From contig NZ_JAJJWH010000009.1 of NCBI RefSeq assembly GCF_020907245.1, forward strand, positions 1 to 64,000: DNA of 64,000 nt, read 5' to 3'. The position numbers and the translations under genes were made by a program. Origin of the DNA: Pontibacter harenae. Its GTDB lineage: Bacteria; Bacteroidota; Bacteroidia; Cytophagales; Hymenobacteraceae. The notes beneath the pieces were generated by a model. The model was not told the origin of the DNA, ran no database searches, and worked only from the letters and a program-made list of their open reading frames with translations. Of this stretch, positions 1 through 64,000 are shown piece by piece. Each line of letters opens with the position of its first letter. Positions within the stretch are counted from its first letter, which is position 1.

Positions 1-157
1 GCTTAAAGAATTAGCTAAATGAATTCAAAACAGCCTCTTAAACTATTAGATAATCTGGACAGGCAGGGGTATGACGAAGTGGACAGAGGGTACAAGATGC
101 TGTAAACTTTAAAATATAGTTAGATAAGTGTGGGGACAGAAATAAATTTAGGTATGT

Positions 158-252
158 TGTCATCCTGAAAGGATCTTGTTAATAGAGAGCCCCTACCCCC
201 ACAAGCCGCAACAGCTTAACCTCCCTTCTACCAGGTTTCTTTCAGAATGACA
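158..252. repeat. Interspersed inverted repeat
   Basis: The left arm TGTCATCCTGAAAG (158-171) is matched by the right arm CTTTCAGAATGACA (239-252), 13 of 14 bases pairing. About 67 bases lie between the arms and include a C-rich run. The layout resembles the dispersed intergenic palindromes of Bacteroidota genomes; that comparison is from memory. It lies just downstream of the broken end of the deacylase fragment at 311-802, so it may mark the junction where the rest of that gene was lost. Confidence 0.6.
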
Positions 253-310
253 GAGTTCTTTTGTTCTTCATTTTATTTTTGTACTTATACTTAGTTATGA
301 TATTCTGAAA

Positions 311-802
311 TTAGCAGGCTATTTGCTCTGTCAAGGTACCGTCGGGTTTGCCTGGAAAAACACGGTTAAGGTTTTTGCCGTCCACGGGGTTCACCATCAG
401 CGCGCGGTGCAGAAAAGCGGGCACGTTGGCCATGTGCACCAGAATAACCGTGCCGCTCATTACAGCAGGGCCCAGGTGCTTTGGCAGTTGCTGGGAAGCC
501 ATGATGGGTGCATACTCCAGGCCGTGCACGCCAGCCGTGATGCCAAGCACTGGTCCTTTTTTAGCTCCATGAAAAACGGTGACAGGAATAACAGTGATGT
601 TCTGACCGCTGCCTACAGGTAAGAGTATAGATTTTTTTGTACCTGCTTTTATCTTCTCTCCTGCAAAAGAGAAAGACTTTATCTGGGCTTCTGCGTCAGT
701 AACAGTGCATAAAAAAGCCAACAGGTAAAAGTATAGGTATGAAATTTTAATCTTGTTTTGGGAATAGTATTGATGTGCTAAAAAGAAAGGAACAAACAGC
801 AT
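311..802 (-). pseudogene. Truncated succinylglutamate desuccinylase/aspartoacylase-family (M14) protein
   Basis: This is the N-terminal part of a zinc-dependent deacylase of the AstE/aspartoacylase family. A signal-like hydrophobic stretch (residues 21-38, ending AEA-Q) is followed by the family core. The zinc motif GVHGLE supplies H93 and E96, and PVDGKNLNRVFPG near residues 137-149 is the usual substrate-site segment. The frame stops directly after TLTEQIA, where intact members (about 300-350 residues) continue with the second zinc histidine and the C-terminal domain. No continuation is visible in any frame toward position 1; a dispersed repeat is there instead. I infer a truncated, inactive gene. 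A very short functional variant is unlikely because the third zinc ligand is missing. Confidence 0.75.
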
Positions 803-1973
803 AGCACAGAGTATATTCTCTTACTTTGTAAGGTTCCTTATGATACAGTATGGTCTGGGCAGGTATGCAGAGGCTCTTGCCTATCCTTCTAAGAAATTAG
901 AGAACTGCCAACCACACACGCGCCTGAGGCCATGATTAGCCTATACTGCATGAGGAAATCAGAAAGTAAAAGAGATACTTTTTGCTGCTGTTGTTAATAA
1001 AATATTAGCGTATGGCCTACTCACCTTAAAATGGCGAAGCGCACAAACTAGCTTTCCACAGACAGTTAAAAATCTGTAAAGAAGCCATGTTAACCAAACT
1101 GCGTTGGTCTACACTAATACATTTGAAAAAATTATTAGGCCACGGGCGGTCCGCGAAGGTAAGTATTGTGGGGGTAAGTAAACTTCCAAGCGAAGCTATA
1201 AGGCTCTACATAACAGCTCGTTTGTGGAGCTAAAGCAAGATCATAGGACAAATTGGAAGCAAGAAAGGAAGTACCGTAGAAATTATCCACTTCACAGTGC
1301 AGGTGCACCTTACTTATTGTCACTTCAGACAGCTGCTTATCCTCGGTATGCTGGTGCTAATGCAGCGATAAGAGCGCATCTTCAGGCATCAGTACTCGCA
1401 GAAGGAGTACCAAAAGAAAATATGCGATATATGGCTGTGAACTGCGCATCTATGAAAACAGGTGATTAGAGAAATTCCATCTTATCAGGTTTTGAAGTCA
1501 TTTAAAGATAGTTGCCTTCCCTGCACCTAAGCCGCAATATTAAACATACCACTCTACCTTTGCAACTTAATTGCACCTATATACTATAAGTACGGCTGTT
1601 GCAGCTCTATTAACCTAGATATCCTAGATACCTATTGACTTGTGCGACAGTTGTAAGCACTGAAATGGAGTGATGTTCTACTCACAACTCTGCTTGAATT
1701 AGCAAGGATTCCGTGTTCCTCTCACCGTTTCCTTACCTTTGCAGGCAAACAAATTTCTTGAACGCAAATATTCCTTCTAAGAGAAGGGTGTTAAGTGAAA
1801 AGTGCGTCTGCTAACCATAAAATGAGTTGCAGCAAACCTTTTGAGCTTAAAGTCTGCTTCAGCATATTCCTTATGCTGAAGGCCACCTAAACGAACTTTA
1901 AAGCAACGTTTATCTTTTAAAATCGTCCAAACCATCAAGAATTTTGTTTTATACACCACTACAGCCTTGCCAG
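803..1973. other. Gene-poor stretch of about 1.2 kb
   Basis: No convincing gene is visible. Short open frames occur (for example 1224-1469, plus strand) but show no domain I can defend. Two boxes matching the Bacteroidota -7 consensus TAnnTTTG occur at 1555-1562 and 1734-1741 (both TACCTTTG). The second is the better candidate for driving the porin operon. The rest looks like decayed sequence. Confidence 0.5.
1734..1741 (+). promoter_or_regulatory. Candidate -7 box for the porin-BCCT-USP operon
   Basis: TACCTTTG matches the Bacteroidota sigma-A -7 consensus TAnnTTTG. No clear TTTG -33 box sits 19-21 bases upstream, so support is partial. It would give a leader of about 230 bases before the porin ATG at 1974. 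A second identical box lies at 1555-1562. Confidence 0.35.
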
Positions 1974-3122
1974 ATGATGCAGAAAACTCTACTACTTTTA
2001 ATGGCCTGCCTCGTGAGCACATTTTGCTATGCTCAGTATCCTGAAGAAGACCCTGCTGAACCGATTTTAAAACTAGGAGGCGCTGTGCGCTTCAACTACA
2101 ACCTTTCAACCTGGAAAAAAGACCAACTGGAACGCGGTGGTGACTTTGGCTATGATGTGTTCCGGCTTAACGTTGAATCTGAGTACAAAGGCATTAAATT
2201 GAACGCAGAATTTAGACATTATTCTCAGGCCTTTGGCGGCGCTTTTCTAAAACAGGGATGGTTTCAGTATGACTTTTCAGAAAAATCGCAGATACAAGTC
2301 GGGCTGAACCAGGTGCCTTTCGGTATACAACAGTATAATTCCAACAACTGGTTTTTCAACATTACCTATTATGTGGGTTTCGAGGATGACCATGACATGG
2401 GGGTAAAATACATACACGACAACGGGCGGTGGCAATGGCAGGCAGCCTATTATAAAAGCGCAGAGGAGTTTGTGTTTGGCGCAGCGGAGCCTAGCCCTAA
2501 CCGCTATTCCTACGACATTACAGGGCGCAACAAAGAAAATAACCAGCTGGACTTTAAGCTTGTTCGGCGCTTAGGAGATAGCCTTGCCCATGAATTAGGT
2601 ACCTCGCTACAGGCTGGACTCCTTTATAACCTGGACACAGAGCGAAATGGCACTAGGTACGCTGCGGCTCTTCACTATGAATATAAACCTACCTACAGCC
2701 CCTGGAATGTAAAGCTGCAAGCAATGCTCTACGGCATTAACCCACAATATGCAGCTGGGGCTGACTTAAACTTTGTGGAAATGGGAGCTTACGGTGTTAA
2801 TTATAATGTGGCCACCAAAGGTGAAATGTATACCGCTAGCTTGGCTTATCACCTTCCCATAGAAACGCGCCTGCTGCAGGGCATTACCTTCTACAACAAC
2901 TACGGTTATTACCACAAGCGGGTAAGTGGCTTTGAGAACACCCATATGAATGTGCTGGGTGCCTTGTTCACCGCTGGCCCCATGTACATTTATACTGATG
3001 CAGCATTCGGCTATAACCAACCTTGGCTCGGGCCTGAATGGACAAACGCTCTCGCATCTGGCACACCTGGAGATACAGACTGGCACATGCGTTTTAACAT
3101 AAACATGGGATATTATTTCTGA
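1974..3122 (+). CDS. Outer-membrane beta-barrel porin-like protein
   Basis: The predicted product has about 382 residues, with a signal peptide (hydrophobic LLLLMACLVSTFCYAQ, cleavage near CYA-Q) and then a long run of alternating aromatic/polar segments ending in an aromatic F (NMGYYF), typical of outer-membrane barrels. The layout fits phosphate-selective/DcaP-like porins, but the exact family is not certain. The open frame begins at a TTG at 1944; I chose the ATG at 1974 (a second lies at 1977) because the signal peptide starts there. The BCCT transporter follows 18 bases downstream and a stress protein after another 18, so the three are probably co-transcribed. I infer that it lets an osmolyte or another small quaternary amine cross the outer membrane. 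The substrate cannot be read from the sequence. Confidence 0.8.
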   Translation: MMQKTLLLLMACLVSTFCYAQYPEEDPAEPILKLGGAVRFNYNLSTWKKDQLERGGDFGYDVFRLNVESEYKGIKLNAEFRHYSQAFGGAFLKQGWFQYDFSEKSQIQVGLNQVPFGIQQYNSNNWFFNITYYVGFEDDHDMGVKYIHDNGRWQWQAAYYKSAEEFVFGAAEPSPNRYSYDITGRNKENNQLDFKLVRRLGDSLAHELGTSLQAGLLYNLDTERNGTRYAAALHYEYKPTYSPWNVKLQAMLYGINPQYAAGADLNFVEMGAYGVNYNVATKGEMYTASLAYHLPIETRLLQGITFYNNYGYYHKRVSGFENTHMNVLGALFTAGPMYIYTDAAFGYNQPWLGPEWTNALASGTPGDTDWHMRFNINMGYYF

Positions 3123-3140
3123 TTTAAAAATTTCTGATTG

Positions 3141-4790
3141 ATGAGTAAAGTAGCAAGAAGCGATACAAAGAAGTCCTTGGGCTTGGAAGTGAACGGGCCT
3201 GTATTCTGGTCTTCTATTGTAATCTTAATCATTAGCATAGCGCTAGTCCTTGTTTTCAGGGAGGGTGCCGAAGCGTTCTTTAGCGAGGTACAGACGGCTG
3301 TTACCTCCAGCATGGGTTGGCTGTTCATCCTGAGCGTGAATGTGTTCGTGGCCTTCTGCCTGTACATGGCTTTCGGCAAGTTCGGCGACATCAGGCTAGG
3401 CGGCAAGGAGGCGAAACCAGAGTTCAGCACCTCCTCTTGGTTTGCTATGCTGTTCAGCGCCGGTATGGGTATCGGCCTTCTGTTCTGGAGCATTGGCGAG
3501 CCCATCAACCACTTTTTAACACCTCCGCTCGGGGAGCCAGGAACTCCCGCTGCGGCAAGGCAAGCCATGAACTTCACGTTCCTGCACTGGGGTTTCCATG
3601 CCTGGGCCATTTATGCACTGGTGGGACTGGCATTGGCCTACTTCACCTATAGCCGAAAGCTGCCCCTGACTATCCGCTCGGTATTTTACCCTTTCCTGGG
3701 AGAGCGCATTCATGGGCTTATAGGGGACATCATCGATATTCTAGCTGTTCTGGCCACCGTTTTCGGCTTGGCTACTTCGCTGGGTCTGGGTGTGAAACAG
3801 GTTGCAGCAGGGCTGCACCACGTGTTCCCAGCTATTTCCAGTGACGTGACGACGCAGGTGATGCTTATTGCCGTGATCACTGGCGTCGCCACCATTTCTG
3901 TGGTAACGGGTGTAGACAAGGGGGTACGTATACTAAGCGAGTGGAACATCCGCATTGCCCTGCTGGTGCTGGTGGCGGTGCTAGTGTTGGGGCCAACCGT
4001 TTTTATTTTAGGATCTTATGTGCAAAACACGGGCTCTTACATTAGCAATTTCCTGCAGCTGTCTTTCTGGAACGAGGCATACTCCACCACAAACTGGCAG
4101 GGGAGCTGGACGGTATTCTACTGGGCCTGGTGGATTTCCTGGGCACCTTTTGTGGGTATCTTTATTGCACGTGTTTCCAAGGGGCGTACCATCAGGGAGT
4201 TTGTACTGGGCGTACTGATTGTTCCTTCTTTACTCTCCTTCCTGTGGATGACCGTGTTCGGCAGCACAGCCCTGCGAGAGGCATTGTCAGGCGGAACCGC
4301 CATAACGGAGGCAGTGGCCGCAGATGTATCTACGGCTCTGTTCGTTTTCTTTGAGCAGCTTCCTTTCTCCACGGTGCTCTCTATCATCGGTATTGTGTTG
4401 ATTACAGGTTTCTTTGTTACCTCCTCCGACTCAGGCTCTCTTGTGGTAGACAGCCTGACATCGGGCGGAAGAGCCGACTCGCCTGTGGGCGTGCGTATTT
4501 TCTGGGCCCTGGCAGAAGGAGGTGTGGCGGCGGTGCTGCTGATAGGCGGTGGTCTGCAGGCCCTGCAAACGGCTGTTATCATTACGGGTTTGCCCTTTGC
4601 GCTTATTTTGCTCACGATGTGCTACAGCCTATACAAGGGGCTAAACGAAGAACTGGAAGAAGAAAACAAACTGGGCAAGGCACAGCAGCGAAAAGACTAC
4701 CAGCAACAGATCACGGAACTGTTGGCCAAACGTGCCGCAAAGCAGCAGACGCCGCATACTGCAGAAGACAAGAGAAACGATTTACCATAA
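3141..4790 (+). CDS. BCCT-family (betaine/choline/carnitine) transporter
   Basis: This 549-residue inner-membrane secondary transporter has about 12 membrane helices. The BCCT signature is clear: FYWAWWISWAPFVG near residues 326-339, followed by SKGRTIREF. The glycine stretch SAGMGIGLLFW near 106-116 matches the Na+-coupled betaine type (BetP/OpuD, G-M-G-I-G) rather than the H+-coupled choline type, so glycine betaine/Na+ symport is the best guess. The C-terminus is charged and about 50 residues long (after residue 500), which could be an osmosensing tail as in BetP; that is inference. The ATG at 3141 was preferred over the overlapping TTG at 3138. It sits between a porin and a universal stress protein with 18-base gaps on each side. 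Confidence 0.92.
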   Translation: MSKVARSDTKKSLGLEVNGPVFWSSIVILIISIALVLVFREGAEAFFSEVQTAVTSSMGWLFILSVNVFVAFCLYMAFGKFGDIRLGGKEAKPEFSTSSWFAMLFSAGMGIGLLFWSIGEPINHFLTPPLGEPGTPAAARQAMNFTFLHWGFHAWAIYALVGLALAYFTYSRKLPLTIRSVFYPFLGERIHGLIGDIIDILAVLATVFGLATSLGLGVKQVAAGLHHVFPAISSDVTTQVMLIAVITGVATISVVTGVDKGVRILSEWNIRIALLVLVAVLVLGPTVFILGSYVQNTGSYISNFLQLSFWNEAYSTTNWQGSWTVFYWAWWISWAPFVGIFIARVSKGRTIREFVLGVLIVPSLLSFLWMTVFGSTALREALSGGTAITEAVAADVSTALFVFFEQLPFSTVLSIIGIVLITGFFVTSSDSGSLVVDSLTSGGRADSPVGVRIFWALAEGGVAAVLLIGGGLQALQTAVIITGLPFALILLTMCYSLYKGLNEELEEENKLGKAQQRKDYQQQITELLAKRAAKQQTPHTAEDKRNDLP

Positions 4791-4808
4791 CTTTAAAGCA
4801 GGAGAAAT

Positions 4809-5684
4809 ATGATTGCAATTGACGCCATGATGGTCTGCCTCGACCTGAGCGATATAGACGAAAAACTCGTAGCGTTTTCCCGTTCCATCTGTGAGCGCCT
4901 GTCGGTAAAAAAGGTGTATTTTGTCCATAATATAAAAACATATGAACTGAGCGATGACTTTAGGGAAACCTTCGGGGATATTGACCTGAGTAAAGAGGTG
5001 GAGGCCAACATCTCCGACATTGTCGCGGAGCATTTTGAAGGAGGCTGCGACCATGAGATACTGGTGAGCGAGGAGCCGAACACCGAGGTGATGATGGCTG
5101 ACCTGGTAAAGCGATATAATGTAAAGCTGACGCTACTGGGCAAGCGAATGAGCAACAAAAGTACAGGTGCTTTGGGGACTAAGCTGCTGCGTGTACTGCC
5201 CTGCAGCATTATCGTTTTCCCAGAGACAGCGAGCTTCAACATAGAACGTGTGCTGGCACCGATAGACTTCTCCGACGCCTCGGTGCACGCGCTGCGACTT
5301 AGCAAGAGCCTTACAGACCAGTTGGGGCTAAACCTGGAGATTATGCATGTCTACAAACTTCCTACACAGTACTTCCCACTCATCTCAGAGGAAAAAGCCG
5401 TGAAGAAAGCCGAAGAGGTGGTAAGCGGAAGGTTTAGGGAGCTTCAGAAACGGCACCAGGAAATAGCAGGTGTGCCTTATGCCCTAGTTCGTGCCGCGGG
5501 GAAAAGCACGGCCGAGCGGATCTGTCTGCAGCTTCGCAAGGGAAAGCACGATCTGCTGGTTCTCGGCCTGAAGGGTAACAACCCAATCCCTTCACTTAGC
5601 TTGGGCAGCGTACCGACACAGATATACAACATGGACATTGACACGCCGCTTTGGCTGGTGTACTCAGAGGCAGTGATTAAGTAA
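4809..5684 (+). CDS. Tandem-domain universal stress protein (UspA family)
   Basis: This soluble 291-residue protein has two UspA-like alpha/beta domains. The first (about 1-140) starts IDAMMVCLDLSDIDEK and is divergent. The second (about 145-287) starts RVLAPIDFSDASVHALRLSK and ends with a LGLKGNN...SLGSVP segment in place of the usual G-x2-G-x9-G(S/T) ATP loop, so nucleotide binding is uncertain. It starts 18 bases after the BCCT transporter and is the last gene of the apparent operon. USPs paired with transporters often act as regulatory partners (for example TeaD with TeaABC in Halomonas), so a role in tuning osmolyte uptake is a reasonable inference. Confidence 0.88.
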   Translation: MIAIDAMMVCLDLSDIDEKLVAFSRSICERLSVKKVYFVHNIKTYELSDDFRETFGDIDLSKEVEANISDIVAEHFEGGCDHEILVSEEPNTEVMMADLVKRYNVKLTLLGKRMSNKSTGALGTKLLRVLPCSIIVFPETASFNIERVLAPIDFSDASVHALRLSKSLTDQLGLNLEIMHVYKLPTQYFPLISEEKAVKKAEEVVSGRFRELQKRHQEIAGVPYALVRAAGKSTAERICLQLRKGKHDLLVLGLKGNNPIPSLSLGSVPTQIYNMDIDTPLWLVYSEAVIK

Positions 5685-5706
5685 ACGGTGGCACAGCAGG
5701 TTAACC

Positions 5707-6312
5707 TTAGCTTGCCGCCATCAGATTGCTGATTCCTGTCACCACCATGTCGACACCGATGGCACCCAGGAAAAAGCCGTTAATGCGCAGCAGCAGCTCC
5801 ATGTTCTTGTCAAAGGCGGTTTGCACACTTTTCGAGCGCATCCCGCGGCGGATTTGCTTGAGTCCCATGATGATGATGAAGTTGGCAAGCATGATAAGTG
5901 CAAGCGACAGCGCGCCCTGCCACAGCTCCATCTGTTCCGACATCAGGATAGTAAGGGAAATGGTACCTGCTCCCACCATAAAAGGCAAGGCTATCTCAGA
6001 TGCCAGATCGTGCAAATCTCCTTTAATTTGGATAAAGGCTTTTTTGCCCTGCACGATAAAAATATAGGCGAAGGAGAAGAGGACGATGCCGCCAAATATG
6101 CGAAAGGATTCGAAATTGATGCGAAATACTTTTTGAAAAACAACGTCACCGAAAAGCAGGAAAGCCAGATAGATGAAGAAGGAAATCAAACTTGCTTTCA
6201 AAAACACAGCCCGAAAGTCTGAGTCTGACAAATCGTTCATAACGGGCTTTAGGTACAGGAAAAGCGCAAAGGGGTTCAGCATGACCAGAAAGCTGAAGAT
6301 GGCTGCAATCAT
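5707..6312 (-). CDS. MarC/UPF0056-family integral membrane protein
   Basis: The 201-residue protein has about six membrane helices and matches the MarC family in length and motifs: LNPFALFLYL at the first helix, PFMVGAGTISLTI near residues 109-121, and RINGFFLGAIGVDMVVTGI in the last helix. The family was once linked to multiple antibiotic resistance, but that link has been withdrawn and its function is unknown. It is convergent with the USP gene (22-base gap), and no terminator hairpin is obvious between them. The ATG at 6312 gives the normal family N-terminus minus a few residues. Confidence 0.88.
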   Translation of the reverse strand: MIAAIFSFLVMLNPFALFLYLKPVMNDLSDSDFRAVFLKASLISFFIYLAFLLFGDVVFQKVFRINFESFRIFGGIVLFSFAYIFIVQGKKAFIQIKGDLHDLASEIALPFMVGAGTISLTILMSEQMELWQGALSLALIMLANFIIIMGLKQIRRGMRSKSVQTAFDKNMELLLRINGFFLGAIGVDMVVTGISNLMAAS

Positions 6313-6452
6313 AGGTATAGGTATTATATAATTTCACCTTTTTCTGTACCGCGCTTTCCTGCATAGGGTTATGAGCCCTTGCAGACAAAGTAGCAAAGTA
6401 GTTAAGCTACAAGGCCATAGCGAAAATATTAATAAGGTGGCTAAGCAGAGGC

Positions 6453-7594
6453 TTAAGTAATGGCTTCGCTCTTGAACAGTATTTTGAATTCTGTTCCTTC
6501 GTCCTCGGCAGATGTTACTTCTATTGAGCCGCCTGCACTGTCAACTATTCTTTTTACTAGGTGCAAACCTATACCGCTTCCCTCCACATGGGAGTGGAAA
6601 CGCCTGAACATCATATAGAGTTGCTCCAGGTTCTGCTCGTTCATACCCAAGCCGTCGTCTTTAACTGATAGCACTACTCCTTTTTCAACCTGTATTGTTT
6701 GCACATGTACCTGACAGTTACGCTTGTTTGACCGGTACTTGATAGAATTACTAAGCAAGTTGTATAGTATGCTACGGAAGTTTTTAGGCGATAAACTAAT
6801 AATGCGGACCTGAAAGTCGGTTGAAACCTCGCAAGGAAACTGGAGTTTGTCGAAAAGGAATGCCATATCCGCCATCACGTCCTCAAATACTTGTTGCATG
6901 TTTACAGTCTCTTCTTATCCCTCCCTATCCTTACTCCGCTGCAGACGATTCACATCAGATAGTTCATCTACCGTTTTTTTGAATCGGCTTATAGAGCCCT
7001 AGATATGTTTTTGAATCTCAATTACTTTCGTATTGAACGAACCTATCTTTTCTACTTCGTTCATCAGAAGTCTAGTTAGAGCTTCGAGGTTTAGAATGGG
7101 GGCCTTTAGGTCGTGGGATGCTATGTAGATAAAATGATCTAAATCTTTATTTACCTTTGCCAGATCATCGCTTTTTTTCTGCAGTACGTCTTCATGCGCT
7201 TTCCTATAGGTAAGGTCTTTGGTCACTTTCGTAAAACCTATTAACTCATCCTCATCATCGTATACAGCAGTAAGCACTATACTCGCCCAAAAGAGCGTGC
7301 CATCTTTCCTTCGGCGCCACCACTCCGCCTCGTGTTTTCCGTGCTTCTTTGTAAGTTCTATCTCCCGCTCTGGTTCCCCCTTCTTTTGGTCTTCTTCAGT
7401 AAAAAGAACACCGTAGTACTGTCCGACAATCTCCTCTTCCTGATACCCCTTGATTCTTTCTGCTCCTACATTCCAAGTGTTTATGATACCTTTCGGATCC
7501 ATCGCAAAAATGGCGCAGTCCTTAACCTGATCAATAAAGTTGGCAGAAATTTATGGCTGTATTTCGGATCCATAGAGTTTTTGATAGTTCGCAT
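6453..7594 (-). pseudogene. Decayed PAS-domain sensor histidine kinase
   Basis: Reading from 7594 to 6453, all parts of a PAS-HisKA-HATPase kinase are present but broken. The N-terminus starts at ATG 7594 and runs as MRTIKNSMDPKYSHKFLPT. A frameshift near 7530-7550 leads into the PAS domain (IDQVKDCAIFAMDPKGIINT). The HisKA box contains the phospho-acceptor in IASHDLKAP. In the same frame a TAG at 6999-7001 interrupts the HisKA/linker (EIQKHI*GSISRFKK), a TAA at 6915-6917 follows DREG, and the frame continues unbroken into HATPase_c with N, G1 (KDDGLGM) and G2 (GSGIGLHLVK) boxes, ending at 6453. Because the linker is collinear around both stops, they are nonsense mutations and not gene boundaries. 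A separately translated HATPase fragment is possible but would lack its histidine domain. Confidence 0.88.
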
Positions 7595-7975
7595 AAAGCT
7601 TAATCTTACAAAAAGCTAAACAACTCGTTGTATTATAAGCCGATAGTAGAGAACGAAGCTAGGATGCTCTATGTTAGAATGCCCAGTGTAGAAAACGCTT
7701 TATAAGTCAGAAGCTTTATGCTAACAGAACACAGCTTTTTATGCTAGCACTGAGCAATATTGATATATTATGGAACTACGTATTACTACATTTATTGCAC
7801 ATCTCCTTCCTTCAAGGTAATTCAACACTACTGTCTCACCTACTCATCTCGGCAGAGAAAGCTTAATTCGACTTGTGAAACGACAAAAAGAAAACTTTGG
7901 GCGTGTTTCTGCCAAACATGTATTTGATAGCAGAAAAAAAGATATTTAAACGCTTGAGTCTATTAATTAGAGGGT
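7595..7975. other. Intergenic stretch, nothing recognised
   Basis: About 380 AT-rich bases lie between the start of the dead kinase and the end of the LysR gene. I see no gene, no RNA fold I can defend and no clear terminator. It would contain the former kinase promoter. Confidence 0.5.
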
Positions 7976-8872
7976 TTACCAATTACTTTCTGACATGAAG
8001 TCAGAAGCCGTATCCTGTACCTGTTGAAGTATGTTTCTCAGGACAGGGCTTTTGTCTCCCCTTCGCCAGGTAACATAGAGGCTTACCTCATAGGGCAGCG
8101 TTATGAACCGCACATTGGGCAAAGCACTTAATGAATAGGAATAGGGCAATATAGATACACCAAGCTCTTTAGATACCAAGCCAAGCACCATTCCTCCAAA
8201 ATCTGTTTCAATGAAAACATTGGGGCTAAAGTCGTTGTCCTCAAAAACCTGCCGAAGGACCGAGGTATAGAAGGTAGTCTGCACCAAGTTTGACAGGATG
8301 AACTTCTCGTCTTTTAAATCGTGAAGTCCCTTGAAGTTCTGCTCATTCAAGTGGTGATTTTTAGGCACAACAAGGGCAAATGCTTCAGAGTACAAGTTGA
8401 TTGACTGCAACGAGGGGTTTACAGCTGGGTCTCGTCTGAAAGGAATATCCATTTGGTAATCAAGCAGCTGCTGCTCAAAGCTGATATCGGTCGGCTCCAC
8501 CAGTTCAACCTTTAGTTCTGGTAAGGTGCGGGATATGCTGGTAAGCAGCCTCGGCATAAAACTGTAGGCGATCGAGCCTGGATATCCGATTCTGACAGTG
8601 CCAAAGGCACCTTCATGGATCTTCCTCGCCTGTAAATGAATACGGTTGATCTCATCCAGCAATGGTAGCCACTGATCTCTTAAAAAAACGCTAGCCTCAG
8701 TAAGCTTTACACTTCGCTTGCTTCGCTCGAAAAGCTGGATTCCCAACTCATCTTCCAAGGCCTTAATTTGCCTGCTCAGCGCCGACTGCGTGATGAACAT
8801 GCGTTCTGCTGTGTTCCAGAAATGCAGTTCCTGCGCCAGTGCCAGAAAGTATTTTATTTGCTGTAGCTCCAT
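7976..8872 (-). CDS. LysR-family transcriptional regulator
   Basis: The 298-residue protein has the LysR layout. A winged HTH lies at residues 1-60 (MELQQIKYFLALAQELHFWNT, then TQSALSRQIKALEDELGIQLFER). An inducer-binding domain from about 90 begins GTVRIGYPGSIAYSFMPRLL. One unusual point is IPFRRDP in place of the usual LDIGF.R segment. It is divergent from the small membrane gene at 8958, sharing an 85-base intergenic region, and LysR proteins typically control the divergent neighbour. The effector is unknown. The start ATG at 8872 fits the family N-terminus exactly. Confidence 0.92.
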   Translation of the reverse strand: MELQQIKYFLALAQELHFWNTAERMFITQSALSRQIKALEDELGIQLFERSKRSVKLTEASVFLRDQWLPLLDEINRIHLQARKIHEGAFGTVRIGYPGSIAYSFMPRLLTSISRTLPELKVELVEPTDISFEQQLLDYQMDIPFRRDPAVNPSLQSINLYSEAFALVVPKNHHLNEQNFKGLHDLKDEKFILSNLVQTTFYTSVLRQVFEDNDFSPNVFIETDFGGMVLGLVSKELGVSILPYSYSLSALPNVRFITLPYEVSLYVTWRRGDKSPVLRNILQQVQDTASDFMSESNW

Positions 8873-8957
8873 TTAGAATAATTCCCTTTTCGCATTAATC
8901 AAGCCATTATTAGCATTTTTAAGTCCAACCGCACATACTTACTTTGAGATAAAATAA

Positions 8958-9224
8958 ATGTCTTATGAAATGGTGCAAGTACGGAAATATGTATGGGAAG
9001 CAATAGGATGGATAGGTGCCCTGTTCTCGCTTCTGGCTTTCAGCCTAAACAGTTTTGGTGTTATCAGCAGCCAATCAGTCAACTATTTGGGAATGAATAT
9101 AGCTGGCTGCTTTTTCATGATTCTGTATGCACTTTCAAAAAAAGCACACGCAAGTTGGGTGCTGAACACCATTTTTCTTCTGATGGCTGTTATAGCATTG
9201 GTAAGGGTTTACACTATGCATTAG
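8958..9224 (+). CDS. Small CBU_0592-like membrane protein
   Basis: The 88-residue protein has three predicted membrane helices (about 13-35, 42-58, 64-84). The order EAIGWIGALFSLLAFSLNSFG, YLGMNIAGCFFMILYALSKKA, VLNTIFLLMAVIAL matches the CBU_0592-like family of small three-helix proteins, whose function is unknown. An alternative start is the ATG at 8970. It faces the LysR regulator across an 85-base gap and ends in a strong terminator at 9248-9286, so it is probably monocistronic and LysR-controlled (inference). Confidence 0.75.
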   Translation: MSYEMVQVRKYVWEAIGWIGALFSLLAFSLNSFGVISSQSVNYLGMNIAGCFFMILYALSKKAHASWVLNTIFLLMAVIALVRVYTMH

Positions 9225-9247
9225 AACTTAACTAGCATCCTGGGGTG

Positions 9248-9286
9248 AGCCACCTTTTCAATAATATCAAGAAAAGGTGGCTTTTT
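9248..9286 (+). terminator. Intrinsic terminator of the small membrane gene
   Basis: The stem GCCACCTTTTC / GAAAAGGTGGC (11 bp, perfect, loop of about 10) is followed by TTTTT. It lies 25 bases after the stop at 9224. Confidence 0.85.
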
Positions 9287-10287
9287 CACATCCGTTCAGC
9301 ATTGCCTCGATCAGCGTTTCATCCAGGAGAATTGCAGCTTTTTACTTCTGCTTTAAATCTGCTTAAATAATAAGTACCTCTTCCGACTGTTCCTCGTTCA
9401 GCATGATTTGCTTTAGCCTCGGGCAATTCAGTTTAAAGTGGCGATATCTGCCTTGGGTGTCCTTCCAATTTACGCTCCTCATAGGCAATGATGCCAACCA
9501 ATGGCTCGAGCCGTGCCCTTGTTAGCTTCAGAAAACCCAAAAAATTGGGCAAGGCTACGAAGATAAGAAAGCAACATTGGGCTTACGGGCTCCTTTACGG
9601 CAACAAAAAGGCGCTAAATCCTATCAGAGTACTTGCCTTGAAATAATGGCTCACACCACCCTAGCACCAACTCTTGTTTGATTGTTATGTATTGCTTCCT
9701 CAGTATTTTGCAAACCTTTTATTAAGTGCAGGAGTATTGTGCATGCATAAAGATAGGACCTGTTTGCATGATTTATAGGCAGCTAAGCAAGAACGATGAG
9801 GTTTAGCATATTTTAGTATTTGTTAAACAATAGATATGACAATCGACAACCTTAACGAGAGCTACAATACAAGATCTGATTTAAACCTATGAAGAAGATT
9901 ACTATCCTGATGATAGGCAGAAATTGTTACCATCTGAACAAACGCAAACCATAAGTAATGAGCCGAAGAAATTTTTTAAAAATGTCAACAATAAAAAGCG
10001 AAAGTTTGTCCACTAATTATGTGTTCGCTGCTCTGTATTCTTATAGACTTGGCTAACAACAGCTACAGTTTGTTGTACCCGTAACGATGAAGCGAGCAAA
10101 GAACAGTTAAAACAGCTGAAAAAGCTGCATAAAAAACAGCTTCAGAGTATGAAATATTCAATCATACTTGTAATTTGGGAAATAAGAAAAGCTCAATCCT
10201 CAGGAGATTGAGAGAAAGATAAAGTCGATCACTACATTTACCTTAATAGCTACATAAGTCAATAACTAAAAACTCAAGCCCAAAATC
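9287..10287. other. About 1 kb of probably decayed DNA
   Basis: No intact gene is visible. Fragments look like former coding sequence. On the minus strand, 9360-9620 has stretches of plausible protein (such as TRARLEPLVGIIAYEERK) broken by stops. On the plus strand, 9958-10056 reads MSRRNFLKMSTIKSES and so on for 32 residues, opening like a twin-arginine leader, then stops. None of this is enough to name a gene. The leader of the MFS gene at 10288 lies at the right edge. Confidence 0.45.
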
Positions 10288-11547
10288 ATGAACGACAACA
10301 TTAACAAAAGTGCCTTGTTTTATGGGAGCTGCCTTGCACTCATCACTACAGGCTTTACCTTTTCTATCAGAGCAGGAATACTTCCTCAGTTAGGGACACA
10401 ATTTGGTCTGTCTGCTGAACAACTCGGCTTTATCAACTCCATGTGGTTTTTGGGCTTTCCTATTTCTATGGTTATCGGTGGCTTGGTTTACCACACAGTA
10501 GGCCCTAAAATTATCATGACAGTGGCCTTTATATGCCATACACTGGGAATATTATTAACCATTTATGCGGGGGGGTATACAACTTTACTTATTTCAACGC
10601 TATTTATTGGTATTGCAAACGGATGTACTGAAGCTGCCTGTAATCCAATGATTGCAGATATGTATTCAGGTTCCAAAATGAACAAAATGCTGAACAGATT
10701 CCACATGTGGTTTCCTGGAGGCATTTTGCTGGGTGCCCTTATCTCTAAGCTTATGTCCGATTTTGGATTTACCTGGCAAGGACAAATGTGGTTTATATTG
10801 GTGCCAGCCGTTGCCTACGCATTTCTATTTTTCGGAAAAAACTTCCCGAAACCACAAGTGGAAGGAGCTACCTCTCTTAGCTCAAACTTCAAAGCCATGC
10901 TAAGCCCTTTGTACATCTTCCTTATCGTGTGTATGGCTTTAACTGCCATCACGGAGTTTGGACCTGGCCAGTGGGTAGAAATTATTCTGGGTAGCAGCGG
11001 AGCAGATCCTATGCTAATCTTAGCCCTGACCGCTGGTTTAGTGGCCGTACTAAGATTCTTTGCAGGACCTGTAGTGGCATCACTTGGGCAGACAGGTGTT
11101 TTGCTCGGAGGTGCCGTATTTTCAGCAATAGGCATCTATATGTTTAGTACTGTAACTGGCTCTATGGCCTATGTGGCAGCTATTATTTTCGCTCTTGGGT
11201 ACGGCTATTTCTGGCCAGTTATGGTTGGGGCTGTAGCACAGCGCGTACCACTAAGCAGTGCCTTGGGTATGTCTATTATTGGTGCGGTAGGTATGTTTTC
11301 TTCTTCTATCTTCCAGCCTATTATCGGAAGCTGGATTGATGGTTCTATGTCAGAATACACAGCTCAGGGACTTACAGGCGAAGCCTTACAGCTAGCTGCA
11401 GGCCAAGAAACCTTACAAAAAATGATTGCTTTCCCTGCCATCCTGATTATACTGTTTTCTATTCTTTTCTTCTGGCAAAAAAGGTCGTCAAGCACAGTGG
11501 CAAAACCAGACCCAAAGAGAACTGCAGAATTAGCTGGAGAATATTAA
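10288..11547 (+). CDS. MFS transporter
   Basis: The 419-residue inner-membrane protein has 12 predicted helices in two bundles with a cytoplasmic loop near residues 185-205. The first half carries a GGLVYHTVGPK motif-A-like loop between helices 2 and 3. The second half includes IFALGYGYFWPVMVGAVAQRVP and GMSIIGAVGMFSSSIFQPIIG, features common in sugar-type MFS members of Bacteroidota; the substrate is not readable. It stands alone, with decayed DNA upstream and a strong terminator 44 bases after its stop. The start ATG at 10288 is the first in frame. Confidence 0.85.
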   Translation: MNDNINKSALFYGSCLALITTGFTFSIRAGILPQLGTQFGLSAEQLGFINSMWFLGFPISMVIGGLVYHTVGPKIIMTVAFICHTLGILLTIYAGGYTTLLISTLFIGIANGCTEAACNPMIADMYSGSKMNKMLNRFHMWFPGGILLGALISKLMSDFGFTWQGQMWFILVPAVAYAFLFFGKNFPKPQVEGATSLSSNFKAMLSPLYIFLIVCMALTAITEFGPGQWVEIILGSSGADPMLILALTAGLVAVLRFFAGPVVASLGQTGVLLGGAVFSAIGIYMFSTVTGSMAYVAAIIFALGYGYFWPVMVGAVAQRVPLSSALGMSIIGAVGMFSSSIFQPIIGSWIDGSMSEYTAQGLTGEALQLAAGQETLQKMIAFPAILIILFSILFFWQKRSSSTVAKPDPKRTAELAGEY

Positions 11548-11590
11548 TAGCTTACAGGTTGTATCACAGCCTGTTTAGCATAGCTTAAAA

Positions 11591-11626
11591 AGAAAGGGCC
11601 TCTCGTTATGGGAGGCCCTTTCTTTT
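11591..11626 (+). terminator. Intrinsic terminator of the MFS gene
   Basis: The stem AAAGGGCCTC / GAGGCCCTTT (10 bp) has a nine-base loop and is followed by CTTTT. It lies 44 bases downstream of the MFS stop. Confidence 0.85.
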
Positions 11627-11856
11627 GGTGTTAATTATCTATTTGGTTTTCAAGATTTACTGTTAAAGTCAACTATGATTTCACTCTTGTGAAGCAAGGC
11701 TGTTGGCTGCTACTTTTATTTGATGGGTTTCGCTTCTCTGTTTGATAATTTCAAGAATGTTCGTCTGAATATCACTCATAATCAGCTTACTCCATAGACC
11801 ACAGTATATTATCTACACGTGGTTGGTATATTTTAATCTTTGACAGTTGGCAGACG

Positions 11857-12636
11857 TTAATATACCTCCGTTACATCAACTTCACTTCTACTTATGAGCC
11901 ACTGCCCTGCTTTCCTAAGAAGTAGTTCATCTTCATGAACTAATCCTGGGCTGGAACGGCTTAGCACCTTATAGCCAACAGGCACGTGTGCCTCGACTGT
12001 CCACGAGGAGCCATCTACTTGTAGAGCCCACCGATAGGGTTTTATAGCCCAGAAGTTACCTGTTGTAAGTATCTTCTTAAACTCATAAAACTGTTTCAAT
12101 GAGATTACCTTATCTGATTTCTCAAGGGCTCCAGTCTGCTTGTCTATTCTTGTCGTGTGGAGGATCGCCTGGTTATCCTGCTTGTACAACTCGAAAATAT
12201 AATCATCGTGGAAAGCCCTAGTCCAGACAAACCGATAGGTTTCTTTGCCTGTGTAAAAGTTGTTCAGTACAGGGCTGTTGGCTTTCAGCAAGAGTTCTGA
12301 GAGGGAGTTGACTGTAGAAGAATCAACCTTAATCTCATGATAGAGCCCTACCCTACTGGCTGGAATCTTACTCAAGCCTTTTTCAGTGTCATATGGGGCT
12401 TCGGCAATAATGCGCCCATAGGGGCTAAATCCCCTGAAATCGTCATAGTTGAAGTAAGCCACTGGCTTTAGCGGTATTCCCTGCTCGTTTAATAAACCCT
12501 GCTGATTTTTATACTTAGAGCCCAGATACAGGTTGTTTTCAATAGGATGCACTACTTGCCGTTCAGACAGTTGAATAACTGACGAGCAACCAAAAGACCT
12601 CAACAGCAAGACAGTTAAGTAGTTTGATATTTTCAT
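11857..12636 (-). CDS. Putative lipoprotein, unknown function
   Basis: The 259-residue protein starts at the ATG at 12636; an in-frame earlier ATG at 12678 is possible, but the leader MKISNYLTVLLLRSFGC begins here. A Cys follows the short hydrophobic segment (RSFGC-S), suggesting a lipobox, though the R and F make it non-ideal. The rest is soluble with no domain I recognise; aromatic-rich strands (YRFVWTRAFHDDYIFELY) suggest a beta fold. No partner gene is evident: an AT-rich gene of unknown role lies 89 bases upstream on the same strand. Confidence 0.6.
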   Translation of the reverse strand: MKISNYLTVLLLRSFGCSSVIQLSERQVVHPIENNLYLGSKYKNQQGLLNEQGIPLKPVAYFNYDDFRGFSPYGRIIAEAPYDTEKGLSKIPASRVGLYHEIKVDSSTVNSLSELLLKANSPVLNNFYTGKETYRFVWTRAFHDDYIFELYKQDNQAILHTTRIDKQTGALEKSDKVISLKQFYEFKKILTTGNFWAIKPYRWALQVDGSSWTVEAHVPVGYKVLSRSSPGLVHEDELLLRKAGQWLISRSEVDVTEVY

Positions 12637-12725
12637 AGTGCTTCTTTTTATGAAGTTATGATTTAAAATGGATGCCAACGTTCTTGTGTAGACGATGAGT
12701 AAGGCCGTCGGCAGAAGTGTAATGT

Positions 12726-13376
12726 TTACACGTGGTTTGCTGTTGTATTTTTTAAGCCATATTTATATAAATCTTTTCCAAATCTAGTTGGATAAATGTC
12801 GGAAGACCATACACTCATTCTTATTGCCAAACCTGAGGATTCCAGATTTGATTCTGCAGTAGTTTCTTCTTCATTGTATTGTTGAACTTCCTTTCCCTCT
12901 GTAGTGTCAATTTTGGGTATTACAGATAAATTAGGAATATCAACTTTTTCAAGACAATCGGAAAGTTGTAAAAAGTACTCCCAATTAAAAGAACCATTGA
13001 TGTATGCAGAAAATAAATTTGAATAAATTATAATTTTATTCTCGTTTTTAAAATCGTCGATGTATTCAATTAATGTTTCTGTTACTTTAATCCTGTACTT
13101 TTTGTCGTCTTGAATCTTATTTCTAAATTCCTCTCGCTTTGTTTCATCAATATCTTGTGATTCAAAAGCCTGTAAAAATTTTATAAACTTTTTTGTAAAG
13201 ATTTTATCTCTAAGATTCATAAAACCTTTATAAGTAGTTATAATCTCTCCCAGATAAGGAACAGAATCAAAAATTCCTGAATCAAATATTTCAATAAAAT
13301 CCATATTCCCTAAACCGATTCTTTTAAGTTGATTTCTATTTGTTAAGGAAAGCCCAAAGTTATCTATATTTTCCAT
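12726..13376 (-). CDS. AT-rich gene of unknown function, possibly acquired
   Basis: The 216-residue soluble protein is rich in K, I, N, D and E. The early part reads DSVPYLGEIITTYKGFMNLRD, then IFTKKFIKFLQAFESQDIDE, then a charged helical region (ETLIEYIDDFKNENK, SNLFSAYINGSFNWEYFLQL). The tail GLAIRMSVWSSD..YPTRFGKDLYKY resembles a small winged-helix-like end. I recall similar uncharacterised proteins (central IFxKKL.KFL and ILxxLFxAYIxGxIxxxxF segments) in accessory and defence-rich regions, but I cannot name a family. Codon use is clearly more AT-rich than the neighbours, which suggests horizontal acquisition. No integrase or att repeat is visible. The ATG at 13376 is the only sensible start. 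Confidence 0.65.
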   Translation of the reverse strand: MENIDNFGLSLTNRNQLKRIGLGNMDFIEIFDSGIFDSVPYLGEIITTYKGFMNLRDKIFTKKFIKFLQAFESQDIDETKREEFRNKIQDDKKYRIKVTETLIEYIDDFKNENKIIIYSNLFSAYINGSFNWEYFLQLSDCLEKVDIPNLSVIPKIDTTEGKEVQQYNEEETTAESNLESSGLAIRMSVWSSDIYPTRFGKDLYKYGLKNTTANHV

Positions 13377-13899
13377 TGGATTATTTATTGTTTAATATAA
13401 CAGCTAACTAAGATACTAACGGCAACATCAGGTTATCTGCATTCTGTTATGTATGTAACCTAAACCTGTCTTTTATGTGCAGATTTGCGGCCTGATTCAG
13501 TTAAAAGAGCACTGCGTAAGTATACCGGTTGCCTTGTCTAAGATATAAATTTTACTAGATAATCATAAACTAATATCAAATCATTACTTGATGTAGTTTT
13601 TTAGATTGATTAAAGTAGCTATGTTATTTTATTCAGATCAAACACAAAATCGATTTCAACACCTATTTAGGCACCAAAAAAAATTAAGTTGCCTTGGCTT
13701 TCATTAATTCTTGCCCTTGGTAGCGAACGAATCTATAAATTTCGTAATATAGCCTCTTGGCTCAGAAACTTTATCTTTAATATTGATTAAACTTAGCAGC
13801 AAAATTTACCCCAGTGAAAGAGCAAACGTCTTGTGCATGCTTAGCTGCAGCTGGTTAAATAACGTACACGAAAATCAATCCTTAAAAATTAAATAATAA
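13377..13899. other. AT-rich intergenic stretch
   Basis: About 520 bases lie between the divergent genes at 13376 (minus) and 13900 (plus). No gene or clear repeat is visible. Composition is AT-rich like the adjacent unknown gene, so the acquired segment may extend here. Both promoters should be in it, but I see no good TTTG/TAnnTTTG pair. Confidence 0.5.
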
Positions 13900-14817
13900 A
13901 TGGCTTCAGGACTTCTGGCTTTATTGGATGATGTGTCTGCCCTAGTGAAAGTTAGTGCGGCCAGTCTGGATGATGTTCCAGCGCAAGTAACAAAAACAAC
14001 GGGTAAAGTATCTGGTATTGTTATAGATGACACGGCAGTTACGCCTAAATATGTGGTGGGTTTAGATCCCTCACGCGAGCTTTCAATCATCTTTCAGATC
14101 GCTAAAAAATCACTTATAAATAAGGTACTAATCCTTAGCCCAGCAGCACTACTGCTGGGCTTCTTTGCACCCTGGGCAATTGGTCCTATTTTGATGCTGG
14201 GCGGAGCATATTTATGCTTTGAGGGCTATGAAAAAGTTCACTCCATGTTCAGTAAGCATCATGCAGAGGCTGAGCATAGTAAAGGTGAGAAAGTAAAAAT
14301 AATTACGCCCGAAGAACTGGAGAAAACAAGAGTAAAAGGTGCAGTGCGAACGGACTTGATTCTTTCTGCTGAAATTGTTGCCATTACTTATGCCACAGTA
14401 GCTGAGCAAAACCTGGTAAACCAAATTGCCGTGATGCTGTGCGTGGCTATTTTTATTACAATAGCTGTGTATGGCTTTGTCGGCCTCATTGTAAAAGCTG
14501 ACGACGTGGGCACACATATGGCAAAAGAAAATCATCACCCACAGGTTCGCAAAATTGGCCGAGGTATTGTGAAAATAATGCCTGGTTTTTTAAAAATCCT
14601 CAGCTACATCGGAACAGCAGCTATGTTATGGGTGGGGGCAGAAATTATCGCTCACGGCATTCCTTTTACCAGCCATGCGCTGGATAACTTAGAACATTCT
14701 ATGGCTGATATGCCTGCCGTTGCTTGGTTTGTAAAGGCCCTACTCTGTGGCATAGGCGGATTGATTTTAGGCGGCATCATTGAGAAAATAGTATCCTTGG
14801 TTCGCAAAGCATTTTAG
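13900..14817 (+). CDS. DUF808 (YedI-type) inner-membrane protein
   Basis: The 305-residue protein matches the DUF808 family: N-terminus ASGLLALLDDVSALVK, then SLDDVPAQ, DDTAVTPKYVVG and DPSRELSIIFQIAKKSLINK. These are near-diagnostic segments preceding about six membrane helices (from residue 75 to 300). A charged central loop (about 105-150) carries KITPEELEK-type sequence. Family members are around 300 residues and their function is unknown. It is a single gene with its own terminator at 14860-14895. Confidence 0.92.
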   Translation: MASGLLALLDDVSALVKVSAASLDDVPAQVTKTTGKVSGIVIDDTAVTPKYVVGLDPSRELSIIFQIAKKSLINKVLILSPAALLLGFFAPWAIGPILMLGGAYLCFEGYEKVHSMFSKHHAEAEHSKGEKVKIITPEELEKTRVKGAVRTDLILSAEIVAITYATVAEQNLVNQIAVMLCVAIFITIAVYGFVGLIVKADDVGTHMAKENHHPQVRKIGRGIVKIMPGFLKILSYIGTAAMLWVGAEIIAHGIPFTSHALDNLEHSMADMPAVAWFVKALLCGIGGLILGGIIEKIVSLVRKAF

Positions 14818-14859
14818 TTTCCGAACGACAGGAACTATGTTCCATTTGATAAAAAGTTT

Positions 14860-14895
14860 AACGTACTATAGCTTTTGTTGTAGTACGTTTTTTTG
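14860..14895 (+). terminator. Intrinsic terminator of the DUF808 gene
   Basis: The stem AACGTACTA / TAGTACGTT (9 bp, loop of about 12) is followed by a run of seven T. Confidence 0.85.
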
Positions 14896-15028
14896 TTCGT
14901 TTAATCTGAGACAGCATCACATCCTAAATACCTAAAACCAAAACCATTGTTTAAGCTAGCATTCTGTGGGAGTGGTGGGAAATTTACGCTATTCCTGTTA
15001 TCTTTCTATTTCACTGAAATTTAGCCCC

Positions 15029-16180
15029 ATGACCATTGAAATCCTTTTGAAGTATCTTTTTACCGTTCTTTTAATCTTTTCTTTTTCTGCCATTAGCTAT
15101 GGCCAGGTAGAGAAAGCCGAAGCAGACTTACAGAACATCATAAAAGAGCTTGAAATTGTGGGGCTCTCCGTTGCTGTAGTGAAGAACAACAACATCATTT
15201 ACACCAATTCTTTTGGCTTGAAAGATATTGAAAGCAACACGCCTCTTTCAGACAAAGATATTTTCAGGATAGCTTCCATATCCAAGTCATTTTCCGTTAC
15301 CTCCATCATGCAGCTTGTTGAGGCAGGGAAACTGTCACTTAACGATGATTTCAGCGATCTAGTAGGCTTCAAGGTCCGAAATCCTAAGTTTCCAGAAACT
15401 GTCATTACGCTTAAAATGGCCCTCTCCCACACGTCCAGTTTAAACGACAGCGAAGGTTACTTTAACTTAGATGTGATTAATCCAGCTAAGAATCCGAATT
15501 GGGCAAACTGCTACAACGACTATGAGCCAGGAAAGGGATATGACTATTGCAACCTGGCTTTTAATATGGTTGGAGCCACCATAGAAAAGTTATCAGGCGA
15601 GCGCTTCGATAGGTATGTAAAACATCATATTCTAAACCCTCTGGGATTTTATGGTGGATACTGTGTCGACTCTTTAGACGCTAGCCTCTTCACCACTTTA
15701 TATGAGTATAAAGCTTCTACTAAAGAATTCACTCCGTCACCATCGGCTTACGCGCCGCGCCGCGAAGAAATAAAGAACTACGTGATGGGCTATAGTACGC
15801 CTATTTTTTCACCTACAGGTGGCATGAAGACTTCCGCTACCGATTTGGCAAAGTACATGATGATGCACATGAACCAGGGTAAGTATAAGGGTACCAGAAT
15901 CATCTCGAAGAAAAGCGCTAAGTTGATGCAAACAAAAGCGGCAGAAAATGGCTATGCCCTCGCTATTATGAACGCTGATGATGTGATACCAGGAATGACT
16001 TTAAGAGGCCATACTGGTTCAGCTTATGGCCTTAACAGCGCCATGTTTTTTCACCCGAAAGAGAAGTTTGGAATTGTAGTGCTAACAAGCGGCAGCAATG
16101 CTCCTGAGACTGCGGAGCATAACAAAGTGGTTGTACAAACTGTCAACAGCTTGTATGACAATTTCATAAAAAAAGAGTAG
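15029..16180 (+). CDS. Secreted serine hydrolase, class C beta-lactamase/PBP4-like family
   Basis: The mature part follows a signal peptide (LFTVLLIFSFSAISYGQ). The active-site motifs of the serine beta-lactamase/transpeptidase fold are in order: S83-I-S-K86 (nucleophile and base), Y173-C-N175, and H328-T-G330 in place of KTG, as is usual in the esterase/D-aminopeptidase-like branch. At about 383 residues the length fits the catalytic domain without a C-terminal extension. I infer a periplasmic peptidase or esterase; true beta-lactamase activity is not supported by HTG. I chose the ATG at 15029 because it begins the signal peptide; the frame opens earlier at 14966 with no leader-like sequence. 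Confidence 0.85.
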   Translation: MTIEILLKYLFTVLLIFSFSAISYGQVEKAEADLQNIIKELEIVGLSVAVVKNNNIIYTNSFGLKDIESNTPLSDKDIFRIASISKSFSVTSIMQLVEAGKLSLNDDFSDLVGFKVRNPKFPETVITLKMALSHTSSLNDSEGYFNLDVINPAKNPNWANCYNDYEPGKGYDYCNLAFNMVGATIEKLSGERFDRYVKHHILNPLGFYGGYCVDSLDASLFTTLYEYKASTKEFTPSPSAYAPRREEIKNYVMGYSTPIFSPTGGMKTSATDLAKYMMMHMNQGKYKGTRIISKKSAKLMQTKAAENGYALAIMNADDVIPGMTLRGHTGSAYGLNSAMFFHPKEKFGIVVLTSGSNAPETAEHNKVVVQTVNSLYDNFIKKE

Positions 16181-16185
16181 AAACA

Positions 16186-16218
16186 AAAAAAGCCTTACGA
16201 CGGTTCGTAAGGCTTTTT
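16186..16218. terminator. Bidirectional terminator between serine hydrolase and cold-shock gene
   Basis: The stem AAAAGCCTTACGA / TCGTAAGGCTTTT (13 bp, perfect, loop CGGT) has an A run on the left and a T run on the right. It can serve both convergent genes. Confidence 0.9.
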
Positions 16219-16240
16219 CCAATGACTTTTATGTTTAAGA

Positions 16241-16432
16241 CTAAGCGCGTTGTACGTTAACGGCATTAAGTCCTTTTCTTCCCTCTTGAAGATCATAAGT
16301 TACTTCGTCATTTTCTTTGATTTCGTGTACCAAACCTGATACGTGTACGAAGTACTCTTGACCTGTGTTTTCGTCTTTTATAAAACCAAAACCTTTCTCG
16401 TCATTAAAAAATTTTACTGTTCCTTTATTCAT
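16241..16432 (-). CDS. CspA-family cold-shock protein
   Basis: The 63-residue single OB-fold nucleic-acid chaperone carries RNP1 (K13-GFGFI) and RNP2 (YFVHVS, 27-32). It begins MNKGTVKFFN, as in typical Csp proteins. It binds single-stranded RNA/DNA and melts structure at low temperature. The 285 bases upstream hold no other gene and could include a long structured leader typical of csp genes, but I could not confirm a cold box. The shared terminator at 16186-16218 ends it. Confidence 0.95.
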   Translation of the reverse strand: MNKGTVKFFNDEKGFGFIKDENTGQEYFVHVSGLVHEIKENDEVTYDLQEGRKGLNAVNVQRA

Positions 16433-16717
16433 GATGCATTATTGTTATAGTCTTTATACACTGTTTGGGGCTTATAGGTTCAGATTATTTATCAACATTA
16501 TCTAAATATTTTCAAAACAACTCCCACAACAGTATTAAAGCGGCTTTTGTTGATGACAAATGTAGCAGAAAAAGATTTATCCATCACTAAGCTTGGCAGA
16601 AAGTATGCTCGAAAGCTTATCTAGCAGCCTTTACACGCTGAATTTCAGAGTCAAATTCTCACGTTTATTTAGGTTACCAATACACAAAGATCCTTTTACA
16701 CAATAGAAAACCTATAC

Positions 16718-17785
16718 TTAACGCTTCTCCTGAAGGATGTGGTGTGCAGTGGCCAAACCACTATACACAGCGCCATCCATGTACCCACCAAAAACAGGCG
16801 ATGTCTCGGTACCTGCCAAAAGTAACTTGCCATTCATAAGGGGCTTCGCATACAAGGGGTGGCCACTATTTTGATGCGGCATTATATACTTCCCGTAATC
16901 TGCAAAAGTATATGCTTCCTCTTTCCACAACCTTTCGGTATAAGAAAGATAAGAAGCTGCTTCATCTCCTAATAGCCTTGTCAGCTGCTCAATTACCTTT
17001 TGCTCTCGCTCCTCTTTAGCCATATTGGAGGCATCGGCGGATAGGAATCCTATCAGGGCAAAACGGCTACCTTCATAATTACTATGGTCATGTACTTCTA
17101 TGGCAGGGCCTGCGTGGCTAAATACGTTTCCAGAAAAGCCAATCTGTCTCCAGAAGGGGCGTTCATATTCTACTGCAAACTTTATAGCATCTCCCATCCA
17201 GGTGTGGGTATTTTCCATTACGCTTTTAACTTCATCAGCAATAGGCGGATTAAAGGCTATTTTCTGAGATAACAACAGGAAAGGCGGAATCGTGGTTACT
17301 AAATAGCGGCAAGTCAAGCGTTCTCCTTTAGCAGTATTAATTTCTATAACATCATCTAGTTCTGAAACACTAATGATGGGTGAGTTAAGAATAATGTTTT
17401 CAGTTCCTATCTGCTGAGCTAACGCATCTGTCAGTTTTGAGGTGCCGCCTGCAACTCTGTAGGATGCTTCCTCTGAATCAGGAATCTGAAATAGCTGCGC
17501 CTCCTCCGATGCATCGGTTTCAAAAATGCCTATTCCCTTTTGAAACTGTTTGTAGATCGGGAGCTCCAGTTCTTTTAGCAGGCGCATGAGGTACGTATGT
17601 TTATCAGCGAACCAGGTTGCTCCCATTTCAACAGGAGTAGCATTGCCTGCAGCTTGTACGGTATCTATTCTGCCTCCCCACCTATTTCTTGCCTCCACTA
17701 TAAGAGCGTCTACTCCATTGCTTTTTAGAAAGTATGCTGTGGCCAATCCACTTAAACCTGCACCAACTATAATTACCTCTTGCAT
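16718..17785 (-). CDS. Flavin-containing amine oxidase family protein
   Basis: The 355-residue protein has an N-terminal FAD-binding Rossmann motif (IIVGAGLSGLATAYFL), the GGR motif (NRWGGRI, around 35-41) and the C-terminal FAD motif LLLAGTETSPVFGGYMDGAV. These are hallmarks of the monoamine oxidase/polyamine oxidase group. It is shorter than eukaryotic MAO (about 520) but normal for compact bacterial members. There is no signal peptide, so it is probably cytoplasmic. The substrate is unknown. A TACCTTTG box at 17825-17832 (minus strand) sits 40 bases before the ATG. Confidence 0.88.
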   Translation of the reverse strand: MQEVIIVGAGLSGLATAYFLKSNGVDALIVEARNRWGGRIDTVQAAGNATPVEMGATWFADKHTYLMRLLKELELPIYKQFQKGIGIFETDASEEAQLFQIPDSEEASYRVAGGTSKLTDALAQQIGTENIILNSPIISVSELDDVIEINTAKGERLTCRYLVTTIPPFLLLSQKIAFNPPIADEVKSVMENTHTWMGDAIKFAVEYERPFWRQIGFSGNVFSHAGPAIEVHDHSNYEGSRFALIGFLSADASNMAKEEREQKVIEQLTRLLGDEAASYLSYTERLWKEEAYTFADYGKYIMPHQNSGHPLYAKPLMNGKLLLAGTETSPVFGGYMDGAVYSGLATAHHILQEKR

Positions 17786-17824
17786 ATCGTAAATAAGAAC
17801 TTGCTACATTTTGAATTCTGCAGA

Positions 17825-17832
17825 CAAAGGTA
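17825..17832 (-). promoter_or_regulatory. Candidate -7 box for the amine oxidase gene
   Basis: On the minus strand this reads TACCTTTG, matching TAnnTTTG, 40 bases upstream of the ATG at 17785. No clean -33 box is seen. Confidence 0.45.
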
Positions 17833-18160
17833 ATACTCTAAAAGTTCTGCTGAAGCGACTATCAACGTGGCAGCAGCTTTATACTGCTAAAAGTGTACGA
17901 CCAACTTTTGATCAGCTAATTAAAAAGGATATTCTGCTAAATGAAAGTACTGAAGTAGCTTTTGACTCCAACTATATACTATACCAACAAAAGGCGCTTT
18001 CTGCCCTGCTGTAGATGAGTGATTAGGTCTGGCAGAAGGTTTAGTAGCAAAAAGATTAAGCTGTGTCGTTTTGTAGATTACGCAGTGCGAAGTTATTCTC
18101 TTAAATTTAGTGTTCAAAAGCCTCGTTGCGTAGTTTGCAGCAGTATAGATCACATAACCT
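17833..18160. other. Intergenic stretch between divergent genes
   Basis: About 330 bases hold no supported gene. An open frame from TTG 17811 to 18014 (67 residues) crosses the amine oxidase promoter and has no recognisable features; I do not call it. Confidence 0.5.
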
Positions 18161-18619
18161 ATGGAAGAAGCACAGCATTTACGCTCTAAAGAAACTATAA
18201 AGCACTTGTACGATAAAATACTTCCTGCCCTGGCAGAACGCATCAATACCAACTTGGAAGCAGTAACTCCGCTGTTTCATGACTTTAAGCTGGAAAGGAT
18301 GTTAGATACCTGGACGAGCGACCCACAGGCAGAACCAGACGTGGAAATCAGCATGGAGAACGGAAATGTGCAGCTTTTAGGCCTAAAGCTGCGACTGGAA
18401 GGATTTCAAAGAGCAGGTGTACAAGCGTTCGATATTTCAAAAGACCTTGTCTTCAAACTGGAGCGCCACAGCTATGAGGTAAAACCCGACAAGCAAAATG
18501 TCTGGCTGACGAAGCAATACCTACAACCTTGGCCAGCAGACGAACTGGAGGAAATAGCAGAAAAATGGTGCGAGCAACTGATTGATAACATCACTGAGAA
18601 ACTGCAAAACCTGAGCTAG
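18161..18619 (+). CDS. Conserved-looking protein of unknown function
   Basis: The 152-residue soluble acidic protein has no signal peptide or membrane segment. The N-terminal third is helical (RSKETIKHLYDKILPALAER); the middle has beta-like segments (DVEISMENGNVQLLGLKLRL) with balanced codon use like its neighbours, and the C-terminus is helical (ELEEIAEKWCEQLIDNI). I recognise no domain. It is convergent with the pirin gene (75-base gap). The ATG at 18161 is the first in frame. Confidence 0.7.
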   Translation: MEEAQHLRSKETIKHLYDKILPALAERINTNLEAVTPLFHDFKLERMLDTWTSDPQAEPDVEISMENGNVQLLGLKLRLEGFQRAGVQAFDISKDLVFKLERHSYEVKPDKQNVWLTKQYLQPWPADELEEIAEKWCEQLIDNITEKLQNLS

Positions 18620-18694
18620 CAGTTTTATACTTGAAGCTGCAAAAACATAAGGGAAAGAAGCTTTTCTATAGAATTAACTTCTGCAAGCTCTAGC

Positions 18695-19609
18695 TTATGA
18701 GAGAGCTTGCGGTGGAGGGCTACCTGCGGGCCTGGAACGATCTTCGGGAAGCGGGGTGAATTCCAGGTTATCTGTAGGTGGTAACAGAATTCTTCCCTCC
18801 TTCCAGTCTGCTTTGGCTTGCTCAATGCGTTCTTTTCTTGAAGAAACAAAGTTCCACCAGATAAACCTTTCTCCCAACGGCTCGCCTCCCAGCAACATCA
18901 GCGTTGTGTGCTCTTTTGCAATGATTACTGGATCTATCCCTTTGTTGAAAACAAGCATTTGTCCTGCTGCATAGGTTCTTCCGCTAGCCTCTACGCTACC
19001 TTTGGCTATATATATGCCTCTTTCCGTATGTCCGCTGGGCAAACCGAAGCGAGTTCCTTTATCCAGCACAACATGCAGGTAAAACATAGGGGAGTGTGTT
19101 TTCACCTGGTTCTTTAACCCGAACGCTTCTCCTGCTATCAACCTCATCCAAACGCCAGTATCTGTAAAAGTTGGTAGTTGTTCAGGTTTATAGTTATCGA
19201 AAGCAGGCGCAGCTTCTTCATCTTTCTCAGGCAGGGCCACCCAGGTCTGTATCATTTCCATCGTTCCGCCTGCTAGTGCCGCAGTGTCCTCAAACCGTTC
19301 AGAGTGCGCGATTCCGCTGCCAGCCGTCATCCAATTCACTTCTCCTGGGCGTATTACCTGTTGCACACCCAAGCTATCGCGGTGAGTTACCTGCCCACCA
19401 AACAAATAGCTCACAGTAGACAGACCTATGTGTGGGTGCGGAAGTACATCCATAGAAGTTGATGGTTGGGGCTGCAAATCAACTGGGCCCGCATGATCCA
19501 TGAAAATGAAAGGCCCAACCATTCTGCGCAGTCGGAAAGGCAAAATTCGGCGTACATCCATTCCTGGTCCTATAGATGCTTTACGCGCTTCGATAACAAT
19601 ATCCAGCAT
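18695..19609 (-). CDS. Pirin-family bicupin protein
   Basis: The 304-residue protein starts at the ATG at 19609 (MLDIVIEARKASIGPGMDVRRILP); an upstream ATG at 19684 would add 25 unlike residues. Pirin motifs are clear: FIFMDHAGP, PHPHIGLSTVSYLFGG with the metal-binding His pair, HRDSLG, and MTAGSGIAHSE. These four segments supply the usual His/Glu iron ligands in the N-terminal cupin. The C-terminal cupin contains YLHVVLDKGT and ERGIYIAKGSV. Bacterial pirins include quercetinase-like dioxygenases and stress-related regulators; the substrate is unknown. A GCAAGCTCT/AGAGCTTGC hairpin (18683-18710) straddles its stop codon but lacks a T run. Confidence 0.92.
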   Translation of the reverse strand: MLDIVIEARKASIGPGMDVRRILPFRLRRMVGPFIFMDHAGPVDLQPQPSTSMDVLPHPHIGLSTVSYLFGGQVTHRDSLGVQQVIRPGEVNWMTAGSGIAHSERFEDTAALAGGTMEMIQTWVALPEKDEEAAPAFDNYKPEQLPTFTDTGVWMRLIAGEAFGLKNQVKTHSPMFYLHVVLDKGTRFGLPSGHTERGIYIAKGSVEASGRTYAAGQMLVFNKGIDPVIIAKEHTTLMLLGGEPLGERFIWWNFVSSRKERIEQAKADWKEGRILLPPTDNLEFTPLPEDRSRPAGSPPPQALS

Positions 19610-19871
19610 AAGTGATTTGGTTCTATTATGTTCTTTAAACGGGAAAAACCCTTTTCGTGGATAAATGACTTTTTGGTGAAGCATTGGACTTCAAGCAAAA
19701 GCAAAAACATAAAGCAATAGCCTAACTCACCATAGCATTGCAACCAAACCGTGTTCAAGTATACTGCTGGAATAGTTGAAAGCTTCGCCATTCAAAAGAC
19801 CAAAATTTTGCATCCTTCAAAACCTTTATTGTTCTTTAGATATAAAAGAATAAGCTTTTACTAACTGAACT

Positions 19872-20909
19872 ATGGAAATTGGAATCACCACGTTTGTAGA
19901 AAATACGCCCGATCCCTCTACGGGTAAGTTGATTAGTCCGCACGAAAGAATGGCGAACCTGATGGAGGAAATAGAGTTATCGGACCAGGTGGGCCTGGAT
20001 GTATTTTCCATTGGAGAGCATCACCGCTCGGACTTTATCGTTTCTTCGCCTGCTGTGGTATTGGCGGCTGCAGCTGTTAAAACAAAAACCATCAAGTTAT
20101 CCAGTGCTGTAACGGTGCTAAGTTCAGATGATCCTGTGCGGGTATTTCAAGATTTTGCCCATGTAGATCTGCTATCAAGAGGACGAGCGGAGATTATGGC
20201 TGGTCGTGGTTCGTTTACGGAGTCTTTTCCGCTTTTTGGAAACGATCTGAAAGAATATGATTCTATTTTTGCTGAGAAACTAGAACTGCTGCTGGAGTTG
20301 AATAAAAGTGAAAAAGTGACTTGGAGTGGCATCCACCGTCCGTCTATAAACAACCGTGGCGTGTACCCAAGACCTTACCAAAAAGAGCTGCCAATATGGG
20401 TAGCTGTAGGCGGAACACCTCAATCTGTGGTAAGGGCCGCAACAAACGGCTTGCCCATGGCACTTGCTATTATAGGCGGAATGCCAGATCGATTCGTTCC
20501 TTTCACTAATCTATATAAAGAAGCCTACCAGAGCGCAGGGCACGATTCTGCTAAGCTTCAGTTGGCAATAAACTCACACGGTTTTATTGCGGATGATTCT
20601 CAGAAAGCGGCTGATCAGTTTTACGGTCCTTATGCCTATTTGATGAGCAAGATTGGTCGGGAACGAGGGTGGTCTGCTATGAGCAGGGAGCATTACGAAA
20701 TGATGCGGGCCCCAGAAGGCTCCTTACTGGTGGGCAGCCCGCAACAGGTAATCGAAAAGATTTTATACGAGTATGAGTTGTTCGGCAACACGCGCTTCCT
20801 GTTACATATTAGCGTAGGCACTTTGCCGCATGCTCAGGTAATGCGCGCTATAGAATTGTTAGGCACAGTGGTCGCACCAGCTGTTAAGAAAGCAGTAGAG
20901 AAGCAGTAG
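19872..20909 (+). CDS. Luciferase-like (LLM class) flavin-dependent oxidoreductase
   Basis: The 345-residue TIM-barrel protein has LLM-family landmarks: [15 protein letters not shown] near residue 41, [20 protein letters not shown], then [11 protein letters not shown] (FMN/F420 phosphate region) and [14 protein letters not shown]. This subgroup (start [10 protein letters not shown]) uses FMNH2 and O2 on unknown substrates. It is not luciferase itself and no lux genes are nearby. It is a single gene that starts 262 bases after the pirin start (divergent) and ends before a long hairpin. Confidence 0.9.
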
Positions 20910-20976
20910 TAGTATTCTATTGATGCTAGAAAAAAAGGCATCTACAGGTTGGAATTGGAGAGCGTCTTAATGAAAA

Positions 20977-21032
20977 CATAAGGGCCAGTGTGCATAAGCT
21001 TTTGACTAAGTTTATGCACACTGGCCCTTATG
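20977..21032. terminator. Long perfect hairpin between convergent genes
   Basis: The arms CATAAGGGCCAGTGTGCATAA (20977-20997) and its exact reverse complement (21012-21032) form a 21-bp perfect stem with a 14-base loop. It lies between the convergent luciferase-like and acylase genes. T runs are weak on both sides (TTTT on the minus strand only). It most likely stops transcription from both directions; its length is unusual for a simple terminator. Confidence 0.65.
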
Positions 21033-21118
21033 CTACTTACCTTTAGGCTTATTACTCAAACATTTATCTCATACTAAATAGCACTTATCTTAACCAAATT
21101 AAGGTAGTCATCTTGCCC

Positions 21119-23350
21119 TTATTTTTGATTTTTAGTTTCTGATTTGGAAGTCTTCTCTCCAGGATGATAGGTGGCTTTTGATCGTTTCTCCACATCCTCC
21201 CGATAATAGGCCACATCTTTAAATTTGACATCAGCATAACGCTGGGCCTGATCGTCAAAATGCGGCGATTTAGGATCGCCGCTTTGTCCGCCAGCCAAAA
21301 GTGTTTTCGCCTTCACTTTATCTCCAAACTCTACTACGGCTACAAAACTGTTCCCTGATGTGCCGTAAAGACGTTTTGTATCATAAGAACGAGCACCAAA
21401 CGAAGCCAAGGCTCCCCAGTTTCCAGAAGCCATTCCTACAGGTAAACTTGGCAAAGCATCGTTAAAGGCCTGCTCTATGTCGCCATTTATACGCTGGTAA
21501 CGGTTAATCTCCCCCCAAGGTGTGTTCCACTTTCCGAAGTCCTCTTCCAGCTGCTTCATAGTTTGATTAAAAAGCTCCAGGCGCTCCTCTGGAGGAGAAG
21601 TTGTGGCATAGTATTCGAAACGTTCCATTAGGTTCAGGCCTTTTGGGGCACTTCCATTTCTGATAGCATTTGTAGCGTAAAAGTGAGCAAGCGACATGGC
21701 CACAGATTCCTTCGATACTGCATAGTCCCAGTTACGCATTACTTCCATGGCTTCTTTCAGCTTTGGATCGCTTGGCTTCTGCTGATCGTAGGCGGCAACC
21801 AAGCCTGGAGTCAACACTTCGAACGCTGGCAGGTATGGGTCATAGGCCAGTTCAACTAACTTATCGAGTGTCAGTTGATTTGCTTTCTCCAGCAAACGGA
21901 TAGCATGCACGCCACGGTAATTCTCAGGTGCATGCGACATATAAGCTGGGTAATCTTCACGTTTCGGGCTATATGCACCTGCACTTGTAAAAGGTGTAGA
22001 ATTGCAATTTTGAATCCAGCCATTCGCAGGGTTTACCAGCGTAATAGCTTCTTCTACCGTATGCAGGCCCTGCCAGTCTGTTTTCGGATTGCTGCCGTCA
22101 ACTGGTTTTGTGTAATCGAAGGAGGTATCACGTACAGGTATAAAGTTTCCGTGGTAGTAGGCTATATTGCCGTCTGCATCGGCATAAACAGTGTTATTAG
22201 ATGAATTTGTTAGCAGCCCCATCATCTCGTTAAACTCCTTCAGGTTGCTCTTTTTAGTGCGAGTGTACGATTGAATTAAGGCATCAACGGGCTTCCACAT
22301 CATGGCCGTAGCTACCCATTTGTCTTCATTCTGGTGCGTAATGGGGCCGTGGTGGGTTCTATAGGAGGTGAAGCTCTTTTGCCTTAGTTGGTCGCCATCT
22401 TTGTAAGACAAGGTTACTTTAGCTGTTTCTACTGGTCGTAATTCATTGCCATATTGGTAGAACAGCTTATCGTCTTGCTTCACAATCGTTTCTTCAAACT
22501 CATCCATCACATCGCTGTAGGTGGAGGTATGCATCCAACCCGTTTTTTCATTGAAACCCTGGTAAATGAAAAACTGCCCCCAGGTGACAGCGCCATAGGC
22601 ATTCAGCCCTTCCTCGCTTACGGCATGTACTTCTCCGCGAAAGAAAAAGGAAGTATGCGGGTTGATGAGCAGCATGGCATTACCTGACGCGGTGTGCTCT
22701 CCTGCTATCGCAAATCCGTTTGAGCCTTTGGGTTCCTCCAAAATTCCTGGCTGTACTAACCCATTGCCGAAACTGTTGAGCGACGTAGACTTATTCTCTT
22801 CATAAAAAGCCTGAATTCCTTTTGTAGAAACCCTTTCGATGTCGCCGCCAATAGAGCCTTCGCTGAAGTACATCGGCATCCATGGCTCAAAGTGTGTCAG
22901 CAGTTTAGGCTTTACCTCAGGATGAGTATATAGGTAGTAGTTTACGCCATCGGCAAAGGCCCTGCAAAGCTTTTTGAGCCACTCTGGGCTTTTTTCATAG
23001 TTTGCTATTGCCTCTTCTTGTGTCATAAAGAGTTTCGCACGAAGGTCGCTGTAAAGCATCTTCTCACCTTCTACCTCTGCCAGTCGCCCAATAGCCCATA
23101 TATAGTTTCGCTCTACCCTATTAAAGTCATCTTCGCATTGCGCATACAAAAGTCCGAAAACGGCATCTGCATCGGTTTTACCATAGATGTGCGGCACACC
23201 AAAATCATCGCGGATAATGGTAACGTGTGCTGCCTGCTGCTCCCATCTGTCTTGTTCCCTATTTGAGTTTATTTTTTCTTCTACTGAGCAGGAGAAAAGT
23301 AATGAGATGAAAAGGAGAAATAAAGGTGTAAGTTTAAGCGATCGTTTCAT
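21119..23350 (-). CDS. Penicillin acylase / AHL-acylase-family Ntn-hydrolase lipoprotein
   Basis: The 743-residue protein begins with a lipoprotein signal (lipobox LFSC, Cys21). The alpha-subunit part carries IIRDDFGVPHIYGKTDADAVFGLLYAQCEDDF. The self-cleavage site is KG-S210NGFAIAGEHTASG, where Ser210 becomes the N-terminal nucleophile of the beta subunit. The beta part contains INPHTSF, the WGQFFIYQGFN segment and NSSNNTVYADADGNIAYYHGNFIP. Length and layout fit acyl-homoserine-lactone/aculeacin-type acylases (PvdQ, QuiP, AAC) more than penicillin G acylase. It is probably anchored in the periplasm or on the outer membrane. The amide substrate (AHL, lipopeptide or other) is not decidable. 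It is a single gene. Confidence 0.9.
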   Translation of the reverse strand: MKRSLKLTPLFLLFISLLFSCSVEEKINSNREQDRWEQQAAHVTIIRDDFGVPHIYGKTDADAVFGLLYAQCEDDFNRVERNYIWAIGRLAEVEGEKMLYSDLRAKLFMTQEEAIANYEKSPEWLKKLCRAFADGVNYYLYTHPEVKPKLLTHFEPWMPMYFSEGSIGGDIERVSTKGIQAFYEENKSTSLNSFGNGLVQPGILEEPKGSNGFAIAGEHTASGNAMLLINPHTSFFFRGEVHAVSEEGLNAYGAVTWGQFFIYQGFNEKTGWMHTSTYSDVMDEFEETIVKQDDKLFYQYGNELRPVETAKVTLSYKDGDQLRQKSFTSYRTHHGPITHQNEDKWVATAMMWKPVDALIQSYTRTKKSNLKEFNEMMGLLTNSSNNTVYADADGNIAYYHGNFIPVRDTSFDYTKPVDGSNPKTDWQGLHTVEEAITLVNPANGWIQNCNSTPFTSAGAYSPKREDYPAYMSHAPENYRGVHAIRLLEKANQLTLDKLVELAYDPYLPAFEVLTPGLVAAYDQQKPSDPKLKEAMEVMRNWDYAVSKESVAMSLAHFYATNAIRNGSAPKGLNLMERFEYYATTSPPEERLELFNQTMKQLEEDFGKWNTPWGEINRYQRINGDIEQAFNDALPSLPVGMASGNWGALASFGARSYDTKRLYGTSGNSFVAVVEFGDKVKAKTLLAGGQSGDPKSPHFDDQAQRYADVKFKDVAYYREDVEKRSKATYHPGEKTSKSETKNQK

Positions 23351-23713
23351 GGCAAGAGAAGTGACAAGTAAGTAAACTTCTAATTTAATGAGATTTGGCA
23401 GAAGTTGTATAAAAAACTACTGAGCACTTCTGTTATAAGCTTCTTACTCTCCTAAAAAAAGCATTGGCTGGAAAGCGAACAAAATTCCTTACAAATATCT
23501 ATTACCAAGGCTAGAGACACTATTTATAGAAGGTGAATATAATTTGGTCTAATTTGTTATTGTATTGCTAAATTTAAGTAGGTCTATATAATTGGGACGT
23601 ATCTTTGGAAGTATAGCCCCCTGCGAAATTGCCATTCTAGTTTATACATGAAATGGCAAGGTTATCTTAACTAGAACTGAAAAAGGAAGAAAAGCAATAA
23701 GAGCCTTTATAAA
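23351..23713. other. Intergenic stretch with acyltransferase promoter candidate
   Basis: About 360 AT-rich bases lie between the divergent acylase and acyltransferase genes. The only recognisable site is a TATCTTTG -7 box at 23600-23607 (plus strand), about 107 bases before the TTG start at 23714. No gene or repeat is visible. Confidence 0.5.
23600..23607 (+). promoter_or_regulatory. Candidate -7 box for the acyltransferase gene
   Basis: TATCTTTG matches the TAnnTTTG consensus. A clean -33 TTTG box is missing at the expected distance. Confidence 0.45.
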
Positions 23714-24850
23714 TTGATACCACTAACCAAAGCACCATTAAGAAGAGAAGAAAGGCCTTCTGTTTCCCATAGAATTACGAAGTTGGATGGGATACGGGGA
23801 ATATTTAGTTTGATTATCATTCTGGCTCACCTACCCGAACAACACCTGCCTTTTAATTGGCACAGCAGTTTTATAGTAAGAGAATCATCTATACTGGTAG
23901 ATTTTTTCTTTGTGCTGTCGGGATTTGTCATAACGTATAATTACCAAGCCTTTGCGTCAACCTCAGGTTTCAAAGTTTATTTAAAGAAGCGGTTCGTTAG
24001 GTTATACCCATTGTTGTTTTACACTACTACGGTTTTCCTGCTATTTAAACTAGCTTTCAACCTCTACCTACCGCACCTGGTAAATTTAAATGAACCGACC
24101 TCAGCACTTCTTCTGCAGTATTTAGACACTATATTATTTCTGAATTCTACTCCCTTGTTAGGTGCTACGCTAGCTATGAACGGCCCTTCATGGTCTATAT
24201 CAGCCGAAATGATTGTGTATGTGCTGTATGGTCTGGTATTACTCTACAGCGTCACCAAACCCAGAACAAAGACCAAGCTGATGTTAACATTACTAGGCTT
24301 AAGTGTGCTGTTTTGCCTGTACAAAGGCGAGTACTTTTTTGGAGGTGACTATGGTTTTATACGCGCTCTACTAGCATTTATAATTGGTTATCTCGTTTTC
24401 TTACTGTCGAAGTATACATTCAGGCTGCCCTCGTTTCTAGAGATTTTTATCCCGATAAATATACTTGCCATCTGTTACATGTTGAACATTAGCCATGGCA
24501 CGACAAAAGAAATGATTGGGTTAGGTGTAGTGCCGCTGTTTTTCGGGCTGTCTATTCTTCTGCTTTTAAAATCGGATGGGTATGTGAGCAAGCTTTTAGA
24601 AACGAAACCGTTTCAGTTTTTAGGAGACATATCTTATTCTGTGTACCTTAACCACAACCTGATGATCATTCTCATACCCAGGTTCTTTTTTACCTTTTTA
24701 AAACTGGAGATAAATAACCTTACCCAATCGCTTGTACTGCTTACAACTGTTGGTGCGCTAATTTTATATAGCTACTTAACATGGGTTGTAATTGAGAAAA
24801 AACTGGGGAAATACTTAAAGCAGAAAATGATAAAGGAGCAACCAAAGTAG
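23714..24850 (+). CDS. Acyltransferase 3 (OafA-type) membrane protein
   Basis: The 378-residue protein has about ten membrane helices and the family start ITKLDGIRGIFSLIIILAHL, where the arginine and histidine are the usual conserved pair, followed by LVDFFFVLSGFVITYNY and LKKRFVRLYPL. These proteins transfer acyl groups (often acetyl) to extracellular polysaccharide or lipid sugars. The start is a TTG at 23714: no ATG occurs in frame between the upstream stop at 23678 and the family core. It is a single gene, with the ethanolamine genes convergent downstream. Confidence 0.85.
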   Translation: MIPLTKAPLRREERPSVSHRITKLDGIRGIFSLIIILAHLPEQHLPFNWHSSFIVRESSILVDFFFVLSGFVITYNYQAFASTSGFKVYLKKRFVRLYPLLFYTTTVFLLFKLAFNLYLPHLVNLNEPTSALLLQYLDTILFLNSTPLLGATLAMNGPSWSISAEMIVYVLYGLVLLYSVTKPRTKTKLMLTLLGLSVLFCLYKGEYFFGGDYGFIRALLAFIIGYLVFLLSKYTFRLPSFLEIFIPINILAICYMLNISHGTTKEMIGLGVVPLFFGLSILLLLKSDGYVSKLLETKPFQFLGDISYSVYLNHNLMIILIPRFFFTFLKLEINNLTQSLVLLTTVGALILYSYLTWVVIEKKLGKYLKQKMIKEQPK

Positions 24851-24932
24851 AAAGACAAATAAAATTTTCAGTCACGTAATATAGTTTGGAGAAGCCTAGC
24901 CGCTTCGTTTTACTTTTGTGGTTATGGTGCAG

Positions 24933-25700
24933 CTAACTTTCCAAAAGGTTCATCTCATCCTTTAGCGCTACGCCAGTCAGTTTTCTTCGTAAGGCTTCTT
25001 TTATCAGGTACAGGCACTTTTCAGCAGCAAAAGCATAAGGTAGTCCTTCTGGTCTGATGTTTGAAATACAGTTTCTTCCTTCATCGGTTGTGCCTAATTT
25101 TGGCGCGTATGTAAAGTAGGCACCAAGGCTATCGGGAGAGCTTAGCCCTGGCCGTTCGCCTATAAAAACCAGTGAAAGCTTTGCCCCCAGCAACTCTCCT
25201 ATTTCATCGGCAACAGCAACTCGTGCCTGCTCTACAACTGTAAGGCTAGCCACTTTGAAGCCTGCCTTTTGCAGGGCGGGCAGCAGTATCTGCAACAAAG
25301 GAACAGCATGTGTATTTACTGCAGTAGCCGATAACCCATCGGCCAGCACAATAGCCACATCGGCAAAAGTTTGTCCTTCCTCACTCAACAACGCAGCAGA
25401 AGCTGAATGTAAGCGCCGCCCTAAGTCTGGCCGTTGCAGGTATTCCTGCCGATCTGTGGCCAAACTGTGCAACAGATGCACAGGTAACTGAAATTGCTCC
25501 AATTCCTCCAAAAGTAAATCCAGGTTCAGGCTCGAAAAGACGGCATCGCGTGCATGTGCATGCGCCATTTTAAAAGCCAGAGATGCCTTCAAAGGCACAC
25601 TCGTTCCAGCTCTGCCCAACGCAATGCGCGCAGCGGTGAAAGCCTTCAGGCTATCCCATGGGTCTGCTGTTGCTTTGCTTACTTCAAGTTTATCCATCAC
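24933..25700 (-). CDS. eutC: Ethanolamine ammonia-lyase small subunit
   Basis: The 255-residue light chain of the adenosylcobalamin-dependent enzyme that converts ethanolamine to acetaldehyde and ammonia. Diagnostic segments are FTAARIALGRAGTSVPLKAS near the start, VALADGLSATAVNTHAVPLL-like sequence in the middle, VFIGERPGLSSPDSLGAYFT, and DEGRNCISNIRPEGLPY in the B12-binding half. It lies 79 bases downstream of eutB on the same strand and ends the three-gene eat-eutB-eutC set. The length is typical of compact EutC. Confidence 0.96.
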   Translation of the reverse strand: MMDKLEVSKATADPWDSLKAFTAARIALGRAGTSVPLKASLAFKMAHAHARDAVFSSLNLDLLLEELEQFQLPVHLLHSLATDRQEYLQRPDLGRRLHSASAALLSEEGQTFADVAIVLADGLSATAVNTHAVPLLQILLPALQKAGFKVASLTVVEQARVAVADEIGELLGAKLSLVFIGERPGLSSPDSLGAYFTYAPKLGTTDEGRNCISNIRPEGLPYAFAAEKCLYLIKEALRRKLTGVALKDEMNLLES

Positions 25701-25779
25701 GATAAAGGGAGCAGGATTAAAGGTTATGGAATTCCTTTGGGAGAAAATTACAGTGTAGGTTCATAATCTGTTTTCTCTT

Positions 25780-27159
25780 TTAGTGCTTTAGAATTTGCGT
25801 AAGCTGATGCCTTTTTTCAGCAGGGAGTAACTGGCCTTGCTCGTTTATGATATCCTGCTCTACCAGCCACTTCTCAAACTCAGGTGCTGGGCGAAGTCCT
25901 AAAACCTGTCGCACATACAAAGCATCATGAAAAGAAGTAGACTGATAGTTGAGCATGATATCGTCGGCTCCAGGCACTCCCATAATATAGTTACATCCTG
26001 CCACGCCTAAGAGCGTGAGCAAATTGTCCATGTCGTCTTGGTCGGCTTCAGCGTGGTTTGTGTAGCAAATATCCATGCCCATAGGCAAACCTAGCAGCTT
26101 ACCGCAAAAATGATCTTCCAGGGCTGCTCTGATAATCTGTTTTCCATCATAAAGGTATTCTGGACCGATAAAGCCTACAACTGAATTTACCAGCAACGGT
26201 TTATACTTACGCGCCACCGCATAGGCACGGGCTTCACAGGTTTGCTGATCTACCCCATGATGGGCGTTGGCCGATAAAGAACTTCCTTGTCCCGTTTCGA
26301 AGTACATTACATTATTGCCCACTGTGCCTCGGTTCAAAGCTAACGTAGCCTGCCTTGCCTCCTCCAGCATGGCTAAACTGACACCGAAGCTGGTATTCGT
26401 TTTTTCTGTTCCGCCTATAGATTGAAAAGTAAGGTCTACGGGAGCAGATTTATTGAGTAATTCGAGAGACGTTGTAACATGGCATAAAACACAGGACTGT
26501 GTGGGTATACTAAACTTCTCCCGTACATTATCCAGCATTTCCAATAAGCTTCTAACAACCGCAGGACTATCTGTGGCTGTGTTTATGCCAATCACGGCGT
26601 CTCCACTTCCATAGAGCAGGCCATCTATCAAACTGGCAGCTATGCCACGGCCATCATCTGTCGGGTGGTTAGGCTGTAGCCGGGTAGAAAGGCGTCCTTT
26701 CAGTCCGATGGTATTGCGGAAACGTGTTACCACTTCACACTTTCGGGCTACGGCAATCAGTTCCTGGTTTCTCATCAGCTTGCAAACAGCGGCTACCATC
26801 TCGGGCGTCAACCCTGGGGGAAGCCTTTGCAGAGCAGCTGTATCGGCGGCATCAGATAGGAGCCAATCACGCAGGTCTCCTACCGTAAAATGGCTGATAT
26901 ATGCAAATGCCGCTTCATCGTGTTCATCTAAAATCAAACGCGTCACCTCATCCTGCTCATAAGGTATAAGCGCCTCCTTCAGAAACACCTTCAGCGGCAC
27001 ATCAGCCAAAGCTATCTGAGCAGCCACTCGTTCTTCATAGCTTTGCGCCACCACGCCTGCCAACACATCGCCAGAGCGCAAAGGAGAAGCTTTTGCTAAA
27101 AGCGTCTTCAGGTCCTTAAACTGATAAGTGTGGTGGCGGACGGTGTGGCTATAATGCAT
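25780..27159 (-). CDS. eutB: Ethanolamine ammonia-lyase large subunit
   Basis: The 459-residue catalytic TIM-barrel subunit is of normal family length (about 450-465). Segments such as LLAKASPLRSGDVLAGVVA, LGLPMGMDICYTNHAEADQDD and YIMGVPGADDIMLNYQSTSFHD are near-identical to known EutB. It needs adenosylcobalamin and partners with EutC downstream (79-base gap). The permease lies 64 bases upstream. No EutA reactivase, EutL/M/N/K/S shell protein or acetaldehyde dehydrogenase is in this window, so the pathway would run in the cytosol with an aldehyde dehydrogenase encoded elsewhere (inference). Confidence 0.97.
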   Translation of the reverse strand: MHYSHTVRHHTYQFKDLKTLLAKASPLRSGDVLAGVVAQSYEERVAAQIALADVPLKVFLKEALIPYEQDEVTRLILDEHDEAAFAYISHFTVGDLRDWLLSDAADTAALQRLPPGLTPEMVAAVCKLMRNQELIAVARKCEVVTRFRNTIGLKGRLSTRLQPNHPTDDGRGIAASLIDGLLYGSGDAVIGINTATDSPAVVRSLLEMLDNVREKFSIPTQSCVLCHVTTSLELLNKSAPVDLTFQSIGGTEKTNTSFGVSLAMLEEARQATLALNRGTVGNNVMYFETGQGSSLSANAHHGVDQQTCEARAYAVARKYKPLLVNSVVGFIGPEYLYDGKQIIRAALEDHFCGKLLGLPMGMDICYTNHAEADQDDMDNLLTLLGVAGCNYIMGVPGADDIMLNYQSTSFHDALYVRQVLGLRPAPEFEKWLVEQDIINEQGQLLPAEKRHQLTQILKH

Positions 27160-27223
27160 ATTAAAAATAACCTAAAGTTTAAAAGAAATTGGTAGCTACT
27201 ATAGCTGCGAACCTATACGCTTA

Positions 27224-28552
27224 CTACCTTGCTTCCAGCAGGGCATCGTCCGAAATTTTGTGGCGGTGCCTGCCTAATAGCAAGTAAACTCCTAGCATCA
27301 GGAACAATCCAGCGAAGAAAATAATGCTTAGCATGAAATTATAGTATACAATAGCCACCAAACTCACGACAGACAATAACAAGGCGATGGCTGGAAACCA
27401 AGGATAAAAAGGAGCGGTAAAAGGTCTTTCCAGTTGCGGCTCCTTCCTCCGAAGATTAAACAGGCTGATCATACTGATGATGTACATGACAACCGCCCCA
27501 AGCACCGACAGGATAATAACCTGATCGGTAGTACCCGTAAGCAAAGCCAGGCAACCCACTAGGCCACCAGCCACCAAAGCCCAATGCGGTGTGCGAAAAC
27601 GTTTGTTAACATCTGCCAAAAATGTAGGCAAGTAGCCGCTGCGGGCCAGGGCAAACACTTGCCGCGAATACCCGATAACACAGCCATGAAAAGAAGCTAT
27701 CAGGCCGAAAAGCCCGATACTGGCAAAAAGATGCGTCCAGTTGCTGTCTCTACCCATTACCAGTCCCAAAGCCTCTGGCAAAGGATAATCGATGTTACTT
27801 AACCGCTGCCAATTAGCTACACCACCCGTTAAAACCATTACGCCCAATGCCAGCAGTACCAGCGTAGCCAGGCCGTAAATGTAACCTTTCGGGATGTTGC
27901 GTTTAGGATCTTTTACCTCTTCAGCTACCATAGCCACACCCTCTATAGCCAAGTAAAACCAAATAGCAAAAGGCAAGGCAGCAAAAATACCTGCATACCC
28001 AAAAGGCAACGGATCAGCTAGAAAAGTAGCAACCTTAAAATGCGGAGCCACTAGCCCCATATAGAGTAACAGTTCACCTACAGCCAGCAAAGTAACAACC
28101 AAGGAAAAAATTGCAGACTCTTTTATTCCGAGTAAATTGATGCCGATAAACACCAGGTAGCTAGCCAGTGCAGTGTACAAAACAGGAATGCTTGGATATA
28201 AGAAATGTACATAACTGCCCAGGGCAAAAGCTATAGCAGGAGGAGCAAAAAGAAATTCAACTAAAGTAGCGTAGCCAGAAACAAAACCGCCAATGGGTCC
28301 AAAGGCACGATAGGCATAGGCAAAAGGCCCACCTGCATGCGGAATAGATGCTGAAAGTTCTGTAAAGCTGAAAATAAAGGTTACATATAGCACTGTAATC
28401 AGCAATGTAGCTACAAGAAAGCCAACCGTACCGGATACAGCCCATCCGTAGTTCCACCCAAAGTATTCGCCCGAGATAACCAAGCCTACCGCGATGGCCC
28501 ACAAATGTATTGGCCTCAACACTTTTTTTAAGCCAGTCTCAGCGTTTTGCAT
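27224..28552 (-). CDS. eat: Ethanolamine permease (APC superfamily, EAT type)
   Basis: The 442-residue protein has 12 predicted helices of the amino acid-polyamine-organocation fold. The N-terminus HLWAIAVGLVISGEYFGWNYGW and the TELSASIPHAGGPFAYAYRAFGP segment are typical of ethanolamine/EAT permeases, and the location directly upstream of eutBC supports the assignment. It is the first gene of the set, so its promoter should lie between 28553 and the IS element at 28850. I see no B12 riboswitch or EutR/EutVW-type regulator there. Confidence 0.9.
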   Translation of the reverse strand: MQNAETGLKKVLRPIHLWAIAVGLVISGEYFGWNYGWAVSGTVGFLVATLLITVLYVTFIFSFTELSASIPHAGGPFAYAYRAFGPIGGFVSGYATLVEFLFAPPAIAFALGSYVHFLYPSIPVLYTALASYLVFIGINLLGIKESAIFSLVVTLLAVGELLLYMGLVAPHFKVATFLADPLPFGYAGIFAALPFAIWFYLAIEGVAMVAEEVKDPKRNIPKGYIYGLATLVLLALGVMVLTGGVANWQRLSNIDYPLPEALGLVMGRDSNWTHLFASIGLFGLIASFHGCVIGYSRQVFALARSGYLPTFLADVNKRFRTPHWALVAGGLVGCLALLTGTTDQVIILSVLGAVVMYIISMISLFNLRRKEPQLERPFTAPFYPWFPAIALLLSVVSLVAIVYYNFMLSIIFFAGLFLMLGVYLLLGRHRHKISDDALLEAR

Positions 28553-28849
28553 ACTTTTATTAATTGATTAAGCTCTTAATATAGAAATAAATCTCTATAA
28601 AACAGCATAAACCCTTAGCTGAAAACGCTTTATAACTTGGTACAGGCAACCTGCGAATTCAGATTTATCTAAATTATTATTGCTCGTTCTTCACCTCAAC
28701 AAAAAAATAAAAAGTTAAACCGACTGATAAGTTTCTACCCGAATTGCTTACCTAAGATTTAGCACAGAACTCTAATTTTTCGTATGCCATGTGTTTCTCA
28801 GGTTATGCAGTTGTGCGTTTTCTGTTTGTGCTCTATGGCGGTATACTTA

Positions 28850-29727
28850 GATCATGTTTAAATTTTAGATAAAGGAAAAAAGAGCGAGCCAGTCCGTAAG
28901 TTAAAAGTGACCAAACAATCAAGCTTATGGAATCTCAATATAAGAGACTTACTGACTCACAATGGGAAATGGTATCGCAATCGCTGCCTACAGATAGGAA
29001 TCGGCGGCACAGCCTGCGGGTTATAGTAGATGCGATCTTTTACGTGCTTCGGGTCGGGTGCCAGTGGCGGAACCTGCCGCCAGAGAACTTTCCCAAATGG
29101 CAGCTGGTCTACTACTATTTCCGCAAGTGGCAGGTGGGCTGCACGCTCGAGCGGCTTAACTTCTCGCTCAACAGGAAAGAGCGCGCAAGGCATGGCAAAG
29201 AAGACTCACCGAGCCTGATGAGCATTGACTCCCAGTCTGTTAAGGCGGCCCCTTTTGTGTCCGAGGAGACGGGAGTGGACGGCAACAAGAAGGTCAAAGG
29301 ACGCAAGCGTCACGTGATCACTGACACGCTGGGACTGGTATGGGGGGGGTGGTACATGCTGCCCACTTGGCTGACGGGACGCTGGCTGAGCGGGTGGTGG
29401 CCCCACTGCGGGGCTATCTGCACTGCATGGAAACCATACTGGCTGACGCAGCCTATGAGAAGGTGTTTATGGAGTGGGTGAGCGAAAACCTGTTGGGGGT
29501 GGATTTTAAGATAAGCTCCAAACCACCAGGAACAGAAGGTTTTGTGCCGGTGAAATGGAGATGGGTCACGGAGCGGGCTTTCGGCATGTTCAGTTTCTTC
29601 AGAAGGCTCGACAAAGACCATGAAAAAACACCAGAAAGCGCTCAAAGTTGGGTCTTGTGGCACAGCTGCCAGATAACACTGAACATAATGAACCGAAAAA
29701 ACAGATGGTTAAATTTTAATCATGATC
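28850..29727 (+). mobile_element. Complete IS5-family insertion sequence (878 bp)
   Basis: The element is bounded by imperfect terminal inverted repeats: left GATCATGTTTAAATTTTA (from 28850) and right, read inward, GATCATGATTAAAATTTA (from 29727), 15 of 18 matching. It is flanked by a 3-bp duplication TTA (28847-28849 and 29728-29730) in a CTTAG context, which fits the YTNAR/TNA target of IS5-family groups such as IS1031. Inside is one DDE transposase split by a frameshift at a run of eight G. It lies upstream of the ethanolamine permease and has inserted next to a dead transporter remnant. Confidence 0.85.
28927..29727 (+). CDS. IS5-family DDE transposase, in two overlapping frames
   Basis: The first part (28927 to about 29345) has the DUF4096-like N-terminus (LTDSQWEMVSQSLP, VGCQWRNLP) and the first catalytic Asp in LMSIDSQSVKAAP. 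After the tract of eight G at 29342-29349 the reading must move back one base to continue (VVHAAHLADGTLAERVV), giving the second Asp (ETILADAAYE) and the Glu (WVTERAFGMFSFFRRLDKD). The joined protein is about 260 residues, normal for this group. The G tract could serve -1 programmed slippage (G-GGG-GGG) as in two-frame IS5 groups, or be a mutation. The second frame has no stop inside the element and runs through the right end to 29858. Confidence 0.8.
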
Positions 29728-29730
29728 TTA

Positions 29731-30103
29731 CAGATAAACTTTCGGCAAGTCGGATTTTCCCTTTTTACCTTTTCCCTATTGTATGCGGGCTTGTTTCGCT
29801 CGCTTTGGTTCCAGGCAAAGTAGCGGCTCTGCTATTTTTGCTCTTTCGGCGGGAATGAGCAGTATAGTTACCTCGGCAGTAATAGCTGAAATGTATGGCA
29901 CCGATAAGGTTGGTCAGGTTCGTAATTTGTTTTCCATGATCATGGTTTTCAGCACAGCCCTCGCTCCTGTGGCCATAGGTTTGCTTCTAGATCATGGCGT
30001 TACCGTTAGCTAGATAGGCCTTGGCTGTGCAACATTGCTTGGTTTAATCACCATGAACAGTTTCCGTATCAGATTATTGGCAAGGCAACCTGAATCTGTA
30101 TAA
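29731..30103 (+). pseudogene. C-terminal remnant of an MFS transporter
   Basis: Directly right of the IS, helices 10-12 of a major facilitator are recognisable: IFALSAGMSSIVTSAVIAEM, then YGTDKVGQVRNLFSMIMVFS, then LAPVAIGLLLDHGV. An in-frame TAG at 30011-30013 interrupts it before IGLGCATLLGLITM and a final stop at 30103. A frame change is also likely near 29815. The N-terminal two thirds are absent on either side of the IS, so the gene was dead or deleted, possibly before the insertion. Confidence 0.7.
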
Positions 30104-30348
30104 CAGTTATAAAGGGCAAGGTGCATCTTTTAGTTACCACTTGTTTTGTTAATAATTCTGAAAGTATAAACCTGGTATCAGGAAATCTGTTTTGAACTGA
30201 AAGCAAGATGAAAGCATAAGCTCAACTAAAACCTAGAGCAAAATTGGTTTTTTATAGTGTAAAACTCAAAGCCTCTTACACTTAAACTCTTTACATCTGA
30301 CAGGGTAAACTTTTATACTATCCTAATTATTCAACTAAAGATAAAACT

Positions 30349-30555
30349 ATGGCAATTGTAAAAGTAATTGAGGTGATCGCTAGTTCAGAAAAAAGCTTTG
30401 ATGACGCAACACAAAACGCCCTCGTAGAGGCAGCGAAATCGGTTAAAAACATAAAATCTATCTATTTCAAGGAGATGAATGCAAACGTGAAAGACAACCA
30501 AATTGTATCTTACGGCGTGAATGCCAAAATCTCTTTTGAAGTAGACTCAATCTAA
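30349..30555 (+). CDS. Dodecin
   Basis: The 68-residue flavin-storage protein forms hollow dodecamers. The sequence MAIVKVIEVIASSEKSFDDA, the central SIYFKEMNANVKD with the family's variable flavin-site region, and the end VNAKISFEVD match the family in length and pattern. The flavin-stacking residue position falls in the ...IKSIYFKEM segment. It is a single gene with its own terminator. Confidence 0.92.
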   Translation: MAIVKVIEVIASSEKSFDDATQNALVEAAKSVKNIKSIYFKEMNANVKDNQIVSYGVNAKISFEVDSI

Positions 30556-30578
30556 TAATCAACTTGTGGAACATGTTT

Positions 30579-30612
30579 AAGAAGGGGACATTTAGAATGT
30601 CCCCTTTCTTTG
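30579..30612 (+). terminator. Intrinsic terminator of the dodecin gene
   Basis: The stem AAGGGGACATT / AATGTCCCCTT (11 bp, loop TAG) is followed by TCTTT. Confidence 0.82.
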
Positions 30613-30711
30613 CTGTTTCTGATAAAGAAATAATAGTACAGAACGGCACCTATAAAATCTTACAGGTAAATCCGAAGAATCCAGGTGGCTCATACAGGGC
30701 ACAGTAATAAG

Positions 30712-31752
30712 TTACTTGTAGAATTCAGGCAGAGGGTTTAGTGTGGTATTCTGCCTTTGGTGCCAGTATGGATAAATAGTTGGTACCTCACTCGCAGCAT
30801 CTAGTTTCTTCACCTGTTCTGTCGTTAAGTTCCAGCCTACAGCATCCAGGTTTTGCTTTAGCTGCTCCTCGTTTCGGGCGCCGATGATGACGTTAGCAAC
30901 AGTAGGGCGTTGCAGTAGCCAGTTAATTGCTACCTGGGCAACAGTTTTGCCAGTTTCGGCAGCAACTTCGTCCATGGCATCAATGGTGTTGTAAAACACT
31001 TCCTCATTTACAACGGCCTCTGGCACTGGGCTGCCACCTTGTGCAATGCGGCTGTCTTGCGGCAAAGGCTGGTTTCTGCGGTATTTGCCGCCTAACCTGC
31101 CAGCAGACAAAGGCGACCAAACAATAGCACCTACCTTTTGGTCGATGCCGAGTGGCATTAGTTCCCATTCGTACTCACGGTTTGCCAGCGAATAATATAC
31201 TTGATGCGCTACATAGCGGTTCCAGCCATACTTTTCAGATACAGCCAATGATTTCATCAGGTGCCACCCCGAAAAATTGGAAGCTGCAATGTAACGTATC
31301 TTACCGCTCTGAACCAGGTCGTCTAGCGTTCGCAAGGTTTCTTCTACGGGCGTATTGCCGTCGAAACCGTGCATGTGGTAAATGTCTATATAATCAGTTT
31401 TCAGGCGTCTAAGGCTACCCTCCACCTGCTTTGTCAGATGAAAGCGCGAAGAACCCTGATTGTTGGGTCCTTCGCCAAAAGGAAATGTTCCTTTCGTAGA
31501 AATAAGTGCTTTGTCGCGTCGGCCTTCTAGGGCTTTCCCTAAAATCTCTTCCGCAAGTCCTTCTGAATAAAGGTCTGCCGTATCAAAAAAGTTGACACCC
31601 GCATCCAAGCAAAGGTCAACCAAACGTGTGGCTTCCGCTACCTGTGTGCTACCCCATGCCTTGAAAAACTCATTGCCGCCACCAAATGTAGCAGTACCAA
31701 AACTTAGCACTGGCACTTGAAGGCCAGATGCACCTAATTGTCTGTATTCCAT
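30712..31752 (-). CDS. Aldo/keto reductase
   Basis: This 346-residue NADPH-dependent TIM-barrel oxidoreductase has the AKR tetrad in place: D57 and Y62 in NFFDTADLYSEG, K87 in ISTKG, and H128 in DIYHMHGFD. C-terminal segments VAINWLLQRPTVANVIIGAR and NEEQLKQNLDAVGW bind the cofactor. It resembles the YajO/Gfo-like general aldo/keto reductases; the substrate is unknown. It lies 63 bases downstream of ung on the same strand, so it may be co-transcribed. Confidence 0.93.
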   Translation of the reverse strand: MEYRQLGASGLQVPVLSFGTATFGGGNEFFKAWGSTQVAEATRLVDLCLDAGVNFFDTADLYSEGLAEEILGKALEGRRDKALISTKGTFPFGEGPNNQGSSRFHLTKQVEGSLRRLKTDYIDIYHMHGFDGNTPVEETLRTLDDLVQSGKIRYIAASNFSGWHLMKSLAVSEKYGWNRYVAHQVYYSLANREYEWELMPLGIDQKVGAIVWSPLSAGRLGGKYRRNQPLPQDSRIAQGGSPVPEAVVNEEVFYNTIDAMDEVAAETGKTVAQVAINWLLQRPTVANVIIGARNEEQLKQNLDAVGWNLTTEQVKKLDAASEVPTIYPYWHQRQNTTLNPLPEFYK

Positions 31753-31815
31753 AGTTATAGTTTATATCAATCAAGAAACGATGTACTTATGAACAGCTAT
31801 TCTTAGCCATGCCAC

Positions 31816-32478
31816 TTACCACTCAATAGGCTCTTTTCCCTGTGCTTTCAGATATTCGTTTGCCTTACTAAAGTGGCGCGTTCCAAAAAATCCTCGGTCG
31901 GCAGCAAACGGGGACGGATGGGCTGCTTTAAGCACCAAATGTTTCTGCTCATCTATAAATGCACCTTTCTTTTGGGCGTAGGCACCCCACAGCATGAATA
32001 CCACGTGCTCCTTCCCGTCATTTACCTTCTGCACGACGGCATCAGTAAACTCCTCCCAACCCTTTTTCTGATGAGAACCAGCATTTCCAGCTCTAACAGT
32101 TAAAGTGGCGTTCAGTAGCAACACTCCCTGCTTTGCCCAGCGCTCCAGATTTCCAGTAGAAGGCAAATCTTTACCTAAATCACTTTTTATCTCCTTAAAG
32201 ATATTCAGCAGCGATGGTGGCACACGTACTTCATCGCTCACCGAAAAAGCCAAACCATTAGCCTGATTTGGACCGTGGTAAGGATCCTGCCCTAAAATAA
32301 CAACTTTTACTTCGTCGAAAGGACACATCCAGAAAGCATTGAAGATCTGGCTGCCAGGTGGGTAAACTTTTTGACTCGAGTATTCGTCTTTAACAAAAGA
32401 TGAAAGGTTTTTGAAATATGGCTTTTCAAATTCATCTTGCAGCACTTTTTGCCAGCTTTCTTCTATCTTTACAGTCAT
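31816..32478 (-). CDS. ung: Uracil-DNA glycosylase (family 1)
   Basis: The 220-residue base-excision repair enzyme removes uracil from DNA. The water-activating motif GQDPYHG has D65, the His loop is AAHPSP with H187, and PPSLLNIFKEI and LLLNATLTVRAG are also present. The loop after the histidine reads FAADRGFFG in place of the more common LSA-HRGFFG. The length is normal. It is divergent from apaG across about 100 bases. Confidence 0.97.
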   Translation of the reverse strand: MTVKIEESWQKVLQDEFEKPYFKNLSSFVKDEYSSQKVYPPGSQIFNAFWMCPFDEVKVVILGQDPYHGPNQANGLAFSVSDEVRVPPSLLNIFKEIKSDLGKDLPSTGNLERWAKQGVLLLNATLTVRAGNAGSHQKKGWEEFTDAVVQKVNDGKEHVVFMLWGAYAQKKGAFIDEQKHLVLKAAHPSPFAADRGFFGTRHFSKANEYLKAQGKEPIEW

Positions 32479-32579
32479 ACGTTAGTGTGGATAGCGGGAT
32501 TTAGGTCAAGAAACTTATTCAGTAAGTGATACAGTTACTTTCTGAAACAGTTTCTAAATTTTAGAAAAAACTCTGTATC

Positions 32580-32966
32580 ATGGAAACAAAAACTACAGAA
32601 GGTGTAAAAATCACTGTCACGACGAATTATTTACCTGATTATTCTAGTCCTGTACAGCAGCACTATGTTTTTGCGTACAAGATTCTAATCGAAAACAAGA
32701 GTGAGTTTACTGTAAAGCTGTTGCGCCGCCACTGGTTTATTCACGATGCTACGGGCACTATGCGCGAAGTAGAGGGCGAGGGTGTCGTTGGTCAGCAACC
32801 AACTTTAGAACCAGGAGAGTCGCATGAGTATGTATCAGGCTGCAACCTGAAAACGGGTGTGGGTAAAATGCACGGCAACTACCTGATGGAGCGCTTAGTA
32901 GACGGTAAAAAGTTTGAGGTATCTATACCTGAATTTACGCTGATTGTGCCTTACAAGCTAAATTAA
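32580..32966 (+). CDS. apaG: ApaG-domain protein
   Basis: The 128-residue all-beta protein matches ApaG: ITVTTNYLPDYSSP, FAYKILIENKSEFTVKLLRRHW, GVVGQQPTLEPGESHEYVSGC, and GNYLMERLVDG. ApaG is a fibronectin-III-like domain linked to Co2+/Mg2+ tolerance in enterobacteria and found in some F-box proteins. The biochemical role is not settled. It is a single gene, divergent from ung. Confidence 0.95.
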   Translation: METKTTEGVKITVTTNYLPDYSSPVQQHYVFAYKILIENKSEFTVKLLRRHWFIHDATGTMREVEGEGVVGQQPTLEPGESHEYVSGCNLKTGVGKMHGNYLMERLVDGKKFEVSIPEFTLIVPYKLN

Positions 32967-33118
32967 ACTGACGGCATTGACTTCAGAACGGTTCACATTT
33001 CAGTTCCTGCACCTACACAAGAAATTGACCATCTTTATATTTGAAGCCAAAGCAATTTTAGTAGTACCATAGTATAAACTGCACACAAAATAGCTGCTGA
33101 TTTTTTTGAATATAGTTC

Positions 33119-33126
33119 TATTTTTG
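33119..33126 (+). promoter_or_regulatory. Candidate -7 box for the methyltransferase gene
   Basis: TATTTTTG matches TAnnTTTG, 72 bases before the GTG start at 33198. No good -33 box sits at the expected distance. Confidence 0.4.
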
Positions 33127-33197
33127 CACTCAAGCTTGTTTCAAGTACTTAAGTACTCCGAACTGCTTTATCAACTAACCTCATACAAAGACAAATA

Positions 33198-33983
33198 GTG
33201 CTACCTTTCCGCTTTGCGAAAGATTACCTACTCTACAGACTTCGGTCTTTTAAGCTTCACGGCGTACATTCTCCTTTTATTTTTAAGCTCTACCACCAGG
33301 TAATTCAGCACGATGGCACTTATTACACTTATAACGAGGTAGAAGAGCTTCGGCAGAACTTGCTACAAGATGCACGTGTGCTACAGGTGACTGATTTTGG
33401 GGCAGGGCCTATCGGTGGGAATAAGAAAGAAAGGAGTGTGAAAGAGATAGCACGCACTTCGGCAAAACCTGTTAAATATGGCCAGCTGCTCTACAGGCTG
33501 GTCAATCACTTTCAGCCAGAAGTTATCTTCGACTTAGGCACTTCGCTAGGAATTACTACAGCCTACATGGCCGAGGCCAGGAAAATGGCTAAATTCTATA
33601 CTTTTGAAGGCTGCCCTGCCATTGCCGCAGTAGCACGCGAAAACTTAAAACAGCTCGGTTTAAGGCATGTACAGTTAGTGCAAGGAAATTTAGATGATAC
33701 ACTGCCTGCGCAGGTGAAAAAGGTAGAGAAACTGGATTTTGTGTTTTTCGACGGTAACCACCGTTACGAGCCAACCATGCGCTATTTTAACACCTGCCTA
33801 GCTAAGCACCACGAGTACAGCGTTTTTGTTATCGACGATATTTATTGGTCTGCAGAAATGAAAAAGGCTTGGCAGGAGATAAAGCAGCATCCTAAAGTAC
33901 TCCAAACAGTTGATTTGTTTTTTGTAGGGCTAGTGTTCTTTCGGACTTCACAGCCAAAAGAACACTTTACACTTTACTTTTAG
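33198..33983 (+). CDS. SAM-dependent O-methyltransferase-like protein
   Basis: The 261-residue protein has a Rossmann-like SAM-binding core: VIFDLGTSLGITTAYMAEA (motif I), KFYTFEGCPAIAAVARENL, LVQGNLDDTL, and LDFVFFDGNHRYEPTMRYF. This is the class I pattern seen in catechol-O-methyltransferase-like enzymes. An N-terminal basic helix region (FAKDYLLYRLRSFKLHGVHSPF) is common in a Bacteroidota subgroup of unknown substrate. The start is a GTG at 33198, since the next ATG would remove motif I. Confidence 0.82.
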   Translation: MLPFRFAKDYLLYRLRSFKLHGVHSPFIFKLYHQVIQHDGTYYTYNEVEELRQNLLQDARVLQVTDFGAGPIGGNKKERSVKEIARTSAKPVKYGQLLYRLVNHFQPEVIFDLGTSLGITTAYMAEARKMAKFYTFEGCPAIAAVARENLKQLGLRHVQLVQGNLDDTLPAQVKKVEKLDFVFFDGNHRYEPTMRYFNTCLAKHHEYSVFVIDDIYWSAEMKKAWQEIKQHPKVLQTVDLFFVGLVFFRTSQPKEHFTLYF

Positions 33984-34069
33984 CACTGCCTCCTGCCGCA
34001 GACACTCACAGGTCTGGAAGACGCTTTGAGGTCTTTGAAGAAGTATAAAAACTGTGGCTTAACTAAGCC

Positions 34070-34657
34070 TTACTCTTTCAGTACCATATCAATACAAAGC
34101 ACAGCACCGAGTAAAAGTACTCGTAAGTTATTATCAGCAGGCACCATGTCTCCTATGCTTAGCACATAATTATCAGCAGAGGTGAAAAACTCTTTACCGA
34201 TGCCAGCCCATTTCTTGGTTACCTTTGCAAATTCCATATCATCTTTGATAAAATTAAAGTCCCAGCTCGACCATTTGCCTTTCAGCATAAACAGGAAGTT
34301 ATCGTTCGCATCCACAATGCTAAACTTACCACCTATCGAAAAGAACTGCTGCTTTAATCTTCCAATTACATTGTCATGCTCATCCAACACCTCCACTTTC
34401 GACATAAACAAAGAAATACCACGGCGTAATGTAAGCACCTTCTCCCCTTGATCGCTTCTAACTTCGATATTGAAGGGAGTCATTCTTTTATAATCTGTGA
34501 AACGAAGTAAACGGGTAAAGAAGCCCAGATTTTCTTCACGGCAGTACATCAACAACTCGTTTGTTTCTGGGTTATAAACATCAAAATTGTTAGCAGCTTT
34601 GAACATGCCCACATGTTCTTTCACAAAGTATAAATTATGGTTCAGTATCGGGTGCAT
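34070..34657 (-). CDS. LURP-one/phospholipid-scramblase-like protein
   Basis: The 195-residue protein resembles the LURP-one-related/scramblase-like beta-barrel fold: FDVYNPETNELLMYCREE, VLTLRRGISLFMSKVEVLD, IGRLKQQFFSIGGKFSIVD and a C-terminal hydrophobic helix (LRVLLLGAVLCIDMVL). Bacterial members (YxjI-like) have no proven activity, and scramblase function should not be assumed. It is preceded by the kdsA terminator, so it is transcribed alone. Confidence 0.75.
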   Translation of the reverse strand: MHPILNHNLYFVKEHVGMFKAANNFDVYNPETNELLMYCREENLGFFTRLLRFTDYKRMTPFNIEVRSDQGEKVLTLRRGISLFMSKVEVLDEHDNVIGRLKQQFFSIGGKFSIVDANDNFLFMLKGKWSSWDFNFIKDDMEFAKVTKKWAGIGKEFFTSADNYVLSIGDMVPADNNLRVLLLGAVLCIDMVLKE

Positions 34658-34751
34658 GTTTGTCTTTTGTTTAGGAAGATAACGTTCTTCTAAAGCTAGA
34701 AATAAAATTCAATATTCTATATATAGCAAAGCTTTTTGTTAAGATACATCA

Positions 34752-34790
34752 TAAAAAAATGCCTTCTACAGCACGTAGCTATAGTAGGCA
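34752..34790 (-). terminator. Intrinsic terminator of kdsA
   Basis: On the minus strand the stem TGCCTACTATAGC / GCTGTAGAAGGCA (two mismatched pairs) is followed by a run of seven T, 36 bases after the kdsA stop. Confidence 0.75.
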
Positions 34791-34826
34791 CAAAAGTTTA
34801 AGCTGTAAAAATAAGCAGCTGATGCT

Positions 34827-35636
34827 TTAGCTAATTGCTTGTCTGATTCTGATGAGCTTTTGAAGCAGTCCTTCCAGTTGATCTAGCGGCAACATGTTTG
34901 CTCCATCCGACTTGGCTATGTTTGGCTGCGGATGCGTTTCTATAAACAAGCCATCGGCACCTACTGCAATGGCTGCCTTGGCTATGGTTTCAATCAAGGC
35001 TGGCTTACCACCTGTTACACCAGAGCTTTGGTTGGGCTGCTGCAGCGAGTGTGTTACGTCCATCACTACTGGAGCACCTGTGCTTTTCATTTCTGGTATG
35101 TTACGGAAGTCTACCACCAAATCAGAGTATCCAAAGCTGTTGCCTCTATCCGTAAGTATCACTTTCTCGTTACCTGATTGGTGTATCTTATCCACTGCGA
35201 AACGCATGGCCTCACCAGATAAGAACTGCCCTTTTTTGATGTTGACTACTTTACCTGTTTTAGCAGCAGCAATCAGCAGGTCAGACTGGCGGCACAGGAA
35301 AGCAGGTATCTGAAGCACATCTACGTAAGCAGCCGCCATGGCTGCCTCCTCTGTTTCATGAATATCTGTTACCGTAGGCACCTCAAAAGTTTCGCTTATC
35401 TTCTGCAGAATTTTCAATGCTTTTTCGTCGCCGATACCTGTAAAAGAGTCGATACGGGAGCGGTTTGCTTTGCGGTAAGAGCCTTTAAATATAAGCGGAA
35501 TCTCTAGTCTGGTTGTTAACTCTTTCAGGCGCTCAGCAATCTGCATGGCTATCTCTTCGCCTTCTATGGCGCATGGGCCAGCCATCAGGAAAAAGTTACC
35601 AGAATCGGTAAAGCTAAGTTTTGGTATTTCAAACAT
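34827..35636 (-). CDS. kdsA: 3-deoxy-8-phosphooctulonate (KDO-8-P) synthase, metal-dependent type
   Basis: The 269-residue TIM-barrel enzyme condenses PEP with arabinose-5-phosphate for lipopolysaccharide KDO. Motifs are FKGSYRKANRS, QIPAFLCRQSDLL, NIKKGQFLSG, DRGNSFGYSDLVVDFR and FIETHPQP. The metal-binding Cys22 in MAGPCAIE marks the metal-dependent class; the E. coli-type enzyme has Asn there. It is the second gene of a pair with the methyltransferase upstream (55-base gap), and is ended by the hairpin at 34752-34790. KDO synthesis implies an LPS-bearing outer membrane. Confidence 0.97.
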   Translation of the reverse strand: MFEIPKLSFTDSGNFFLMAGPCAIEGEEIAMQIAERLKELTTRLEIPLIFKGSYRKANRSRIDSFTGIGDEKALKILQKISETFEVPTVTDIHETEEAAMAAAYVDVLQIPAFLCRQSDLLIAAAKTGKVVNIKKGQFLSGEAMRFAVDKIHQSGNEKVILTDRGNSFGYSDLVVDFRNIPEMKSTGAPVVMDVTHSLQQPNQSSGVTGGKPALIETIAKAAIAVGADGLFIETHPQPNIAKSDGANMLPLDQLEGLLQKLIRIRQAIS

Positions 35637-35691
35637 AGTGTATTTCTTTCTTTTCGATGTGGTAAAATTAAGTAAATATCGATAGCGGTGC

Positions 35692-36279
35692 CTATTTCTT
35701 TTTCAGGCAGATAAACAGCTCCTGCCCTTTCCTGGGTTTGATAGAATTGTAGGCTCTCTCGAAATGCACAACCTCAAAGTATGGCTCAAAATAAGATCTG
35801 TACTCTTCGGCGTTGCCGCCAAAAGGTGGCCCCTCCTGCTCAAACTGCCTATCGAACAACAAGCCTACTAATTTACTGCCAGGATAAAGCAACTGCGCAC
35901 ATTTCTGAGCATAAGCACTTCTGAGAGTTGGCTCCAGTGCACAGAAAAATGTCTGTTCCACAATCAGGTCGAACTGTAGCGTTAAGTCGAAGAAATCCTG
36001 CAATAGTAGTTGCTCTTCTGGAAAATCAGGAACACGTTTAAAAAAGTTACGTAAAGGGGCATCAACAACATCTGCTATATATACGTTTTTGAATTGATTT
36101 CGGAAAAGGTACTCTGCCTCATACGCATTGCCACATCCTGGAATTAGTATGCGAAGCTCGGGATTTGTAAGTTGTTCGAAATATTCCTTTAAAGGTGTCG
36201 TTATACTTCCAGCGTCCCAGCCAATCTGATGTTTCAGGTAGCGGGATTGCCAGTAAGCAGTATTAAATTTTGTACTCAT
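35692..36279 (-). CDS. TPMT-family SAM-dependent methyltransferase
   Basis: The 195-residue protein has the thiopurine-methyltransferase-like pattern: FNTAYWQSRYLKHQIGWDAG, then TTPLKEYF, and the SAM site RILIPGCGNAYEAEYL. Also present are FDLIVEQTFFCALEPTLR and a C-terminal GQELFICLK. Bacterial TPMT-like enzymes methylate S, Se or Te compounds; the substrate here is unknown. It lies upstream of kdsA on the same strand and is probably co-transcribed. Confidence 0.88.
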   Translation of the reverse strand: MSTKFNTAYWQSRYLKHQIGWDAGSITTPLKEYFEQLTNPELRILIPGCGNAYEAEYLFRNQFKNVYIADVVDAPLRNFFKRVPDFPEEQLLLQDFFDLTLQFDLIVEQTFFCALEPTLRSAYAQKCAQLLYPGSKLVGLLFDRQFEQEGPPFGGNAEEYRSYFEPYFEVVHFERAYNSIKPRKGQELFICLKKK

Positions 36280-36394
36280 ATTTATGTATATCTGACTAAA
36301 ACACTATATTTGATACTTGCACATTGTTGGATTGTCTTGTACAGTTTACAGTTCAATTATATGGCTATAAAATAAAACATCTAACAGATATTAT

Positions 36395-37336
36395 ATGTCA
36401 ACGCAAACTCCTGAACGTAGAGGAAACAGAAAGCTCCTCATTGGCGGGCTCTTCCTTATCCTGGTAAGTATAAACGGAATTCTGATTTACATGAATTATC
36501 AGAAGAAAGAGAAAACCGAAGAGCAGGCTGAGATTATAAAAGTAAAAAATGTAGAACTTGAAAACCAGATTAAGGTATACGAGGCTCTTAAATCAGATTT
36601 TGAACGCCAGAGCCAGGAGTTACAGGCTATGGGTTTAGAGAATGATTCTCTGGAAGCAAAGATTTCTGCTATTACCGCTGACCTGAACGAATTGAGAGGC
36701 TTCAGAAACCGAAGCTACAACTTAAGCGACCAAAGGCGCTTCCGCGACAGAGCTGCAGCTTTTGAAGAACAGCTAAAAGTTAAGGACAAAGAAATTGCAC
36801 AGTTAAAGCAGGACAATGAAGTACTTTTTACAGAAAACAACACGCTTAAAACAACTCAAAACAAGCTTAGCGACAGCCTTACTACTGTAAAAGCCACGAA
36901 TCTAGACTTAACAGAGAAGGTAAAAGTTGCTTCGCGCCTGGAGGCCCAGGATATTAATGTAAACATCATTAACCAGCGCGGTAAAGATAAAGACGACAAA
37001 GACAATGAGTTCCGGGCAAAGCGTGTCGATAAAATAAGAGTTGCATTTAGGCTTGCCAAAAACGATGTTGCCTCTAAAGAACCAAAAACAGTTTACATGC
37101 GCCTGATTGAACCAGACGGTGCAGCACTCTACAACTTGTCTACTGGCTCAGGAACATTCCAAATTGATGGCGAAGATGTGTACTATACTGCTAAGCGTGA
37201 TTTTGTATTCGATAATACGCAGCAACAGCTAAGCTTCTTGTACAGCAAAAATGCAGCATACAAAAAAGGCGAACATTCTATTGAGTTGTACTCCGATGGC
37301 TTCCTGATTGGCAGAACAAGTTTTGTACTGAAATAG
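36395..37336 (+). CDS. Membrane-anchored coiled-coil protein, unknown function
   Basis: The 313-residue protein has one N-terminal membrane helix (LLIGGLFLILVSINGILIYM, about 14-33), a long coiled coil (about 40-190, heptad-like QELQAMGLENDSLEAKISAI and QLKQDNEVLFTENNTLKT) and a C-terminal beta domain from about 200 (DKIRVAFRLAKND, VYMRLIEPDGAALY, HSIELYSDGFLIGRTSFVL). This architecture is common in Bacteroidota genomes under vague names; I know no proven function. It is a single gene with a very strong terminator. Confidence 0.82.
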   Translation: MSTQTPERRGNRKLLIGGLFLILVSINGILIYMNYQKKEKTEEQAEIIKVKNVELENQIKVYEALKSDFERQSQELQAMGLENDSLEAKISAITADLNELRGFRNRSYNLSDQRRFRDRAAAFEEQLKVKDKEIAQLKQDNEVLFTENNTLKTTQNKLSDSLTTVKATNLDLTEKVKVASRLEAQDINVNIINQRGKDKDDKDNEFRAKRVDKIRVAFRLAKNDVASKEPKTVYMRLIEPDGAALYNLSTGSGTFQIDGEDVYYTAKRDFVFDNTQQQLSFLYSKNAAYKKGEHSIELYSDGFLIGRTSFVLK

Positions 37337-37360
37337 CAGAGAACATAGCAGCTACTTATA

Positions 37361-37406
37361 AAGAGAAATGCCCCACCTCTAATCAAGGTGGGGCATTTCT
37401 CTTTAG
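37361..37406 (+). terminator. Intrinsic terminator of the coiled-coil gene
   Basis: The stem AGAGAAATGCCCCACCT / AGGTGGGGCATTTCTCT (17 bp, perfect, loop of seven) is followed by TT. Confidence 0.88.
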
Positions 37407-37428
37407 TGCCATCGTAAACAATACAAAT

Positions 37429-37459
37429 AAAAAAAGCCCCATCCTGAGGTGGGGCTTTA
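37429..37459 (-). terminator. Intrinsic terminator of the cyanophycin synthetase gene
   Basis: On the minus strand the stem AAAGCCCCA / TGGGGCTTT is followed by a run of T, about 48 bases after the cphA stop. It lies back to back with the previous terminator. Confidence 0.82.
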
Positions 37460-37506
37460 GTCCATCGTTCACATGTAATAAATAGCTCTAACGTTTCCGT
37501 TAGAAA

Positions 37507-40134
37507 TTAATCAACAAGAATCTTTCTATCTTGAATAACTTTAAAATTTTCTACCATTTTTACCGATTCACTCACTTCCTCCGTAAAGATAGCGATAAAA
37601 CTGTTAGGCTCAGCATGTTCAAGGGCGTAAGCTATGGCCCTCATCTCTTCTGGAATAACTTTTATAGGTTTATAACCTCCTGTTTCATTTATGCCTTCTA
37701 ATAAAGGGCCTGTAATTTCTTCCGCTGTTTTGCCGCGTAAGTCACTGTCAAGCCTTACAATAATTTCGTCAAATAGCTCCCCAGCCAACTTTCCTAATTC
37801 GTAGGTGTCTTCCCTTCTACGGTCGCCGATACCTGCTACGATACCTACTTTCTTGGATACTTCCAGGTCCTCCATAAAAGCACCAACGGCCTTCAAGCCT
37901 CCTACGTTGTGGGCGTAATCTACGAGCACCTCAAAATTAGGAAACTTAAACAAATTCATTCGCCCAGGCGTTTTGGCAGGAGAAGGTATAAAAGTGCGCA
38001 GTGCCGTTTTTATATCTGTCACCTCAAAATGGGAAACATAACCTGCTAGGGTAGCCGCTAACGTATTCTCGATGTTGAACTTGGCTTTACCCCCGAAGGT
38101 TATCGAAACATCGGCCACGCGGTCTATCCTGATCTTATAACTGTTTTTAAAGATTGATATATAACCGTTCTCAAAAACAGCAGCTAATCCGCCTTTGGCT
38201 ATATGCTTTAGTATGCGCGGGTTGTTTTCGTCCATGCTAAAGAACGCCACTTTGCACTGCACCTCCTTTGCCATGGCATACACCAGGTCATCATCGGCAT
38301 TAAGTATAGCATAGCCATCTTTGCAGACACTCTTCGGAATAACAGCTTTTACCTGCGCTAACTCCTCTAACGTATGGATATCACGCATCCCCAGATGGTC
38401 TGAGCTAACGTTTGTTACAATACCTATATCGCAGGTCTGAAAGCCAAGGCCAGATCGCAACAAGCCGCCGCGTGCACATTCCAGTACTGCAAAGTTAACA
38501 GTAGGGTCTTTCAGAACAAACTCTGCACTGTAAGAACCTGTGGTGTCTCCTTTTTCCAGAAGCTTATCCTGAATGTAAATGCCATCTGTAGTAGTATAGC
38601 CAACTTTATAGCCTTTACTCTTGACCATGTGCGCAATCAGGCGAGTAGTAGTGGTTTTACCGTTTGTACCTGTAACGGCAATAATGGGTATACGCGCTGG
38701 ATTGCCACGCGGGAAGAGCATATCTATAACAGGTTCTGCTACGTTGCGCGGCAAACCATAGGTAGGAGAAATATGCATTCTAAAACCTGGAGCTGCATTC
38801 ACTTCCAGCACAGCACCATTAGCTTCGTTCAAAGGAATGGCTATATCAGAAGTCATTACGTCTATTCCACAGATATCTAGCCCGATCAGCCCCGCAATGC
38901 GCTCTGCCATTAGAATATTGTAAGGGTCTACCAGATCTGTAACGTCGGTTGCGGTGCCGCCAGTACTTATGTTGGCCGTACTTTTCAAATAAAATATCTC
39001 GCCAGCACTTAACACCGACTTAGTAGTAAGGCCATGCAGTTTCAGCAGCTTACGGGTTTGCTTATCAATCTTGATTTGGGTGAGCACCTTTTCGTGCCCT
39101 ATGCCTCTTCTAGGGTCTCTATTTTCCTTATCAATCAGTTGTTTTATGGTTGAAGTACCATCTCCAGTAACTAAGGCAGGAGTTCGTTTGGCAGCTGCCA
39201 CAAATTTTTTGTTGATAACCAACAACCGAAAATCGAAGCCTTGAATGAATCGCTCCACAATAACACCATCAGAGTATTTATGGGCATCGTCAAAAGCTTT
39301 ATAGGCGTCTTTTAAAGTATTCACATTTATTGTCGCGCCCTTGCCATGGTTGCCGTCGAGGGGTTTAAGCACTAACGGGAACCCTAGCCATTTTACAGCA
39401 CGTTTCAGCTCTTCGTGCGAGTAAACGGTTGAACCTTGCGGCACAGGCACACCAGCCTCACCCAGCATGTCTTTAGTAGCCTTCTTGTCTCCAGCAATTT
39501 CTACGGCAAAGCAGGCCGTACGGCATGTCATGGTGGCCTGTATGCGCTTTTGATTTACTCCATAACCTAACTGAATTAGCGAGTGACGATTCAGGCGAAT
39601 GTATGGAATACCACGGCTGACAGCTTCAGAAACGATAGCGTAGGTACTTGGGCCGAAATACTCATCTTCTCTTATCTCGTGAAGGCGGTTGATGTCATCA
39701 CTTATTTTGTAGGCCTCGCCAGACACCAAGGCATTAGTAACCCTTACAGCAGCATAGGCAGCATACTCCCCTGCCCTTTCTTCTTGGTAAGAAAATACTA
39801 CGTTTAAATGATCTTCTTCGGGAGCAGGATAACAACGGCCGTAGCCGCTCTCCATACCTGCCAATGTCTGCAGTTCTAAAGCCACATGCTGCACCACATG
39901 ACCTAATGTAGTGCCTTCTTCAACTGAATTAAAGAAACCTCCCTCAACGCCTTCTGAAGAGCGATGGCTCTGCATGCCAGGAAACATTTTCCGTAAGCGC
40001 TGAAGAAAGTGGGGAATGTTGTTTGTTTGCTTATCGCGTAGCTCCTCCAGAGCCAATTTGATAACAATGATTTTCGGATGTTCCACAGACCAATAATTTG
40101 GTCCGCGCATAACACGCAACTCAGAAACTCTCAT
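37507..40134 (-). CDS. cphA: Cyanophycin synthetase
   Basis: The 875-residue enzyme makes multi-L-arginyl-poly-L-aspartate from Asp, Arg and ATP. The order is an N-terminal domain (1-160), an ATP-grasp domain (KPLDGNHGKG at 257-266, STGGTATDVTD near 390-400, LEVNAAPGFRMH at 443-454) and a Mur-ligase-like domain with P-loop GTNGKTTTT at 489-497, then NVSSDHLG and VDYAHN. The length is that of CphA1. No cyanophycinase (cphB) or isoaspartyl dipeptidase is adjacent, so degradation genes must lie elsewhere if present. It could serve as a nitrogen store; amino-group supply from the ethanolamine genes is only a loose idea. Confidence 0.96.
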   Translation of the reverse strand: MRVSELRVMRGPNYWSVEHPKIIVIKLALEELRDKQTNNIPHFLQRLRKMFPGMQSHRSSEGVEGGFFNSVEEGTTLGHVVQHVALELQTLAGMESGYGRCYPAPEEDHLNVVFSYQEERAGEYAAYAAVRVTNALVSGEAYKISDDINRLHEIREDEYFGPSTYAIVSEAVSRGIPYIRLNRHSLIQLGYGVNQKRIQATMTCRTACFAVEIAGDKKATKDMLGEAGVPVPQGSTVYSHEELKRAVKWLGFPLVLKPLDGNHGKGATINVNTLKDAYKAFDDAHKYSDGVIVERFIQGFDFRLLVINKKFVAAAKRTPALVTGDGTSTIKQLIDKENRDPRRGIGHEKVLTQIKIDKQTRKLLKLHGLTTKSVLSAGEIFYLKSTANISTGGTATDVTDLVDPYNILMAERIAGLIGLDICGIDVMTSDIAIPLNEANGAVLEVNAAPGFRMHISPTYGLPRNVAEPVIDMLFPRGNPARIPIIAVTGTNGKTTTTRLIAHMVKSKGYKVGYTTTDGIYIQDKLLEKGDTTGSYSAEFVLKDPTVNFAVLECARGGLLRSGLGFQTCDIGIVTNVSSDHLGMRDIHTLEELAQVKAVIPKSVCKDGYAILNADDDLVYAMAKEVQCKVAFFSMDENNPRILKHIAKGGLAAVFENGYISIFKNSYKIRIDRVADVSITFGGKAKFNIENTLAATLAGYVSHFEVTDIKTALRTFIPSPAKTPGRMNLFKFPNFEVLVDYAHNVGGLKAVGAFMEDLEVSKKVGIVAGIGDRRREDTYELGKLAGELFDEIIVRLDSDLRGKTAEEITGPLLEGINETGGYKPIKVIPEEMRAIAYALEHAEPNSFIAIFTEEVSESVKMVENFKVIQDRKILVD

Positions 40135-40500
40135 GTTTTCGTTACTCTCCGTCTTACTCTCGACTAGTTAAACTTATAATTGATGGCGCATGGTTGGTTA
40201 CCTGTAACTGTAACCTCTGTTATAGCTATAGCCCCTAAACAGGTTAAGCTAAAAATTAGGACTAGTTTTTCCTTTCAAATAGATTAGACAATGAAGGTGA
40301 ACTGATTTAAGTAAAAATGAATACGTTAAATCTGAGCTAAAGATTAAGGTTTTGCCAAAATCACAAAGGATTGATAATATCCTCGCCACTGTCATTTTTA
40401 GAACAGCTATGGAAAGAGAAAGCTAAGCTATGCCTTTATCAGAATAACCGTCATGAAACTCCAAAGACTGCTTAAAGAGGGATAGGGTTCGGTATCAAAC
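40135..40500. other. Intergenic stretch upstream of cyanophycin synthetase
   Basis: No gene is visible between the cphA start and the repeat at 40501. It should hold the cphA promoter, but no good TAnnTTTG box was found on the minus strand near the start. Confidence 0.45.
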
Positions 40501-40663
40501 AACTCAAGTTGCGATTGATTTGTGCGTTGAAATTCAACCCACCCCTAACCCCGCCAAGGAGGGGAATTTCGCAAATAAGTAAAATATTACCTCTTGGAAG
40601 GGGGCAGGGATGGGTAAACAGTATTATATGTTCATCCTGCTTTTGCAAATCGCAACTTGAGTT
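40501..40663. repeat. Nested palindromic repeat next to tRNA-Cys
   Basis: The outer arms AACTCAAGTTGCGATT (40501-40516, followed by GATTTG) and CAAATCGCAACTTGAGTT (40646-40663) pair nearly fully; the left arm has four extra bases. Inside them are C-rich and G-rich arms: ACCCACCCCTAACCCC from 40538 and GGGGGCAGGGATGGGT near 40600-40615, with a second pair CCAAGGAGGGG / CCTCTTGGAAGG. The C/G part resembles a widely dispersed Bacteroidota intergenic repeat (from memory). It lies immediately downstream of the tRNA-Cys terminator. Confidence 0.65.
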
Positions 40664-40682
40664 AAAAAGTAGCCTAAAACAA

Positions 40683-40712
40683 AAAAGCCTGACAGTTTAG
40701 CTGTCAGGCTTT
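40683..40712 (-). terminator. Intrinsic terminator of tRNA-Cys
   Basis: The stem AAAGCCTGACAG / CTGTCAGGCTTT (12 bp, loop TTTAG) has a T run on the minus strand, 10 bases after the tRNA 3' end. Confidence 0.88.
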
Positions 40713-40721
40713 AGAAGGAAG

Positions 40722-40792
40722 AGGTAACGAGCGGATTCGAACCGCTGTAGCAGCTTTTGCAGAGCTGAGCCTAGCCACTCGGCCACGTTACC
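40722..40792 (-). tRNA. tRNA-Cys (GCA)
   Basis: On the minus strand the acceptor arms GGTAACG / CGTTACC pair fully. The anticodon stem CAGCT / AGCTG encloses the loop CTGCAAA, giving anticodon GCA (Cys). The T loop GTTCGAATC is normal and the D-loop region carries GAGTGGCTAGG. CCA is not encoded. The length is 71 nt including the discriminator base. Confidence 0.96.
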
Positions 40793-40997
40793 GTGATTGG
40801 GAGTGCAAACATACATATAAATGCACCGATGTCAAACTTTAAATGCATTTTTTTATTTAAAACAGAAACAAAAGCAGTGTTTTTCAGGCTAATTTCTTAG
40901 ACTCGTAAACAGCAGCTCTTACTCATATATTTCACAAATACTTCTTTGTCAATGAAATAGTAGACAACTCTAACAAATTTGCTTCGCATAATTCTTC

Positions 40998-41717
40998 TTA
41001 AAGGCTACTGCAGTAGGAGAGCAGCTTTTTAAGATCGGATTCATCTTTGAAGTTTACTTTTTGATCACTTATAAATTTCTGCAAAGCATTCTTGTGCTTT
41101 GGAAACAGTCTTAAGACACTAGCTTTAGTAGCCAATACATATCCTTTCTGATCTGACAAGAAGTAGTCTTCTCTAACTTCATAAATAACCGACCCGCCAG
41201 AATTCAGTTTGTAAGAAGTATTATCTGCGTAGTAATCTTTGATACTTGTTTGAGAAGAAGAACTTGACTCTAAACCGTAAGCTCCGACTTTCTTAGTATC
41301 TAATAGCTTATACCTCTCTTTCACCAACAGCATTGTTTCTCCATACTTACCCAATGTTTTCAGCAAACTTTTGCCTTTTGGGTCGTAATAGAACAGGTCC
41401 TCTCCTATTTTTAGAGATTCAACCGTAAGTATATTGTCCAGAGCCAGTGTATCTGCGTTCTTATCTAAAAATACCACTTCGCCTACAAGCATGTTATAGT
41501 TTAGTTTAGCAGATGCAGTGTGGCCATTTAAGAAACGGACCTGCCCATTCATAAAAGATGGATAGAGATACACCTTCCCATTCTGTGACGCATCAAGAGA
41601 TTCTTCTGCAGCACTAACCTTTATTTTGTCTTTTTTCTGCGCCTTTAACTGGTAACAATTTACCAAGCTAACAAAGCAGAGCAGCGCCACTATCTTATAT
41701 AACCTTGATGAGAGCAT
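40998..41717 (-). CDS. Secreted protein of unknown function
   Basis: The 239-residue protein has a signal peptide (LYKIVALLCFVSLVNCYQLKAQ). I chose the ATG at 41717 (MLSSRLYK); the frame opens earlier at 41738. The mature part contains GKVYLYPSFMNGQVRFLNG and AKLNYNMLVGEVVFLDKNAD, a beta-rich repeat often seen in Bacteroidota periplasmic proteins of unknown role, then IGEDLFYYDP and a basic C-terminus. No partner gene is obvious; rpsA is upstream on the same strand, separated by a terminator. Confidence 0.7.
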   Translation of the reverse strand: MLSSRLYKIVALLCFVSLVNCYQLKAQKKDKIKVSAAEESLDASQNGKVYLYPSFMNGQVRFLNGHTASAKLNYNMLVGEVVFLDKNADTLALDNILTVESLKIGEDLFYYDPKGKSLLKTLGKYGETMLLVKERYKLLDTKKVGAYGLESSSSSQTSIKDYYADNTSYKLNSGGSVIYEVREDYFLSDQKGYVLATKASVLRLFPKHKNALQKFISDQKVNFKDESDLKKLLSYCSSL

Positions 41718-41910
41718 ATCTGTATCACCTATTACCATAAAACAATATAATCAACTATAACTAAACTGCTTACATCTATGAGTGTTTCTTTTACCTCATA
41801 ACTCATATCGTGTTATCAAAACTTAAAAGTTGGAACCTTCTGCCGAAAACCTACTCCTATACCCCCTCAAAAGAAAAACTTTGTGTTGTACTGAATAACG
41901 TGCTTAAACA

Positions 41911-41938
41911 AAGAAGGCCCCGATTTCTCGGGGCCTTC
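41911..41938 (-). terminator. Intrinsic terminator of rpsA
   Basis: The stem AAGGCCCCGA / TCGGGGCCTT (10 bp, loop TTTC) is followed on the minus strand by CTTTGTTT. Confidence 0.88.
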
Positions 41939-41962
41939 CTGTATAGAATAAGCTTAAGCTAA

Positions 41963-43867
41963 TTAAGCGTTATCTTCTTCTGATTCAGAAGCTTCGTTGT
42001 CAGAGTCATCAGAGTTCTGTGCTTTTTTAGCAGCAGCTGCTTCTAACTTTTTAACGCCAGCCTCTTTCTCATTCTCCATCATTGCCTCTTTCAGAGCAGA
42101 AAGTGCATCTAGGTCACCCAGTGTAGAGCGATCTGCCTCTTTCTGAACTTTTGGAGCTTTGTTATCTTTCTTCTCACCTGCGGCAGGAGCTGCAGTTGCT
42201 TTCTTAGTAGCTCTTGCTGCTCTAGCAGACTCAGAACCTTCGCCGTAAGTTGCAGTGTGTGAAAGAATGATTTTACGATCTTCTTTAGAGAATTCAGTTA
42301 CTCTGAAGTCTAAGCTTTCGCCAGCCTCTACCTGAGAACCGTCTTCTTTAGCAAGACCTTTAGGGAAAGTGAAACCTTCGATACCGTAAGGAAGCTCTAA
42401 TGTAGCACCTCTGTCAGATTTCTCAAGAACAGTAGCTTTGTGTACAGAGCCAACATTGAATACAGTTTCAAAAGTATCCCAAGGGTTCTCCTCAAGTTGC
42501 TTGTGGCCTAAGGCAAGTCTTCTGTTAGGAACGTCAAGCTCCAGAACAACTACGTCTAGGTTATCACCAACTTTTACGAACTCAGATGGGTGCTTGATCT
42601 TCTTAGTCCAAGAAAGGTCAGAAACGTGCACAAGGCCGTCTACACCTTCTTCAAGCTCTAAGAACAGACCGAAGTTAGTTAGGTTACGAACTACACCAGT
42701 GTGCTTAGTGCCTACTGCATATTTCGTTAACACATCTTCTTTTGTCCATGGGTCTTCAGTAAGCTGCTTAATGCCCAAAGACATTTTGCGCTCTTCACGG
42801 TCAAGTGTTAAAACAACTGCCTCAACCTCGTCGCCTTGCTTGATGAAGTCTTGTGGGTTGCGCAGGTGCTGAGACCATGACATTTCAGAAACGTGGATCA
42901 AACCTTCAACGCCTGGCATCAGCTCAAGGAATGCGCCGTAGTCAGCCACGTTAACGATTTTACCTTTAACTCGGGAACCAACTTCAACCTCAGCAGGAAG
43001 AGCATCCCATGGGTGAGGAGTAAGCTGCTTCATGCCAAGAGAAATACGCTTCTTGTCATCGTCGAAGTCAAGCACTACAACGTTCACTTTCTGGTCTAAA
43101 TTCAATACTTCCTCTGGGTGGTTGATACGTCCCCATGAGATATCTGTGATGTGAAGCAGACCGTCTACGCCACCAAGGTCTATGAACACACCGAAGTTTG
43201 TCATGTTCTTGATAACACCTTCCAGAACCTGACCTTTTTCCAGGTTGTTCAGGATAGCTGCACGCTGCTGCTCCAGGTCTTTCTCGATAAGTACTTTGTG
43301 AGAAACAACTACGTTGTCGAAAGCGGCGTTGATTTTCACAACTTTCACTTCCATTTTCTTACCAACAAATACGTCGAAGTCACGGATTGGCTTCACGTCG
43401 ATTTGAGAACCTGGTAAGAAGGCTTCAACGCCATACAGGTCCATAATAAGACCACCTTTAGTTCTTCTCTTAACCACGCCTTCCAGAACGTTATCGTTCT
43501 CAAGTGCGTCGTAAATTTTAGCCCAGGCGCTAACGATTTTCGCTTTCTTGCGAGACAAGATAAGCTGACCGTTTGGATCTTCCTGGTCTTCAATAAATAC
43601 TTCAACTTGGTCACCTGGCTTCAGATCAGGAAGGTCTCTGAACTCTGAAACTGGCACCAAGCCATCAGATTTGAAACCGATGTTAAGAATCACGTCACGA
43701 TCAGTGATACCAACAACAGTTCCAGTAACAACCTCCTGCTCTTGTACAGTAGTCAGGGTGTCGTCGTACATTTTTTCCATTTCGGCTTTCTCAGCTTTAC
43801 TATAGCCAGCACCGAAACCTTGGGTCTCAAACTTGTCCCAATCAAAATTTTCTGGAGAATTACTCAT
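41963..43867 (-). CDS. rpsA: 30S ribosomal protein S1
   Basis: The protein has about 634 residues; I chose the ATG at 43867 (MSNSPENFDW), and an in-frame ATG lies 9 bases upstream. Six S1/OB repeats can be traced: TGTVVGITDRDVILNIG, LEGVVKRRTKGGLIMDL, LEGVIKNMTNFGVFIDLGG, VKGKIVNVADYGAFLEL, HTGVVRNLTNFGLFLEL and a divergent sixth (HKATVLEKSDRGATLELP). The C-terminal tail is acidic and Ala/Lys-rich (about 550-634), as in Bacteroidota S1. S1 binds mRNA for initiation and in this phylum partly replaces Shine-Dalgarno recognition. A good promoter and a terminator bracket the gene. Confidence 0.96.
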   Translation of the reverse strand: MSNSPENFDWDKFETQGFGAGYSKAEKAEMEKMYDDTLTTVQEQEVVTGTVVGITDRDVILNIGFKSDGLVPVSEFRDLPDLKPGDQVEVFIEDQEDPNGQLILSRKKAKIVSAWAKIYDALENDNVLEGVVKRRTKGGLIMDLYGVEAFLPGSQIDVKPIRDFDVFVGKKMEVKVVKINAAFDNVVVSHKVLIEKDLEQQRAAILNNLEKGQVLEGVIKNMTNFGVFIDLGGVDGLLHITDISWGRINHPEEVLNLDQKVNVVVLDFDDDKKRISLGMKQLTPHPWDALPAEVEVGSRVKGKIVNVADYGAFLELMPGVEGLIHVSEMSWSQHLRNPQDFIKQGDEVEAVVLTLDREERKMSLGIKQLTEDPWTKEDVLTKYAVGTKHTGVVRNLTNFGLFLELEEGVDGLVHVSDLSWTKKIKHPSEFVKVGDNLDVVVLELDVPNRRLALGHKQLEENPWDTFETVFNVGSVHKATVLEKSDRGATLELPYGIEGFTFPKGLAKEDGSQVEAGESLDFRVTEFSKEDRKIILSHTATYGEGSESARAARATKKATAAPAAGEKKDNKAPKVQKEADRSTLGDLDALSALKEAMMENEKEAGVKKLEAAAAKKAQNSDDSDNEASESEEDNA

Positions 43868-43983
43868 AAAATTCATTTGCTCTGGATAGCCACCAGCCTA
43901 GAGCAATGAGCTGGTTTGGTTTAGTTTTACATTCACCGCAAGACAAAAATCAGGACTTGGGCGCCATTCACCTGAATGAAGCG

Positions 43984-44014
43984 CAAAAATAAGACTTTTT
44001 CTGATAATTCCCAA
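43984..44014 (-). promoter_or_regulatory. rpsA promoter (-33 TTG, -7 TATTTTTG)
   Basis: On the minus strand TTG (44014-44012) is followed after 20 bases by TATTTTTG (43991-43984). Both elements and the spacing match the Bacteroidota sigma-A consensus. The ATG is about 117 bases from the -7 box. A small palindrome (GCGC..CATTC..GAATG..GCGC, 43961-43984) overlaps the predicted start. Confidence 0.65.
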
Positions 44015-44185
44015 GAATCTCCTAGATTATAATACCTTAGAAACGAACAAGTTATAGCTACACATAAACTAAGCACCAAGACTATATCAGTAAATTAATA
44101 TACTTTAGAGCTCGTTTGAATTTTATATAAACTAAAATGGGCTTCAGACCTATATCCGCAGCCCTTTGCTATTTAGCTTTATATT

Positions 44186-44737
44186 CTATTGTTGAAAGCC
44201 GAAATATCGTGTACCAAAGGTATTATATTCGGTCTCAGTCATGGTACCGTTACCATCCTGATCTAACTGTGTAAATATGCCGTCTGACAGTTCGCGCTGT
44301 GATAGTCTCATGTCTGCATTGGCATCGGAAGTGCCATAAAAGTTGTTTGTTCTATAGCCTGTACTGAACTCATCAATATCAAGGTTATTATCAGCATTAG
44401 CATCTAGTGTGTTGAAGTCCATGCTGCTGGCATTTACCCTGAAGTCAGTTCCAGCCATGTTCGCCTCGTTCTGATCGATCATGCCATCATTATTCGTGTC
44501 CCAGGTATTGAATGCGTTCTGGTTAAACTCATCTTCGTTGTAATAGTTATCTCCGTCGGCATCCGAATCTACAAACATAGTAGTAGCAGAGTAATCAGTA
44601 TAGAACCTTTCCTGATCGTACACTTCAAACTCATCCAGTTCATCGTCATCTTGACATGCCGACAGCCCAAGTACTGAAACAAAACATAACATCGTACCCA
44701 TTCTTCTCCACATTTTCATCTTGTTGTTCGTTTTCAT
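44186..44737 (-). CDS. EF-hand repeat lipoprotein
   Basis: The 183-residue protein has a lipoprotein signal (VSVLGLSAC, Cys28) and five calcium-loop-like segments: DSDADGDNYYNEDE, DTNNDGMIDQNE, DANADNNLDIDE, DANADMRLSQRE and DQDGNGTMTETE. The first, second and fifth have the full DxDxDG pattern or close to it; the third and fourth lack the central Gly. It is probably an outer-membrane or periplasmic calcium-binding protein. The function beyond Ca2+ binding is unknown. It is a single gene. Confidence 0.85.
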   Translation of the reverse strand: MKTNNKMKMWRRMGTMLCFVSVLGLSACQDDDELDEFEVYDQERFYTDYSATTMFVDSDADGDNYYNEDEFNQNAFNTWDTNNDGMIDQNEANMAGTDFRVNASSMDFNTLDANADNNLDIDEFSTGYRTNNFYGTSDANADMRLSQRELSDGIFTQLDQDGNGTMTETEYNTFGTRYFGFQQ

Positions 44738-45224
44738 AATTAACTTTTTTACTTTAACTTATGTAAATAAAAAAGGCTGCCACCGTACAACCGCCTATAT
44801 CTAGGCAATCCTAACAACTGACATACCCACTTATAGTTTTACGGCACGCACAGAACAAGTTCAGAAATAGTATCACTTCCCGTATAAATACCGAAAATGT
44901 TTTGAAGATTATATTGAACAATACAAAGAAAAAACTTAGCTAAGGAGTGCTCTTCCCTTACAATCTTGGCTTCCGCAAAAGCAATTACGTGGATATAAAC
45001 TAGCGTTGTAATGAAGGAGAGGCAATTGCGGAAGCTTTAGCTGAAATTACTTTCAGTCCGTTTAGAAGAGATAAACAGTATAGTAGACAAAACTTACCTC
45101 TAGTTGATGAAAAAATTCACGAGCCAAAGCATATCTTAAACTTATACTTCACAAATAAGCTTCAAATATTTGATTTTAAACAAAATACTAAACTATATGA
45201 GTAGTTGAGAAAAAATAAAGTATG
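44738..45224. other. Intergenic stretch with interleaved short inverted repeats
   Basis: No gene is visible. GCTTCCGCAA (44969-44978) pairs with TTGCGGAAGC (45026-45035). A weaker pair, CTCTTCCCTTACAA (44951-44964) with TTGTAATGAAGGAGAG (45006-45021), interleaves with it in the order A-B-A'-B'. This may be chance or a degenerate repeat. Confidence 0.4.
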
Positions 45225-45734
45225 CTAATTCTCCATACCCAGATAAGTTTTCCAGTCCTGATTCGAGTTGTTAATATGCAGTTGCAGGAAAGAGAGAAGC
45301 GATGGCTTAAATGGTTTCTTCATCAGTTTTAAACCTGCCTCTTCTGGGATACGATCGCCTTTACGTGTGTTGCAACGGGAACAGGCCGTAACCAGGTTTT
45401 GCCAATTGGTCTCCCCTCCCCTGCAGCGGGGCAGCAAATGATCTAGTGTTAAGTTTTTATCAGAACCACAGTATTGACAACAGTAGTTGTCGCGGCGCAT
45501 AATATTGTGGCGACTGAGGGCAATGCCACAGTATGGCACGCGTACGTACCGCTGCAGCCTTATGACAGAAGGCACGGGGTAGACATGGGTAATAGAGCGC
45601 AGAAAAGCACCCTTCGAATTAGAAACCGCTTCTGCTTTTTGCAGGTACACCAACAAAAAAGCTTTATGTGCTGAGCAAACCGCTATGGCACTATAATCCT
45701 GGTTGAGTATTAGCACTTTATCGCTCATAACCAT
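45225..45734 (-). CDS. HNH endonuclease family protein
   Basis: The 169-residue protein has a classical HNH/McrA-like zinc ribbon: CQYCG, then LTLDHLLPRCRGGETNWQNL (the histidine and the NL of the motif) and CSRCNTRKGDR. The N-terminal half (KVLILNQDYSAIAVCSAHKAFLLVYLQKAEAV) is typical of a stand-alone HNH family widespread in Bacteroidota and Cyanobacteria. The target is unknown; the family is usually chromosomal and not part of an intron or restriction system, and no such partner is seen here. ATG 45734 or 45728 could be the start. Confidence 0.9.
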   Translation of the reverse strand: MVMSDKVLILNQDYSAIAVCSAHKAFLLVYLQKAEAVSNSKGAFLRSITHVYPVPSVIRLQRYVRVPYCGIALSRHNIMRRDNYCCQYCGSDKNLTLDHLLPRCRGGETNWQNLVTACSRCNTRKGDRIPEEAGLKLMKKPFKPSLLSFLQLHINNSNQDWKTYLGMEN

Positions 45735-45811
45735 TTTGCTATAATCGGTATACTTGTACGGAACAAGAGAACAATATATAGCAAAATGACAGAGAAAAAT
45801 TGCTGCTAATT

Positions 45812-46585
45812 TTAGAAAATACGCTTGATAACGCGCAATTGATGAGAATGCCTTTTCAGATCGGCATTATAGATGCCGTTATGATCGAGCGTGTCTATAC
45901 GAACTTCGCCGCTGGCATGGATTATTTTCTGGCCTTCCAGCATGATACCCACATGAGTTATTCGGCCCTCGCTGTTAGAGAAGTAAGCAAGATCACCTGG
46001 CTGGGTTTGGCTCACAAAGTGCACCTCCTCTCCGTGTGACACCTGCTGATAGGCATCTCGTGGCATTTGGTAGCCACACAAGCCATACACTTGCTGCACA
46101 AAGCCAGAACAGTCTATTCCAAAAATAGATTTACCTCCCCACAAATACGGAGCCTTATGGAAGTTAGCAGCTACTTTAACCAGCTGCGCAGTACTACCTG
46201 AAGCTACTGGGTTTGAGACCCTTCCATTGTACAGGTAAAAGTTTTGATTCACCCTTATATTCATCCCATCGAAGAAAGGCAAATAGCTTCCTATCCCAAT
46301 GGGGATACGCACATCCTGGTCGCTTACCACCTGCACCAAGTCCATGGCTCGAGGGTGTCTAGCTTCTGTCCACTCCTGAAAGTATTGCTGCGTTACAGTT
46401 GTATGCTGCTTGAAATCGATCCAACCACGATAACCGTCGGAAGCCAACTGTACTTGTAGCCAGTTATCCTGCTTGCCCACCACTTCGTAGCACTCACCAA
46501 ACAACAACTGCGACACAATTTCAGCCTTGTCAGATGTTTCAGCGCGCATTGGCACCAGGCTAAGCATACAGATTCCGTAGTCCAC
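45812..46585 (-). CDS. NlpC/P60 family cell-wall peptidase with SH3 domain
   Basis: The 257-residue protein has an N-terminal SH3b-like part (about 1-65, GYRGWIDFKQHT) and a C-terminal NlpC/P60 papain-like domain. The catalytic set is Cys159 (GIDCSGFVQ), His211 (THVGIML) and His223 (IIHASG). It should cleave peptidoglycan stem peptides (gamma-D-Glu-diamino acid bond). No signal peptide is visible, unlike most family members, so either the start is further upstream, or it acts in the cytoplasm on recycled peptides, as YkfC-like enzymes do. SmpB lies upstream. Confidence 0.88.
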   Translation of the reverse strand: MDYGICMLSLVPMRAETSDKAEIVSQLLFGECYEVVGKQDNWLQVQLASDGYRGWIDFKQHTTVTQQYFQEWTEARHPRAMDLVQVVSDQDVRIPIGIGSYLPFFDGMNIRVNQNFYLYNGRVSNPVASGSTAQLVKVAANFHKAPYLWGGKSIFGIDCSGFVQQVYGLCGYQMPRDAYQQVSHGEEVHFVSQTQPGDLAYFSNSEGRITHVGIMLEGQKIIHASGEVRIDTLDHNGIYNADLKRHSHQLRVIKRIF

Positions 46586-46593
46586 TTTATTTG

Positions 46594-46745
46594 AATTATG
46601 AATTAAAAATTATGAATTAGAAATAGGTGCGACTGTTAACGCATCTTTTCGGCGGGCAAGTTAAAAAAAGAAAGATACTTAAATGCGGCCCCTCAAGAAA
46701 TAACCTGGTAAACTACATTCGTAATTCATAATTCCTAATTTTTCA
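46594..46745. repeat. AATTATGAATTA inverted and direct repeats
   Basis: AATTATGAATTA occurs twice in tandem (46594-46605 and 46608-46619). Its inverse TAATTCATAATT occurs at 46722-46733, followed by CCTAATTTTT. The arms frame about 100 bases between smpB and the NlpC gene. Similar AT-rich repeats are scattered in Bacteroidota genomes (from memory). Confidence 0.55.
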
Positions 46746-46761
46746 TTGCGCGGTTGGCGCG

Positions 46762-47229
46762 CTAGTATCCGCTTCTATCAAGTTCTCGCTTAACGTCTTT
46801 TTCTTTTATATCCTGGCGCTTATCGTACAGCTTTTTACCACGGGCCAGAGCTATATCCACTTTGGCAAAGCCTCTGTCGCTGATAAACACACGGGTAGGT
46901 ATAATGGTCACGCCTTGCTCTTGTGCTTTATCCTCTAATCTGCTCAACTCTTTTTTGTTTAGAAGCAGTTTGCGAGCCCGCATTGGCTCATGGTTATAGT
47001 GCGTACCTTCGGTGTAGGTAGCTATGTGTACGTTATGAAGCCATAGCTCTCCGTTCATGAAGACGCAATAGCCATCCTGCATATTTACCTTTCCTTCGCG
47101 TATAGATTTAATTTCGGTGCCTTTCAGCATGACACCAGCGGTATATTTATCCAGGAACTGGTACTCGAAGGAAGCTTTCCTATTTACAATGTTTACGTGC
47201 TTCTTTATTCTTTCTTTATCTTTCGCCAT
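46762..47229 (-). CDS. smpB: SsrA-binding protein SmpB
   Basis: The 155-residue partner of tmRNA in trans-translation rescues stalled ribosomes. It has the family beginning NIVNRKASFEYQFLDKYTAGVMLKGTEIKSIREGKVN, in which the first His/Asn-type start and the GTEIKS loop are conserved, and a basic C-terminal tail (KDVKRELDRSGY) that enters the mRNA channel. tmRNA itself is not in the window. Confidence 0.97.
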   Translation of the reverse strand: MAKDKERIKKHVNIVNRKASFEYQFLDKYTAGVMLKGTEIKSIREGKVNMQDGYCVFMNGELWLHNVHIATYTEGTHYNHEPMRARKLLLNKKELSRLEDKAQEQGVTIIPTRVFISDRGFAKVDIALARGKKLYDKRQDIKEKDVKRELDRSGY

Positions 47230-47587
47230 ATATTTCGTCTTAGAAAAAATTGATAATTTGTTTGGTAGAAATCAGCCACAGTAATAGCATTTCCTGTTAA
47301 AAACCAGCACTTTAAACCAAACACCTCACCTTTTACTTTACACCACACAACAATGTGTTGATGCTCCAATTTACCTGGTATAGGTTTTATCTGTAAGTTC
47401 GTAGGCGTTCAGCATTAAAGCTGCATAAGCCACATCTAGAGAATGCCTCCTCATACAGTTGCCGCTTTTATCTTTTACGACATGTAGCTAAAGTATAGCA
47501 CAAGCCTTTCTTCCCCACAACTTACTCCTGCTCCGAAGCACGATGATCTAACACAACCTGCATATCTTCTAATCCTGTAAATCCTAA
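47230..47587. other. Intergenic stretch, nothing recognised
   Basis: About 360 bases lie between smpB and the tsaD 3' end. No gene, no clear terminator and no repeat could be supported. It should contain the smpB promoter. Confidence 0.5.
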
Positions 47588-48595
47588 TTAGAACTTCAAT
47601 CTTGGCTCTGGGCTTACGTACTGAGTAGCAAAATCACCTTTTAGATACTGGTAATGAGCAGCAATGGCTATCATGGCTGCATTATCGGTGCAATACTGAA
47701 AAGCGGGAATGTATACATTCCATTTATACTTCTTGGCATACTCCTGCAGCGTTTCGCGCAGCCCTGAGTTTGCAGAAACTCCTCCTGCTATAGCCACCTC
47801 TGTTATACCTAAATCTTTTGCAGCAAGCACTAGCTTCTTTAGCAAGGTCTTAATGAGCGTCTTTTGCACGCTGGCACAAATATCTGCCAGGTTCTCCTGT
47901 ACGAAGTTCGGGTTATGTTTCGTTCTGTCCTTCAGAAAGTATAGCACCGAAGTTTTTATGCCGCTAAAAGAGTAGTTGTATGCAGGCATGTTGCCTACAG
48001 GAAACTCAAATGCATCAGGATTACCTTGTTTCGCTGTTTTATCGAGCAACGGTCCGCCTGGGTAAGGCAACCCTAACATCTTAGCGGTTTTGTCGAAGGC
48101 CTCCCCTACTGCATCATCTGTTGTCTGGCCTATAATCTCCATTTCAAGATGGCTTTTTACCAGCACGATTTGGGTATGGCCACCACTAACGGTAAGGCAA
48201 AGGAAAGGAAAGCCTGGTTTAGGATCTTCGATAAAATGGGCCAGGATGTGCGCCTGCATGTGGTTTACCTCTATCAGCGGAATATCTAATCCTAGGGCAA
48301 AAGACTTGGCAAAGGAGCAGCCTACCAGCAGGGCTCCTAAAAGTCCAGGGCCACGGGTAAAGGCAACAGCATTTAACTCAGTTTTTGCTACATTTGCCGT
48401 ACGTAGCGCCTGAGTAACAACAGGAATAATGTTTTGCTGATGTGCTCTTGACGCCAACTCAGGCACCACACCGCCATACTGTTCGTGTACAGCCTGAGTA
48501 GCTATAATATTAGATAACACCTTGCCGCCCTTTATAACAGCAGCCGAGGTTTCATCGCAAGAAGATTCTATTGCTAAAATCGTAGGTTCAGTCAT
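47588..48595 (-). CDS. tsaD: tRNA N6-threonylcarbamoyladenosine synthase TsaD
   Basis: This 335-residue ASKHA-fold enzyme makes t6A37 in ANN-decoding tRNAs with TsaB, TsaC and TsaE. Metal ligands H112 and H116 lie in the NHMQAH motif; LAIESSCDETSAAV, RGPGLLGALLVG, SGGHTQIVLV and GGVSANSGLR are all present. The start codon at 48595 lies only 3 bases from the start of the divergent tamB, so its promoter must be inside tamB; a TAACTTTG -7 box at 48628-48635 (minus strand) fits. Confidence 0.97.
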   Translation of the reverse strand: MTEPTILAIESSCDETSAAVIKGGKVLSNIIATQAVHEQYGGVVPELASRAHQQNIIPVVTQALRTANVAKTELNAVAFTRGPGLLGALLVGCSFAKSFALGLDIPLIEVNHMQAHILAHFIEDPKPGFPFLCLTVSGGHTQIVLVKSHLEMEIIGQTTDDAVGEAFDKTAKMLGLPYPGGPLLDKTAKQGNPDAFEFPVGNMPAYNYSFSGIKTSVLYFLKDRTKHNPNFVQENLADICASVQKTLIKTLLKKLVLAAKDLGITEVAIAGGVSANSGLRETLQEYAKKYKWNVYIPAFQYCTDNAAMIAIAAHYQYLKGDFATQYVSPEPRLKF

Positions 48596-48598
48596 CTT

Positions 48599-51500
48599 TT
48601 GGAAAAAGAACAGTCTATAAATTACTTCAAAGTTATAGGAAAAGCACTTCTAAAAATAGTTTTAGGGCTTATCCTGTTTCTTTTGCTGCTATTTGCAGTA
48701 GTGTTTGTGGCTATTCGCATTCCGAGCGTACAAACAAAAGTTGCCCAGAAAGCAGCCGACTATATTTCTCGCACCATCAACCATGAGGTAACTATTGGCG
48801 GCGTTGACATCGAGTTTTTCAGTAATGTGATACTAGAGCAAGTACGTGTACTGGACTATCAGGATCGGGAACTGTTTTATATTGGTCGTGCCGAAGCTGA
48901 CATAAGCCTGTTTTCTATTTTCCAACCCAACACCCTAAGTATAGCTACCCTGGAGTTACAGGAGCCGCGCGCAAGCCTGGTGCAGTACGAAGGCACCGAC
49001 TCCCTTAACCTTAGCACGTTTATCAACTCTCTTCAAAAGTTGATGAGCAAGGACACAACCAAAACATCACAGCCTTTCAATTTTAATATAGATGAGCTGC
49101 TGATAGCTAACGGCCGCTTCACCTTCGATAACTTTAACAGACCCAAAGAGGAATTCGGTATAGATTATTTCCATCTAGATGTAGATAGTATCTCGGGCAC
49201 GTTCAGTGAATTTGTGTTGGAGGACACCCTACAGGTAAGAGTAACGGACCTTAGTGCTGTAGAAAAAAAATCAGGCACAAGGCTGCACAACTTGGATACC
49301 CGCATGACCTATGCCGCTACCTTCTGGGAGTGGGATGAGTTGGACCTGCAGGCAAACAGCAGCAACTTACAAAAGTACGTCCGCTTTGATTATAACCGAT
49401 TCGGCAATTTTTCTCAATTTATCGATAGTGTGAGTTTAACGGCCGACATCAAAAACTCAAAGATCTACTCTAAAGACATAGCGATTTTCGCATCGCCCCT
49501 CCGTGACTACGATGAAATCCTAACGGTGGAATCGGCAGAGATAAGTGGATTAGTTTCTGATTTCACTGCTAATGACCTGAATATTTACTACGGCGATAAC
49601 ACACATATTGTAGGCGATCTAAGTGCCGATGGCTTGCCTAACTTTCAGGAAACCTTTGCGAACATCAGGCTAGATTCATCCTCCATCAATGCCTACGATT
49701 TAAAACAGTTTCTGCCACAGGAGGCATACAGCATAGCTTCGCGCCTGGGAACCGTAGAACTGCAAGGGCGATTTCTGGGCTTCTACAATGACTTTGTAGC
49801 GAACGGCACCTTCGCCACAGCACTCGGAAGAGTTAAATCTGACATCAACCTAAAAATTGATGATAATAAACGCACCTCCTCCTACCGCGGCTACTTAGAA
49901 ACCCAGAACTTTAACCTAGGCAGGCTGATCGGAAATACAGATTTGGTTAAGACTGTCTCTTTAAGCGGCCGTGTAGAAGGTTCTGGCTTTACGCTTGAGG
50001 ACGCCCGAGTGAAAGTGGACGCCAAAATTAACCAGGTGCAGCTGTTGGACTATAACTACAGAAACATTGTAGCAAACGGTACACTAAGCCGTCAGCATTT
50101 TGTGGGTGAGGTATCTATAGACGACCCTAACATTGTGCTGGCAGCCGATGGAGAAATTGGCTTAGGCCGAAGCAACGAAGCTTTCAACGTACTAGCTAAC
50201 ATTGAGAAGATAGACTTGCAGGCGCTTCAGCTTACAGAAAATCCCATGACCATAAGCGCCCAGGCAAATCTTAACTTTAGAGGGTTAAGACTCGATGATT
50301 TTGTGGGTGTTGCCCGCTTCGACAGTGCAATGGTAGCCTATAATGGAGAATCTTTAGCTTTGGACTCGCTACATATAGTTTCCGAAATAGAAAATGGACA
50401 GCGTAACCTACGCCTTTTAACACAGTACTTTGGGGCAAACGTAAGAGGCGCCTTCGATTATAGCACCTTGATAGCCGACCTTAAGGACCTTGTGCAAGAG
50501 TATAAGCTAAATTTTGAAAGCAACGATGTTGCTACAGATGCTTATTACCAGCAAAAGGCCCTGAGACAAGGTAATGTAAATGACTACAGCCTCACCTACG
50601 ATATTGATCTTTGGAACGCGGGTCCTGCTATTCAACTCTTCATGCCAGAGCTCTCTATCTCTGATCGCTCTACCATTACAGGGTCATTCAGGCATGGCAA
50701 TACCGTTATTTTAGAATTGTATGCTCAACTGGACACCATTCAGTATCAGAGCTACGAGCTGCTCGGCAACAGCCTGGAGATAAACAGTTCAAAGCTGCAG
50801 CATAACCCAGATGTACTGGCTGCTGCCCTTTTCACTTCTGAAAGGCAGGTACTTCCAACCACTTCCGAGGCTCGGGACTTTTACCTGGAAGGAATTTGGA
50901 GTGAACGAACCATAGATTTTTCTACCAGCTTAAGACAGCCTGAAAACAATAACAGAGCAACTATAACTGGTGGACTGTCTTTCCTACAGAATCACATTGA
51001 AATTGTTTTCAATAGATCTAACATTATTATAAGAGATAGTCCCTGGGAATTTGCTGCAGGAAATACGATTAATATAAGTCAGGCAGGAACAAGAATAGAG
51101 TTTGAGAACTTTGAACTACACAACCAGAATCAAATCATCAGGCTTCAGGGCGTACTTGCACAAGATCCGAGCAGTTTACTTAATCTTCACATAGAAAACT
51201 TCGATCTCAGGAACCTGAACCCCATAATCCCGATGCCAATTGCAGGCACGCTGCATGCCGAGGCATCAATCAGAGACTTCTATGATGAAGCTGCACTGAA
51301 CACTGTCATACGAGCCGATTCCTTTTACCTGGAAAATATTTTTATTGGTAACATAAACGGCAAAGCAGATTGGAACAGGCTCCAGAAGCAGATGGATGTT
51401 GATGTAGGGATTGATCGTGCCAACAAGAAAGTGTTAACGTTAACAGGCTACTACTACCCTGAGGCTACAGAAGACGAATTAGATATGCTGGCTGTGCTGG

Positions 51501-53152
51501 ACCAATCGCAACTAAAACTGGTAGAGCCCTTTTTGAGACCAATCATGAGTAACCTAGAAGGCACCATGGATGGCCGCATACGCATATTAGGCCAACTGGA
51601 AGCGCCCGTACTTAAAGGCTCAGTAATGGTACATAACGGACAGTTTAAATTTGACTACCTAAACACCACTTATCGCTTTTCTGACAGAGTATACCTGGGC
51701 CCAAACAGCATAAGTTTCCGAAATGCACGCGTACAGGATAGCTACGGAAACATTGCCACACTAACGGGTGGTATCGCTCACGATGGGTTTAGCGACATGG
51801 TGATTGATATCAGTGCCCGCTACAGAAACTTTATGGTGTTGAACACGACCCGTGAGCACAACGAGCTTTTCTTCGGAACAGCCTTTGCCACTGGTACCGC
51901 AAGTGTATTGGGTCCATCGAATAACCTCAAAATAGATGTGGATGCCCGTAGCGAGCCAAACACACGCATTGTACTGCCTTTAGACAACCAGGTGAGCGTT
52001 GCGACAAAAGATTTTATTCGCTTTGTTAACCTTGACACTGACAGCGCAGGTGTAGCCATAGCCGCCGAAAACCAGCAGATAGATTTGTCTGGCATCAACA
52101 TGAACTTTGAGCTGGATGTGACAGATGATGCCTATATAGAATTAATTATCGACAGGCAGACAGGTGATATGATCAGAGGGTCCGGTAATGGCGATATTCG
52201 CATGACCATAGATACCCGTGGAGAATTTCACATGTACGGTAACTACGAAATTACACAAGGCTCCTACAACCTTAATTTGCTAGAAGGATTGGTTAGCAGG
52301 GAGTTCAGGGTTACACCAGGTGGCACCATCTCCTGGAATGGCGACCCATTTAACGGCATTATGGACATAACGGCTACTTATACGCAATTGACCTCGTTGG
52401 ATGCCTTCAATAACGAAGCATTGGTAGGCAGATATCCTGTAACGGCTGTGGTTGAACTCGATGGTCCTATCCTCACTCCAACCATAGACCTGGGCCTGAA
52501 TTTTGATGAAATACCAGCCAACGCACCACTTGGTACCTTAGATGCGCTGATACGCTCTATAGAGAACGACGAGAACGAACTTAACAGACAGGTATTCAGT
52601 ATTCTGGTGCTCCGAAGGCTTTCTCCGTTGGGAACATTTAATACAGCAGGTGCAGGCTCTACAGCTGTTGGCGGTAGCTTGGGCAGCTTGCTATCCAGCC
52701 AGCTTGGCAGTTTTTTCAACAGCTTAGACCCGAATCTGCAGGTAGATATTGGTTTAGACGGTATTAACGAAGCTGCCCTGGCAAACCTTCAGGTCCGCTT
52801 GAGCTATACCTTCTTTGAGGGCAGGCTGCGTGTAACTAGCCAAACGGGGTTCGGCGGTTATTCTAACCCCGTTACAGGCGATAACAGCAACACCAGCAAC
52901 TACCAGGGAGATTGGTCTATAGAATACTATATTACCCAATCTGGCGAACTACGGGGGCGCCTGGAGTACAATACCATACCAAGAGGCCTTGGCACTACAC
53001 GTGGTACTAACTCCCAGCAAAGGCTCAGTTTGCTGCACACCAAACGCTTCGATAACCTAAGAGAGCTGTTTGGTATAGACAAACGTCGTCGAAGAAGGGC
53101 CATTGAGCGCGAAACCATTATACTGGATTCTGACCCTCGTCGCGATTTCTAA
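48599..53152 (+). CDS. tamB: TamB-family translocation/assembly protein (DUF490 C-terminus)
   Basis: The 1517-residue protein has one N-terminal membrane helix (IVLGLILFLLLLFAVVFVAI, about 20-40) followed by long beta-rich AsmA/TamB repeats and a C-terminal DUF490-type domain (ITQGSYNLNLLEGLVSREFRVTPGGTISWNG...; PVTAVVELDGPILTPTIDLGL). Such proteins span the periplasm and carry lipids or help outer-membrane assembly. The length is normal for Bacteroidota members. The start is a TTG at 48599: an in-frame TAA lies about 24 bases upstream and no ATG is suitable. It is divergent from tsaD with 3 bases between start codons. Confidence 0.92.
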   Translation: MEKEQSINYFKVIGKALLKIVLGLILFLLLLFAVVFVAIRIPSVQTKVAQKAADYISRTINHEVTIGGVDIEFFSNVILEQVRVLDYQDRELFYIGRAEADISLFSIFQPNTLSIATLELQEPRASLVQYEGTDSLNLSTFINSLQKLMSKDTTKTSQPFNFNIDELLIANGRFTFDNFNRPKEEFGIDYFHLDVDSISGTFSEFVLEDTLQVRVTDLSAVEKKSGTRLHNLDTRMTYAATFWEWDELDLQANSSNLQKYVRFDYNRFGNFSQFIDSVSLTADIKNSKIYSKDIAIFASPLRDYDEILTVESAEISGLVSDFTANDLNIYYGDNTHIVGDLSADGLPNFQETFANIRLDSSSINAYDLKQFLPQEAYSIASRLGTVELQGRFLGFYNDFVANGTFATALGRVKSDINLKIDDNKRTSSYRGYLETQNFNLGRLIGNTDLVKTVSLSGRVEGSGFTLEDARVKVDAKINQVQLLDYNYRNIVANGTLSRQHFVGEVSIDDPNIVLAADGEIGLGRSNEAFNVLANIEKIDLQALQLTENPMTISAQANLNFRGLRLDDFVGVARFDSAMVAYNGESLALDSLHIVSEIENGQRNLRLLTQYFGANVRGAFDYSTLIADLKDLVQEYKLNFESNDVATDAYYQQKALRQGNVNDYSLTYDIDLWNAGPAIQLFMPELSISDRSTITGSFRHGNTVILELYAQLDTIQYQSYELLGNSLEINSSKLQHNPDVLAAALFTSERQVLPTTSEARDFYLEGIWSERTIDFSTSLRQPENNNRATITGGLSFLQNHIEIVFNRSNIIIRDSPWEFAAGNTINISQAGTRIEFENFELHNQNQIIRLQGVLAQDPSSLLNLHIENFDLRNLNPIIPMPIAGTLHAEASIRDFYDEAALNTVIRADSFYLENIFIGNINGKADWNRLQKQMDVDVGIDRANKKVLTLTGYYYPEATEDELDMLAVLDQSQLKLVEPFLRPIMSNLEGTMDGRIRILGQLEAPVLKGSVMVHNGQFKFDYLNTTYRFSDRVYLGPNSISFRNARVQDSYGNIATLTGGIAHDGFSDMVIDISARYRNFMVLNTTREHNELFFGTAFATGTASVLGPSNNLKIDVDARSEPNTRIVLPLDNQVSVATKDFIRFVNLDTDSAGVAIAAENQQIDLSGINMNFELDVTDDAYIELIIDRQTGDMIRGSGNGDIRMTIDTRGEFHMYGNYEITQGSYNLNLLEGLVSREFRVTPGGTISWNGDPFNGIMDITATYTQLTSLDAFNNEALVGRYPVTAVVELDGPILTPTIDLGLNFDEIPANAPLGTLDALIRSIENDENELNRQVFSILVLRRLSPLGTFNTAGAGSTAVGGSLGSLLSSQLGSFFNSLDPNLQVDIGLDGINEAALANLQVRLSYTFFEGRLRVTSQTGFGGYSNPVTGDNSNTSNYQGDWSIEYYITQSGELRGRLEYNTIPRGLGTTRGTNSQQRLSLLHTKRFDNLRELFGIDKRRRRRAIERETIILDSDPRRDF
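48628..48635 (-). promoter_or_regulatory. Candidate -7 box for tsaD inside tamB
   Basis: On the minus strand TAACTTTG matches TAnnTTTG and lies 33 bases upstream of the tsaD ATG, within tamB codons. The -33 region is T-rich but has no exact TTTG. Confidence 0.5.
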
Positions 53153-53229
53153 GACCTAGACTTGCTGCTGTTTACTTATGTCGTCAGCTTTCTCGGCTAA
53201 TATCTATCAGCTTATTCCAAATATATTTT

Positions 53230-53237
53230 TACTTTTG
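53230..53237 (+). promoter_or_regulatory. Candidate -7 box for the ftsX-ribF operon
   Basis: TACTTTTG matches TAnnTTTG and lies 16 bases before the FtsX ATG at 53254, leaving a very short leader. It also argues against the GTG at 53239 as the start. Confidence 0.55.
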
Positions 53238-53253
53238 TGTGCAAGCATCTCGT

Positions 53254-54153
53254 ATGGCAGCTAACAATCCTAAATTTTTGAAAAAAAAGAAACTAGGCAA
53301 TTATCCCCACACCATGGTAGTATTTAGTATTACCTTGGCTCTTTTTATAATTGGGCTTTTTGGGCTGTTGCTTATACATGCAGGTAAGCTTTCAGAAAAG
53401 GTGAGAGAAAACATCGAGATGCAAGTGTACCTGGAGCGAGACCTGACAGAGGTACAACTGGTGCGCCTGAAAAAAACCTTTGCCGCCAAAGAATACATTG
53501 CCTACCGAAACGATACAGCACAGGTGCGTTTTATATCGAAAGAAGAAGGTGCAAAAGAATTTTTGTCTGACACAGGCGAAGATTACACTGCTTTTCTAGG
53601 AGATAACCCCCTTCGGGATGCCTATGTGCTGAACATTGATGCAGACCACTCCAGCTCTCCTAATCTTAAAAGTATAAAGCTTGATTTGGAAGATATAGAA
53701 GGAGTCTACGAGGTACAGTATGTCGAAAGCCTGATCGAATCTATCAACAGCAACATCAAACGCATCAGTATTATATTACTGGGCTTTGCCTCCATTTTAG
53801 TGGTAGTAGTTATCATCTTAATCAATAATACCATCAAACTGGCGTTGTACTCACAGCGTTTCCTGATCAGAAGCATGCAGTTGGTTGGTGCCACCTCCTA
53901 CTTTATACAACGCCCATTTCTGAACCGCGCTGCCTGGCAAGGCATTATGAGTGGCATTATAGCCTCTGCTATGCTTTTTGCTCTTATGCAGTACGCCTAT
54001 CACGAAATTAGCGAGCTGCAACTTTTACGCGACGACGAGCAGACTTATATACTTATGGGTGCTTTACTCCTTATTGGTTGCATTATTGGCTTCCTGAGCT
54101 CATACAGAGCCGTAAGAAAATACTTACGCCTGTCTTTAGACGAATTATATTAA
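53254..54153 (+). CDS. ftsX: Cell-division protein FtsX
   Basis: The 299-residue membrane protein has the FtsX pattern: one N-terminal helix, a periplasmic domain (about 50-180, VYLERDLTEVQLVRLKKTF and FISKEEGAKEFLSDTGED) and three C-terminal helices with SMQLVGATSYFIQRPFLNRA and the RAVRKYLRLSLDELY end. With FtsE it activates peptidoglycan hydrolases at the septum. The ATG at 53254 was preferred over the GTG at 53239, which overlaps the promoter box. It is the first gene of a five-gene run (ftsX, DUF3098, uppP, truB, ribF). FtsE is not adjacent. Confidence 0.93.
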   Translation: MAANNPKFLKKKKLGNYPHTMVVFSITLALFIIGLFGLLLIHAGKLSEKVRENIEMQVYLERDLTEVQLVRLKKTFAAKEYIAYRNDTAQVRFISKEEGAKEFLSDTGEDYTAFLGDNPLRDAYVLNIDADHSSSPNLKSIKLDLEDIEGVYEVQYVESLIESINSNIKRISIILLGFASILVVVVIILINNTIKLALYSQRFLIRSMQLVGATSYFIQRPFLNRAAWQGIMSGIIASAMLFALMQYAYHEISELQLLRDDEQTYILMGALLLIGCIIGFLSSYRAVRKYLRLSLDELY

Positions 54154-54154
54154 C

Positions 54155-54370
54155 ATGGAAAACAAAACCAAACTTGCCTTTGGCAAAAAAAACTACATCT
54201 TACTGATTGTAGGCATTGTAGTGCTCATTATTGGCTTTATCATTATGACGCTTGATACCGAACCTTATGGTTTAGGCTTTTTAGGCATTACGCTAGGCCC
54301 AATTATCGTACTGATAGGTTTTATTATTGAGTTATTTGCGATTCTTGTTAAAGACAAAACACAGGATTAA
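54155..54370 (+). CDS. DUF3098 small membrane protein
   Basis: The 71-residue protein has two helices (IVGIVVLIIGFIIMTL and LGPIIVLIGFIIELFAIL) and the family start KLAFGKKNYILLIVG. It lies 1 base after ftsX and directly abuts uppP. The family is mostly confined to Bacteroidota and is usually in this position; its function is unknown, but a role at the envelope with FtsX/UppP is a fair inference. Confidence 0.9.
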   Translation: MENKTKLAFGKKNYILLIVGIVVLIIGFIIMTLDTEPYGLGFLGITLGPIIVLIGFIIELFAILVKDKTQD

Positions 54371-55204
54371 ATGAATATTTGGCAGGCTATTATTATAGCC
54401 ATCGTAGAGGGATTAACTGAGTTCCTACCTGTTTCATCCACAGGTCACATTATCATTACGGCGAGCATCATGGGTATCAACCAACTAGCCATTACTAAAA
54501 TATTTGCTGTAAGCATACAATTCGGAGCCATTCTTTCTGTAGTTGTGCTTTACTGGAAACGGTTTATCAACAGCTTTGCCTTTTACCAGAAAATATTAGT
54601 TGCTTTTATTCCTGCCGCTGTTATTGGCTTTGCATTAAATGATATAATAGATGCGATGCTAGAAAGCGTGACCATTACAGCCATTATGTTGATAGTAGGC
54701 GGTGTGGTGCTCCTCTATGTTGACAAATGGTTTAAGAATGCTGTCGAGAGCGAGATTACTTATAAAAACTCTTTTGTGATCGGCTTATTTCAGTGCCTGG
54801 CCATGATTCCAGGGGTTTCACGATCTGCGGCCTCTATTATTGGTGGTCTTTTACAAGGAATCAATAGAAAAGCTGCTGCGGAGTTCTCCTTCTTTTTAGC
54901 TGTGCCAACCATGCTGGCTGCTTCCACTTATAAATTGTTAACAGACCTGTTGCAGTTAGAGATATCTGACCTTATTAAATTTGATATAGCTAAAATAGAG
55001 AGCAGCTTTGCACTAATTAGAGCCGAAGACCTGAAGCTTTTATTAATAGGAAACGTTGTAGCATTTATAGTAGCTATGCTGGCCATACGTTTCTTTATAG
55101 ACTTCCTGACGAAGTACGGCTTTAAAATGTTTGGCTACTACCGCATTGCAGTTGGCGTTGCTTTATTAGCCTTACTGGCAATGGGTTTTGATTTAAGAAT
55201 ATAA
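54371..55204 (+). CDS. uppP: Undecaprenyl-diphosphatase
   Basis: The 277-residue integral membrane phosphatase recycles undecaprenyl pyrophosphate for cell-wall synthesis. The first motif [17 protein letters not shown] supplies E13, E17 and H26; the second, [17 protein letters not shown], contains the key arginine. It starts on the base after the DUF3098 stop, so the two are likely translationally coupled. BacA-type bacitracin resistance comes with overexpression. Confidence 0.96.
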
Positions 55205-55206
55205 CT

Positions 55207-55902
55207 ATGGAATACGATTTTGCCGCAGGCGAAATACTATTAATAAACAAGCCACTCACCTGGACCTCTTTTGATGTGGTGAAGAAAGTACGCAACACTC
55301 TGCGGGTGAAGAAGATTGGCCACGCAGGCACCTTAGACCCGCTGGCTTCTGGTTTGCTTATACTTTGTACTGGCAAGTTCACAAAACGTATCGATGAAAT
55401 ACAGGCACAGGAAAAGGAGTATACAGGCACTTTAACTATAGGCCAAACCACCCCGTCTTACGATCTCGAAACGCCTGTCAGCGAAACCATGCCGACGGAA
55501 CATATTACCCCAGCAGCCATAAAAGCGGCAGCCGACAGCTTTGTAGGCACCATAGAACAGGTACCTCCTATTTATTCCGCTGTGATGGTAGACGGTAAGC
55601 GTGCCTACGATTTGGCCCGCAAAGGCAAATCAGCAGAACTTAAGGCTCGCTCCATTACCATCAAAACCTTTGATATTACAGGTGTAGAGGGCAATGTGAT
55701 ATCTTTTAAGGTAATCTGTACCAAAGGCACTTACATCAGAAGCCTGGCGCACGATTTAGGCCAAAAGTTAGGATGCGGAGCACACCTTTCGGCTTTGGTT
55801 CGTACGCGTATAGGAGACTACAAACTGGAAGATGCGCTTACTATTGAAAACATACAGGAAATCAGAAAAGCACAGCTAGAGGCGGATGGAAGTAATACGT
55901 GA
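55207..55902 (+). CDS. truB: tRNA pseudouridine-55 synthase
   Basis: The 231-residue enzyme makes Psi55 in the T loop of tRNAs. The catalytic Asp44 lies in HAGTLDPLASGLL; also present are KEYTGTLTIGQTTPSYD, IEQVPPIYSAVMVDGKRAYDLAR and GTYIRSLAHDLG. The C-terminal PUA domain is absent, as in other short forms. It starts 2 bases after uppP and its last 17 bases overlap ribF. Confidence 0.96.
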   Translation: MEYDFAAGEILLINKPLTWTSFDVVKKVRNTLRVKKIGHAGTLDPLASGLLILCTGKFTKRIDEIQAQEKEYTGTLTIGQTTPSYDLETPVSETMPTEHITPAAIKAAADSFVGTIEQVPPIYSAVMVDGKRAYDLARKGKSAELKARSITIKTFDITGVEGNVISFKVICTKGTYIRSLAHDLGQKLGCGAHLSALVRTRIGDYKLEDALTIENIQEIRKAQLEADGSNT

Positions 55903-56818
55903 TCTTTCTCTTTTCCCGAATCTGAGCCAGACTGTTGTTACCAGCGGTACGTTTGATGGGCTGCACATAGGCCACCAGAAGATACTGAAGCGCGTAATTG
56001 AGCGGGCCAGGCAGATAAACGGACAGAGTGTGGTTATCTCTTTTTGGCCCCACCCCCGCTTGGTGCTCTTTCCAGAGGATAACGACCTAAAGCTGCTTTC
56101 TACTATTGAGGAGCGCATCGAAGAGCTTCGGAACTTCGGCATCGACTACCTCCTGCTCATTCCGTTTACAAAAGAGTTCTCGCGCATGAGCTCCCGCAGC
56201 TTTATTACCGATATACTGGTGCGCACCATCAACACGAAAGTGTTGGTGATAGGCTACGACCACCGCTTCGGTAAAAACCGCGAAGGTAGCTTTGAAAATC
56301 TAAAAGCAAGATCGCAGCAGTATGGTTTTGAGGTAGAAGAAATTCCAAGGCAGGATATAGATGACATTGGCGTTAGTTCTACTAAAATAAGAAAGGCATT
56401 AGAAAGTGGCGACATCGAAACGGCTAACCGCTACCTAGGCCGCTCTTACAGCCTTACTTCTACTGTAGAAGAAGGCAATAAACTGGGCCGCACCATTGGC
56501 TTTCCTACTGCAAACCTAGCACTGCCTGCAGCGCATAAACTTATACCTGCCAACGGTGTGTATGCGGTTTGGGTAAAAATAGGCGAAGCACGCTATGGCG
56601 GCATGATGAACATTGGCATTCGCCCAACGGTAGACGGCAAGCAACTGACGCTGGAAGTGCACATCCTTAATTTTGACCAGGATATTTACGGACAAACTTT
56701 AACCGTAGAGTATGTTCAGCATCTGCGCCAGGAGCAAAAGTTCGATGGTTTAGAAGCACTCAAAGCCCAGCTCGCCAAAGACAAAGAAGCCACACAACAA
56801 GTACTTGAAATTAGATAA
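55886..56818 (+). CDS. ribF: Bifunctional riboflavin kinase / FAD synthetase
   Basis: The 310-residue enzyme makes FMN and then FAD. The N-terminal nucleotidyltransferase domain has TSGTFDGLHIGHQKIL and the GYDHRFGKNREG loop; the C-terminal kinase domain has GRTIGFPTANLAL and the GVYAVWVKI strand. It overlaps truB by 17 bases (ATG at 55886), so it is coupled to it. FMN/FAD made here would serve the flavin enzymes upstream and dodecin storage. A strong terminator follows. Confidence 0.97.
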   Translation: MEVIRDLSLFPNLSQTVVTSGTFDGLHIGHQKILKRVIERARQINGQSVVISFWPHPRLVLFPEDNDLKLLSTIEERIEELRNFGIDYLLLIPFTKEFSRMSSRSFITDILVRTINTKVLVIGYDHRFGKNREGSFENLKARSQQYGFEVEEIPRQDIDDIGVSSTKIRKALESGDIETANRYLGRSYSLTSTVEEGNKLGRTIGFPTANLALPAAHKLIPANGVYAVWVKIGEARYGGMMNIGIRPTVDGKQLTLEVHILNFDQDIYGQTLTVEYVQHLRQEQKFDGLEALKAQLAKDKEATQQVLEIR

Positions 56819-56834
56819 ACAATTAGAAGCATAA

Positions 56835-56873
56835 AAAGAAAGCGACCACTCCAATGGCCGCTTTCTTTGTTTT
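56835..56873 (+). terminator. Intrinsic terminator of the ftsX-ribF operon
   Basis: The stem AAAGAAAGCG-CCA / TGG-CGCTTTCTTT (one mismatch pair, loop of six) is followed by GTTTT. Confidence 0.85.
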
Positions 56874-57201
56874 AAAAGAGTGCCACTTGGTAAAGCAACA
56901 ATCTTTCAAGATTATCGCTTTGCACATATTTAGCATTTAGTGCCAATTCAAACTATCTTGAAGTCATTGTTTTAAGATCAACAAAACTGAAATTGTTTAT
57001 TCATGCCCTTTGCTTCGAGAAAAGCAAACGACTATATCTCCCTTTCTGAATGATAAAAAAATTCTACTGAACGTATGAGGATGAGCTTTATCTACTGCAG
57101 GAACAAATCGAGCCAATATTAATTCCTCTGGAAGTAGGATAAACTAGCGCCCCTTAAAATAAGCAACATTGAAAGTGTTAGAAGAAGTAGGCAAAGAAAA
57201 G
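56874..57201. other. Intergenic stretch before the DUF389 gene
   Basis: About 330 AT-rich bases with no gene. The frame of the next gene opens at TTG 57169, but the preferred start is ATG 57202. No promoter box is convincing. Confidence 0.45.
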
Positions 57202-59085
57202 ATGAAGGAGATTGTATTGCTTTATGATCCGTTGGAGGAAGAAACCGTTCAGAATGAGATTGTACCCGCTTTTGAGGGACATACTGTTCAATTTATACCT
57301 TTCAGGCAAGACGACCCCAAATGTAACTTTATACATGAAGAAAGCTTTGTAGTGACCTACTTAACTGATGTACAGTTAACAGAGGTTGTTGCTGGCGCAG
57401 CTCTAAAGAAGTGGACAATTGGCTTTCTGCCCCACCCTGGCATGATACAAGCCAGGCAAGGCTATGGTATAGCAACTAACTTAGATAATGCGATAGAAGA
57501 TATTCTTCAAAACAAGAAAGAGATAAAGTCAGATTTGCTATTATGCAACGGCATACCTGTATTCAATAAGGTGGTAATCGGGAACAGCCTGAGCTTAATG
57601 ACGGGCAGCGTATCTAAAAACACATTCTACTCTAGCCTGGAGAAAGCCGTTGAGTTTTTTAAACAGTCAAAATCGCTCCAACCGAGGGCTTTCACCATAA
57701 CGGCAGAAAATAAAAAGCCTCTACAAACAGCGGCTTTGGGCATTATCGCTGTTCAGCATGGCAAGAGCACGCTCCTTTCCCGTAAGCTGATCAAGAACTC
57801 TTTCATCAACGACGGCAGGTTGCACAGCCTTATTTTGGCTCCTAAAAGTATAACAGAGCTACTAAGGTTTTCTTTCAGCTCATTCTTCAACGACGAAAAC
57901 GGCAAGCTACCTTCCTTTATCGGACACATTAAGGCAAGTTCTATTACGATATCTAGTCCAACTCCCATGGATTACACGCAGGACAACAACCTGCTAAGTG
58001 CCAAAGAAATTGACCTGCGTATCAGCGTAAACAAGTTCCTGATTATACCAGGCAGGCACCTTGTGGCAGACAATTCTGCAGACGGAGCCGACGACAAGTA
58101 CAGGGTAAGCGCATTGCCCACAGGAGAAGAACACCTGGTTGAAATTACGGCACGTCCGCTTCCTTTTATCTACCATGCCTCTACCGAAGAATTTAAAGGT
58201 TTATTTCAAGTACTAAGAGACAATGCAAAAGCAACAGGCTCTTATCTTACTTTAATGGTTTTGTCGAGTTTGCTGGCTACGTTCGGTCTGTTTGCAAATT
58301 CTTCACCTGTCATAATCGGAGCAATGATTTTGGCTCCGCTCATGGCCCCAATCATATCATTGTCTATGGGCGTGCTGAGGCAGGAGAAGAAACTGATGAT
58401 CAGGAGTGCGCGAACCATCGGCTATAGTCTGTTACTTGGTTACCTGGCTGCCATACTGGTTACACTGATTATACCGCTGCAAAGTATAAACGACGAAATT
58501 ATAGCCCGTATTAAACCGAACCTGATTGACTTGGGAGTTGCTATTGTGTCGGGTATAGCAGGTGCTTATGCCCATGCCCGATCCGAAGTGGCTAAAACGC
58601 TGGCTGGTGTTGCTATAGCAGTGGCACTGGTACCACCTTTGGCTGTTTCTGGTATAGGTATAGGTTGGGGCGATTGGCAGGTATTCACGGGTGCTTTGCT
58701 GCTCTTTTCAACTAACTTGGCGGGTATAGTGCTGGCTGGTATCATTACTTTTCTACTGTTAGGTTTTAGCCCCATGCACCTGGCCAAGAAAGGACTTGTT
58801 ATCTCCATTCTAATCGCAATTATAGTAAGTCTTCCACTGGGCTACGGTACACTTACCATGATCACAAATTATAATGTTGTCAGGTCACTAAACGAATCCC
58901 AGGTTGGCGACATCACGATCAAAGAAGTATCCGTTATTCGTGGTAGCGACCCAATGGCATTGCGTGTTACTTTGGTAGCTTACAAACCTATAACAGAATC
59001 AGACATAGACAAAGTAAAACAATCTGTAACTGATAGACTTGGGCGGGAAGTAGAACTGGAAGTGCTAACCAGTATCAGACGGTAA
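57202..59085 (+). CDS. DUF389 membrane protein with DAGK-like N-terminal domain
   Basis: The protein has about 627 residues in two parts. The N-terminal half (about 1-300) looks like a diacylglycerol-kinase/NAD-kinase catalytic fold: LLYDPLEEETVQNEI at the start, IGFLPHPGMIQARQGYGIA, and DLLLCNGIPVFNKVVIGNS. The C-terminal half (about 310-627) is DUF389 with six or so helices: SSPVIIGAMILAPLMAPIIS, ARSEVAKTLAGVAIAVALVPP and LLFSTNLAGIVLAGIITFL. The fusion is known in this phylum; its substrate is unknown. The start is uncertain: ATG 57202, with TTG 57169 or a GTG between them possible. A terminator lies at 59138-59168. Confidence 0.82.
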   Translation: MKEIVLLYDPLEEETVQNEIVPAFEGHTVQFIPFRQDDPKCNFIHEESFVVTYLTDVQLTEVVAGAALKKWTIGFLPHPGMIQARQGYGIATNLDNAIEDILQNKKEIKSDLLLCNGIPVFNKVVIGNSLSLMTGSVSKNTFYSSLEKAVEFFKQSKSLQPRAFTITAENKKPLQTAALGIIAVQHGKSTLLSRKLIKNSFINDGRLHSLILAPKSITELLRFSFSSFFNDENGKLPSFIGHIKASSITISSPTPMDYTQDNNLLSAKEIDLRISVNKFLIIPGRHLVADNSADGADDKYRVSALPTGEEHLVEITARPLPFIYHASTEEFKGLFQVLRDNAKATGSYLTLMVLSSLLATFGLFANSSPVIIGAMILAPLMAPIISLSMGVLRQEKKLMIRSARTIGYSLLLGYLAAILVTLIIPLQSINDEIIARIKPNLIDLGVAIVSGIAGAYAHARSEVAKTLAGVAIAVALVPPLAVSGIGIGWGDWQVFTGALLLFSTNLAGIVLAGIITFLLLGFSPMHLAKKGLVISILIAIIVSLPLGYGTLTMITNYNVVRSLNESQVGDITIKEVSVIRGSDPMALRVTLVAYKPITESDIDKVKQSVTDRLGREVELEVLTSIRR

Positions 59086-59137
59086 AACAAAAGATTTAAT
59101 TCTTCTTCTATTTCAAAACTATTTCCTGCAAAACACG

Positions 59138-59168
59138 AAAAGCCATATACTTCCATATGGCTTTTATG
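59138..59168 (+). terminator. Intrinsic terminator of the DUF389 gene
   Basis: The stem AAAAGCCATAT / ATATGGCTTTT (11 bp, loop of six) ends in TTTTAT. Confidence 0.8.
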
Positions 59169-59200
59169 CTATATAAATATCTCAAAAACACACTCTAACT

Positions 59201-59899
59201 ATGATCAACAAAAAAGTAAAGAACGCGCAGGAGGCATTACGGGGCGTGCAGGACAGCATGACGCTGATGCTCGGAGGTTTCGGCCTTTGCGGTATACCCG
59301 AAAACGCCATACAAGAATTGTTGCGACTTGGTGTGAAGAACCTTACCTGCATCTCAAACAATGCAGGAGTAGACGATTTTGGTATTGGCTTACTACTACA
59401 GAAGCACCAGGTAAAGAAAATGATTTCTAGCTATGTAGGTGAGAATGCCGAATTTGAGCGACAGCTGTTATCTGGAGAACTGGAGGTTGAACTGCTTCCG
59501 CAGGGCACACTAGCAGAGCGCATACGCGCTGGCGGTGCTGGCATTCCTGCCTTTTTTACACCAGCAGGTTATGGCACCGAAGTGGGCGAAGGAAAGGAGA
59601 GCCGTGAGTTCAACGGTAAAATGTACCTGATGGAAACCTGGCTAAAAGCCGACTTCTCTTTTGTAAAAGCCTGGAAAGGCGACACCGCAGGCAACCTGAT
59701 TTATAAAGGCACAGCCAGAAACTTTAACCCCATGATGGCAACCGCTGGCAACATTACTGTGGCCGAAGTGGAGGAACTGGTACCAGCAGGAGAATTAGAC
59801 CCGAACATGATCCACACCCCAGGCATTTACGTGCAGTGCATTTTTCAGGGGGAGAACTATGAGAAACGCATTGAGAAGAGAACAGTGAAACAGGAATAG
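59201..59899 (+). CDS. scoA: 3-oxoacid CoA-transferase subunit A
   Basis: This 232-residue alpha subunit of succinyl-CoA:3-ketoacid CoA transferase uses succinyl-CoA to activate acetoacetate. Motifs are [16 protein letters not shown] (CoA-transferase signature 1), [38 protein letters not shown], and [24 protein letters not shown]. The beta subunit (scoB) lies 461 bases downstream instead of being adjacent; a small gene with flanking inverted repeats lies between them. Confidence 0.96.
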
Positions 59900-59910
59900 C
59901 CTGAGTGAAC

Positions 59911-60355
59911 TTGAAGATTTGGAGATGTACGAATTTGAAGATTTGGTAACATGGACGACCAAAAAGATAACCTGATTTTGACGCTTACACTGGATTTTGC
60001 TGTAGATACCATTCTATATGCAGAATTGCTGGAAACAAAGCGGAAGTATGTTATCTCTAATCAGCTACTAAAGAGCGGCACATCTATAGGAGCAAATGTT
60101 CGTGAAGCACAAAATGCAGAGAGCAAAGCAGATTTTATTCATAAGTTTAAAATAGCAGCCAAAGAAGTAGAAGAAACAGAATACTGGCTGCTACTCTGTC
60201 AGCGAGCTCCTACCTATCCTGATCCTGCACATCTCCAGGAAAAGCTCAAAGCTATCAAAAGAATCATCTCCAAAATCATTATCAGTTCTAAAAGCATCAG
60301 AAAGGAAAACTGAAGAGCATCTTCAAATCTCCACATTTTCAAATTTCCAAATCTA
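59911..60355 (+). mobile_element. Small cassette with inverted repeats around a four-helix-bundle gene
   Basis: About 33-base imperfect inverted repeats flank the gene at 59951-60313. The left (59911-59945) reads TTGAAGATTTGGAGATGT then ACGAATTTGAAGATTTGG. The right, read inward from 60350, has TTGGAAATTTGAAAATGTGG then AGATTTGAAGATG. About 24 of 33 positions agree. The cassette sits between scoA and scoB, which are normally neighbours. No transposase is inside and no target duplication is clear, so mobility is inference. Confidence 0.6.
59951..60313 (+). CDS. Four-helix-bundle protein (S23/IVP family)
   Basis: The 120-residue protein matches the 23S rRNA-intervening-sequence/S23 four-helix-bundle family: [63 protein letters not shown]. 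Members are found inside rRNA intervening sequences and at scattered sites, and relate in fold to the Avd accessory protein of diversity-generating retroelements. No reverse transcriptase is in the window. Its flanking inverted repeats suggest a small mobile unit. It is transcribed in the scoA-scoB direction. Confidence 0.9.
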
Positions 60356-60360
60356 AAATA

Positions 60361-61017
60361 ATGAGTCTAGATAAAAACGGAATAGCAAAACGCATTGCCA
60401 GGGAAGTAAAAAATGGCATGTATGTAAATTTAGGTATAGGTATACCAACGCTGGTAGCCAACTACATTCCTGAGGGTGTAGAAGTGGTGTTACAGTCGGA
60501 GAATGGTTTGTTGGGCATGGGACCCTTCCCTACCGAATCAGAGGTGGACGCGGACATGATTAATGCAGGCAAGCAAACCATAACCACGTTGCCTGGCTCT
60601 GCTCTTTTCAGTTCGGCAGAAAGCTTTGCCATGATACGCGGCGAGCACGTGGACTTAACTATCTTGGGTGCCATGGAGGTATCAGAGCGCGGTGATATAG
60701 CAAACTGGAAAATACCCGGTAAAATGGTGAAAGGCATGGGCGGCGCAATGGATTTGGTTGCTTCAGCCAAAAACATCATTGTGGCCATGCAACACACTGC
60801 CCGTGATGGTTCCTCTAAGCTTCTGAAAGAGTGTACACTCCCGCTCACAGGTGTGCAGTGCGTTAAAAAAATAGTTACTGACCTTGCTGTGCTAGAAGTA
60901 ACAGGCGAGGGATTTAAACTTCTGGAACGTGCACCAGGCGTAAGTATAGAAGACATAAAAAAAGCAACTGCTGGCAACTTATTAGTAGAGGGCGATATAC
61001 CAGAAGTTCAGCTGTAG
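60361..61017 (+). CDS. scoB: 3-oxoacid CoA-transferase subunit B
   Basis: This 218-residue beta subunit carries the catalytic glutamate, E47 in [10 protein letters not shown]. Further segments are [36 protein letters not shown] and [19 protein letters not shown]. Its leader comes from the right repeat of the cassette at 59911-60355, so any coupling with scoA would be altered. With ScoA it forms acetoacetyl-CoA for ketone or leucine/lysine breakdown. Confidence 0.96.
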
Positions 61018-61068
61018 CAAAGGTTAACTGGCACAAAAGGCATGGTGCCCAAACCCGTATTTTTTGTT

Positions 61069-61076
61069 TAATTTTG
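61069..61076 (+). promoter_or_regulatory. Candidate -7 box for the GNAT-nitrilase gene
   Basis: TAATTTTG matches TAnnTTTG, 100 bases before the ATG at 61177. The -33 box is not clear. Confidence 0.4.
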
Positions 61077-61176
61077 TAACAGGACCTGCAAGCGGCCATT
61101 CCGCACGAAAAAAATTGAACCGAAATGATGCTTGTTGTACGTATACTAGTACAGCAAAAGCAATATATAGCCACAC

Positions 61177-62736
61177 ATGAGCGAAAGAAACGAAGACCAT
61201 ACAGAACACACCGAACATAGATTATTACTGCGCCGGCTGGAGCTGAAGGATTATAAAGAGGTAAAGGAAATCATGAACCTGGTGTACCGTAACATAGACG
61301 GTGCCTGGACAAGAAAAGAGTTTTCTGACCTTTTGAAGAAGTTCCCTGATGGACAGATTTGTATAGAAGACAACGGAAAAGTTGTAGCCGCTGCGCTTAG
61401 TCTTATTATAAACTACGATAAGTACGGAGACAAACACACGTACGAACAGATTATAGACAACGGCACCTTCAAATCGCATGACCCAGAAGGGGAAACACTT
61501 TACGGTATAGACGTATTTGTGCACCCCGAATACAGGAACCTGCGCCTGGGCCGCCGTCTGTACGATGCCCGCAAGGAGATTTGCGAGAACTTGAACCTAC
61601 GCGGTATTATTGCTGGTGGCCGTATACCTGGCTATAAAGATTATGCCGACAAATTGACTCCAGCGAAATACATTGAGATGGTGCGCAACAAGGAGCTTTC
61701 TGACCCTGTGCTCTCCTTCCAACTCAGTAACGGCTTCCACGTACGTAAAATACTGAAGAACTACCTGCCAGACGATAAGGAATCACGTTCTTACGCCACA
61801 CTTTTAGAGTGGATAAACGTGTATTACGAAGAGAAGGAAAAGCTGATTGGCGGAACAAAAAGCGTAGTGCGTATCGGTATTGTGCAGTGGCAGATGCGTG
61901 CCGTAAAAGACCTGGAAGACTTTATGCAGCAGGTAGAGTTCTTTGTTGATACCGTGAGCTCCTATAAATCGGACATCGTTGTCTTCCCAGAGTTCTTCAA
62001 TGCGCCACTAATGGCCCTCACTAACGAGGAAACTCCTTCTGAGGCTATCCGAAGTATGGCTGAGTATACGGAGGAGATTCGGGAACGCATGATTCACCTG
62101 GCGCTGTCGTACAACATCAATATTATTGCGGGTAGTATGCCAGAGTACTACGACAACAAGTTGTACAATGTGAGCTACCTCTGCCGCCGCGATGGTACTT
62201 ACGATGCACAGTATAAACTGCACGTTACACCAGACGAATCGCACTACTGGGGTATGCGCGGTGGCCACAAGCTGAAGATATTTGATACGGATATCGGTAA
62301 AATCGGTATCTTGATCTGCTACGATGTAGAGTTCCCAGAACTTGCCCGTATGCTTTCTGACATGGATATGAAGATCCTTTTCGTGCCTTTTTGGACGGAT
62401 ACTAAGAATGCTTACTTACGTGTACGCCTCTGCTCCCAGGCTCGTGCTATCGAGAATGAGTGCTACGTAGCGATTACGGGTAGCGTGGGTAACCTGCCGA
62501 AGGTAGAAAATATGGACATCCAGTACTCACAGTCTGCTGTATTCTCGCCTTCTGACTTCGCTTTTCCGCACGATGCAGTAATCGCCGAAGCCACACCAAA
62601 CACAGAGATGACGCTGATTGCTGACCTGGACCTGGATCTACTGAAAGATCTGAATGCAGCAGGAAGTGTTCGTAACTTAAAAGACAGGCGCAAAGACCTG
62701 TACAACCTGAGTTGGGTATCACGTAAGGAAGATTAA
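61177..62736 (+). CDS. Fusion of GNAT acetyltransferase and carbon-nitrogen hydrolase
   Basis: The 519-residue protein has an N-terminal GNAT-like domain (about 15-220; LYGIDVFVHPEYRNLRLGRRLYD is the acetyl-CoA strand region) and a C-terminal nitrilase-superfamily domain (about 230-515). The amidase triad is E272 (VFPEFFNAP), K347 (YKLHVTPDE) and C381 (GILICYDVEFPE). The same fusion occurs in other bacteria, where its substrate is not established. One possibility is N-acylation coupled with amide cleavage. It is a single gene ended by a long perfect hairpin. Confidence 0.92.
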   Translation: MSERNEDHTEHTEHRLLLRRLELKDYKEVKEIMNLVYRNIDGAWTRKEFSDLLKKFPDGQICIEDNGKVVAAALSLIINYDKYGDKHTYEQIIDNGTFKSHDPEGETLYGIDVFVHPEYRNLRLGRRLYDARKEICENLNLRGIIAGGRIPGYKDYADKLTPAKYIEMVRNKELSDPVLSFQLSNGFHVRKILKNYLPDDKESRSYATLLEWINVYYEEKEKLIGGTKSVVRIGIVQWQMRAVKDLEDFMQQVEFFVDTVSSYKSDIVVFPEFFNAPLMALTNEETPSEAIRSMAEYTEEIRERMIHLALSYNINIIAGSMPEYYDNKLYNVSYLCRRDGTYDAQYKLHVTPDESHYWGMRGGHKLKIFDTDIGKIGILICYDVEFPELARMLSDMDMKILFVPFWTDTKNAYLRVRLCSQARAIENECYVAITGSVGNLPKVENMDIQYSQSAVFSPSDFAFPHDAVIAEATPNTEMTLIADLDLDLLKDLNAAGSVRNLKDRRKDLYNLSWVSRKED

Positions 62737-62751
62737 GAAAAGAGTTACTAT

Positions 62752-62800
62752 AACACAAATAGCCGCTGCTTTAGCTAAAGCAGCGGCTATTTGTGTTTAT
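62752..62800. terminator. Bidirectional terminator with a 22-bp perfect stem
   Basis: Arms AACACAAATAGCCGCTGCTTTA (62752-62773) and its exact reverse complement (62776-62797) are separated by only GC, so the real loop is about TTTAGCTAAA. It lies between the convergent GNAT-nitrilase and gmhB-like genes and can end both. Confidence 0.82.
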
Positions 62801-62829
62801 GGCGAAGTAACAACAGAGCAGGTTAGCAA

Positions 62830-63366
62830 CTACAGCTGCTCGAGTGCCTCGAAAAAAGCAAGCAACTCCGTAGTTGAATTTACTCTTACATCAGCATGAA
62901 GGCTGTCGTTGGCTGAAATGAAGATTGTATTGATACCTAATCCTTCTGCAGGGATTAAATCAGTTTCAGAGTCACCCACCATCCAAGAAGCTTCGAAGCG
63001 AATATCGAATTCTGCTGCGGCCTTGAGAAACATACCGTTTTTAGGCTTTCTGCAACTGCAGGCATCCTCCACTAAATGCGGGCAAACATAAAATTTATCT
63101 ATGTTAGAACCAGTACGATCATTAATTTCATTGTTGATACTGTTTAAAGCCTCGAGCGTAAGCAGCTCTCTTCCAACACAACGCTGATTTGTGACAACAA
63201 TGATTTGTTTAAACTTTTCCTTAGCCCAAGCCAGAAATTCAGTAATACCTGGAAGTATTTCTATATCAGAAGGCTTGAGCACATAACCATTTTCAATCTT
63301 TAAATTCAAAACACCATCTCTATCCAGAAACAGCGTATCGAACTGTTTGTAGTTATTGTATAACAT
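62830..63366 (-). CDS. gmhB: HAD-family heptose-bisphosphate phosphatase-like protein
   Basis: The 178-residue HAD-IIIA phosphatase has LFLDRDGVLN (nucleophile D15, acid D17), VVTNQ, CRKPK and VGDSETD. The zinc knuckle C95-x-H97, C103-x-C105 is the GmhB/HisB-N type. It would remove the 7-phosphate of manno-heptose 1,7-bisphosphate. It overlaps the upstream nucleotidyltransferase by 14 bases, which supports a heptose-nucleotide pathway (GDP-D-glycero-alpha-D-manno-heptose type). The sugar anomer specificity is inferred. Confidence 0.85.
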   Translation of the reverse strand: MLYNNYKQFDTLFLDRDGVLNLKIENGYVLKPSDIEILPGITEFLAWAKEKFKQIIVVTNQRCVGRELLTLEALNSINNEINDRTGSNIDKFYVCPHLVEDACSCRKPKNGMFLKAAAEFDIRFEASWMVGDSETDLIPAEGLGINTIFISANDSLHADVRVNSTTELLAFFEALEQL

Positions 63367-64000
63367 CTTTCAGAACAGATTGAGCTAAGGCATAATCTTC
63401 AGGCACACCAATGTCTATAAACTGGCCTTCGAATTCTTTTCCAAAGGCTTTCATGTTGTGCAACTGATTTTGCAGGAAATCGACTTCGAATGAGAACTTT
63501 TTAGGCATCTGAAATTGGTGCATTAAGTCTTTTCTCATGTAGTAGATGCCGCCGTTAATGATATTATAAGCCCCTGTTACCTCTCCTTTTTCTTTGAAAG
63601 AAGTTATTTGGTGCGAATCAGAATAGAGCACATGCCCATAACGCTGCGAGTGCTCTACCCGCTTTAGAGCAATGGCAATATCTGCGGATTTCTCTTCGGC
63701 AAAAGCGGCCAAACCGTTTAAATTTACATCAAAGAATGTATCACCGTTAACCACAAAGCAATGGTCGCTTTCTATTTGTTCAGCAGCTTGAAATATTGCG
63801 CCACCAGTTCCCAGCAATTCTGTTTCTATACTGTAACTAAGTTCAATGCCAAAAGTGTTGTTCAGATTACGGTAATAATCTTGAACAACTTCATGTTTAT
63901 AGCCTACAGCTAACACAGCTTTCTGCACCTTGTGCTGCGACAGAAAATACAGGATGTAATCCAGAAAAGGTCTTCCTGCCACTTCTGCCATGGGTTTGGG
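63353..64000 (-). CDS. Sugar-1-phosphate nucleotidyltransferase (heptose type), 5' end outside window
   Basis: Partial: the sequence runs off the right edge with PKPMAEVAGRPFLDY, the loop just after the N-terminal nucleotide-binding motif, so perhaps 20-30 residues are missing. Visible motifs are ELLGTGGAIFQAAE, CFVVNGDTFFDVNL (metal-binding Asp), INGGIYYMRKDL and FEGQFIDIGVPEDYALAQ. These fit the HddC-like guanylyltransferases. Its 3' end overlaps gmhB by 14 bases. Confidence 0.82.
   Translation of the reverse strand, partial: PKPMAEVAGRPFLDYILYFLSQHKVQKAVLAVGYKHEVVQDYYRNLNNTFGIELSYSIETELLGTGGAIFQAAEQIESDHCFVVNGDTFFDVNLNGLAAFAEEKSADIAIALKRVEHSQRYGHVLYSDSHQITSFKEKGEVTGAYNIINGGIYYMRKDLMHQFQMPKKFSFEVDFLQNQLHNMKAFGKEFEGQFIDIGVPEDYALAQSVLKDVIQ

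Follow-up and report, generated by a model that had tools for sequence, protein, structure and literature searches.

An S23 gene between complementary word arrays at the scoA-scoB joint of Pontibacter harenae: a candidate mobile cassette of operon joints

Between scoA and scoB of Pontibacter harenae, in a stretch of 64,000 nt that was analysed as a whole (the window), lies an S23 gene with an array of short words on either side, the two arrays being complementary to each other. Gene and arms almost certainly form one unit and, between unrelated sites, word and S23 protein almost certainly go together. Such cassettes return to about a dozen operon joints, for the most part in sense orientation, and the unit appears and disappears without regard to its flanks. 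The explanation favoured here, a mobile, site-preferring cassette composed of an S23 gene and matched complementary word arrays that fills an operon joint from stop to start codon, is given slightly better than an even chance. Mobility of the cassette is likely, and the S23 protein is the probable reader of the words. The relevant features of the window are the following.

59201-59899, + strand: scoA, 3-oxoacid CoA-transferase subunit A, the upstream neighbour (TIGR02429, 269 bits; cut-off 128.5)
59911-59946, + strand: left arm of degenerate octamers, TTGAAGAT TTGGAGAT GTACGAAT TTGAAGAT TTGG (direct repeat D2, inverted pairs I1-I5)
59951-60313, + strand: S23 / 23S_rRNA_IVP four-helix-bundle gene, 120 aa (PF05635, TIGR02436, structure model)
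60318-60354, + strand: right arm of reverse-complement octamers, CATCTTCA AATCTCCA CATTTTCA AATTTCCA AATC (inverted repeats, TRF, pairing with the left arm)
60361-61017, + strand: scoB, 3-oxoacid CoA-transferase subunit B, the downstream neighbour (TIGR02428, 326 bits; cut-off 243.55)
46594-46747, no strand given: gene-less hairpin of AATTATG/AATTAGA heptamers with a loop of 92 nt, in an intergenic stretch of the window

The original prediction, made from the letters of this DNA, had placed an S23/IVP-type gene between the two transferase genes, and the matches to TIGR02429 and TIGR02428 together with those of the S23 protein (PF05635, 71.3 bits, cut-off 33.8; TIGR02436, 85.1 bits, cut-off 24) bear this out. 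The predicted structure of the protein has four helices (pLDDT 92.6), and the nearest known structures are 2rld (E 1.8e-6) and 2gsc (E 4e-3). The 2rld structure contains five chains, and a Xanthomonas S23 protein is described as a homopentamer in a report which also gives the role of PF05635 as unknown (PMC4990558). The surrounding inverted repeats, foreseen as imperfect and about 33 bases long, were recovered at 31-32 nt with 75-77% complementarity, along with another of 16 nt with 88%; what had been overlooked is that they are arrays of 7- or 8-nt words matching the S23 lineage. TRF reports 60318-60354 as a tandem array. The right repeat also forms the scoB leader, as predicted, with the scoB ATG 6 nt past its end. 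The arm score of the window element is 35, against a 99th percentile of 30.6 for 1019 same-geometry placements elsewhere in the loci. In the minimum-free-energy fold of the element RNA, 32 left-flank nucleotides are paired with the right flank, compared with 0, 12 and 17 when three other right flanks are swapped in. S23 is the sole gene between the window arms and PF05635 the one Pfam family matched; no transposase or recombinase gene was found between them.

Matching of the arms was evaluated on an order-level set of 106 elements, which consists of the five of the own genome, the same-genus matches listed except five, and eleven from other families. One of these eleven, L084, carries wrong coordinates and is contained in the 106-element scores; the later sets hold 105. 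The median own-arm score was 41, against 20 for mismatched partners (off-diagonal 95th percentile 34; n=106). An arm's own partner ranked best in 23 of 106 elements, among the top three in 62 and among the top ten in 96. Own arms exceeded the 99th percentile of 1019 same-geometry placements in 88/106 elements and the best of 20 shuffles in 99/106. When right arms were shuffled within sites, the observed total was reached in 0 of 5000 trials; taken site by site, from site 0 to site 10, it was reached in 0, 0, 2, 1142, 58, 33, 82, 2936, 5000, 3312 and 2507 of 5000. The sites without a within-site effect (3 and 7-10) are those whose members have one word in common. The possibility that the arms are an artefact of chance or low complexity, for which one might cite their degeneracy and the 18 of 106 own scores that do not rise above the control 99th percentile, is refuted by these mismatched-partner, shuffle and same-geometry controls, and the self-match of the arms at lags 7 and 8 speaks against it as well; its probability is negligible.

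In a phylum-wide set made up of the best 80 of 536 relatives found, the own-arm median was 46 against 36, the own partner ranked best in 8/80, and own arms exceeded the mismatch 95th percentile in 10/80. This poor distinction among the best 80 loci, which represent one S23 lineage, results from an octamer theme common to them. In 29 additional genomes of the phylum, the 29 top-scoring loci had an own median of 35 against 20, and 18/29 lay above the mismatch 95th percentile.

The correspondence between word and protein was measured on 183 elements, that is, the 105 and 78 phylum-wide loci (the 80 less the duplicates L162 and L163). Over 14802 pairs without flank homology, S23 identity was correlated with cross-arm word similarity (Spearman rho 0.56; Mantel 0/200). 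The mean word score was 19-21 below 50% identity, 27.8 at 50-60%, 33.6 at 60-70% and 38.9 at 70-80%, and it was 45.4 above 80%, a class of 4 pairs only. The genus alone gave a rho of 0.33 over 3799 pairs. Shared coding sequence is excluded as the cause of the correlation, since left arms were compared with right arms of other elements.

Word length behaves similarly. Clear arms were present in 164 of the 183 elements, with a self-match of 0.47-0.53 at lags 7 and 8 as opposed to about 0.32 in shuffles. The period was 8 in 10 of the 11 scoAB-site elements, the eleventh having no clear arms, and in 72/73 phylum-wide elements; elsewhere it was 7 in 74 elements and 8 in seven. In 154/164 cases the nearest S23 neighbour at another site had the identical period. 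An arm holds a median of 4.7 words where these have 7 nt and 4.6 where they have 8.

The S23 tree of the 105 elements was built on few columns, and 50 of its 102 branches are well supported. Sites 3 and 6-10 each form a single clade, sites 1 and 4 hold two lineages each on supported branches, and site 5 appears to hold two, for which one origin is possible; the split lineages at sites 1, 4 and 5 differ in word. The site 0 element of G054, a genome of another family, groups with the S23 proteins of site 6 (100/96) and bears the site 6 word. Similarly, L152 lies at another site and has an S23 protein within the T2 clade of the scoAB joint (defined below), with the T2 word in its left arm.

The elements sort into 11 sites (0-10), each common to at least three genomes, and the neighbouring genes were assigned by NCBIfam matches above cut-off or, where so marked, by matches below cut-off or our own reading.

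Site 0: thiolase/acyl-CoA dehydrogenase (above cut-off)
Site 1: left, lptB (above cut-off); right, olsH-like (below cut-off or own reading)
Site 3: tldD/tldE (below cut-off or own reading)
Site 4: odhB/lpd (above cut-off)
Site 5: left, olsH-like (below cut-off or own reading); right, dxr (above cut-off)
Site 6: mraY/murD (above cut-off)
Site 7: carboxylase (below cut-off or own reading)
Site 8: ABC permease/ATPase (below cut-off or own reading)
Site 9: macB-like (below cut-off or own reading); right, RND adaptor (above cut-off)
Site 10: left, odhA (below cut-off or own reading); right, odhB (above cut-off)

Both neighbours run in the same sense as the S23 gene in 89/105 elements; the gene is antisense to both in seven, and the arrangement is mixed or unclear in nine. 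Sense orientation dominates at 10 of the 11 shared sites, and site 8 is antisense in 4/4. In the 77 sense elements whose arms are clear, the median distance from the upstream stop codon to the start of the left arm is 0 nt, and it lies within -6 to +12 in 55. The best 80 of the 536 phylum-wide relatives include 25 between scoA and scoB, 40 at seven other shared sites and 15 that are single. The family itself is widespread, PF05635 being present in 157/198 sampled genomes of the phylum and in 51/59 searched relatives. Two S23 cassettes about 2 kb apart occupy one operon in G011 and G002 (L120, L135), on either side of odhB (sites 10 and 4). Site 4 also has three-arm variants (L120_3603, L128, L130, L135_1501), in which a full hairpin precedes S23 and a right arm follows it.

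In 37/37 genomes of the genus, the own genome included, scoB adjoins scoA. The scoA-scoB joint is empty in 24 of the 37, with a spacer of 9-21 nt that is exactly 11 nt in 15 of the 24, and these spacers sit where the arms lie in filled joints. Nine genomes carry an S23 gene there, from two lineages: T1, with TTTGAAGAT-type elements in five genomes (L018, L022, L029, L040, L045), and T2, with TGTGCTAAT-type elements in four (L021, L026, L032, L054), whose S23 proteins are only 57-63% identical to that of the window. Of the remaining joints, L047 holds a gene-less hairpin, and other sequence, perhaps remnants, fills L031 (43 nt) and L042 (209 nt); both were labelled 'scar' by eye, and no part of L042 was traced to an S23 cassette. 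The joint of G029 (L043) is a degenerate hybrid, the left end being of TGTGCTAAT type and the right end of TTTGAAGAT type, with no detectable S23. Empty sites with a target duplication had been suggested as a sign of insertion; the empty joints were there, and comparison by eye of filled with empty scoAB joints revealed no target duplication.

On the scoA+scoB tree, in which L043 was counted as T1 on the strength of its right arm, T1 takes 6 changes in 6 rows and T2 takes 4 in 4, and supported branches require every one of these changes. The 'empty' label takes 7 changes, with gains and losses inseparable on the tree alone. Sister genomes differ at this joint: G017 is filled and G026 empty (99/97), and G000 has T1 and G002 has T2 (98/90). 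The uniformity of the 11-nt spacer argues for gains at most scoAB joints.

The original prediction had named the presence of the same gene between scoA and scoB across distant genera as a mark of stable inheritance. Such presence was found, literally, in 36 loci (11 of the order and 25 phylum-wide, with at least two duplicates) from Pontibacter to Flavobacterium, Pedobacter and Chitinophaga, and the phylum-wide hosts also include Rufibacter, Adhaeribacter and Mucilaginibacter. Plain stable inheritance is not thereby restored, because the joint is mostly empty within the genus and two S23 lineages occur in sister species. A more elaborate vertical model would keep the insert as a regulator of its operon and let the arms evolve in concert, with inter-arm template switching (quasi-palindrome correction) maintaining complementarity as words drift. 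The arrays at one site do grade into one another (e.g. L098, by eye), and both the sense orientation and the snug fit between stop and start codon would suit such a history. As the sole cause it is contradicted by S23 and word groups that disagree with flanking-gene trees, and similar words recur with similar S23 proteins at unrelated sites; we regard it as improbable. The mobile-cassette reading, which the original prediction had also offered, gains support from the empty and filled joints within the genus, from occupants that depart from the flanking-gene tree and from the further copies of gene and repeats in the genome.

Movement relative to the flanks was also apparent at site 0. Word groups, assigned there by eye, are scrambled on a tree of 2.6 kb of flanking sequence, with 11 changes against a shuffled mean of 11.8. 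Well-supported branches number 3/17 in this flank tree, and two of the pairs that it joins, G031 with G018 (100/99) and G000 with G002 (96/96), unite different words. The ratio of same-word to different-word distance is 0.67 in S23 and 0.93-1.02 in twelve flank windows, which leaves flank recombination over long tracts unsupported; within 100 nt of the element the ratio is 0.93-0.95. These values bear on a second history, allelic exchange, in which old inserts at fixed sites are passed between species by homologous recombination of the joint and are frequently lost. In its favour are the small number of sites, mostly with one S23 clade per site, the divergence of same-word S23 genes (0.12-0.37), which is as large as that of the flanks, and the remnants and gene-less hairpin at the scoAB joint. 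The near absence of a trace of shared history within 100 nt of the element tells against it, unless the tracts were very short, as do the two S23 lineages forced by supported branches at each of sites 1 and 4 and the exact 11 nt in 15/24 empty joints, which is unlike ragged deletions. Allelic exchange is a possible but rather doubtful alternative to the mobile cassette.

The own genome (4.85 Mb in 112 contigs, 87.65% complete) contains five PF05635 matches, four of them open and one (L003) with in-frame stops. All five are framed by inverted word arrays, with a word that differs per copy (TTAGAT, AAATTAG, GAGTCNN, TTTGAAGAT and GAGTTAGAG; by eye), the arms of L003 being weak by score (23, rank 25 of 106). 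The words of four own S23 elements gave 12, 52, 43 and 15 matches in this genome, as against 1, 2, 0 and 2 for backward controls. Within 600 nt, the four words formed 15 facing pairs and 0 diverging pairs; four of the facing pairs flank S23 genes, and 11 are gene-less with loops of 28-116 nt. Thus the search for repeats and gene elsewhere in the genome, set as a check on the original prediction, yielded other copies of both, contrary to the lack of further repeats that had been named there as grounds for refutation. The window's own word recurs in the gene-less hairpins L006, L008 and L009 (by eye), and the word of the window hairpin at 46594-46747 resembles that of S23 element L002 in the same genome (by eye). 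L006 (G000:C49:211220-214236) is a hairpin of the window's word without a gene, lying inside an operon between apparent accB and accC (by eye).

Five of the 37 genomes have an S23 gene of TTAGAT type at site 0, and the TTAGAT word was commoner there, with 12-53 occurrences against 0-18 in the remaining 32 (p = 1.8e-4, uncorrected for kinship). The GAGTTAG word is abundant without a known cognate S23 (330 matches in G027, 266 in G012 and 195 in G020), and these counts contradict a strict dependence of words on S23. G022 has no PF05635 match; its 46 GAGTTAG matches show words that persist without detectable S23.

Such observations are what one would expect if the word hairpins were moved by other machinery and the S23 genes were cargo or beneficiaries caught between two arms. 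The 11 facing pairs of this genome that lack a gene, the thriving GAGTTAG word and the presence of one RVT_1 and three Y1_Tnp matches in the genome all favour this passenger model. Against it, word and period track the S23 lineage across unrelated sites, and two of the Y1 loci lie near other, GC-rich palindromes (by eye), though a word array is found about 1 kb from the Y1 gene of one of them, L159. We consider it unlikely, on a par with allelic exchange. The mobile cassette itself has evidence against it in the GAGTTAG word without cognate S23, in the antisense orientation at site 8, and in that neither a movement enzyme nor a target duplication was seen. The weak distinction of own arms among the best 80 phylum-wide loci, the lack of a within-site effect at sites 3 and 7-10, the like folding of both strands, the inseparable gains and losses on the scoA+scoB tree and the limited resolution of the site 0 flank tree and the S23 tree count against it too.

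At the RNA level, folding of the 105 elements gave a median of 29 left-flank nucleotides paired with the right flank, as opposed to 9 after right flanks were swapped, and the own pairing exceeded the swaps in 93/105. The antisense strand folds like the sense strand, and wobble mismatches are nearly balanced (152 vs 132), which renders wobble asymmetry uninformative as a test for RNA-level selection. The sense orientation in operons and the extent of the arms from the stop codon to near the start codon favour a stem at the RNA level that makes insertion tolerable.

In the mechanism proposed for the mobile cassette, the arms would fold as an intercistronic stem in the mRNA, much as happens in 23S rRNA intervening sequences (IVS) that bear an S23 gene; the insertion would thereby be tolerated, and the RNA would perhaps be cut by RNase III. 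A pentameric S23 ring would bind the array with about one 7- or 8-nt word per subunit; the coupling of protein and word, together with the 4.6-4.7 words per arm, suggests this mode of reading. TRAP, which reads triplets, offers a somewhat similar case. Copies might reach empty alleles via the hairpin, in the form of RNA or single-stranded DNA, using enzymes supplied by the host or by other elements; an RNA route is a guess.

One of the closest known systems is the 23S rRNA IVS. That of Coxiella burnetii is described as having an S23 ORF and complementary borders and as being excised by RNase III; its ORF is preceded by tandem GACAGAT heptamers, two or three in number, together with one degenerate heptamer (PMC4990558). 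The likeness to the window element comprises the S23 ORF within stem-forming complementary borders, the patchy occurrence at conserved sites and, in Coxiella, the heptamers upstream (PMC4990558). Repeats and fold show that the window element likewise has complementary borders capable of forming a stem. However, it lies between protein genes (scoA/scoB) rather than in an rRNA gene, and it has octamer arms on both sides and gene-less word copies elsewhere in the genome. Insertions in the rRNA of CPR bacteria are likewise reported to contain IVP ORFs (PMC11270868).

REPIN/RAYT systems consist of one gene framed by short inverted words, with gene-less hairpins of those words scattered elsewhere. 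The S23 element resembles them in being a gene framed by inverted words with dispersed gene-less hairpins, but S23 is not a Y1 (HUH) transposase, the arrays of 7-8-nt words are of another make, and the positions are fixed operon joints. Ownership of the words by a RAYT was unsupported, two of the three Y1 matches (L158, L159) being near other palindromes by eye. At these RAYT-like loci the GC-rich palindromes read GGATTTGCAATCC and CGAGCTTGCAGCTCG, unlike the S23 words (by eye).

The four-helix-bundle fold is also common to the DGR protein Avd, a likeness of PF05635 that has already been published (PMC10053308). The resemblance by fold to DGR accessory proteins noted in the original prediction stood as a remote match of the window model to Avd (4dwl, E 0.3, and 8ub7; E about 0.3 or above, TM about 0.65). 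It did not extend to a DGR, where a reverse transcriptase gene stands beside avd: this 87.65% complete genome has a single RVT_1 match, on contig C34, and the element is on C2. DGR membership was rejected.

MacGregor (2015) reported TAACTGA heptamers, for which no means of transfer was evident, from Beggiatoaceae, Cyanobacteria and Bacteroidetes (PMC4679880). Those heptamers are likewise 7-nt intergenic words, and TAACTGA-like words occur here in the arms of site 1; in that paper they are treated as direct repeats with one inverted case, whereas here the words form the arms of S23 cassettes and hairpins (PMC4679880). The term S23 is absent from its text (PMC4679880). Literature searches confined to an open-access library turned up no title linking S23 genes with word arrays in operons, and no prior report of S23 cassettes with word arms in mRNA operons, or of word and period following the S23 lineage, was found in them.

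A wider proposal, which we put forward only tentatively, is that S23/IVP proteins are ring-shaped readers of word arrays, with one 7- or 8-nt word recognised per subunit, and that each lineage maintains and spreads its own word family as cassettes and gene-less hairpins. If this is true, S23 cassettes would home into operon joints and, in other bacteria, into rRNA helices; they would constitute a mobile genetic system that itself carries no transposase, integrase or reverse transcriptase, and they would account for part of the unexplained heptamer repeats of Bacteroidetes. These results suggest that the rRNA intervening sequence is only one of the habitats of a wider element, mRNA operons being another. 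With S23 tied to the heptamers through a correspondence of protein and word that is open to testing in vitro, the role of PF05635 and the question of the heptamer repeats both become approachable.

A strict hairpin survey of 449 kb of the own genome returned mostly terminator-like hairpins. Word hairpins numbered 4, of which one is doubtful, and a Markov control gave 0; the count is a lower bound because the window's own element escaped the survey. In other genomes of the phylum, S23 genes are framed by arms of types CTAAGATGCTGAG and AGGCACAAAGG (L268, L282-L284), which we take to be common intergenic repeats of Flavobacterium and relatives.
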